Of a DNA stretch of 27,478 nt, positions 1 to 27,478 are shown one piece after another. Position 1 is the stretch's first letter. Each line of letters starts with the position of its first letter. The translations under genes were made by a program, and so were the position numbers. The notes under the pieces are model-generated. The model ran no database searches. It was not told the origin of the DNA and saw only the letters and a program-made list of their open reading frames with translations. This stretch comes from a virus, in IMG/VR virus record IMGVR_UViG_3300027241_000176, positions 1-27,478 of that record, one strand, 5' to 3'.

Positions 1-171
1 GGCAAATGGTGGTGGGAATACCGCGATCGCGGCCCTCGCCCAGACTGTGTACAAGCACATTATGTAGCAATCAGCAATATGGGCTGGAACTGGCGCATCA
101 CTGTAGAGGAAATGATAGAGCTTGAAGAAGCATTCTATTATCAGCTAAACAATAAAAATCACTGGGATTAA
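1..171 (+). CDS. C-terminal fragment of an unknown protein
   Basis: An open frame enters from the left edge in frame 1 and stops at TAA 169-171, giving the last 56 residues. It is rich in aromatic residues (a WWW near the edge and an NHWD terminus). I do not recognise the family. The start lies outside the window. The coding call rests on the uninterrupted frame and on the late-type promoter that begins 29 bases after the stop and serves the next gene. Confidence 0.55.
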   Translation, partial: GKWWWEYRDRGPRPDCVQAHYVAISNMGWNWRITVEEMIELEEAFYYQLNNKNHWD

Positions 172-199
172 CACTACACTAAATTTTGCCTGTTTTCAC

Positions 200-207
200 T
201 ATAAATA
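200..207 (+). promoter_or_regulatory. T4-type late promoter, TATAAATA
   Basis: A perfect TATAAATA is followed by TTACT and then the ATG of the next gene at 213. The T4 late consensus is TATAAATA plus a short T-rich extension, with initiation about six bases downstream. That would place the transcript start at or beside the start codon. Confidence 0.7.
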
Positions 208-212
208 TTACT

Positions 213-695
213 ATGGCGAAATATATTTTAAAACGACCAGTTGAGATACTATTGTATTCACTTATGTTAGCGATGGCAGTGTTTATCGCAGTGATGATTT
301 ATTTCTATAGTGTTCTACAAGAAGCGCAACCATTAGAGAATTTCAACGCAAAGTTTATTGATCCAATCATACTTTCAACAGATACTGAAATAGTTGCGTC
401 TGGTACGTTTGATCGCCGTGTTATGTGTAACTTGCTGGATTTTAGCGTCATGCTAACAAACACAAAGACAGGCGATGTTATACTTTTCAACAAAACACAT
501 CTTACAAAAGCACCCGTAGTTAACCTACGCCCTGGAACAAATGTTCCAGTAAGTTTTAATCTAGCAGTCCCAGAGACACTATATTCTGGGTTATGGGCAC
601 CAGAATATCATGGCAGATACCTATGTCGCAATGGAATATTTAGTGCCGTAAAGGATCAGAAAGTGATCCTTAGCAACATAAGAGTTGTAGAATAA
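213..695 (+). CDS. single-pass membrane protein of unknown function
   Basis: 160 residues from ATG 213. A TTG in the same frame at 186 would lie upstream of the late promoter and has no ribosome binding site, so ATG 213 is preferred. A positively charged start (AKYILKRP) precedes a hydrophobic helix at about residues 12-36. The remaining ~120 residues would then be outside the cytoplasm, with beta-rich-looking sequence and two cysteines. No Shine-Dalgarno is visible before 213, in line with a leaderless or near-leaderless late transcript. I do not recognise the family. Confidence 0.7.
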   Translation: MAKYILKRPVEILLYSLMLAMAVFIAVMIYFYSVLQEAQPLENFNAKFIDPIILSTDTEIVASGTFDRRVMCNLLDFSVMLTNTKTGDVILFNKTHLTKAPVVNLRPGTNVPVSFNLAVPETLYSGLWAPEYHGRYLCRNGIFSAVKDQKVILSNIRVVE

Positions 696-729
696 TTTCA
701 TATTTTTTCACTTTTTTTTGTTTTTTCTC

Positions 730-758
730 TTGACAACCAAGACGTCTTACATTATATT
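730..758 (+). promoter_or_regulatory. sigma70-like promoter, probably early
   Basis: TTGACA at 730-735, a 17-base spacer and TATATT at 753-758. The context CTCTTGACAA-CCAAGAC recurs at the promoter at 1638, so these look like a family of strong early promoters read by host RNA polymerase. It is preceded by a T-rich stretch (703-729) that could help end transcription of the upstream gene. Confidence 0.8.
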
Positions 759-791
759 ATAAGTATAGACAGCGGAAAACAGGAGTTGAAA

Positions 792-1157
792 ATGGCCTAT
801 ATGAACCAAGAGCGCAAAGCAGAACGTGCTACAGCTATTAAAGCAATCCTCAAAAAATATGGTCAAAAAGGTTCGCTTAGTGTGCGTAACCACAGCACCC
901 TGTGCCTGAAAGTCAAAGACACTGCTGGTATGTTTGCTGCTGATTTTGCTGCTGGTACTGATTATGATCGTCGCTGGGGACTTAGTGTTAACCCCTACTG
1001 GTTCGAGCAGCACTACGCAGGTAACCGCAAGGCAGTTAAAATGCTGAAAGAGCTAACTGCCGCTATGTATGGCGTTGATTACTTTGATGAGTCAGACAGC
1101 CAGACTGATTACTTCCATTGCTCGCACTACATTGATATTGACATCCTGCCCGCATAA
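792..1157 (+). CDS. hypothetical phage protein, 121 aa
   Basis: The start is ATG 792, six bases after a CAGGAG ribosome binding site; the TTG at 786 in the same frame is less likely. It is the first gene behind the sigma70-like promoter at 730, so it is probably expressed early. The N-terminal ~30 residues are basic and helical (ERKAERATAIKAILKK), then a beta-type stretch (LSVRNHSTLCLKV), then an aromatic C-terminal half ending in an acidic tail. The pattern resembles small accessory domains common in phages, but I cannot name the family with confidence. Confidence 0.75.
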   Translation: MAYMNQERKAERATAIKAILKKYGQKGSLSVRNHSTLCLKVKDTAGMFAADFAAGTDYDRRWGLSVNPYWFEQHYAGNRKAVKMLKELTAAMYGVDYFDESDSQTDYFHCSHYIDIDILPA

Positions 1158-1168
1158 GGAGACAGCAC

Positions 1169-1276
1169 ATGGCTTACAATAAAGACGCAGTTGATAAGGC
1201 AATCGCAACTAGCCGCAAACCAATCTCTGGCAAAGAAGCCAAACTTATTCACGCACTACTGAAAGGTCGCAAATAA
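1169..1276 (+). CDS. 35-aa basic protein
   Basis: ATG 1169 follows an AAGGAG ribosome binding site by seven bases and the frame ends at TAA 1274-1276. The stop overlaps the start codon of the next gene (TAATG), which suggests translational coupling. The peptide is basic (KAIATSRKPISGKEAK, ending in KGRK). Function unknown; small early proteins of T4-like phages often bind host proteins, but nothing in the sequence shows this. Confidence 0.6.
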   Translation: MAYNKDAVDKAIATSRKPISGKEAKLIHALLKGRK

Positions 1277-1536
1277 TGACCACTCTTGGTATTGATATCC
1301 AACAGCAAGTTGAAAAAACAATAAACACAATGGAAATTGATAAGCGTCACGGTGGCCCTTGGGACCGCGGTAGTGCTGACAGCTATTACCGCCGCCGGTT
1401 CCGTCCGCACTACTTCCTTGGTGCTACTATGCAATCTCCAGAAATTACTGAAGATAAAATGACGCAGCGTCAGATTGACGAGTATCGTGCCGGGTATGAC
1501 GACAACGAAGCCAACGGCGATTTTAAGGAATGGTAA
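1276..1536 (+). CDS. hypothetical protein, 86 aa
   Basis: Starts at ATG 1276 inside the TAATG overlap with the preceding 35-aa gene. The sequence is polar, with an RRR cluster near residue 40 and an acidic end. No membrane segment and no motif that I recognise. Probably part of the early operon that begins at 730. Confidence 0.65.
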   Translation: MTTLGIDIQQQVEKTINTMEIDKRHGGPWDRGSADSYYRRRFRPHYFLGATMQSPEITEDKMTQRQIDEYRAGYDDNEANGDFKEW

Positions 1537-1538
1537 TA

Positions 1539-1637
1539 ATGGATATGGTAAACATTGCGTGGGGCGTCATCATCGTAGCTGCCATGTTTTGGGCAGTTTG
1601 GGAAAGTTTCAAAATTCCTAAAAAATATGAAAAATAA
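1539..1637 (+). CDS. 32-aa single-pass membrane peptide
   Basis: ATG 1539 has AAGGA about nine bases upstream, overlapping the end of the preceding gene. The frame ends at TAA 1635-1637. Residues ~5-22 (NIAWGVIIVAAMFWAVWES) form a hydrophobic helix, followed by a basic tail (KIPKKYEK), so an inside-facing C terminus is likely. Last gene of the first early operon; the next promoter starts four bases after its stop. Confidence 0.6.
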   Translation: MDMVNIAWGVIIVAAMFWAVWESFKIPKKYEK

Positions 1638-1640
1638 CTC

Positions 1641-1669
1641 TTGACAAACCAAGACACATTGCTTATATT
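1641..1669 (+). promoter_or_regulatory. sigma70-like promoter, probably early
   Basis: TTGACA at 1641-1646, spacer of 17, TATATT at 1664-1669. The surrounding bases (CTCTTGACAAACCAAGACA) nearly repeat those of the promoter at 730. Confidence 0.8.
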
Positions 1670-1697
1670 AGTATTGTAGGCGATAAGGAGATACGCT

Positions 1698-1982
1698 ATG
1701 AAAACTGCTCGTAAAACTATCGAAGTTGGCAAGGTGCTGAAGATGGCAAATACTTTCCTTGCTGTACATAACACCACCGCTGATGAGCGTGAGGCAATTG
1801 CTTACTTTCTTGAGGGTGTGCTGTTTGAAACCGGCAACTATCGTGGGTATGCATACCTCCCCAAAGAGAACTATCCTGACGAAGTTGACGGGCTTGGCAC
1901 TCGTCGTCGTTACTTTGTAAGCGGCACTATCGATGCAGACTATGAAGCTGAAAACCGTAACATCAATGTAATTCGGGTGTAA
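1698..1982 (+). CDS. hypothetical protein, 94 aa
   Basis: ATG 1698 lies eight bases after AAGGAG (1685-1690) and downstream of the promoter at 1641. A basic helical N terminus (MKTARKTIEVGKVLKMAN) is followed by an acidic second half with a conserved-looking GYAYLP...GTRRRYFVSG stretch. No membrane segment. I do not recognise the family. It is probably expressed early. Confidence 0.7.
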   Translation: MKTARKTIEVGKVLKMANTFLAVHNTTADEREAIAYFLEGVLFETGNYRGYAYLPKENYPDEVDGLGTRRRYFVSGTIDADYEAENRNINVIRV

Positions 1983-1986
1983 AGAA

Positions 1987-2145
1987 ATGGAAATCAGAAC
2001 AAACGTTCATACTGGCAATATCAGTTATCTTGGTAGACTTCATCGCGAACGTTACGGTACGAAGAATTATTGGATAAAAATGCTCAAGCAATGGAGCGAT
2101 GGAAAGATGACTGTCCAGTTCGTTAAACGTGAGATGGCAGAATGA
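1987..2145 (+). CDS. 52-aa basic protein
   Basis: ATG 1987 follows the previous stop by four bases, with a weak AAAG upstream. The frame ends at TGA 2143-2145. The peptide is basic and aromatic (RLHRERYGTKNYWIKMLKQW), with no membrane helix. Its stop overlaps the start of the next small gene (ATGA). Function unknown. Confidence 0.55.
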   Translation: MEIRTNVHTGNISYLGRLHRERYGTKNYWIKMLKQWSDGKMTVQFVKREMAE

Positions 2146-2213
2146 AAGTGTTCGTTTTATTAGCAATTGGTTGGTATATTGCAACTGTATTTGCAGTTCT
2201 AGTCGCTGCTTAA
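2142..2213 (+). CDS. 23-aa membrane peptide
   Basis: ATG 2142 overlaps the preceding stop (ATGA). The frame ends at TAA 2211-2213 and encodes one hydrophobic helix covering nearly the whole peptide (FVLLAIGWYIATVFAVLVAA). Such mini membrane peptides at operon ends are common in phages. The call rests on coupling and on the clean helix. Confidence 0.45.
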   Translation: MKVFVLLAIGWYIATVFAVLVAA

Positions 2214-2215
2214 AA

Positions 2216-2223
2216 TATAAATA
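2216..2223 (+). promoter_or_regulatory. T4-type late promoter inside a hairpin arm
   Basis: A perfect TATAAATA. Initiation six bases downstream would fall near 2229, within or just past the left arm of the hairpin at 2221-2248, so the late transcript would largely lack that arm. Confidence 0.7.
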
Positions 2224-2248
2224 CCATTAGAGGAGAATCTAATGGTAT
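2221..2248 (+). promoter_or_regulatory. hairpin around the ribosome binding site and start codon of the hydrolase
   Basis: ATACCATTAG (2221-2230) and CTAATGGTAT (2239-2248) are perfect 10-bp complements around an 8-base loop, AGGAGAAT, that is the Shine-Dalgarno region. The start codon ATG 2247-2249 lies at the base of the stem. Read-through transcripts would form the hairpin. A transcript begun at the late promoter at 2216 would not contain the whole left arm. Confidence 0.75.
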
Positions 2249-2849
2249 GAAAGTCTGTTTTATTCATGGAGCAAATGCATCGCACACCACCTTTGCTTAT
2301 ATTGAAAGCAAAATAAACATTCCAAGGCAAGACATAATTGCCATTGAGTATAACAGTAGAGAAGGCTTTTACAATAATTTTCACGAGATGATCAGTATAC
2401 TCCGAAGATACAAGGGTGAAAATATATTTTTTATAGCACACAGTCTTGGCGGTATCTATGCCATACATCTTGCAGAAGCATTTAGAACACAGGTTGTTGG
2501 CGCAATAACCATAAGTACGCCATATGGCGGAGCAGAGACAGGTGATTGGTTGAAATGGATTTTCCCATCACACCAGTTGTTTAAGGACATAGGACGTTAT
2601 AGCCCGCCTATTGATAACTCGCTAAATATAAATGTTGGCGACATGGACTGGACGCAAATAATTAGCAGTAAGGGCTTTGTACCGCACATACCATTTAACA
2701 ATGACGGCGTTGTAACTATAAGATCAATGTCCTATAGAAATGACATGAAAAAGATAGAAGTACCTTCCAATCACTATGAGATTGTATTAAGTGACATGGT
2801 GGTGAATATTATAAAAGAAAAACTGAAAGAAGTTTACAGGAGTTTTTAA
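2247..2849 (+). CDS. alpha/beta hydrolase (lipase/esterase-like)
   Basis: 200 residues, no signal peptide. The features fit the serine hydrolase fold: an early strand ending in HGAN (oxyanion region, residues 7-10), the nucleophile elbow AHSLGG with Ser66, Asp153 in a late NNDGVV segment, and His176 in SNHYE. AHSLGG is typical of lipases and of acyltransferase-like esterases of the PGAP1/EstA group. It is probably cytoplasmic and could act on lipid or ester bonds, for instance at the membrane during lysis; the substrate is not visible. The start ATG 2247 lies at the hairpin described above; another ATG at 2242 runs into a stop at once. Its stop overlaps the next start (TAATG). Confidence 0.8.
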   Translation: MKVCFIHGANASHTTFAYIESKINIPRQDIIAIEYNSREGFYNNFHEMISILRRYKGENIFFIAHSLGGIYAIHLAEAFRTQVVGAITISTPYGGAETGDWLKWIFPSHQLFKDIGRYSPPIDNSLNINVGDMDWTQIISSKGFVPHIPFNNDGVVTIRSMSYRNDMKKIEVPSNHYEIVLSDMVVNIIKEKLKEVYRSF

Positions 2850-3712
2850 TGACAAAATTATATTCGGCTGAAGAGCTGAAGCGTATGCAGGCAGAGGATG
2901 GCTGGGCGCTGTCAGACTCTGACGACTTAGCAACCAAATACGCTAACAAGTGGGAGGTATCAGATGATCTAATGAATAGATTAGATGCTGATTTTTTCTA
3001 CAAATTCAATAGCAGCAAGGATGACGATCCTCCACGATACGAGAAGTGGGAAAACGAAGAAATTCCACACAAGAGTTATTCACACAAGTATGGTGGCCCT
3101 GTTTTTAGCTGTGACTTTGACTACATGATTGGTCCAGAAGATTGGGACGATAGTGATGACAAAGAAAAAGTCGGTGATTATGTCCTACGAAAGAAGATCT
3201 ATTTTTACAACTGGAGTCGCACACACTATGAGATGCAGGAAAATCGTGACCCTGCACTAGAGTATCTGATGGATATTCACGATAGTTTCCGCCCAGTACA
3301 CGAGCATTATGCTCGCGAATGTTTCAGTGATCAAGATCCTGATGTAAAGTTTCACTTGTTTAAACTAATGCTTATTCAATACAGCACCCCTACAGCAAAC
3401 GACAGCAATCGTGTTGACCATCGTTGGCACAACACAGATCGCTTCGGCCCTGATCACTGTGATGAAACACTCGCTGGCCTACACTTGGGAGAAACCTATG
3501 CTGAATTTGAAGCACGTTCTGTTCCAAATGGTAAATGGGAAGGCATTCCAGACTTGACAAAAAACAAAATGTTGTTTATGTTTGGAGAACATAGTGAACG
3601 CAGTGGTTGGACGCCAACATACCATCGTATGGCACATAACCCTGATCCAACACTGGGAACACGATATAGTCTTATTATGGACCTACAAGCTCGTTACAAA
3701 GGAGACGATTAA
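2849..3712 (+). CDS. hypothetical protein, 287 aa
   Basis: ATG 2849 overlaps the hydrolase stop, with AGGAG about nine bases upstream. The protein is acidic and very rich in Asp, His, Trp and Tyr, with no membrane segment and no cysteine cluster. It ends directly on the ClpP start (TAATG), so hydrolase, this protein and ClpP are coupled. I do not recognise the family. The many His/Asp/Glu residues could bind metal, but there is no clear motif. Confidence 0.75.
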
Positions 3713-4338
3713 TGGCACTTGTACCAATGGTAGTTGAACAAACGGGTCGTGGCGAACGCAGCTACGACATTTATAGCCGTTTGCTCAAAGACCGCATTGT
3801 AATGTTGACTGGAGAAGTTAACGACCAGACAGCAAATCTTGTTTGCGCCCAGCTACTATTTTTGGAATCACAGAATAGTGCAGAGGACATTAGCTTCTAT
3901 ATCAACAGCCCTGGCGGCAGTGTAACAGCAGGCTTGTCAATCTATGACACTATGCAGTTTATCAAGTCACCAGTAAGCACTATTGTTATGGGACAGGCAG
4001 CAAGTATGGGTAGCTTCCTTGCTATGGCAGGTGAACCTGGAAAACGTTTTGTACTACCACATAGCCGTACAATGATCCATCGTGTAAGCAGTGGAACACC
4101 AGGAACACGTGGCAGCGTACACGTACAAGAACTAGAGTTTGAGGATGCTCGCCGTCACTTTGAGGAATCAAAGCGTCTAAACGAGATGCTTACTGAACTT
4201 TATGTAAAACACAATACGGCAGGCAAAACTTACGAAGAACTGTTTGAAGCAATGAAGTTTGATACATTCCTCAGTGCTGACGAAGCAGTAGCCAACGGCT
4301 TGGCTGACAAAGTAGTAAAAACTCTGCATAAAGCATAA
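3712..4338 (+). CDS. clpP: ClpP-family serine protease
   Basis: 208 residues, the usual length. ClpP forms a tetradecameric chamber that degrades proteins fed in by ClpX or ClpA. The catalytic triad is visible: Ser98 in GQAASMGS, His123 in MIHRV and Asp184 in [10 protein letters not shown]. The INSPGGSV segment (residues 64-71) is the conserved glycine-rich strand. There is little or no propeptide. Start ATG 3712 overlaps the previous stop and has AAAGGAG upstream. A ClpX homologue encoded 3.1 kb downstream and a ClpS homologue at 10051 suggest a phage-encoded protease system. The TAA stop is embedded in the late-promoter-like CATAAATA that serves the next gene. Confidence 0.95.
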
Positions 4339-4341
4339 ATA
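4334..4341 (+). promoter_or_regulatory. late-promoter-like CATAAATA
   Basis: CATAAATA overlaps the clpP stop and is followed by five bases (GTTGT) and ATG 4347, the same spacing as at 200-213. No Shine-Dalgarno precedes 4347. Confidence 0.5.
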
Positions 4342-4346
4342 GTTGT

Positions 4347-5036
4347 ATGAGATTATACAACCTATTTGAAAACACACAACCAATTGAAGAGGGTCCAAAC
4401 GATCCTCACATTTTTAAAGCCATATTTTTGGCTGGTGGACCTGGGTCAGGTAAGAGTTTTGTTAGCAGCAAGCTCTTGGGTGGCACAGGTCTTCGTGTTG
4501 TCAACAGCGACGACATTTATGAATACTTAATGAACAAGCAAAACTTGGCATTAGATCCAGAAACTATCTTTAGTCCACAAGGACAAGAAATTCGTGGCAA
4601 GGCCAAAGAGCTAACAAAGAAACGTCGCAGTCACTACCTGGACGGCCGCATTGGTATCGTTGTCGATGGCACTGGTAAAGATGTTGATAAGGTTGAAGCA
4701 GAAGCGAAAAAGCTACGTGAACTAGGTTACGACACTATGATGCTTTTTGTTAATACAAGTTTAGATGTTGCACAAGAACGTAATCAGATGAGATCACGCA
4801 AACTTGATCCAAAAGAAGTTGAAAAAATGTGGAACGCAGTGCAACAAAACCTTATGAGTTTCCAGCAGGTATTTGGTAGTGCTGACTTCCACGTTGTTGA
4901 TAACAGCGGCGGTTTGGAAGACCCAAACCGTGCTAAACAATTTGATCAAGTATACCGCGGTGTACAAAAGTTTATCAATACACCACCAAAGAGCCGCGCA
5001 GCACGTGCATGGCTAGAGCAGAATCCCCCTGCATAA
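4347..5036 (+). CDS. P-loop kinase / zeta-toxin-like ATPase
   Basis: 229 residues. Walker A is GGPGSGKS at about residues 30-37. A conserved VVNSDD follows about 15 residues later and a second strand IVVDGTG at about residue 110, as in zeta-toxin-like and polynucleotide-kinase-like small-molecule kinases. A later RNQMRSRKL segment probably forms the arginine-rich lid. The family phosphorylates nucleotides, nucleic acid ends or sugars; the substrate here is unknown. No antitoxin-like partner is next to it, so a toxin role is not indicated. No ribosome binding site is visible, and the start lies five bases after the CATAAATA element. Confidence 0.8.
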   Translation: MRLYNLFENTQPIEEGPNDPHIFKAIFLAGGPGSGKSFVSSKLLGGTGLRVVNSDDIYEYLMNKQNLALDPETIFSPQGQEIRGKAKELTKKRRSHYLDGRIGIVVDGTGKDVDKVEAEAKKLRELGYDTMMLFVNTSLDVAQERNQMRSRKLDPKEVEKMWNAVQQNLMSFQQVFGSADFHVVDNSGGLEDPNRAKQFDQVYRGVQKFINTPPKSRAARAWLEQNPPA

Positions 5037-5048
5037 TAACATAGCATT

Positions 5049-5081
5049 TAAAATTTTAGTTGTTTCAACTAAATATTTTAG
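5049..5081 (+). promoter_or_regulatory. A/T-rich hairpin between genes
   Basis: TTTAGTTG and CAACTAAA form an 8-bp stem with a TTT loop, extended by a further A/T stretch with one bulge. It sits between the P-loop kinase and the nuclease gene and could end or stabilise transcripts. The right arm contains CTAAATA, a weak late-promoter-like sequence. The remaining bases to 5127 show only the GGGGG ribosome binding site of the nuclease gene. Confidence 0.5.
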
Positions 5082-5127
5082 AGAACTATGCATTATTATG
5101 ATCAATAATATATTACGGGGGTAAAAA

Positions 5128-5514
5128 ATGTCGGCAAACGATAAACTATATAATTATAAAGCAAAGCTAGTGCGTGTCGTTGATGGTGATACCATTGATG
5201 CGGAAATCGACCTAGGTTTCGGTGTCTTCATTAAACAAAGAATTAGACTATACGGCATTGACACACCAGAGAGTAGAACAAAAGATTTAGAGGAAAAAGA
5301 ACGTGGTCTGGCAGCGAAAGCACGTCTGACAGAACTACTACCAAGAGAGTTTATTGTACAAACAATCCTAAACAAGCGCGGCAAATATGGTCGTGTTCTA
5401 GGAACACTGTTAGTTGAAGATGAAAGCGGAAACGTTACAGACATTAACGAAACACTTGTAACAGAGGGATTTGCAGTGCATTACTTTGGCGGTGCAAAAG
5501 ACGGTGAAGAATGA
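5128..5514 (+). CDS. staphylococcal-nuclease-like (thermonuclease) protein
   Basis: 128 residues. The SNase fold hallmarks are present: VVDGDTI (residues ~13-19), RIRLYGIDTPE (catalytic Arg and Glu region, ~37-47), GKYGRVLG with the second catalytic Arg (~85-92), and a final LVTEGFAV segment. These enzymes cut DNA or RNA with calcium. There is no signal peptide, so it would act inside the cell, perhaps in host DNA breakdown or repair. Start ATG 5128 has a strong GGGGG upstream. Its stop overlaps the next start (ATGA). Confidence 0.88.
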   Translation: MSANDKLYNYKAKLVRVVDGDTIDAEIDLGFGVFIKQRIRLYGIDTPESRTKDLEEKERGLAAKARLTELLPREFIVQTILNKRGKYGRVLGTLLVEDESGNVTDINETLVTEGFAVHYFGGAKDGEE

Positions 5515-7004
5515 GATTTTTTGGATACTGGACAGTTTTAGTCGCATTAGTGATTAGTATTTCAGCGGCTTATTATAGTATTGTTGGCTTGGTTGCAATC
5601 TTTGCCGCCAGCGCAATTCCTGTCATTATAATGGGCGCATCACTGGAAGTAGGTAAAATTACTACAGCAGTGTGGCTACACTTGTACGGTAAACGTGCTA
5701 AATTGTTTATGCGTTTCTATCTAACTATTGCAGTCCTACTATTAATGTTCATTACAAGTATGGGCATCTTTGGTTTCCTATCAAAGGCACACATTGAACA
5801 GGCAGCAGTAGGACAAGAAGCAGTAGCACAATTAGAACGTATTGCTACAGATATTACTCGCCGTGAAGATATTATCGCACGTGCAGAAGATAAAATTGCT
5901 AAACTAGAATCATCAGCTGACAACCAAGACGCTGGTATCCAAGATAAAATTACTACAGAAGAAGCACGTATTCAAACAGTAGTAGAACGTTTGAATAACG
6001 ACATAGCAGCCTCAGAAGCACGCCTAGTAGCAACCATTGCTCCTTATGTAGCGCAACAAACAGAAGCAGACCGTGTATTAGCACTCATTAGTGAGTATGT
6101 GGCAAGTAACGATATTAAAGCACTACAGGGTTTAATTGGCGCACGTCAAGACGGTAATTATGGACCACAAACAGCGGCAGCAGTACAAGCATTCCGTGAA
6201 AAGAATGAAGCTGATCGTGCAACAGCACTAGAACAAATTAACTCACAGCGTAGTGCGAATGTAGCAGAAATGCAACAACTACGCAGCAGCGCAGATGCGC
6301 AGATCGCACAATCAAATGATCTTATTAATCGTTTGCGTAACCAATTGGGTACAGCAAGTGTGGCTGACGTTGAAGCTGATATACAAGCACAACGAGAAAT
6401 TGTAACCACCGCTGAATTAGAAATTGACAACTTACTGGAAACAAAGTATAGTATTGAAGCTGAGACACGTAAACTGGAAGCTGAAGTAGGCCCAGTAAAA
6501 TATATTGCTGAAGTTATCTACGGTGATCAAACAAATAAAGATACACTAGAGCAGGCTGTGCGCTGGGTTATTATGATACTGGTTGCAGTATTTGACCCAC
6601 TGGCAGTTGTACTAGTTATTGCTGGTTTGACACTAATTGAAAGCACCCCAGCTAGAAAGCGCAAAGCAGAGCCAGTTATTGAAGAAGTAAAAAATAACAA
6701 TCAAATAAAAGTATTGGATGAGCTATCAGACCTTGAAGAAAAAATAAATCAGACTGAAGAGATTATTGAAGACGTAGCGGAAGAAGTAGCAGAAGTTGAA
6801 CAGGAAACTAAAACAACTGGCCGTTTTATTAACGAATTTATAGCTCGTCAACTGAAACTAAATAAAGAGACAAAAGAACGTGAAAGAAAGACTGAAGTTC
6901 CAACAGAACGTGATCCAATCGCAGAAATGCTTGAAACAGCAAATCCAGAAACACTAGAGCAAGTATATAAAGCTATTCTTGAAGAAAAAAAGAAGCAACA
7001 ATAA
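5511..7004 (+). CDS. large membrane protein with coiled coils and a peptidoglycan-binding-like motif
   Basis: 497 residues. Three hydrophobic segments lie at about residues 4-24, 26-46 and 67-91, followed by long Glu/Ala/Lys-rich coiled coils (~95-200 and ~235-350). Between them a short segment (GARQDGNYGPQTAAAVQAFR) resembles the core of PG_binding_1 domains. A fourth helix lies at about 367-390 (ILVAVFDPLAVVLVIAG), then an acidic charged tail. It could span the envelope and touch the cell wall, in lysis timing or superinfection control; this is inference. It is coupled to the nuclease by ATGA. Confidence 0.75.
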   Translation: MRFFGYWTVLVALVISISAAYYSIVGLVAIFAASAIPVIIMGASLEVGKITTAVWLHLYGKRAKLFMRFYLTIAVLLLMFITSMGIFGFLSKAHIEQAAVGQEAVAQLERIATDITRREDIIARAEDKIAKLESSADNQDAGIQDKITTEEARIQTVVERLNNDIAASEARLVATIAPYVAQQTEADRVLALISEYVASNDIKALQGLIGARQDGNYGPQTAAAVQAFREKNEADRATALEQINSQRSANVAEMQQLRSSADAQIAQSNDLINRLRNQLGTASVADVEADIQAQREIVTTAELEIDNLLETKYSIEAETRKLEAEVGPVKYIAEVIYGDQTNKDTLEQAVRWVIMILVAVFDPLAVVLVIAGLTLIESTPARKRKAEPVIEEVKNNNQIKVLDELSDLEEKINQTEEIIEDVAEEVAEVEQETKTTGRFINEFIARQLKLNKETKERERKTEVPTERDPIAEMLETANPETLEQVYKAILEEKKKQQ

Positions 7005-7013
7005 GAGTTATTA

Positions 7014-7451
7014 ATGAAATCAGATAATAGCAGTTACACAGTAACTAACCCAGATTTATTCCTCACTGATGATGGTATCAGTGTGTTAATTACCAGCACT
7101 AACCCTGATTTTGTTACAGGTGTTAAAAATCTTTTTGAAAAGCATATTGACCACAGTATAGTGTTTAATGTACAATCCTCAATTACATCAGCAGCTAGCA
7201 TTTCCTGGATGTGGTATGTAAGTGGGCGTGTGGACATGATGTTTGTTGATTTGGACAATTGTGCATGGGTTGATGTATGTACTGCCTTATTGAAAAGGCA
7301 AGACGATAATCACAGCATTATCTTCTACAATGATAAAAACAAAAAGCAAGAAGCAGTACGTCTGTTGAACGCAACAGGTGAATTTTTAATTCTGCGCAGC
7401 ATGGAAGAGATCGATGCATACTTGCAAATGCAACTAAATTCATACTCCTAG
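7014..7451 (+). CDS. receiver-like hypothetical protein, 145 aa
   Basis: The order of strands and helices looks like a response-regulator receiver fold: ISVLITSTNPD at residues ~23-33, VDMMFVDLDN at ~73-82 and SIIFYND at ~100-106. The acidic pocket is not clear and no output domain is present, so it may be a pseudo-receiver. The stop overlaps the GTG start of clpX (TAGTG), so the two are coupled; it could be an adaptor for ClpX, but that is a guess from position only. Confidence 0.6.
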   Translation: MKSDNSSYTVTNPDLFLTDDGISVLITSTNPDFVTGVKNLFEKHIDHSIVFNVQSSITSAASISWMWYVSGRVDMMFVDLDNCAWVDVCTALLKRQDDNHSIIFYNDKNKKQEAVRLLNATGEFLILRSMEEIDAYLQMQLNSYS

Positions 7452-8680
7452 TGAACAATCAAGAACACATATTGCAATGTTCGTTTTGCGGTAAAACCAA
7501 GAAACAGGTGAACAAACTCTTGAGCGGTCAAGACGATGTTTATATTTGTGACTTGTGTGTAGAGTTATCACATGGCATACTAACACGTGAAGATAAACAA
7601 AAGACGCTAGAGCAGCGTAGAAAGCGTCTACGTGACATCTATGCTACCCCTACCCCACGTGAGATACACGAATACTTAAATCAGTATATTGTTGGGCAAG
7701 AACGTGCCAAAAAGAGTATAAGCGTAGCAGTATATAACCACTGTAAACGTATCTTTAACGCAACACGTGTTCCAGTACAAAAAAGCAATGTGTTGTTGTT
7801 GGGCCCAACTGGCGTGGGGAAAACTCTTTTCGCACAAACATTGGCACGATTTTTAGATGTGCCGTTTGTTATCACTGATGCCACCACTATTACAGAGAGT
7901 GGATATGCGGGTGAAGATGCAGAAGTACTTATTCATAAATTATTTCAAAACAGTGATTATGATGTTGTTAAAACAGAAATAGGCATCATCTACGTGGACG
8001 AGATTGATAAAAAGGCCAAGCGTAATGACTTGGTAAGTTTAAGCCGTGATGTTAGCGGCGAAGGTGTACAGCAGAGTTTACTCAAACTCATGGAAGGTAC
8101 AACACTCAAAGTCCCCAATAAAAAAGGCGCAAATCCAGAAGAAGTTGTTATAGACACATCAAATATCCTCTTTATTGTAGGAGGCGCATTTGTAGGTATT
8201 GAAAATGTTGTAATGCAACGTTTGGGAAAAAGCAAGATTGGCTTCAAAGAAGCTGGTGGTAAAGTTGAGCAGAATTGGGAAGACAATCTAGAAACACAAG
8301 ACCTGGTAAAATATGGTCTTATCCCAGAGTTTTTGGGTAGACTGCCAAGCGTTAACATATTACACGAACTAAATAAAGAGGACCTAAAAAAGGTACTAAC
8401 AGAACCTAAAAATAGTTTACTAAAACAATATCAAGCACTGTTTGAGCTTGACAATGTTGATTTAGAATTTAATATAAGAGGTATCGATGCTATTGTTGAC
8501 ATCGCTATTGAACAGGATCTTGGTGCAAGAGGCTTACGCAAGATTATAGATAATGCACTAATAGATGTTCAATATGAATTACCTGAACTAGCCGCGAAAG
8601 GCGTAAAAAAGATTGTCGTATCGGAGGAAACAATAAGACATGGAAGAAAGCCACACATGATTAAGGGAAGTATTAATTGA
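7451..8680 (+). CDS. clpX: ClpX-like AAA+ unfoldase
   Basis: 409 residues, close to cellular ClpX. An N-terminal zinc domain has Cys10, Cys13, Cys33 and Cys36. Walker A is GPTGVGKT (118-125), Walker B IIYVDEID (179-186), and sensor 2 is GARGLR near residue 355. The IGF tripeptide that docks on ClpP is kept (263-265). The pore loop reads GYAG (151-154) where ClpX normally has GYVG. ClpX unfolds tagged proteins, including tmRNA-tagged ones, and passes them to ClpP. GTG start in a TAGTG overlap. The stop overlaps the TTG start of infC. With clpP, clpS and tmRNA in the same window, a phage ClpXP system is likely. Confidence 0.95.
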   Translation: MNNQEHILQCSFCGKTKKQVNKLLSGQDDVYICDLCVELSHGILTREDKQKTLEQRRKRLRDIYATPTPREIHEYLNQYIVGQERAKKSISVAVYNHCKRIFNATRVPVQKSNVLLLGPTGVGKTLFAQTLARFLDVPFVITDATTITESGYAGEDAEVLIHKLFQNSDYDVVKTEIGIIYVDEIDKKAKRNDLVSLSRDVSGEGVQQSLLKLMEGTTLKVPNKKGANPEEVVIDTSNILFIVGGAFVGIENVVMQRLGKSKIGFKEAGGKVEQNWEDNLETQDLVKYGLIPEFLGRLPSVNILHELNKEDLKKVLTEPKNSLLKQYQALFELDNVDLEFNIRGIDAIVDIAIEQDLGARGLRKIIDNALIDVQYELPELAAKGVKKIVVSEETIRHGRKPHMIKGSIN

Positions 8681-9210
8681 GCAACGTTCGAAGTTTTGAT
8701 CGTAGGCACAAAGACGTACGGAGCAATGTAGTATATAACGATGCTATTCGTGTTCCACAAGTTAGACTGTCACACGAAGATGGTAGTAGTGAAATACTGT
8801 CAACATATGATGCTCTAAAGCTAGCAGAGAACAAAGATTTAGATCTAATAATGATCTCAGCGATGGCTTCTCCCCCTGTGTGTCGTATCATGGATATTGG
8901 TAAATACCTATACGATCAAAAGCAGCGTGAAAAAGAAGCTGCAAAAAAGGCACGTGAAAGCGTGATTGAGCAAAAAGAAATTCGCATGGGACTTAATATT
9001 GACAAACACGATATTGATATTAAGGTAGCGAATATTCGAAAAATGTTAGAGAAGCGATGCAAAGTTACTCTAACTGTCACCCTTCGTGGTCGTGAACGAG
9101 GGAAACAAGACATGGCACGTACCCTGCTACTCACTTTTGCAGAGCAACTGGGTGTTGAACTAGAACCGTTCAGCATGGGTGGCAACCGAATCAGTGCTAA
9201 GATAAAATAG
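8677..9210 (+). CDS. infC: translation initiation factor IF-3
   Basis: 177 residues, full length (cellular IF-3 is about 180). The N-terminal domain carries VRLSHEDG...STYDALKLAE; then come the DLIMISAMASPPVCRIMD linker motif, a basic helix rich in Lys/Arg, and the C-terminal domain (IRMGLNIDKHDIDIKVANI to ISAKIK). IF-3 binds the 30S subunit, keeps 50S away and checks start codon and initiator tRNA. The TTG start at 8677, seven bases after AAGGGAAG, overlaps the clpX stop; a non-ATG start is also usual for cellular infC and suggests feedback control. A phage IF-3 could steer ribosomes to phage messages, perhaps leaderless or weak ones. Confidence 0.93.
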   Translation: MSNVRSFDRRHKDVRSNVVYNDAIRVPQVRLSHEDGSSEILSTYDALKLAENKDLDLIMISAMASPPVCRIMDIGKYLYDQKQREKEAAKKARESVIEQKEIRMGLNIDKHDIDIKVANIRKMLEKRCKVTLTVTLRGRERGKQDMARTLLLTFAEQLGVELEPFSMGGNRISAKIK

Positions 9211-9217
9211 GTAAAAG

Positions 9218-9445
9218 ATGAGTAAACATCCCAAAAGCGATGCTAGTGGTATGCGGGTAGAAGTCCGCAACGGCAACGTAGAACAGGCAATTCGCAAATT
9301 GAAGAAAAAAGTCATGCTAGATGGCGTTCTTCAAGAAGTACGTGAGCGCGCAGCATTCATTCCAAACTTTGAATTGAATAAGCGCCGCAAAGCAGCAGCA
9401 AAAGCACGGTGGCGCAAGTATTGCGCAAAACGTGACAGTTATTAA
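9218..9445 (+). CDS. rpsU: ribosomal protein bS21
   Basis: 75 residues. Hallmarks of bS21 are visible: RVEVRNGNVEQAIRKLKKKV at residues ~13-32 and a very basic helical tail (KRRKAAAKARWRKYC). bS21 sits next to the anti-Shine-Dalgarno region of the 30S subunit and affects initiation. Phage bS21 homologues are known, mostly in aquatic phages. It follows infC by seven bases with a weak AAAAGATG context, so IF-3 and bS21 are probably made together. bS21 and IF-3 both act on the 30S platform, which suggests the phage remodels initiation. Confidence 0.92.
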   Translation: MSKHPKSDASGMRVEVRNGNVEQAIRKLKKKVMLDGVLQEVRERAAFIPNFELNKRRKAAAKARWRKYCAKRDSY

Positions 9446-9452
9446 TTAACTA

Positions 9453-9483
9453 TTGACCTAATTCAGTTTTCGTGTTATAAATA
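9453..9483 (+). promoter_or_regulatory. combined sigma70-like and late-type promoter
   Basis: TTGACC at 9453-9458, a 17-base spacer and TATAAA at 9476-9481, which is also the start of a perfect TATAAATA (9476-9483). One site could be used by host sigma70 early and by the late sigma factor later. It serves hsp20. Confidence 0.7.
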
Positions 9484-9542
9484 ATAATGTATATGGTTAA
9501 TGATTAACTTTATACAGGGATGCCTAATGGGTCCCAATATAT

Positions 9543-9559
9543 CTTGCTTATTAAAGGAG
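9543..9559 (+). promoter_or_regulatory. possible ROSE-like RNA thermometer hairpin
   Basis: CTTGCTT (9543-9549) can pair with AAGGAG (9554-9559) across an ATTA loop: C43-G59, T44-A58, T45-G57, bulged G46, C47-G56, T48-A55, T49-A54. A UUGCU with a bulged G masking the Shine-Dalgarno is the hallmark of ROSE elements, which control small heat-shock genes in Alphaproteobacteria. The leader further upstream (9489-9535) contains the palindromic stretch GTTAATGATTAAC. Confidence 0.5.
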
Positions 9560-9566
9560 AAAACAC

Positions 9567-9995
9567 ATGACAAGCTATAAAGTAACTACCCGCGACCTAC
9601 CAGCACTATTCAAGCACACAGTAGGTTTTGATGATTTGTTTAACGATGTAGAGCGTGTATTCGCTAACACAACAAATACATATCCTCCATATAACATCGT
9701 TAAAGTTGACGACAATGAGTATATTATTAGTATTGCAGTTGCAGGGTTCCGTATGGAAGATCTACAACTAACACAAGACGGCAATATGCTAACTGTAACT
9801 GGTACAGCACCAGAATCACAAATTGAAGTCAACTACCTACACAAGGGTATCGCAGGACGTAGCTTTGAGCGTCAATTTAGAATCGCAGACCACGTAGAAG
9901 TCAAGGATGCAGTTCTAGAGCTAGGTGTTCTTAACATCACTCTAAAGCGTAATATCCCAGAAGAACTACTACCACGTCAGATTAAAATTCGCTAA
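9567..9995 (+). CDS. Hsp20-family small heat-shock protein (IbpA-like)
   Basis: 142 residues, like IbpA/IbpB (about 140). The alpha-crystallin domain spans residues ~38-130: the YNIVKVDDNEYIISIAVAGF strand pair, the GNMLTVTG motif (~73-80), the FERQFRIADHVEV segment and the closing LNITLKR. Such chaperones hold unfolding proteins. Start ATG 9567 follows AAAGGAG by eight bases. It has its own promoter at 9453 and a leader that may sense temperature. Next to clpS and downstream of clpX it completes a phage protein quality-control set. Small heat-shock proteins are also found in T4-like cyanophages. Confidence 0.92.
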   Translation: MTSYKVTTRDLPALFKHTVGFDDLFNDVERVFANTTNTYPPYNIVKVDDNEYIISIAVAGFRMEDLQLTQDGNMLTVTGTAPESQIEVNYLHKGIAGRSFERQFRIADHVEVKDAVLELGVLNITLKRNIPEELLPRQIKIR

Positions 9996-10009
9996 TTTTA
10001 AAGAGCAAC

Positions 10010-10031
10010 GCAGTGGGGGCGACCCCACTGC
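10010..10031 (+). terminator. strong GC-rich hairpin after hsp20
   Basis: GCAGTGGGG and CCCCACTGC are perfect 9-bp arms around a GCGA tetraloop. No clear T-run follows (ACACATTT), so it may be a processing or stability hairpin, or a partial terminator between hsp20 and clpS. Confidence 0.65.
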
Positions 10032-10050
10032 ACACATTTAAAGGTATAAA

Positions 10051-10350
10051 ATGACACAAGAACAGCATAAAGCACAAGACGAGATTACACGCCTTAAAGG
10101 TCCTGGCAAATACAATGTTATCATGCTAAATGATGACTCAACGCCAATGGACTTTGTGGTTCAGGTATTGATTGGTATATTTAATAAAGATTTAGAAGTA
10201 GCCAAACATCTTACGCTGGAGATTCATGAAAAAGGCCGCAGTATTGTTGGTACATATATGTTTGAGATTGCTGAACAAAAATGTGTTGAAACCATTAGCG
10301 CCGCCCGCAGTGCAGGCTTTCCGCTAAGTGTTACTATCGAGGAAACATGA
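10051..10350 (+). CDS. clpS: ClpS-like adaptor (N-recognin)
   Basis: 99 residues. The conserved core is LNDDSTPMDFV (residues 26-36), with Asp28 and Asp29 matching the residues that hold the N-terminal amino group, and His59 in the HEKG motif; the ending VGTYMFEIAEQK is typical. ClpS normally delivers N-degron substrates to ClpA-ClpP. No ClpA is in this window, so it may use host ClpA or redirect it; by holding ClpA it could also free ClpP for ClpX. Start ATG 10051 follows AAAGG. Its stop overlaps the next start (ATGA). Confidence 0.93.
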   Translation: MTQEQHKAQDEITRLKGPGKYNVIMLNDDSTPMDFVVQVLIGIFNKDLEVAKHLTLEIHEKGRSIVGTYMFEIAEQKCVETISAARSAGFPLSVTIEET

Positions 10351-10760
10351 TTGTAGGTTTTACTGCCAGCGCCTTTGACTTGCTACATGCGGGTCATATT
10401 CAGATGTTGCGTGAAGCAAAAGAACAATGTGATTATCTTATAGTTGGGTTACAACTAGATCCTGCTTTGGCTAGAGAAACAAAAAATTCCCCCATTCAAA
10501 CTGTTGTAGAGCGTTACACGCAATTACACGCTGTGAGTTATGTTGACGAAATAATCCCTTACGTGAGTGAACGAGATCTAGAAGACATCTTGACAATGTA
10601 TCATATTGATGTTAGAATACTAGGTGAAGAATATAGAGATAAGGATTTTACAGGCAAAGATATTTGCCGTAAACGTGGAATACAGCTCTATTTTAACAAA
10701 CGTGACCATAGATTCAGTAGCAGTGATTTAAGAAAGCGTGTTGCTGACAACGAAAGATAA
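10347..10760 (+). CDS. cytidylyltransferase-like nucleotidyltransferase
   Basis: 137 residues. The HxGH signature is HAGH at residues 14-17, after the typical FTASAFDLLHAGH strand. The late SSSDLRKRV matches the ISSTxLR-type motif of the family. The closest functional types are glycerol-3-phosphate cytidylyltransferase (TagD) and the nucleotidyltransferase half of HldE. It would join CTP or ATP to a phosphorylated sugar or polyol. ATGA coupling to clpS may be only a packing effect. Together with KdsA and KdsB downstream it suggests activated-sugar synthesis. Confidence 0.85.
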   Translation: MIVGFTASAFDLLHAGHIQMLREAKEQCDYLIVGLQLDPALARETKNSPIQTVVERYTQLHAVSYVDEIIPYVSERDLEDILTMYHIDVRILGEEYRDKDFTGKDICRKRGIQLYFNKRDHRFSSSDLRKRVADNER

Positions 10761-10766
10761 CAGTAT

Positions 10767-11306
10767 ATGCCTACACATGCGATGATTGACTTGGAGACAC
10801 TGGCAACTACTCCAGATGCTGTGGTGCTGACCATTGGTGGTGTTAAGTTTGATCCAAACATTATTAGTCCAAGCCACAGTTATTTTTACTATAGGTTTGA
10901 TGTAAACGAACAAATTGGCCGTGATCGCAGCATTGATCCCAGCACACTGGATTGGTGGGCTACACAAGATAAAGCAGTAATGGAAGAAGCACTGGGAGAT
11001 CATGATAGAACTCCAGTGCTTGAAGTACTGACTGCACTTAATAAATGGTGCGTTGGTGTAGATGCTATCTGGGCGCAGGGTCCAGCATTTGACATTGTTA
11101 TATTGGAAAATATGTTTCGTCAATATGAGCATCATACGCCATGGCCGTTTTGGAAGATCAGAGACAGTAGAACGCTGTTTCAAATTATGCCTAAAGACCC
11201 TCGCAAAGAGATCACCTTTGAGGCTCACAATGCCTTAGAAGACTGTAAGGTACAAGCACGTTGTGTGCAAAAGAGTATACAGCATTTAGGATTACAGATA
11301 AGATGA
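10767..11306 (+). CDS. DEDDh 3'-5' exonuclease (DexA/Rv2179c-like)
   Basis: 179 residues. Exo I is MIDLETL (Asp8, Glu10). Exo II is around GPAFDIVILENMF. Exo III is HNALEDCKVQA with the His...Asp pair. The long IGGVKFDP start and the WWATQD segment match the Rv2179c-like group, which includes phage T4 exonuclease A. It would degrade DNA or RNA from 3' ends with two metal ions, perhaps host DNA. Its stop overlaps the next start (ATGA). Confidence 0.85.
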   Translation: MPTHAMIDLETLATTPDAVVLTIGGVKFDPNIISPSHSYFYYRFDVNEQIGRDRSIDPSTLDWWATQDKAVMEEALGDHDRTPVLEVLTALNKWCVGVDAIWAQGPAFDIVILENMFRQYEHHTPWPFWKIRDSRTLFQIMPKDPRKEITFEAHNALEDCKVQARCVQKSIQHLGLQIR

Positions 11307-11440
11307 GTTATTCAGTCCAAGCACTTGAAATGAAACTACATGCACTAAGTGAACGTATTGGTAATGTAGAGTATGAAAACAAGGTTCTTAAACAGCGAGT
11401 AGCAGAACTTGAAAAGCAAAAGCAAACAACAGAGGCATAA
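11303..11440 (+). CDS. 45-aa coiled-coil protein
   Basis: ATG 11303 lies in the ATGA overlap with the exonuclease stop; the frame ends at TAA 11438-11440, directly before the guaC start. The peptide has a clear heptad pattern (LEMKLHALSERIGNVEYENK, then LKQRVAELEKQ), so it should form a short coiled coil and probably dimerise. This resembles the SlyX-like small proteins, but it is too short for a firm name. Confidence 0.65.
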   Translation: MSYSVQALEMKLHALSERIGNVEYENKVLKQRVAELEKQKQTTEA

Positions 11441-12586
11441 ATGCGTATTGAAAACGAAGTACTACTAGACTACAGTGATGTTCTTATTCGTCCAAAGCGT
11501 AGCACATTAGGCTCACGCAGTGAAGTAGACTTGAACCGTAAGTTCAAGTTCCGCAACTATGACCCACACTTTGAACACGAAAGTTGGGAAGAAGATCACT
11601 ATGACGGTATCCCAATTATGGCTGCAAATATGGACGGTGTGGGAACATTTGAACAAGCAGACGCTCTTGCTAAACTAGGGATGTTTACTTGTCTAGTAAA
11701 GACGTATAGCGAGACAGAACTTGTAAACTTCTTTGATCCAGAAGATCAAGATCATATGTTTATTCGTTCTGACAATGTTGCTATGAGTATTGGCATTACT
11801 GAAAAAGACGAAATGAAGTTTCGCAATGTTTATGAACAAGTTGGGTATAATCTAAAGTATGTTTGTATTGACGTTGCTAACGGATACAGTGAACGATTTG
11901 TTGATTATGTCAAACACTTCCGTAGAAACTATCCACACATTGTAATCATTGCAGGTAATGTAGTTACCGCAGATCAAACACAGGAGTTAATCTTAAATGG
12001 AGCAGACATTGTTAAAGTGGGTATTGGGCCTGGTAGTGTTTGCACTACTCGTATTCAAACTGGTGTTGGTTACCCGCAACTGTCCGCTGTTATTGAGTGC
12101 GCTGATGCTGCACATGGTCTTGGTGGCCATATCATTGCGGATGGTGGTTGCACTTGTCCCGGTGATGTAGCTAAAGCATTTGCCGCCGGCGCCGATTTTG
12201 TAATGCTGGGTGGTATGCTTGCCGGACACGATGAAGGCGGCGGAGAAGTACTCACAAAGTTTTATGAAACAGCAGAAGTTGATAACGAAGGTTATCGAGT
12301 TAGAGAAGCAAAACAGTTTGTACAGTTCTACGGTATGAGTAGTGACGCAGCAAACACCAAACACTTTGGTGGATTGAAAAACTATCGTGCCAGTGAAGGT
12401 CGCGAAGTATTAGTGCCATATCGTGGCGCTGTTGAGAATACGATTCAAACTATTCTTGGTGGCATTCGTTCTACTTGCACCTATGTTGGCGCAAGCACAT
12501 TGAAGCAATTGAGTAAATGCACGACTTTCATTCGTGTTAACAATCAATTTAACCGGACATATGAGTCCACAACAACAAAGATGTAA
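11441..12586 (+). CDS. guaC: GMP reductase
   Basis: 381 residues, a little longer than the ~347 of E. coli GuaC. Family motifs: [19 protein letters not shown] (residues 11-29), [13 protein letters not shown] (58-70), the catalytic loop [11 protein letters not shown] with Cys201, and the phosphate-binding [17 protein letters not shown]. No CBS domains are present, so GMP reductase rather than IMP dehydrogenase. It turns GMP into IMP with NADPH and so moves purines from guanine to adenine nucleotides, which suits an A/T-rich phage. It follows the coiled-coil gene without a gap and has AGAGG upstream. Confidence 0.93.
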
Positions 12587-12587
12587 A

Positions 12588-13355
12588 ATGCGTATTATCG
12601 CAGGACCATGCCAACACGAAACACTTGCTCAAAGTTCTGAAATAGCACGTGAATGTAAGCGTGTCTGTGACAAGTATGGTATTGACTATTACTTCAAAGC
12701 AAGTTACGACAAAGCGAATCGCACAAGTATTAAAGGAAAACGTGGAGTCGGCATGATGCCAACTTTGCATGACTTTCGTATACTTAAAGAAGAATTTGGT
12801 TATAAAATACTTACTGATGTTCACGATATAAATCAGGTGTTTCACGTCAAAGACTATGTTGATGTAATACAGATTCCTGCTTTTCTATGCAGACAAACTG
12901 ATTTGATTCAGGCAGCATGTGCGACTGGAAAAATAGTAAATATAAAAAAGGGACAATTTTTGGCACCATGGGATGTAGCAGGAATACTCAGTAAGACTGA
13001 AGGTGCCAAAGAAGTATGGATAACAGAAAGAGGTACTAGTTTTGGATATAACAATCTTGTGGTGGACTTCTGTGGCCTTCAGTATATGCTGGATAACTTT
13101 GATGTACCTATTGTATTCGATGTTACCCACAGCGTACAAAAGCCTGGAGGACAAGGCAATAGTAGTGGGGGTAATCGTGACTTTGTGCCTGGCCTCGCTC
13201 GTGCTGGGGCTGCTTTGGGGATCACAAATTTCTTCCTTGAAGTACACGAATTGCCTGATAGTGCGCCATCCGATGGGCCAAATATGCTTAGATTAGAAAA
13301 TTTTGAGAGGGTAGTACGTGACATTATCAGCTATAGTTATTCCAGCACGGATTGA
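12588..13355 (+). CDS. kdsA: 3-deoxy-D-manno-octulosonate 8-phosphate synthase
   Basis: 255 residues from ATG 12588, one base after the guaC stop; an upstream non-ATG start at 12534 would lie inside guaC and adds non-homologous sequence. Motifs: AGPCQHE at the start, the FKASYDKANRTS loop (~37-48), IQIPAFLCRQTDL (~97-109), NIKKGQF (~121), and GGNRDFVPGLARAG (~206-219). KdsA joins arabinose 5-phosphate and phosphoenolpyruvate to KDO-8-phosphate. It is somewhat shorter than E. coli KdsA (284). The downstream kdsB overlap makes a two-gene CMP-KDO unit; the KDO-8-P phosphatase would have to come from the host. Confidence 0.93.
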   Translation: MRIIAGPCQHETLAQSSEIARECKRVCDKYGIDYYFKASYDKANRTSIKGKRGVGMMPTLHDFRILKEEFGYKILTDVHDINQVFHVKDYVDVIQIPAFLCRQTDLIQAACATGKIVNIKKGQFLAPWDVAGILSKTEGAKEVWITERGTSFGYNNLVVDFCGLQYMLDNFDVPIVFDVTHSVQKPGGQGNSSGGNRDFVPGLARAGAALGITNFFLEVHELPDSAPSDGPNMLRLENFERVVRDIISYSYSSTD

Positions 13356-13992
13356 TAGTAGTAGACTTCCTGGCAAGATGCTATTGCCATTAAATGGCGT
13401 TCCATTAATACGTTATGTTTACAACAAGTGTCAGGGCGCAGGCTTTGACACTTTTGTTTTAACTGACAGTCGGCGTGTTGCACACATGTTTCCGTACAGT
13501 AATATAGTATATACTGGCGATGCAGATAACGGTACTGATCGTTGCAGTAAGGCTCTTGATGATCCTAAACTTGCCAAGTATAAACGTTTCATAAATGTAC
13601 AAGGAGACATGCCAGATATTACAACTGACATTATACAGCGGGTGGAATGGCAATTAAACTATCATCAACTATCTACAGCATATACTACTATGAGTGCTGA
13701 ACAACGTGCTGACCCTAATAGTGTAAAAGTTATACACAACAGCGAATATGCACACTGGTTTGGCAGAGGAATTACAGGATATGGAGATCATCATTTGGGC
13801 ATATATGGTTATCGACGTGACGTCTTAGAAATGTACAAACACTTACCAGCCTGCCCTGAGGAAAACATCGAGCGGCTGGAGCAACTGCGTTGGCTACAGC
13901 ACGGTTATAGAATTGCCGTTACCCCTGTAGAGTTTAGTGGATTAGAAATAAACACGCAAAATGATCTTGACAAATGGCACGATATGCATTAG
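13318..13992 (+). CDS. kdsB: 3-deoxy-manno-octulosonate cytidylyltransferase
   Basis: 224 residues from GTG 13318, with GAGAGGG about seven bases upstream, overlapping the last 38 bases of kdsA in another frame. The CMP-KDO synthetase start IVIPARIDSSRLPGKML (residues 6-22) holds the CTP-binding loop, followed by GDADNGTDRCSKAL and NVQGDMPDI (metal/CTP site). The later HHLGIYGYRRDVL and ERLEQLRWL are also typical. It couples KDO to CMP for transfer. Slightly shorter than the ~248 residues of cellular KdsB. The product could feed changes to host LPS or a phage-encoded glycan. Confidence 0.92.
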   Translation: MTLSAIVIPARIDSSRLPGKMLLPLNGVPLIRYVYNKCQGAGFDTFVLTDSRRVAHMFPYSNIVYTGDADNGTDRCSKALDDPKLAKYKRFINVQGDMPDITTDIIQRVEWQLNYHQLSTAYTTMSAEQRADPNSVKVIHNSEYAHWFGRGITGYGDHHLGIYGYRRDVLEMYKHLPACPEENIERLEQLRWLQHGYRIAVTPVEFSGLEINTQNDLDKWHDMH

Positions 13993-14041
13993 TAGCATAT
14001 CACAATTGCACAAATAGCAGTTGTATTTCACTGAAATCTAG

Positions 14042-14049
14042 TATAAATA
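14042..14049 (+). promoter_or_regulatory. T4-type late promoter with full extension
   Basis: TATAAATA followed by TTATT, the closest match here to the T4 late form TATAAATAnTATT. Initiation at about 14055 would put the hairpin 14055-14081 at the very 5' end of the RNA. A 17-codon frame also opens at ATG 14055, but it runs through the hairpin and is not called. Confidence 0.75.
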
Positions 14050-14054
14050 TTATT

Positions 14055-14086
14055 ATGCAAGTGCAGCGAAAGTACTTGCATTTTTT
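14055..14086 (+). terminator. hairpin plus T-run directly after a late promoter
   Basis: ATGCAAGT (14055-14062) and ACTTGCAT (14074-14081) pair perfectly and are followed by six T residues (14081-14086). It has the form of an intrinsic terminator at the start of the transcript of the small-protein operon, so it may work as an attenuator or a protective 5' hairpin. Upstream transcription from kdsB may also end here. Confidence 0.6.
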
Positions 14087-14118
14087 AATGACATACACAT
14101 ATATATAGGAAATACAAA

Positions 14119-14358
14119 ATGACACAATTCGTAATTGCATTAGCAGACACGCTAAATGCATCAGCAATTGCAGAAGTTATTGCAGCACCGTTCAAAGCAG
14201 TTGCACGACTATCACGTTCATTTATTGAACGTCTTGAAAAAGATCGCCTTGTTAATTTAACAATCAAAGAACTAAGCCGGCTATCAGATTCAGAACTTGC
14301 TGATATTGGTATCAGCCGCGGCATGATCCGTTCAGTAGCAATGGAAGCGTACAAATGA
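14119..14358 (+). CDS. DUF1127-type small protein
   Basis: 79 residues. The C-terminal LSRLSDSELADIGISRGMI (residues ~53-71) is the DUF1127 (YjiS-like) signature, common in Alphaproteobacteria, where some members affect RNA turnover or phosphate and carbon metabolism. The N-terminal half is alanine-rich and helical. Start ATG 14119 follows AGGA by about eight bases. The stop overlaps the next start (ATGA). A host-derived regulatory protein is likely; its role in the phage is unknown. Confidence 0.85.
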   Translation: MTQFVIALADTLNASAIAEVIAAPFKAVARLSRSFIERLEKDRLVNLTIKELSRLSDSELADIGISRGMIRSVAMEAYK

Positions 14359-14525
14359 TTAAATTTTTAAAAAATCTATTTACAGCAAAATCCGATCGTC
14401 AATTAGTTAACGAATATCTGGGCGAAGCAACTGACTTGATTGATCTAGAACGCCGTATGCGTCAAATTGATAGAGGTCAGGCACCTTTTCAAACAGCAAA
14501 TCAAAATTTAACAGGGTGGGTGTGA
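14355..14525 (+). CDS. DUF3563-like small protein, 56 aa
   Basis: ATG 14355 overlaps the preceding stop; the frame ends at TGA 14523-14525. The segment YLGEATDLIDLERRMRQIDR (residues ~22-41) fits the DUF3563-type pattern, in which a short helix carries DLxDLERRMR. The N terminus is basic and hydrophobic (MIKFLKNLF). The stop overlaps the next start (TGATG). Function unknown. Confidence 0.7.
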   Translation: MIKFLKNLFTAKSDRQLVNEYLGEATDLIDLERRMRQIDRGQAPFQTANQNLTGWV

Positions 14526-14680
14526 TGTTTAGAAAATTTATTAATTTTATTTCTGAAGCAAATACAACTCACAGAAATCAACTTATGGCATTGGCCAAGA
14601 TAGAATATGGCAATGACTGGGAATACGCTTTAAATGAATTGCTAAACGGCAAATCACCATCAGTAGGGATTAAACAATGA
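14525..14680 (+). CDS. 51-aa small protein
   Basis: ATG 14525 lies in the TGATG overlap with the previous gene; the frame ends at TGA 14678-14680. The peptide begins FRKFINFISEAN and contains an AKIEYGNDWEYALNELL segment that could form an amphipathic helix. Third of four coupled genes. Not recognised. Confidence 0.6.
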   Translation: MFRKFINFISEANTTHRNQLMALAKIEYGNDWEYALNELLNGKSPSVGIKQ

Positions 14681-14847
14681 CCATGGCAACAACATACATC
14701 TCAAATCGTCCAACTTTTTGGCAACGTGTTATGAACACGCTTAACATAATTGGCTATGCAAGAGCCGCGAACGAATTAACTCGTTTGGGTTATCATGCAG
14801 AAGCAAAAGAATGCATTATGCAAGTTAAAAGATTGCGAGAACTCTAA
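14677..14847 (+). CDS. 56-aa small protein, DUF1127-like
   Basis: ATG 14677 overlaps the previous stop (ATGA); a second ATG two codons on is also possible. The segment RVMNTLNIIGYARAANELTR with LGYHAEAKE resembles the DUF1127 helical region that often reads RAAxELxRMG, but the LSDxELxDIGI part is missing. A TAATGCA-GTGGCC-TGCATTA hairpin overlaps its stop codon. Last gene of the operon. Confidence 0.6.
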   Translation: MTMATTYISNRPTFWQRVMNTLNIIGYARAANELTRLGYHAEAKECIMQVKRLREL

Positions 14848-14874
14848 TGCAGTGGCCTGCATTATACGGGGGAA

Positions 14875-14917
14875 AATTAAGGGGCCAGTTTAATTACTGG
14901 GCCCCTTAATTGTTTTT
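14875..14917 (+). terminator. bidirectional intrinsic terminator
   Basis: AATTAAGGGGCC-AGT and ACT-GGGCCCCTTAATT form a nearly perfect 15-16 bp stem with one bulge and a TTAATT loop. TGTTTTTA follows on the plus strand, and the other strand has A/T-rich sequence. It separates the convergent small-protein operon and the minus-strand structural gene, which ends at 14916. Confidence 0.9.
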
Positions 14918-16238
14918 ATACTTCATACCATTTTAATAGTCCAGCAGCAGTTTTACTGTTGCTAGCAGAACGAATAGCAAGTGTTAGAGTTTGATACTCG
15001 CTGCTATTTTTACGCCCAAGCTGGTTATCCCAACTTAGCGCACCATCGCCAATAGATGCAGGTGCAGTTTTCCCACCCATAAATCCACCATATACACGAC
15101 GACCAACATTGGTAAATGTTACAGTATTTGTAGCAACTTCTACTTTTTCACTTACAGTGTTACTAAAACTAAATGGTGTTGCTGGAGTTGCATCAACAAA
15201 CAATGCCCATTCAAAGTCGGTATTTGACACGTTTAGGATATCTATGCCACTAGGAACAACGATGGCATGTGGATAAGCACTATCTACACGTATTGATACT
15301 AGGTTAACCCAGGCAGTGCTAACAGTAACGCCAATAATAGGGTTGCCATCTACCTTGCCTTCTGCACGTGGCTCATAACCACCTTCACTGATAACACTGC
15401 TACAAATAAATTGCATACTTGCTGTTTCACCACTCACACTATCAATTTCAAGTGTTACTGGCAAGCTAGCTGTTCGCATGTAAACGCCAGGATTGATGTT
15501 AGCGTTGTGGAAAATGTGTGCTACAATAAATTGCCCGTCAATAACAAAACCACAGCGTACACTGCCTACTCCCAACCATTCAAAGTCCATGAATAAGATT
15601 TGAGACTGTGTTACATCAAGTGTAATACCACTTGTGCCAGTGCCGTCAAGTTTGTCAACGTTCCAGTCAGCCTGTGCTACACTTGTATTAACAGTGCTGC
15701 CGCTTGCACTTGAACGTTTAACAAAACTAACAGTGCCTTGGTTGTTCATTAAGTAAACGCCGTCTTGGTCATCATAGTATCCTACACTCTGTATTACTCC
15801 ATTGGTTACCGCTGACATAACAAATGTAGTTAATACTAATAAACTTTTACCTGGCTGATAGCTCATACGGCGCTTACTACGATACATTGTAGCAGCAAAG
15901 TCAGCAGTGCCGTCCGCTGTTAGTACTGCCGCACTTAAATTATCATTGTAATCTACGCTGCCAGCGCCTGTTAGAACAGTATAAAATTTTCCGTTAGCAA
16001 TGCCGCCAACGTGATTTGCTTCAAACAATGTTACTGGGTCACTAGTACGTAGCCTACCAAATGCATCTGATCCGGTGTTTAAGTTTCCGCTTGTGTTATA
16101 GATGCTTGTACCTAGTCCTGAGTTTGGTTTAACTGTTTCAATACTTACACGCATCACTGGCTGACCATCTTGGTCGTATTCCATAGCACGGTAAGGACCT
16201 GACAAGTTTACGTCTTGTGGGTGTTGATAGTCTGCCAT
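14916..16238 (-). CDS. virion structural protein (fibre/decoration type)
   Basis: 440 residues with a clear minus-strand AGGAG before ATG. The composition is typical for phage structural proteins: rich in Ser, Thr, Gly, Asn and Val, with few Lys and very few Cys. The N-terminal DAFGRLRTSDPVTLFEANH is a motif I associate with marine phage virion proteins (FGRLRVS-P-TLFDS type). The body is predicted beta-rich with no membrane segment. Its late-type promoter on the minus strand at 16256-16268 agrees with late expression. I cannot say whether it is a fibre, baseplate or head decoration protein. Confidence 0.75.
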   Translation of the reverse strand: MADYQHPQDVNLSGPYRAMEYDQDGQPVMRVSIETVKPNSGLGTSIYNTSGNLNTGSDAFGRLRTSDPVTLFEANHVGGIANGKFYTVLTGAGSVDYNDNLSAAVLTADGTADFAATMYRSKRRMSYQPGKSLLVLTTFVMSAVTNGVIQSVGYYDDQDGVYLMNNQGTVSFVKRSSASGSTVNTSVAQADWNVDKLDGTGTSGITLDVTQSQILFMDFEWLGVGSVRCGFVIDGQFIVAHIFHNANINPGVYMRTASLPVTLEIDSVSGETASMQFICSSVISEGGYEPRAEGKVDGNPIIGVTVSTAWVNLVSIRVDSAYPHAIVVPSGIDILNVSNTDFEWALFVDATPATPFSFSNTVSEKVEVATNTVTFTNVGRRVYGGFMGGKTAPASIGDGALSWDNQLGRKNSSEYQTLTLAIRSASNSKTAAGLLKWYEV

Positions 16239-16255
16239 TTTTTTCTCCTAATTAT

Positions 16256-16268
16256 AGTAGTATTTATC
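16256..16268 (-). promoter_or_regulatory. T4-type late promoter on the minus strand
   Basis: Read on the minus strand: GATAAATA (16268-16261) followed by CTACT. It stands about 20 bases before the start of the structural gene at 16238, with an AGGAG ribosome binding site between. Confidence 0.7.
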
Positions 16269-16287
16269 GAAAACCATTAACTATGCA

Positions 16288-16295
16288 TATAAATA
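16288..16295 (+). promoter_or_regulatory. T4-type late promoter
   Basis: TATAAATA followed by GTGTT and ATG. It is divergent from the minus-strand late promoter 20 bases away and serves the ligase-like gene. Confidence 0.7.
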
Positions 16296-16313
16296 GTGTT
16301 ATGGAGAATGCCA

Positions 16314-17300
16314 ATGAGTAAAGCAGGCCTTATACCCAAGATAGCAGATAGTATTCGTAGTGCAGAAACACAAGAGGATAAACTTGCTATTTTGTCAAAA
16401 TATCATAATGAAACTTTAATTAAGCGTATATTAAAATATGCTTATAATCCTATGATTGACTTTGGATTGTCCAATTTCACTCCACGTTCCATGGGCAAAG
16501 AACATGGAATGGGCATGAGTAAATTCATGCATATACTTGAGGAAATAATTGAAGGAAAATTCGATTATAAAGAATCAATGTTCGCCACAAATCTAGCATT
16601 GGGGCATATGAATGACGAAGAAGCCACTATCTTTGTCGGTATACTGCGCAAGGATCTTGATTGGGGTCTTGAGATTGAAACTATTAATAAGGTTTGGGAA
16701 AACTTAGTTCACGAGTACCCAGTGCAAATAGCAACAGAAGCGACCCCAGAACTTCTTTCTAAGTTAGAATTTCCATGTGTTGTCCAACATATGTCGTCTG
16801 GTATACGTGTTAGCATCATAGTAAAGAACGATGAAGTAAAATTTAAAGACAAGCATGGAAACAACTTGCCCTTCTTTGATGATCTAGCACCACAATTTCA
16901 GGAACTTGCACAATTTGGATCAGTAGTATTTGACGGACACGCATTGCTGGTAGACGATAAAAATGTTTCTATAGGTGCAACAGATCAACAGATAATAGCA
17001 CGTGAAGGCGGCAAGCTAAAGTTTATGTTATGGGATCTAATACGCTATGATGGTTTCATTCAGGGCGCTGATACACGTTTGGGCTACAACTGGAGATACA
17101 ACGGTATTGAACACATGATGCTTTTGACTGCTGGTAAAGTTGAAGATCCGTGCTTCTTACTACCAACTTCACATCCAGTGAAAATACCTGAACACGCTAT
17201 GGGATTTGTGGAAAAGATAAACTCACCAGTGGTAATAAAATCACTGGCAAATACATGGGGCGGTGGCTATACCACTCAAGAGTTAATTGTTCGTAAGTAA
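16314..17300 (+). CDS. T4 DNA-ligase-like protein lacking the catalytic lysine
   Basis: 328 residues from ATG 16314, seven bases after GGAG. Residues 1-150 match the T4 gp30 N-terminal domain in style (LAILSKY...LIKRILKYAY; ILRKDLDWGLEIETINKVW). Residues ~151-285 resemble its nucleotidyltransferase domain (KFMLWDLIRYDG, TRLGYNWRYNGIEHM). Where ligases have KxDG with the adenylated lysine, this protein has MSSG (Met160-Gly163). Motif III reads FDGHAL instead of DGEL. The EGIILK-type motif is not evident and the C-terminal OB domain seems absent (gp30 has 487 residues). It is therefore probably unable to ligate and may be a nucleic-acid-binding pseudoenzyme. Its 3' end overlaps that of the convergent radical SAM gene by 18 bases. 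Confidence 0.75.
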   Translation: MSKAGLIPKIADSIRSAETQEDKLAILSKYHNETLIKRILKYAYNPMIDFGLSNFTPRSMGKEHGMGMSKFMHILEEIIEGKFDYKESMFATNLALGHMNDEEATIFVGILRKDLDWGLEIETINKVWENLVHEYPVQIATEATPELLSKLEFPCVVQHMSSGIRVSIIVKNDEVKFKDKHGNNLPFFDDLAPQFQELAQFGSVVFDGHALLVDDKNVSIGATDQQIIAREGGKLKFMLWDLIRYDGFIQGADTRLGYNWRYNGIEHMMLLTAGKVEDPCFLLPTSHPVKIPEHAMGFVEKINSPVVIKSLANTWGGGYTTQELIVRK

Positions 17301-18140
17301 ATCAAAGCTAGCCTTACCAAACTTTGTTCCTTTAATATTACACTTAGCACATACGCCCTTGCGTTCACCCAATGCTAACCCAGCACGAACAAACTGCATT
17401 TTCTTACTGTTCCAACAACCACTAATACCAATCTCATTAATATTGCCAAAGTTGCCAGCTTCACGATGCCAGTCATTACAGCACAGTGTCATATTACCAT
17501 TCCAGTCAATGAATGTTTTATAGAACGGAAGGTAACACTGATTCTGTACGCCAGTGCCGCCCATTGTGCCTGCACGATTGTTAAAGCCATACTCAGCAAT
17601 AAGTTCAGCAGCATTGCCATTGTCATAATGCGCCCGTAGTCTCCAGCGACCTGGCAACATCTGCATTTTACGCTCACGCTCAGTGTATTGTTCTTCACCA
17701 TCGTAGCAATCAATAGTAAGCATGTCAAGTCCAGCAGCGTATAGTTTTTGCGTATAGTCCATATCCATGTCAATCAGTCTATCGCCGTTGCTGGTGATCT
17801 CAATATACAATCCAGCGTAAGTGTTTAGTGTTTCCACAATCTCAAGTAATTGCGGATGTGTATGTGGTTCACCAAAGCCAGTAATATGTATATCACCACG
17901 CCATTCAGCCGCACGCAATTGTTCAGTCAACGCACGCACTGTTTCCAGCGTCATGAATAGTTTTTGGTTAGGATATACCTCTGGATCATGTCGTGGACAA
18001 AAGCTACAAGTTCTGTTACACAGTTCTGTAATGTTTATTTCCACAGTTGCCAGTCCAGGCAGTGTACTATTGTAGATGTCAGCAGCACTATGTTGTGCTG
18101 CACGACTGTCAATATGTCCAGTTACGCTAAAGGTCGTCAT
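17283..18140 (-). CDS. radical SAM protein with SPASM-type C-terminal domain
   Basis: 285 residues. The [4Fe-4S]-binding motif CNRTCSFC (CX3CX2C) lies at residues ~40-47, followed by the GFGEP motif and the ITSNGD strand. The C-terminal third holds the SPASM pattern: CYLPFYKTFIDWNGNMTLCCND and a later CAKCNIKG, for an auxiliary iron-sulphur cluster. SPASM proteins usually modify peptides or proteins, sometimes sugars. It is the last gene of the minus-strand operon and the only one with both domains fused. ATG overlaps the preceding stop (TAATG). No precursor peptide is evident. Confidence 0.88.
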   Translation of the reverse strand: MTTFSVTGHIDSRAAQHSAADIYNSTLPGLATVEINITELCNRTCSFCPRHDPEVYPNQKLFMTLETVRALTEQLRAAEWRGDIHITGFGEPHTHPQLLEIVETLNTYAGLYIEITSNGDRLIDMDMDYTQKLYAAGLDMLTIDCYDGEEQYTERERKMQMLPGRWRLRAHYDNGNAAELIAEYGFNNRAGTMGGTGVQNQCYLPFYKTFIDWNGNMTLCCNDWHREAGNFGNINEIGISGCWNSKKMQFVRAGLALGERKGVCAKCNIKGTKFGKASFDLLTNN

Positions 18141-18544
18141 TAGTCAAGCCGTGAGTTTGTGGTTTCTTTTCCTGTTATTTCGTCAATATATACTCCACAT
18201 TCTTCCATGCACAATGGTGCCTTTGTTTCTTTCTCCCAGCCATCTAACCATAGATGAGTCCAATATATTTCATGGTCAATTATTTCATCCAGGTCATGAA
18301 ATTCTAAATTATTCCAATTTGGATCTTCCGCCTCTAGCTTTGACATAATAGGATCTGACTTATAAAGATATGTTGAATGATTAGCATAATCTTTATCTTT
18401 GTCAAATCTTGCATCCCATGCGTTTGCATAGTAGCAGCATGGCCATACTCTACCATCGCTAGTTATTTCAAACTCACGCTTATCAAGACTATGAGTTATA
18501 CATTCTACTCTGCAAGTCTTGGGATCTTTTTTACGAAACTTCAT
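18140..18544 (-). CDS. stand-alone SPASM-type iron-sulphur protein (pair 1)
   Basis: 134 residues without a radical SAM core. Cysteines: CRVEC near residues 11-15, WPCC in SDGRVWPCCYYANAW, and CMEECG near the C terminus. This resembles the C-terminal part of SPASM radical SAM enzymes. Its ATG overlaps the stop of the core gene at 18541 by four bases (ATGA), so the two are translationally coupled and probably form one enzyme. Compare the same arrangement at 19222/19587 and 20252/20568. Confidence 0.8.
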   Translation of the reverse strand: MKFRKKDPKTCRVECITHSLDKREFEITSDGRVWPCCYYANAWDARFDKDKDYANHSTYLYKSDPIMSKLEAEDPNWNNLEFHDLDEIIDHEIYWTHLWLDGWEKETKAPLCMEECGVYIDEITGKETTNSRLD

Positions 18545-19212
18545 GGTACAATTTCTCCGTCCAATTCTTCTATTAATTTATATGCTTGTTTTTTGTTTTC
18601 GTCACTAATTTTTCCAAACTCTCTTGCATTAAATTTGAAAAAGACACCGCAATCTATCTTGTCTGCCATCTTCTTGGCTATGGGTATTTGATGCCAATTC
18701 CATTCAAATACAATAAAATGCCATTCACCACTTCCGCCACTATTAAAATACGTGGTCATGTTGTCCATCGCACGTTGCCAATTTACGCCTTCTCTGTACA
18801 TCCAGTTAGTTTCATGATCTGTGCCATCAATTCCAAACTTAATTCGTATTTTGTTCTTATAGGTGGTCGCAAGGTATTCATACCATTTTGGCTGACGTAA
18901 ACCTCCATTAGTATTAATATGAACTTTATTAGCGTACTGTAGTGTAAAATCAACAAACTCGTCAATTTGTGGATGCATCATAGGATCTCCTAATTCTCCA
19001 CAAAATTGTACGTACCCATTGCGTTCTTTCAAGTATTTACTGGAAGAAATAATACGTTTATATATCTCAAAATCCATATGCGTTGGCTTTAGCCAACTGG
19101 CAGTCTCGCCTGTGTCTTGATCAGTTCTTGCACAACTTCTACATTTTGCTTGACAGTATGTTGTCAACGCAAAATCATAATCAATTTTCATATTGCCTAA
19201 ATTTTGTCTCAT
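18541..19212 (-). CDS. radical SAM core protein (pair 1)
   Basis: Up to 223 residues. CQAKCRSC (CX3CX2C) lies at residues 20-27, then GELGDPMMHPQIDEFVDF (the GGEP-like region) and HINTNGGLR. A later FGIDGTDHETNWMYREGVNW is shared with core 3 almost exactly. The start may be ATG 19212 or ATG 19191 (MKIDYDF, aligned with the starts of the other cores). It ends without a SPASM domain; that domain is encoded by the coupled gene at 18140. Confidence 0.85.
   Translation of the reverse strand: MRQNLGNMKIDYDFALTTYCQAKCRSCARTDQDTGETASWLKPTHMDFEIYKRIISSSKYLKERNGYVQFCGELGDPMMHPQIDEFVDFTLQYANKVHINTNGGLRQPKWYEYLATTYKNKIRIKFGIDGTDHETNWMYREGVNWQRAMDNMTTYFNSGGSGEWHFIVFEWNWHQIPIAKKMADKIDCGVFFKFNAREFGKISDENKKQAYKLIEELDGEIVP
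18756..18837. repeat. 82-bp near-identical patch shared by core genes 1 and 3 (copy A)
   Basis: Differs by one base from 20780-20861 over 82 bases, while the flanking parts of the two genes have clearly diverged. It encodes the conserved FGIDGTD...AMDNM segment of the radical SAM core. Confidence 0.85.
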
Positions 19213-19221
19213 ATTTTACTC

Positions 19222-19587
19222 TTATGTTTTATTCCTGTCACAAAAATGTACACACAGTGCAGGAGGATTTTCGCTATTCCATCCAGTTTCTCCTATATAA
19301 TCACTGAATATAGGATTACTAATTATGTCATCTAAGTTAGTATACAGCGTATTATTCCACTCGGGATTGTTTTTCATTAATTCAGATAATACTTTATCAT
19401 TGTCAAACAATTTTTTATATGGCAATTGATCTTCATATTCATTAGCAGCACTTGCTTTAAACCAAGTACTTACATAATGACCACATGGCCAAACTCTACC
19501 ATCAATGCCTATCTCAAAATACTCTACTGGATCACCTGAATGATTTCTGTGCTGTTTTGCCATACACCATATATCACATTTTGACAT
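19222..19587 (-). CDS. stand-alone SPASM-type iron-sulphur protein (pair 2)
   Basis: 121 residues from the ATG at 19587-19585, which overlaps the stop of the core gene by one base (TAATG); a GTG at 19593 is less likely. Cysteines: CDIWC near the N terminus, DGRVWPCG with only one Cys where its paralogues have two, and LCVHFC near the end. It shares the GWNSENPPALC segment with pair 3. The lost Cys could change the cluster bound. Confidence 0.78.
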   Translation of the reverse strand: MSKCDIWCMAKQHRNHSGDPVEYFEIGIDGRVWPCGHYVSTWFKASAANEYEDQLPYKKLFDNDKVLSELMKNNPEWNNTLYTNLDDIISNPIFSDYIGETGWNSENPPALCVHFCDRNKT

Positions 19588-20243
19588 TAGCACTCTACCT
19601 TATATTTAGCGTCTACTTCGGCCTTATGTTCTGGGGTTATCAAACCGTATGGTTGCGTGTTCCATAAGAAGAAATGTTCATCACATCCTATTTCGTCCAC
19701 CATACGTAAACACTCATCCATCTGATGATAATTGTGTTCAAATACTATAAACTGCCACACTGCTCTACCTGGACTATTGCTGTATGCTCGTAGGTTATCC
19801 ATAGCCCTATACCAGTCCACATCCACTCTATATAGATTATTTACGTGCGCAGTTGTGCCGTCTATACCAAAAACAATAGTTAAACGCTGCCCATAACGTT
19901 CTCCCATCTTTGTATACCAATCAGGACTACGCAAGCCTCCGTTAGTATTAACTATGACTTCTTCAGCATTATTATTAAGACAATATGATATAAAGTCTTC
20001 TACTTTTGGATGCATCATGGGATCACCATATTCACCACAGAATTTCACACTGCGTAGTTTATGTTCTTTCCAGTATATGCTTTTCTGCGTAGTCTTCTTA
20101 AATAGATCAAAGTCAGTATGTTGTAATTTTAGCCATGGTTCAGGGTATCCAGTTTCTTCGTTAGTTCGTGGGCAAGTAGGACACCTTGCCTGACAATAAG
20201 ATGTTAGAGAAAACTCAAGTTTGAATTCCTTTGTTTTTGTCAT
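19587..20243 (-). CDS. radical SAM core protein (pair 2)
   Basis: 218 residues from ATG 20243; an upstream in-frame start at 20282 would overlap the previous gene. CQARCPTC lies at residues 17-24. GEYGDPMMHPKVEDFISYC, VNTNGGLRSPDWYT and VFGIDGTT follow in the same order as in cores 1 and 3. It is the most diverged of the three cores (NNLYRVDVDWYRAMDN instead of NWMYREGVNWQRAMDN). No SPASM domain in the same chain. Confidence 0.85.
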   Translation of the reverse strand: MTKTKEFKLEFSLTSYCQARCPTCPRTNEETGYPEPWLKLQHTDFDLFKKTTQKSIYWKEHKLRSVKFCGEYGDPMMHPKVEDFISYCLNNNAEEVIVNTNGGLRSPDWYTKMGERYGQRLTIVFGIDGTTAHVNNLYRVDVDWYRAMDNLRAYSNSPGRAVWQFIVFEHNYHQMDECLRMVDEIGCDEHFFLWNTQPYGLITPEHKAEVDAKYKVEC

Positions 20244-20251
20244 TATAATAT

Positions 20252-20578
20252 CTATTCTATTTCTCCACAGCGTGATACACATAGTGGCGGGGGATTGTCG
20301 CTATCCCACCCAGTGTTCCATATATATTCACGGAATATTTCATGTGAAGTTATCTCATCCATGGTATGATGGTTTAAGCTATTCCAATTGGGGTCTTGAC
20401 GAAATAACTCATAAAGTTTTTCATCCTCACGTTGCTCATCATAATCTTCGTCTTGTGTTGGATCACCCCATACATTAGCATAGTTACAGCATGGCCAAAC
20501 CCTGCCGTTAATGTCTATGTCATAGCATCTTGCGTTTAGAATCTTGTCAAAGGCAAAACAATCTATCTTACATTTCAT
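20252..20578 (-). CDS. stand-alone SPASM-type iron-sulphur protein (pair 3)
   Basis: 108 residues. ATG lies inside the end of the core gene (11-base overlap). Cysteines: CKIDC (3-7), a Cys before YDIDINGRVWPCCNYANVW, and LCVSRC near the end, after GWDSDNPPP. Same layout as the other two stand-alone SPASM proteins. It probably supplies the auxiliary cluster or substrate domain of core 3. Confidence 0.8.
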   Translation of the reverse strand: MKCKIDCFAFDKILNARCYDIDINGRVWPCCNYANVWGDPTQDEDYDEQREDEKLYELFRQDPNWNSLNHHTMDEITSHEIFREYIWNTGWDSDNPPPLCVSRCGEIE

Positions 20579-21224
20579 AATTTAATTCTTTCAAGATGTT
20601 ATTTGCTGAATACATATCAGAATCTGACATTTTGCCTTTACCGCCTCTACTATTAAAAATAAATTCTATCGGCAAATCAAATTCACTTGCCATATCATAT
20701 GCTTGTTTTATCTGGTGTATGTTCCATGGGAATATTATAAACTGCCACGTACAACTACCGCCAGCCGCATGAAAAGCCATCATGTTGTCCATCGCACGTT
20801 GCCAATTTACGCCTTCTCTGTACATCCAGTTAGTTTCACGATCTGTGCCATCAATTCCAAAAACAATGGCTAAGTCATCTTTATATCTTAACCCCATTCT
20901 TGTATACCAATCAGGATTACGCAATGCTCCATTTGTACTTATTAATACAGCAATATAATGTTTTTTATAATCGTCAAGTATCAGACTAACAAAGTCCTCA
21001 ATTTGTGGGTGCATCATAGGATCACCAACTTCACCGCACAATTTTATATATGGAGTTTTATTCTTATTAAAGTCAATACCAGAAAGTATACGTTTAAAAG
21101 TTTCAACAGGCATATGTTCTTGCTTTAAATCAGCCCTTGTCTCACCATCATCACCTATTCGTTGACAGCTATAACACTTTGCTTGGCAAAATGTAGTTAT
21201 AGAAAATTCATATCCTGCTTTCAT
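20568..21224 (-). CDS. radical SAM core protein (pair 3)
   Basis: 218 residues from ATG 21224, with AAGG upstream. A longer frame to 21335 exists, but its extra part reads out of frame over a decayed SPASM remnant and lacks a binding site. CQAKCYSC lies at residues 13-20, then GEVGDPMMHPQIEDFVS, ISTNGALRNPDWYT and VFGIDGTDRETNWMYREG. First intact gene of the minus-strand operon. Confidence 0.85.
   Translation of the reverse strand: MKAGYEFSITTFCQAKCYSCQRIGDDGETRADLKQEHMPVETFKRILSGIDFNKNKTPYIKLCGEVGDPMMHPQIEDFVSLILDDYKKHYIAVLISTNGALRNPDWYTRMGLRYKDDLAIVFGIDGTDRETNWMYREGVNWQRAMDNMMAFHAAGGSCTWQFIIFPWNIHQIKQAYDMASEFDLPIEFIFNSRGGKGKMSDSDMYSANNILKELNYEM
20780..20861. repeat. 82-bp near-identical patch (copy B)
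   Basis: 81 of 82 bases equal 18756-18837. See copy A. Confidence 0.85.
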
Positions 21225-21225
21225 A

Positions 21226-21327
21226 TCATTCTGCCTTAAAAATAGGAACATCATCGTTATTGATACACAACTTGCACAGTCCTGCCATATCACCATTATT
21301 CCAGCCTGGAAACCATACTTTATGCCA
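21226..21327 (-). pseudogene. remnant of a fourth SPASM gene
   Basis: The minus-strand frame ending at TGA 21228-21226 reads VWFPGWNNGDMAGLCKLC and ends KAE. It aligns with the C terminus of the pair 3 SPASM protein (IWNTGWDSDNPPPLCVSRC). Upstream it meets a stop (TAG at 21330-21328) with no start codon, so only the last ~33 codons are left. Its stop lies just before the ATG of core 3, the same tight spacing as in the intact units. The array once had at least one more unit, cut off at the present operon promoter. Confidence 0.7.
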
Positions 21328-21340
21328 CTATCCAATTCCT

Positions 21341-21348
21341 ATTAAATA
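21341..21348 (+). promoter_or_regulatory. late-promoter-like ATTAAATA
   Basis: ATTAAATA followed by CTATT, the T4-like extension, about 25 bases before ATG 21373. It is divergent from and interleaved with the minus-strand promoter at 21356. Confidence 0.5.
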
Positions 21349-21355
21349 CTATTAT

Positions 21356-21363
21356 TATTTATC
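21356..21363 (-). promoter_or_regulatory. late-type promoter of the radical SAM operon
   Basis: On the minus strand GATAAATA followed by ATAAT. The GATAAATA form is also seen at 16261-16268 (minus) and 24372 (plus). Transcription would begin about 21350 and run through the SPASM remnant into core 3. Confidence 0.6.
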
Positions 21364-21372
21364 AAGGAAAAT

Positions 21373-21630
21373 ATGGACTATAATTGGTTACAGATAGATG
21401 CACACATAGTGAATATGATGAGTGCATACACAGACAAAGACAAACTATACTCTGATTTGAGGAAGAAGTTTAATTGGAACGACAGCCAGGTAGCAGCGGC
21501 GACTGATCCACTACTAAAGCGTTATAAGTGGTATGACAGGGTAGCAAATGGGCAGATTACAGAAAAAGCAACTAAAAAAGTAAAAAAAGTAGTTGACAGC
21601 GTTAACGTAATCGTGTATAAACGTGTGTAG
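21373..21630 (+). CDS. hypothetical protein, 85 aa
   Basis: ATG 21373 follows AAGGA by about seven bases. It has a helical N-terminal part with a WNDSQVAAATDPLLKRYKWYDR segment and a very basic stretch (KATKKVKKVVD) near the end. No membrane segment. It is too large and has no leader/core look for a modified peptide precursor, although it is divergent from the radical SAM operon. Not recognised. Confidence 0.65.
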   Translation: MDYNWLQIDAHIVNMMSAYTDKDKLYSDLRKKFNWNDSQVAAATDPLLKRYKWYDRVANGQITEKATKKVKKVVDSVNVIVYKRV

Positions 21631-21696
21631 CTAGTATAAAAAACGCACTCAGTGTATTTCTATATCAGCAAAAATATAATCCATAAGGAGTTAAAT

Positions 21697-21924
21697 ATGG
21701 ACATTTTGAATAAAGTAAAAGCATGGGCTGGTTCACTAGCAGAAGTTGGTGTAAGCGTTGCAGCACTTATGATCGTACTAGAAGTACTTGGTCTTAACGT
21801 TCCCTTCCTAGCAAGCGGCGGTGTTATCACAAACGTTTCAGCTATCATTGCTTCACTAGGATCACAAGGTGTGGTTGGCCTGATCGCAGTTTGGGTTCTA
21901 TATGAAATTTGGAGCCGTAAGTAA
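21697..21924 (+). CDS. small two-helix membrane protein, possibly holin-like
   Basis: 75 residues from ATG 21697, after a strong AAGGAG. A short amphipathic start (MDILNKVKAWAGSLAEV) is followed by hydrophobic helices at about residues 17-34 and 49-69, separated by a Gly/Ser-rich turn, and a charged end (WSRK). This layout fits class II holins, but other small phage membrane proteins look alike and no endolysin is adjacent. A terminator follows at 21954, so it is a one-gene unit or the end of an operon with 21373. Confidence 0.65.
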   Translation: MDILNKVKAWAGSLAEVGVSVAALMIVLEVLGLNVPFLASGGVITNVSAIIASLGSQGVVGLIAVWVLYEIWSRK

Positions 21925-21953
21925 TTCCAGCTTACCTGACTAAAAAGCTAAAG

Positions 21954-21982
21954 CGGGCGGTGTTAATCATTGCCCGTTTTTT
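21954..21982 (+). terminator. intrinsic terminator
   Basis: CGGGCGGTG and CATTGCCCG form a 9-bp stem (two G-U pairs) with a TTAAT loop, followed by TTTTTT at 21977-21982. Confidence 0.85.
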
Positions 21983-22023
21983 ATTGGTTTAACCGCAAGT
22001 TAACGCCAACATATTAACACTAC

Positions 22024-22031
22024 AGTAAATA
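22024..22031 (+). promoter_or_regulatory. weak late-promoter-like AGTAAATA
   Basis: AGTAAATA with five bases to ATG 22037, the same spacing as at 200, 4334 and 24372. Alternatively AATAAATA at 22028-22035. Confidence 0.4.
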
Positions 22032-22036
22032 AATAT

Positions 22037-22333
22037 ATGAGCAATATAGATTTCAAAGAAGCCTGTAGACTGTTTTGGATGGTTAAAGGGCATTTCAACA
22101 CAACTGATGCTGTCATAGTGGAATGTTATGATGGATACTTTAAGCGCATGTGGTATAACGGTGAAAGTTATGTCCACACAGAAGGTTTCGAAGAGGCCTG
22201 GGAGAAAAAATATGGTAGCCAGCAAAATCAAAGAACTGAGCCTAGACGATCTGAACTATCTGGAGGATCTACTGCACGTGGAACTTCACAAAAACTACCC
22301 ACAGCAATCACCACAGATTCGCAGACTGCTTGA
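22037..22333 (+). CDS. hypothetical protein, 98 aa
   Basis: The first ~60 residues look like a real protein (DFKEACRLFWMVKGHF..., CYDGYFKRMWYNGESY). The last ~38 residues are Gln/Thr/Ser-rich and of low complexity, because this stretch is out of frame with a better-looking gene at 22212. No ribosome binding site. Either two genes overlap by 122 bases, or the frame was shifted near the A-run at 22205-22211. Confidence 0.5.
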   Translation: MSNIDFKEACRLFWMVKGHFNTTDAVIVECYDGYFKRMWYNGESYVHTEGFEEAWEKKYGSQQNQRTEPRRSELSGGSTARGTSQKLPTAITTDSQTA

Positions 22334-22379
22334 CGCTGTAAACAGTCAAAAAAACGTGTTGACAATCGGTAAATGGTAG
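22212..22379 (+). CDS. small helical protein, 55 aa
   Basis: ATG 22212 opens a frame in the +1 register to the previous gene, ending at TAG 22377-22379. Its sequence (KIKELSLDDLNYLEDLLHVE... and QIRRLLDAVNSQK) has the regular helix pattern of a real protein. Upstream GGGAGAAAAAAT offers GGGAG as a binding site. The end overlaps the -35 box of the tmRNA promoter. Confidence 0.6.
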   Translation: MVASKIKELSLDDLNYLEDLLHVELHKNYPQQSPQIRRLLDAVNSQKNVLTIGKW

Positions 22380-22389
22380 TGTATAAATA
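22359..22389 (+). promoter_or_regulatory. combined sigma70-like and late promoter of the tmRNA gene
   Basis: TTGACA at 22359-22364, a 17-base spacer and TATAAA at 22382-22387 within a perfect TATAAATA (22382-22389) plus TTATT. The tmRNA could be made both early and late. Confidence 0.75.
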
Positions 22390-22394
22390 TTATT

Positions 22395-22456
22395 GTAAAC
22401 GTTGAAGCAACGTGGACACATACTGGACTCGGGTGCGAATCCCGACATCTCCACCA
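22395..22456 (+). other. tmRNA acceptor piece
   Basis: From the expected transcript start to the encoded CCA. It holds the T-arm and the 3' acceptor strand. The T-loop reads TGCGAAT instead of TTCGAAT, an unusual change at a normally fixed position. Confidence 0.8.
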
Positions 22457-22547
22457 TAGATACACTTGAGCGGTTGGCCTAGTGCAAGTAAGAACTCGAA
22501 AGAGAATAGACTTGGGTGTATCTATGATGGGGATGAACAGGATCGAC
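22450..22547 (+). repeat. tmRNA intervening segment, tandem unit 1
   Basis: Begins TCCACCATAGATACAC and ends GGGGATGAACAGGATCGAC. ATAGATACAC and GTGTATCTAT are perfect arms that extend the acceptor stem. Inside are CAAGT/ACTTG and CTC-GAAA-GAG stems. Its ends contain a copy of the coding-piece 5' end that is followed not by the tag region but by unit 2. Confidence 0.85.
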
Positions 22548-22655
22548 TCCACCATAGATACACTGTTTAAAAAGGAACATTGTTCTGGGCATGGCCAACG
22601 AAATCTCCTATTTGAGGTTGGCAGTGTATCTTTGATGGGGATGAACAGGATCGAC
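22548..22655 (+). repeat. tmRNA intervening segment, tandem unit 2
   Basis: Same borders as unit 1: TCCACCATAGATACAC at the start and GGGGATGAACAGGATCGAC at the end. The middle differs, with a GCCAAC/GTTGGC hairpin. GTGTATCTTT has one change against unit 1. The true coding piece starts at its end (22637). Confidence 0.85.
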
Positions 22656-22806
22656 AGGTGTGAAAGTGAAGTGGAGTTTACCGTGGTGACCTACGTTATT
22701 CGGTCAAAATTCACAATTGCAAATGACAATCGTGCGCCAGCAATGGCAATTGCAGCCTAATTAGGTATGCGGCGTATGGGTTCCACGTAGCAACAGAACG
22801 GGCCCA
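22637..22806 (+). other. tmRNA coding piece
   Basis: From GGGGATG through a first pseudoknot-like region (22656-22710) and the tag frame to a GC-rich end near GGGCCCAC (22800-22807). The 3' end is an estimate. Confidence 0.8.
22719..22760 (+). other. tmRNA tag reading frame
   Basis: The resume codon GCA at 22719 starts ANDNRAPAMAIAA, ending at TAA 22758-22760. ANDN at the start and a hydrophobic residue plus AA at the end are typical of alphaproteobacterial tags. The usual L/V-AA end is I-AA here, still suited to ClpX. Confidence 0.88.
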
Positions 22807-22821
22807 CTTTAGGAAAAAAAC

Positions 22822-23016
22822 ATGACAGAAGAAACAAAACCAGAAGCAGATAATTTTGAGATTAGTCTACGAATTTTAGGTAATGAAATTATTGCAATGA
22901 AAATGAGTAGCCAGAGTAAAACCAAAAACTGGGCAGCATTTGGAATAATCTCACTAATTGTATTAATTGGCCTAGCTGATGCAGCATTGCCATTAATCCA
23001 ACAGTTTACTAACTAA
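22822..23016 (+). CDS. small tail-anchored membrane protein, 64 aa
   Basis: ATG 22822 follows AGGA by eight bases. A polar N-terminal half (DNFEISLRILGNEIIAMKMSS) with a basic KTKN stretch is followed by one helix at about residues 37-57 (WAAFGIISLIVLIGLADAAL). The N terminus is probably inside. Its stop lies in a perfect hairpin (23002-23024). Not recognised. Confidence 0.7.
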   Translation: MTEETKPEADNFEISLRILGNEIIAMKMSSQSKTKNWAAFGIISLIVLIGLADAALPLIQQFTN

Positions 23017-23024
23017 GTAAACTG
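23002..23024 (+). terminator. hairpin over a stop codon
   Basis: CAGTTTACT and AGTAAACTG are perfect 9-bp arms around AACTA, with the stop codon in the loop and right arm. No T-run follows directly. Two more short hairpins follow (GGTA-TACC at ~23041-23054 and CCAGTT-AACTGG at ~23053-23070). Confidence 0.55.
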
Positions 23025-23098
23025 CTAAGAGTATACGTAAGGTATATTTTTACCAGTTTATTAGAACTGGATTTAACACATACATACGGAGAAATAAA

Positions 23099-23407
23099 AT
23101 GTCAAATGAATGGACAGATCCAACAAAAATGCTAGAGCAGATGGCGGCTATGATGAAATCAGCAATGCCAACCGTTAAGCCAAACAAAAATGGCTATGAG
23201 ATTCGTACCAAAGTATTAGAAATGGCTCAGAACCAAGCGTGGCAAGATTATCATGCCAAATGGGCTGGTTATGAATTAGCTGTTACTAAAGAGGACGGGG
23301 AAGTTGTTACCAAGGTAGAAATGCCACAGGTGCCAGGTGCTGAAAAAGTACTAGAAGCCGCAAACAAGTTTTATGAGTTTGTAAACGGCAAAACCAACAA
23401 AGCGTAA
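23099..23407 (+). CDS. hypothetical protein, 102 aa
   Basis: ATG 23099 follows GGAG by about eight bases. A Met-rich helical start (MLEQMAAMMKSAM) is followed by a helix-rich middle with AQNQAWQDYHAKWAGYEL and an acidic strand pair (VTKEDGEVVTKVEMP). No membrane helix, no Cys. It could be a small virion or scaffold-associated protein; I do not recognise the family. Confidence 0.7.
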   Translation: MSNEWTDPTKMLEQMAAMMKSAMPTVKPNKNGYEIRTKVLEMAQNQAWQDYHAKWAGYELAVTKEDGEVVTKVEMPQVPGAEKVLEAANKFYEFVNGKTNKA

Positions 23408-23428
23408 CCCCCACGATTTGTTGCAAAA

Positions 23429-23459
23429 GTAGCACACTGTTTAAATATCAGTGTGCTAC
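23429..23459 (+). terminator. perfect 11-bp hairpin before the porin promoter
   Basis: GTAGCACACTG and CAGTGTGCTAC flank a 9-base A/T loop. No T-run follows. It may block read-through or protect the 3' end of the upstream message. Confidence 0.6.
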
Positions 23460-23463
23460 ATTC

Positions 23464-23501
23464 TTGACAGACATTAAAATATATGTTAATGTCAATAAAT
23501 A
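23464..23501 (+). promoter_or_regulatory. sigma70-like and late-type promoters of the porin gene
   Basis: TTGACA at 23464-23469, a 17-base spacer and TAATGT at 23487-23492. AATAAATA at 23494-23501 followed by TACTA would be a late-type site. Confidence 0.5.
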
Positions 23502-23567
23502 TACTAGTTGCGCCAGAGACAGAGTTGTACAGCGCAAATATATCATGAAAAACAAAAAGGAATTTTT

Positions 23568-24314
23568 ATGCGTAAACTATTAATTACCGCATCAGTAATC
23601 GCATTTGCTGGTGCTGCTCAAGCTGCTGATCTTTCAGGCAAAGTAGCAGTTGACTTCACAGAAACTAACGGCACAGTAGCCGCTACCCCATCACTATCAT
23701 TTGGCGCAGCCGCGTCTGTAGGCAACGTTTCAGTTGGACTTAAAGTAGACGGCAATGACAACGTATATGTTGATCGTTGGAAAGTTGGCACCACTCTTGG
23801 TGGCGTAGCACTTTCATATGGTGACCAAAAAGACCTCTTCCAACTTGGCGCCGGCCTTGAAAAAGTTGGCGGCGATACTCTTGCCAACCCAGCAGAGGCA
23901 GCAACCAGTCTAACTGCTGGCTTTGGCGGCGTACAGGTTCTAGTTGGTCTAACTGATGCAGCTACAGACGTAACTGATGTAGCAAATGTACAGGCAGCTG
24001 GCGTATTTGCTGGTGTAACTGTTGTTGTTGACTATAACCTTAACACTGAAGATGCAACTTTCGGTGCTGCATATGCGATCGCAGACGTAAGTCTAGCGGC
24101 AACATATGGTGACATCCTTGCTTACGAAGCAGGATACACATTTGCTGACTATGGTGTTTCAGCATACGTAAACGGCGATCAGGATGATGCATTCCAGAAC
24201 GTTGGCGCTGGTTATAAAACAACCATTGGCGGTGCAACTGTATACGCAGAAGCAAACTACAACGTAGACACTAAAGACGTCACCCCAGCGGCTGGCATTG
24301 CATTTAGTTTCTAA
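23568..24314 (+). CDS. outer-membrane porin-like beta-barrel protein
   Basis: 248 residues from ATG 23568, after AAAAAGGA; an upstream TTG at 23508 lacks support. Residues 1-19 are a Sec signal peptide (MRKLLITASVIAFAGAAQA) with an AQA-AD cleavage site. The mature part is Gly/Ala/Val/Thr-rich with alternating polar and hydrophobic residues forming many short strands, and it ends in Phe (IAFSF), the outer-membrane insertion signal. Cellular alphaproteobacterial porins look like this but are usually longer. It may change host permeability or mask a phage receptor. It has its own promoter and terminator, like a moron gene. Confidence 0.88.
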   Translation: MRKLLITASVIAFAGAAQAADLSGKVAVDFTETNGTVAATPSLSFGAAASVGNVSVGLKVDGNDNVYVDRWKVGTTLGGVALSYGDQKDLFQLGAGLEKVGGDTLANPAEAATSLTAGFGGVQVLVGLTDAATDVTDVANVQAAGVFAGVTVVVDYNLNTEDATFGAAYAIADVSLAATYGDILAYEAGYTFADYGVSAYVNGDQDDAFQNVGAGYKTTIGGATVYAEANYNVDTKDVTPAAGIAFSF

Positions 24315-24338
24315 TTTAAAATAAAAAACACAGGCACC

Positions 24339-24369
24339 AGGGGGCAGGGCAACTTGCCCCCTTATTCTT
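24339..24369 (+). terminator. intrinsic terminator after the porin gene
   Basis: AGGGGGCA and TGCCCCCT pair over 8 bp around GGGCAACT, followed by TATTCTTT. Confidence 0.8.
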
Positions 24370-24371
24370 TG

Positions 24372-24379
24372 GATAAATA
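24372..24379 (+). promoter_or_regulatory. late-type promoter GATAAATA
   Basis: GATAAATA followed by ATATT and an ATG at 24385, the same five-base spacing as at 200, 4334 and 22024. Confidence 0.6.
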
Positions 24380-24432
24380 ATATTATGTACAACTATAATA
24401 AACGATTGACAACTGAAGAAAAAGACGATACT

Positions 24433-24648
24433 ATGAGAGAACTTGTTAGAGTTATCCGTGAGAAGATTGAAGAATTGGATTCTACGGAAGAACACTCTAT
24501 TGCAATCGCAAGCGTCTTGTTAAAGTTCAGTGTAGGGGTATATAGAGGTGTGATACCAAAAGAGGAAATAGTTGACACCTTACAATATGTAGTCGCACAC
24601 ATGGAAGAAATAACACCCATGTATCCTGTAAAACGAACACTAAATTAA
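24433..24648 (+). CDS. hypothetical helical protein, 71 aa
   Basis: The frame is open from ATG 24385, but that codon would be at the transcript start; ATG 24433 gives a compact 71-residue protein (MRELVRVIREKIEEL...). If leaderless translation is used, the protein has 87 residues. It has an acidic and basic helix, then LLKFSVGVYRGVIPKEEIVDTL and an end with PMYPVKRT. No membrane helix. Not recognised. Confidence 0.6.
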   Translation: MRELVRVIREKIEELDSTEEHSIAIASVLLKFSVGVYRGVIPKEEIVDTLQYVVAHMEEITPMYPVKRTLN

Positions 24649-24671
24649 TTTGTAAAAATCAAAAAAAGTTA

Positions 24672-24700
24672 TTGACATACACGCTGATAAAAGCTATATT
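24672..24700 (+). promoter_or_regulatory. sigma70-like promoter
   Basis: TTGACA at 24672-24677, a 17-base spacer and TATATT at 24695-24700; the -10 box is the same as in the two early promoters at 730 and 1641. It serves 24727 and may read on into the tRNA cluster. Confidence 0.75.
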
Positions 24701-24726
24701 GAATACATAAGTTGGAGTAGAAGACA

Positions 24727-24948
24727 ATGATTAGCGGAATACAAGTTAACAACGTTATCCAAGAGGAATTAAATCGTACCAATGATCCACGAGTAAAGAG
24801 CGTGTTGACCAGGGTGCAGAAGCGAATACAAGATATTGAAAACGGTGATCTTAACGCCCTCATAAACGCACTTAAAGATAGTGATGAAGCTGAACGCGAA
24901 TCATTAGAGCAAAAGTGGAACTCCTCAAATATTTTCAAGGTAAAGTAA
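24727..24948 (+). CDS. hypothetical protein, 73 aa
   Basis: ATG 24727 follows TTGGAG by about ten bases. All-helical acidic protein (NNVIQEELNRTNDPRVKSVL, then LNALINALKDSDEAERESLE). No membrane segment, no Cys. It lies directly before the first tRNA fragment, only five bases away. Confidence 0.65.
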   Translation: MISGIQVNNVIQEELNRTNDPRVKSVLTRVQKRIQDIENGDLNALINALKDSDEAERESLEQKWNSSNIFKVK

Positions 24949-24953
24949 ACAGA

Positions 24954-24999
24954 GCTCGCATGGTGGAATAGGTATACTCATTAGACTTTTAAGTTAAAA
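24954..24999 (+). pseudogene. 5' half of an interrupted leucine-type tRNA
   Basis: GCTCGCA (24954-24960) followed by TGGTGGAATAGGTATACTCA has the tRNA-Leu D-arm pattern. The anticodon region (TTAGACTTTTAAGTT) does not close into a good stem and the gene breaks off here. The matching 3' half with TGCGAGT-ACCA is found at 25726-25771, beyond a homing endonuclease gene and a whole tRNA-Leu. The acceptor halves pair over seven positions. Confidence 0.65.
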
Positions 25000-25013
25000 A
25001 ATGTGTCTACTTG

Positions 25014-25021
25014 TATAAATA
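25014..25021 (+). promoter_or_regulatory. T4-type late promoter before the HNH gene
   Basis: TATAAATA, then CATAC and AAGGAG, 17 bases before ATG 25039. It gives the inserted endonuclease its own expression. Confidence 0.65.
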
Positions 25022-25038
25022 CATACAAGGAGACAATT

Positions 25039-25650
25039 ATGGACAACTTATGTGATTACGGGTGCCAAGCACCAGCAAAATATACTCTTAAAAATGGCAA
25101 GCAATGTTGTAACAAAACATATCAACAATGCCCTGCTATAAAAGAAAAGAATAGACAGGGAACAAAAAAAGCGTATATAGACGGAGTACGTAGTGTAGCA
25201 TGGACATCGGAACATCGGAAAAAGAGTTCAGACACACGCAAACAACAAGCAATCGACAATTTTCTAATAGACGGATCAACACTATCCAATCATGCTGTTA
25301 AAAACAGATTGTGTGAGTTGGGAGTACCACAGTGCTGTAAAGAGTGTGGAATAGACACTTGGAATGGGAAAACGATACCACTTGAACTAGATCATATAAA
25401 TGGTAAAAGCAAGGACAACCGTCTAGATAATCTAAGATTGCTTTGTCCCAACTGCCACAGTTTAACCGACACGTGGAGGGGCAAAAATATAAACACTGGA
25501 AAAATTAAAGTTTCTGACAATGAGTTGTTGACAGCATACGATAAAACTGCTAATATAAGACAAACATTAATAGAAGTAGGGTTAGCGCCAAAAGGCGGAA
25601 ATTATTCCAGAGTTAAAAAGTTAATAAGCGGGCGTGGCGAAATTGGTTGA
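25039..25650 (+). CDS. HNH homing endonuclease
   Basis: 203 residues from ATG 25039, after AAGGAG. Zinc cysteines lie in CCKEC (99-103) and CPNC (136-139). The HNH core is LELDHINGKSKDNRLDNL with His119, then Asn131 and His140. An N-terminal cysteine-rich part (CDYGCQAPA) may bind a second zinc. The basic C-terminal part includes a helix-turn-helix-like TANIRQTLIEVGL. Such enzymes cut alleles without the element so that it is copied in. The last seven codons and the stop read through the first 23 bases of tRNA-Leu. The gene lies between the halves of a broken tRNA. Confidence 0.9.
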   Translation: MDNLCDYGCQAPAKYTLKNGKQCCNKTYQQCPAIKEKNRQGTKKAYIDGVRSVAWTSEHRKKSSDTRKQQAIDNFLIDGSTLSNHAVKNRLCELGVPQCCKECGIDTWNGKTIPLELDHINGKSKDNRLDNLRLLCPNCHSLTDTWRGKNINTGKIKVSDNELLTAYDKTANIRQTLIEVGLAPKGGNYSRVKKLISGRGEIG

Positions 25651-25721
25651 AACGCAAAGGACTTAAAATCCTTCACAGATTAATGATCACGTTGTGGGTT
25701 CAAGTCCCACCGCCCGCACCA
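25628..25721 (+). tRNA. tRNA-Leu (anticodon UAA)
   Basis: GCGGGCG pairs with CGCCCGC (25711-25717) and ACCA is encoded. The anticodon stem AAGGA/TCCTT has the loop CTTAAAA, so the anticodon is TAA. There is a long variable arm with class II layout, and the T-arm is GTGGG-TTCAAGT-CCCAC. Its 5' part overlaps the end of the HNH gene. Confidence 0.93.
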
Positions 25722-25725
25722 AATA

Positions 25726-25771
25726 ACTCGCTGCCATGTGCGTGCCGGTTCGAGTCCAGCTGCGAGTACCA
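25726..25771 (+). pseudogene. 3' half of an interrupted leucine-type tRNA
   Basis: A variable-arm-like CGC-TGCCATGT-GCG, the T-arm GCCGG-TTCGAGT-CCAGC, then TGCGAGT (25761-25767) and ACCA. No D-arm or anticodon arm precedes it here; the partner 5' half is at 24954. Confidence 0.7.
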
Positions 25772-25784
25772 AAACTTTTTTGCT

Positions 25785-25861
25785 GACTCCTTAGCTCAGC
25801 TGGATAGAGCAAGTGACTTCTAATCACTAGGCCGAGGGTTCGAGTCCTTCAGGGGTCGCCA
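25785..25861 (+). tRNA. tRNA-Arg (anticodon UCU)
   Basis: GACTCCT/AGGGGTC acceptor, D-arm with GCTC/GAGC, anticodon stem AGTGA/TCACT with loop CTTCTAA, T-arm GAGGG-TTCGAGT-CCTTC, discriminator G and encoded CCA. It reads AGA/AGG codons, which are rare in many hosts. Confidence 0.93.
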
Positions 25862-25879
25862 AAAGAGTTTTAATGGAAG

Positions 25880-25939
25880 TGAGACTTAAAATCTGTCACA
25901 TTAGAAACGTTGTGGGTTCGAATCCCACCGCCCGTACCA
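25880..25939 (+). pseudogene. truncated tRNA-Leu copy
   Basis: ACTTAAAATC and GTTGTGGGTTC-AATCCCACCGCCCG-ACCA repeat the 3' two thirds of tRNA-Leu 25628-25721. The acceptor 5' strand and D-arm are absent, replaced by A/T-rich sequence, and the anticodon stem is imperfect. Confidence 0.75.
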
Positions 25940-25946
25940 AAATAAC

Positions 25947-26040
25947 AGTCCTATAGTTTAGCGGTAAAACACCAGGCTTATACCCTGCATCGTCTCCAGA
26001 TTAGAGAGCGTCCCCGGTTCGAATCCGGGTGGGACTACCA
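25947..26040 (+). tRNA. tRNA with anticodon UAU and long variable arm (tRNA-Ile-like)
   Basis: Acceptor AGTCCTA/TGGGACT with encoded ACCA, D-arm GTTT/AAAC, anticodon stem CAGG/CCTG with loop CTTATAC (anticodon TAT), T-arm CCCGG-TTCGAAT-CCGGG. About 20 extra bases between anticodon and T-arm form a TCTC/GAGA stem. UAU would read AUA (Ile), which bacteria mostly read with lysidine-modified CAU, and tRNA-Ile has no long variable arm. Identity is therefore uncertain. Confidence 0.75.
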
Positions 26041-26622
26041 AATTTCCCAACCATACTTCCTGTATGCAGGAACTTGGTTGCGTTTAATATCTTTAGTAAT
26101 TCCGTTTTTATGTATAGTCACTGATGTATAAGTTTTAGGAGTATTTTTCTTTGTAAGTTCCCCATTTTTATATTTTTCTGCTCTTGCCAATGCCCCTGCT
26201 TTTCCTCTAGCAGATGCTTCCTCGGATGTAATATTAAAAAATGGGTGATTATATTTGTAGTCATCGTCATTCCAACGTTCTTGCATTGTCTTAGAGATTT
26301 TTTCTCTTCTAATAAGGTTAGCGTTGCTATCTTTTTTGCAAAGACGAGGAGATGAAACAGCCTGGTTATAAAAACGGTCATTATGAACTACATCTACTTT
26401 TTTAAGGAATTTTGTTTCGTATATTCTTGCTTCTTCATACGAATTGAATACCTTGCGTTTTTTAATAATAAATCTGTCAGTGCCTGACTCTATTATAAGA
26501 CGTTTAATTATTTTTGAAGAAGTAAAGTAAGTTTCAAATAGATCAAATTTCGTAGATTTTCTAACACCGTAGTAATACTTGTCACTAACAGTATCGTATA
26601 TTGAATATACATATGCTTGCAT
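26035..26622 (-). CDS. GIY-YIG-type homing endonuclease
   Basis: 195 residues. The start MQAYVYSIYD followed by YYYGVRKS (residues 4-23) is a GIY-YIG-like pattern with YVY and YYYG. Further on are the conserved-looking RFIIKKRKVFNSYEEARIYE segment with the expected Glu and a basic C-terminal part (ASARGKAGALARAEK, then a NUMOD-like SVTIHKNGITKDIKRNQVPAYRK). It resembles T4 Seg-type mobile endonucleases. Its TAG stop (26037-26035) lies in the ACCA end of the tRNA at 25947-26040, convergent with it. Late-type promoter at 26659-26666 on the minus strand. Confidence 0.8.
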   Translation of the reverse strand: MQAYVYSIYDTVSDKYYYGVRKSTKFDLFETYFTSSKIIKRLIIESGTDRFIIKKRKVFNSYEEARIYETKFLKKVDVVHNDRFYNQAVSSPRLCKKDSNANLIRREKISKTMQERWNDDDYKYNHPFFNITSEEASARGKAGALARAEKYKNGELTKKNTPKTYTSVTIHKNGITKDIKRNQVPAYRKYGWEIW

Positions 26623-26629
26623 TTTTTAG

Positions 26630-26658
26630 TTGACACCTGCTGCTAAATTAGTTATAAG
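26630..26658 (+). promoter_or_regulatory. sigma70-like promoter of the second tRNA group
   Basis: TTGACA at 26630-26635, a 17-base spacer and TATAAG at 26653-26658, about 27 bases before the tRNA at 26685. Confidence 0.75.
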
Positions 26659-26666
26659 TATTTATA
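26659..26666 (-). promoter_or_regulatory. T4-type late promoter of the GIY-YIG gene
   Basis: On the minus strand a perfect TATAAATA followed by CTTAT, about 37 bases before ATG 26622. It interleaves with the plus-strand -10 box. Confidence 0.65.
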
Positions 26667-26684
26667 CAGAATAGAAAAAAATAC

Positions 26685-26760
26685 AGGCCTGTAGCTCAAT
26701 GGTTAGAGCTGAGCGCTCATAACGCTTAGGTTGGGGGTTCAAGTCCCTCCGGGCCTACCA
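26685..26760 (+). tRNA. tRNA with anticodon CAU, probably tRNA-Ile2
   Basis: AGGCCTG/CGGGCCT acceptor with A1-U72, D-arm GCTC/GAGC, anticodon loop CTCATAA, T-arm GGGGG-TTCAAGT-CCCTC, ACCA. The body is close to the bacterial tRNA-Ile sequence (AGGCYTGTAGCTC...GGCCTACCA), so the C is probably changed to lysidine by host TilS and the tRNA reads AUA. An elongator tRNA-Met is the alternative. Confidence 0.88.
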
Positions 26761-26766
26761 AAATAC

Positions 26767-26857
26767 GGGCGGTTGCCAGAGCGGCCGAATGGAGCGGTCT
26801 ACTAAACCGTCAGACGTGATGAGCGTCTCGTGGGTTCGAATCCCACACCGCCCGCCA
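26767..26857 (+). tRNA. tRNA-Ser with anticodon ACU
   Basis: GGGCGGT/ACCGCCC acceptor, class II variable arm (AGACG...CGTCT), T-arm GTGGG-TTCGAAT-CCCAC, discriminator G and CCA, as in tRNA-Ser. The anticodon stem CGGT/ACCG has the loop CTACTAA, so the anticodon is ACT rather than the normal GCT. An A at position 34 is very rare in bacterial tRNA-Ser. Confidence 0.88.
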
Positions 26858-26869
26858 TAAATTAACTTT

Positions 26870-27040
26870 GTTACGGGGTGACAATTACAATGGAGATTTT
26901 GTCACAACAGGCGTAAAAATGGACCCGACTAGGACCGCGATGCAACGCAATGTGTAGGACCCCCTAAGGCTGCTGGTAAAACCGTTAAATGCTTTCTCAG
27001 GCTGTGCAGATGCCGCCCGTAACAAGGTTAATACAAAAGG
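26870..27040 (+). other. gap without a clear gene, possibly a structured RNA
   Basis: GTGACAA (26878-26884) and TTGTCAC (26899-26905) form a perfect 7-bp hairpin. Repeated GGACC/GGACCCCC elements and CCGCCCG (27011-27017) could pair with parts of the neighbouring sequence. Only very short frames without binding sites occur. I do not recognise a known RNA family. Confidence 0.35.
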
Positions 27041-27047
27041 AAAAGAT

Positions 27048-27164
27048 ATGGCTTGTCGTAAACACAATTATAAAGGTAATAAACCCTGTAGAGTATGCCA
27101 AGAAGAAGGTAATAAATTTTGGTTTTGGGTTTTCATTATCCTTTTTCTAATCATAATCTTTTAA
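27048..27164 (+). CDS. 38-aa protein with Cys/His motif and a membrane helix
   Basis: ATG 27048 follows AAAGGAAAAG by about six bases; the frame ends at TAA 27162-27164. MACRKHNYKGNKPCRVC gives Cys3, His6, Cys14 and Cys17, a possible metal site. Residues 24-38 (FWFWVFIILFLIIIF) form a hydrophobic C-terminal helix. It would be a tail-anchored metal-binding micro-protein. The frame is open upstream to about 26963 without another start. Confidence 0.6.
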   Translation: MACRKHNYKGNKPCRVCQEEGNKFWFWVFIILFLIIIF

Positions 27165-27176
27165 CTAAATAAGTTT

Positions 27177-27275
27177 GATGGGCTGGCATGGTGTGCTATG
27201 CTGTTTTGTTAAAATCCATGGGCAGGCGGATAAAACAGAGTGTTCAAGTTGGGTTCGATTCCCACCCCATCTCCA
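27177..27275 (+). tRNA. tRNA-like element with an expanded anticodon arm
   Basis: GATGGG pairs with CCCATC (27266-27271), then T-CCA. The D-arm GCAT/ATGC and the T-loop GGG-TTCGATT-CCC are good. The anticodon arm CTGTTTT/AAAACAG is a 7-bp stem but encloses 24 bases instead of 7, with an inner TCC/GGA pairing. The seventh acceptor pair is C-C. It is either a decaying tRNA or one with an insertion in the anticodon loop. Confidence 0.5.
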
Positions 27276-27282
27276 AGGTTAC

Positions 27283-27290
27283 AATAAATA
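27283..27290 (+). promoter_or_regulatory. late-promoter-like AATAAATA
   Basis: AATAAATA followed by CTCGT; initiation near 27296 would give a short RNA ending at the terminator at 27365. Confidence 0.4.
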
Positions 27291-27295
27291 CTCGT

Positions 27296-27365
27296 GGACA
27301 CTACGATTAGGAAAGGGGTGGTTACCTAATAAACCCGCGGGGGGCAACTGTTAGCCTCCCTTTTT
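27296..27365 (+). ncRNA. candidate 70-nt small RNA
   Basis: It lies between a late-promoter-like box and a strong terminator, without a reading frame. TTAGG and CCTAA form an inner stem. It may simply be the 3' trailer of the tRNA transcripts. Confidence 0.3.
27339..27365 (+). terminator. intrinsic terminator of the tRNA cluster
   Basis: GGGGGGC (27339-27345) and GCCTCCC (27354-27360) pair over 7 bp with one G-U, followed by TTTTT. Confidence 0.85.
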
Positions 27366-27366
27366 A

Positions 27367-27397
27367 TTGACTTGTCAATAATATCAATATATAAATA
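27367..27397 (+). promoter_or_regulatory. combined sigma70-like and late promoter
   Basis: TTGACT at 27367-27372, a 17-base spacer and TATAAA at 27390-27395 within TATAAATA (27390-27397). Confidence 0.7.
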
Positions 27398-27419
27398 TTG
27401 ACAACAGAGGAGATCTAAC

Positions 27420-27478
27420 ATGGATTTTAATTTTATTTTTGCTTATCTTAAAGAACAACTTGCTGGACTATGGACAGA
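27420..27478 (+). CDS. start of an unknown protein (cut by the window edge)
   Basis: ATG 27420 follows a strong GAGGAG by eight bases and lies downstream of a good promoter. Only MDFNFIFAYLKEQLAGLWT is visible. It could be the start of a small membrane or helical protein; the product cannot be named. Confidence 0.65.
   Translation, partial: MDFNFIFAYLKEQLAGLWT

Follow-up and report, generated by a model that had tools for sequence, protein, structure and literature searches.

A phage DNA fragment of 27,478 nucleotides (IMG/VR record IMGVR_UViG_3300027241_000176; hereafter the window) carries a gene array in which radical SAM cores (R) are each paired with a small cysteine-rich protein (S). 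We consider it fairly probable that an R-S pair is one radical SAM enzyme in two polypeptides, that the array is swapped between phages, and that the tailoring of surface structures is its most likely role. Core and auxiliary subunits that appear separable in this way contrast with the solved relatives and the cellular matches, all of which are fused in one chain. No description of a stand-alone SPASM domain or of a split radical SAM-SPASM enzyme was found in the open-access literature. Removal of the auxiliary domain from a single-chain enzyme usually breaks the enzyme, and the role of the SPASM/twitch cluster (electron acceptor, substrate holder or both) is therefore debated. With a naturally separate auxiliary protein and dozens of matched pairs, the domain could be titrated, swapped or mutated alone.

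Layout of the operon

The window is a phage fragment in which PHROGs recognise a head maturation protease, a virion structural protein and a DNA ligase. The seven-gene array reported in the preliminary description, with three pairs of a core and a small-domain gene followed by a fused gene, is present on the minus strand with the following features:

21356-21363, minus strand: GATAAATA, T4-type late promoter-like motif before the operon (motif match only; one mismatch against TATAAATA)
21226-21327, minus strand: apparent stump of an additional S gene, since lost, with its 33 terminal codons (WHKVWFPGWNNGDMAGLCKLCINNDDVPIFKAE, then the stop, 1 base before the ATG of R1)
20568-21224, minus strand: R1, radical SAM core with CX3CX2C, 218 aa (PF04055, E 5e-11; R family alignment)
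20252-20578, minus strand: S1, putative free-standing auxiliary-cluster (twitch/SPASM-like) domain, 108 aa (11-base overlap with the end of R1)
19587-20243, minus strand: R2, radical SAM core, 218 aa (PF04055, E 7e-5, below the cut-off; phrog_21308, E 3e-19; 40% identity to R1)
19222-19587, minus strand: S2, putative auxiliary-cluster domain, 121 aa, or 123 from an upstream GTG (homology to S1 and S3; no Pfam match)
18541-19212, minus strand: R3, radical SAM core, 223 aa (PF04055, E 2e-9; orthologue of R3 in the related contig L003, tree support 100/99)
18140-18544, minus strand: S3, putative auxiliary-cluster domain, 134 aa (ATGA overlap with R3)
17283-18140, minus strand: F4, fused radical SAM-SPASM/twitch enzyme, 285 aa (PF04055 and PF13186 above cut-off; BtrN nearest solved relative)

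In the Pfam search for the radical SAM domain, R1, R3 and F4 pass the PF04055 cut-off and R2 falls below it. The three cores share 40-52% mutual identity, while S1-S3 align with each other at 39-44% identity and also with the C-terminal domain of fused relatives. The interval originally given for the array (17283-21327) holds the seven genes and additionally takes in the 33-aa pseudogene stump. The late-type promoter placed before the operon stands as a motif but not as an exact consensus, of which eight copies were found on the other strand of the window. All genes in the operon overlap or lie about 10 bp apart, so that no precursor gene fits between them; in agreement with the earlier claim, no RiPP precursor gene was detected in the operon, and inspection by eye revealed no conserved small partner at related loci. 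The array thus departs from RiPP maturases, for which a precursor peptide gene nearby is expected. Elsewhere in the window, a heptose adenylyltransferase-like gene (10347-10760; phrog_7878) may have a sugar-nucleotide function in the same phage.

Conservation of the split and matching of partners

Scans of IMG/VR with the R alignment yielded 44 relatives and then more than 558, 80 of which were kept, and identical sequences were removed before split cores were counted. All 73 distinct split cores in IMG/VR lie directly upstream of an S gene, with stop-to-start overlaps of 1-17 bases in most of the 73 measured pairs (most commonly 4, 11 and 8 bases). Twenty-three lower-scoring relatives have a long C-terminal tail, and an S domain is detectable in eight of them. 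A search of 18 long viral contigs over their full length showed a 1:1 correspondence of split cores with S genes and no clear orphan, as far as the core and S lists were compared. In one relative, an 88-aa frame sits between R and S of a single pair (L012:6615-6881). Outside viruses, a scan with two short motifs detected no split core in 84,980 cellular genomes; the sole match in the cellular genome collection is a MAG, and all of its homologues are fused. A tblastn search with four other R types against cultured phages returned only the Pelagibacter phage Mosig and fused Campylobacter phage enzymes.

The proposed search of marine viral contigs for the same split pairs thus found the split conserved in many of them. 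It had been noted that the splits might be frameshift errors absent in relatives, or equally pseudogenes of ordinary fused enzymes, and one-chain homologues do exist. The probability of such an origin is practically negligible: the relatives keep the split, 71 distinct split cores form one clade, starts and stops are intact, and pairs are nested as R-R'-S'-S, one complete pair within another. Among close pairs, dN/dS values are well below 1 (about 0.05-0.4 in R and S alike), which shows purifying selection on both genes as judged from their substitution patterns. Programmed frameshifting to a fusion was also considered and is ruled out as the general case, because the nested arrays place a whole other pair between R and S.

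The 71 split cores form a single group (support 94/97) that is separate from 16 fused R-S enzymes, and the main split clade therefore has a single origin; two more split cores group with S-R fusions. Natural fusions occur in both orders, R-S as well as S-R (the latter in L139 and L157). One 512-aa frame, L135:4137-5675, holds two radical SAM cores (two PF04055 stretches), yet only one S gene comes after it.

R and S of a pair evolve as a unit, and their trees mirror each other. The correlation between the two trees was r 0.83 over 85 pairs, compared with a maximum of 0.14 in 2000 permutations. Since this value is inflated by shared descent, partners were also swapped within genomes. Nested double pairs were found at nine loci, and the native assignment (inner with inner, outer with outer) was the best in 13 of 15 within-genome swap tests; of the remaining two, L073 is the L003 phage read on the wrong strand, so that its apparent swap is the native pairing, and in L004 two recent duplicates tie. 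Owing to relatedness among many of the nested arrays, the pairing test comprises about six independent cases. Because the R and S trees of the nested arrays match inner-inner and outer-outer, it is well supported by the phylogeny that the partners act in trans.

The auxiliary domain and its nearest relatives

The small proteins had been described as SPASM-type. They do appear to be cysteine-rich auxiliary domains, but the SPASM assignment does not hold. Against the PF13186 cut-off of 21.5 bits, S1 (15.7) and S3 (16.8) both fall below and S2 gives no match, whereas F4 passes with 43. Moreover, 27 aligned S proteins have four invariant cysteines and a fifth that is nearly invariant, and a true SPASM domain, with seven or eight, is ruled out by this count together with the Pfam score. 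The pattern Cys..PC(C)..CX2-3C is present in 80 of 82 distinct S proteins; one of the two exceptions is cut by the contig end and the other keeps the cysteines. The radical SAM motif CX3CX2C was found in all 78 distinct cores examined. A twitch domain holds one auxiliary cluster and a SPASM domain typically two, both being C-terminal extensions of the core (PMC9012708). The S pattern agrees with the three or four cysteines and one cluster of a twitch domain, and four invariant cysteines would provide for one cluster. Judged by cysteine layout, S fits a free-standing twitch domain (one predicted auxiliary cluster) better than SPASM (two).

The known radical SAM-SPASM/twitch enzymes (anSME, SkfB, SuiB, PqqE, MoaA and BtrN) likewise combine a CX3CX2C core with a cysteine-rich auxiliary domain. 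They are single polypeptides, whereas in the array only F4 is fused; the auxiliary domain is here a separate gene product, and it occurs in paired, tandem or nested arrangements. A further family of the same superfamily, NF033640 (N_Twi_rSAM), differs from R/S in being a single chain with an N-terminal twitch domain, and R1 (34.8 bits) and F4 (48.5 bits) miss its cut-off of 170 bits. Two members, L015:10023-11267 (257.7 bits) and L015:7744-8958 (230 bits), adjoin split pairs. They are the two scored genes in a run of four NF033640-like twitch radical SAM genes that adjoins a split pair and is interspersed with SGNH-like hydrolases (L015:7744-12558).

The question whether S folds as SPASM received a divided answer: the AlphaFold model of S1 is confident (pLDDT 88.8), but this model alone gave no structural match in Foldseek or VIA. 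Such a result would be unsurprising for a small metal-dependent domain, and the predicted fold is unclassified. The S profile gave chance matches only against PDB sequences. In the model of a fused relative (L029:4924-5967), confidence is high for the core and for the beginning of the cysteine domain and poor at the C-terminus; residues 201-231 form a disordered linker between core and cysteine domain, which places the split at a flexible joint. Along its length, this model matched SkfB, BlsE, SuiB, anSMEcpe, MoaA and BtrN by Foldseek at TM of about 0.5. By sequence, BlsE, a cytosylglucuronate decarboxylase, is the solved protein nearest to the R profile (E 3e-7), and BtrN, an aminocyclitol dehydrogenase, is nearest to F4 (E 8e-9); F4 resembles this twitch dehydrogenase over most of its length (residues 31-271). 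Both BlsE and BtrN differ from the pairs in being single chains of antibiotic pathways, and the identity is remote.

Based on these features, R would bind a SAM-cleaving [4Fe-4S] cluster through CX3CX2C and generate the 5'-deoxyadenosyl radical. S would be a free-standing twitch-like subunit whose four conserved cysteines hold one auxiliary [4Fe-4S] cluster; it would dock at the site occupied by the C-terminal domain in fused enzymes, accept or relay an electron and perhaps help to hold the substrate. The overlapping stop and start codons would couple synthesis of the two chains at roughly 1:1. Here we infer cluster binding, the heterodimer and the electron role. Alternatively, S could be an independent ferredoxin-like electron carrier that reduces the R cluster from outside the active site. 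Its small size, its own gene and its four-cysteine pattern would suit a carrier of this kind. However, the counterpart of S by homology in fused relatives is their C-terminal auxiliary domain. In addition, coevolution of R with S is seen in each lineage, and partners are specific even inside a single genome, which would be unnecessary for a shared carrier; we regard this alternative as improbable. The two-subunit enzyme, with S as part of the active enzyme, is preferred below.

Variability, neighbourhoods and candidate roles

The window was compared with a relative represented by two independent assemblies (L003 and L005), which differ at 1 of 12,312 compared bases. The array is 45-70% identical between the two phages, while long flanking stretches to either side show 97-100% identity. 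Identity declines gradually at the array edges, and in the rest of the comparable 21 kb it is lowest at about 83%, short accessory stretches excepted. For this one phage pair, the alignment shows the array to be a hypervariable hot spot. The 33-aa stump matches the C-terminus of S1 in L003 (48% over 31 aa, E 2e-5), with an in-frame stop just upstream, and by this similarity it is what remains of one more pair, since lost.

The L003 cores R1 (99/92) and R3 (100/99) are positional orthologues of their namesakes in the window, whose R2 clusters with cores of L097 and L099 (98/85), the L003 R2 being next. On these groupings, the array is made up of old distinct lineages and did not arise by recent tandem duplication. 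The earlier suggestion that the enzymes work on related substrates is thus unproven: with three old paralogous lineages, two of which have positional orthologues in the sister phage, the three cores probably do different jobs. The array would then combine several two-part enzymes of different lineages with one fused enzyme resembling BtrN, and it would be exchanged as a whole by recombination between near-identical phages.

Among 107 proteins, mostly neighbours of pairs, Pfam identified radical SAM (14), Lipase_3 (7), SPASM (5), peroxiredoxin (4), SNase (3) and Asp/Arg hydroxylase (3) domains, and SGNH-like hydrolases flank several pairs. The closest cultured parallel is Pelagibacter phage Mosig EXVC030M, in which the gene for a 211-aa core overlaps a downstream 112-aa gene whose product has the same arrangement of cysteines (Mosig_00084/00085). 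These genes, annotated as 'molybdenum cofactor biosynthesis enzyme' and 'hypothetical protein', are far in sequence from the pairs of the window, and their split is kept in three wild relatives. Their neighbours include DegT aminotransferase, carbamoyltransferase, methyltransferase and SGNH-like genes. Mosig, growing on Pelagibacter HTCC1062, offers one cultured phage as an entry point. In the accessible part of one study, radical SAM cassettes come and go among glycosyltransferases in the variable host-recognition cluster of pelagimyophages (PMC7029224); as far as the descriptions can be compared, these cassettes in a hypervariable island are like the array of the window. The accessible part of another (PMC5332604) describes a T4-like virus whose genome has 12 radical SAM genes. 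The split is not mentioned in those parts of either text, nor is a partner domain or a function in those of PMC7029224.

In the preferred two-subunit reading, the pairs would work with oxygenases, SGNH/lipase-like hydrolases and methyltransferases on a surface glycan or on a virion or host protein. The chemistry would be oxidation or epimerisation of an envelope glycan of the host or of a component of the virion, with the effect that recognition by phages, receptors or defences is altered. The arrays appear swappable between marine phages and probably act on something on the host or phage surface. This role, which we read from the variability of the array and its gene context, may prove incorrect. 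As to the target, a surface glycan is our tentative assignment; a virion or host protein is rather unlikely, and so, to the same degree, is a target other than these.

The main rival reading has a protein of the virion or the host as the substrate, modified by residue oxidation, epimerisation or cross-linking as in anSME, EpeE and SuiB, and no glycan as the target. It draws on the solved folds nearest to the fused relative, where SkfB, SuiB, anSMEcpe and EpeE are among the best; as peptide or protein modifiers, SkfB, SuiB and anSME point away from glycans and speak against our favoured explanation. Some pairs, moreover, stand alone without an adjacent glycan gene (e.g., L118, L096 and L037), as expected of a self-sufficient modifier, and those of L038, L041 and L042 have a 420-aa virion-module-like protein on one side and neck/sheath-like genes on the other. 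In L142 and L174, the fusion of a 2OG-oxygenase domain to the core is compatible with the same view. However, the pairs travel with neither a precursor nor a conserved partner protein, other loci such as that of Mosig are clearly glycan islands, and BtrN and BlsE act on an aminocyclitol and a sugar, respectively. On balance, we consider a purely protein-directed role unlikely, although it deserves to be taken seriously. In the two fusions just mentioned (L142:4323-5663 and L174:1146-2528), the 2OG-Fe(II) oxygenase-like domain is N-terminal to the split core and methyltransferase-like genes lie on both sides; that of L142 matches PF13640 at E 0.0013.

A counter-defence or small-molecule system, for example one making a modified nucleotide in the manner of viperin, would leave surface tailoring uninvolved. 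Such a system would suit an accessory and hypervariable island, and viperin is among the sequence and fold neighbours. Nevertheless, the genes around the pairs encode tailoring enzymes, the NCBIfam viperin model is not among the R1 matches at E 0.01 and, to our knowledge, the viperin family has no twitch or SPASM subunit. We hold this explanation to be improbable as well.

Tailoring of surface structures by two-part enzymes would give a testable function to genes that recur, so far unexplained, in the variable islands of abundant marine phages. More speculatively, and in our view less likely than not, the pairs may represent an undescribed and largely viral class of obligate two-subunit radical SAM enzymes, forming a swappable, modular system that remodels surfaces or virions in phage-phage and phage-host competition.

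Two further observations concern neighbouring genes. Amidinotransferase-like proteins recur near radical SAM genes (L131:7189-8247, L044:9274-10287 and L052:7451-8512), a label annotated only in Campylobacter phage F379 and assigned by eye in the others. In the window, an HNH endonuclease gene (25003-25650; phrog_14736) occupies a stretch without match in the otherwise near-identical relative contig, which is probably a recent homing insertion or loss.
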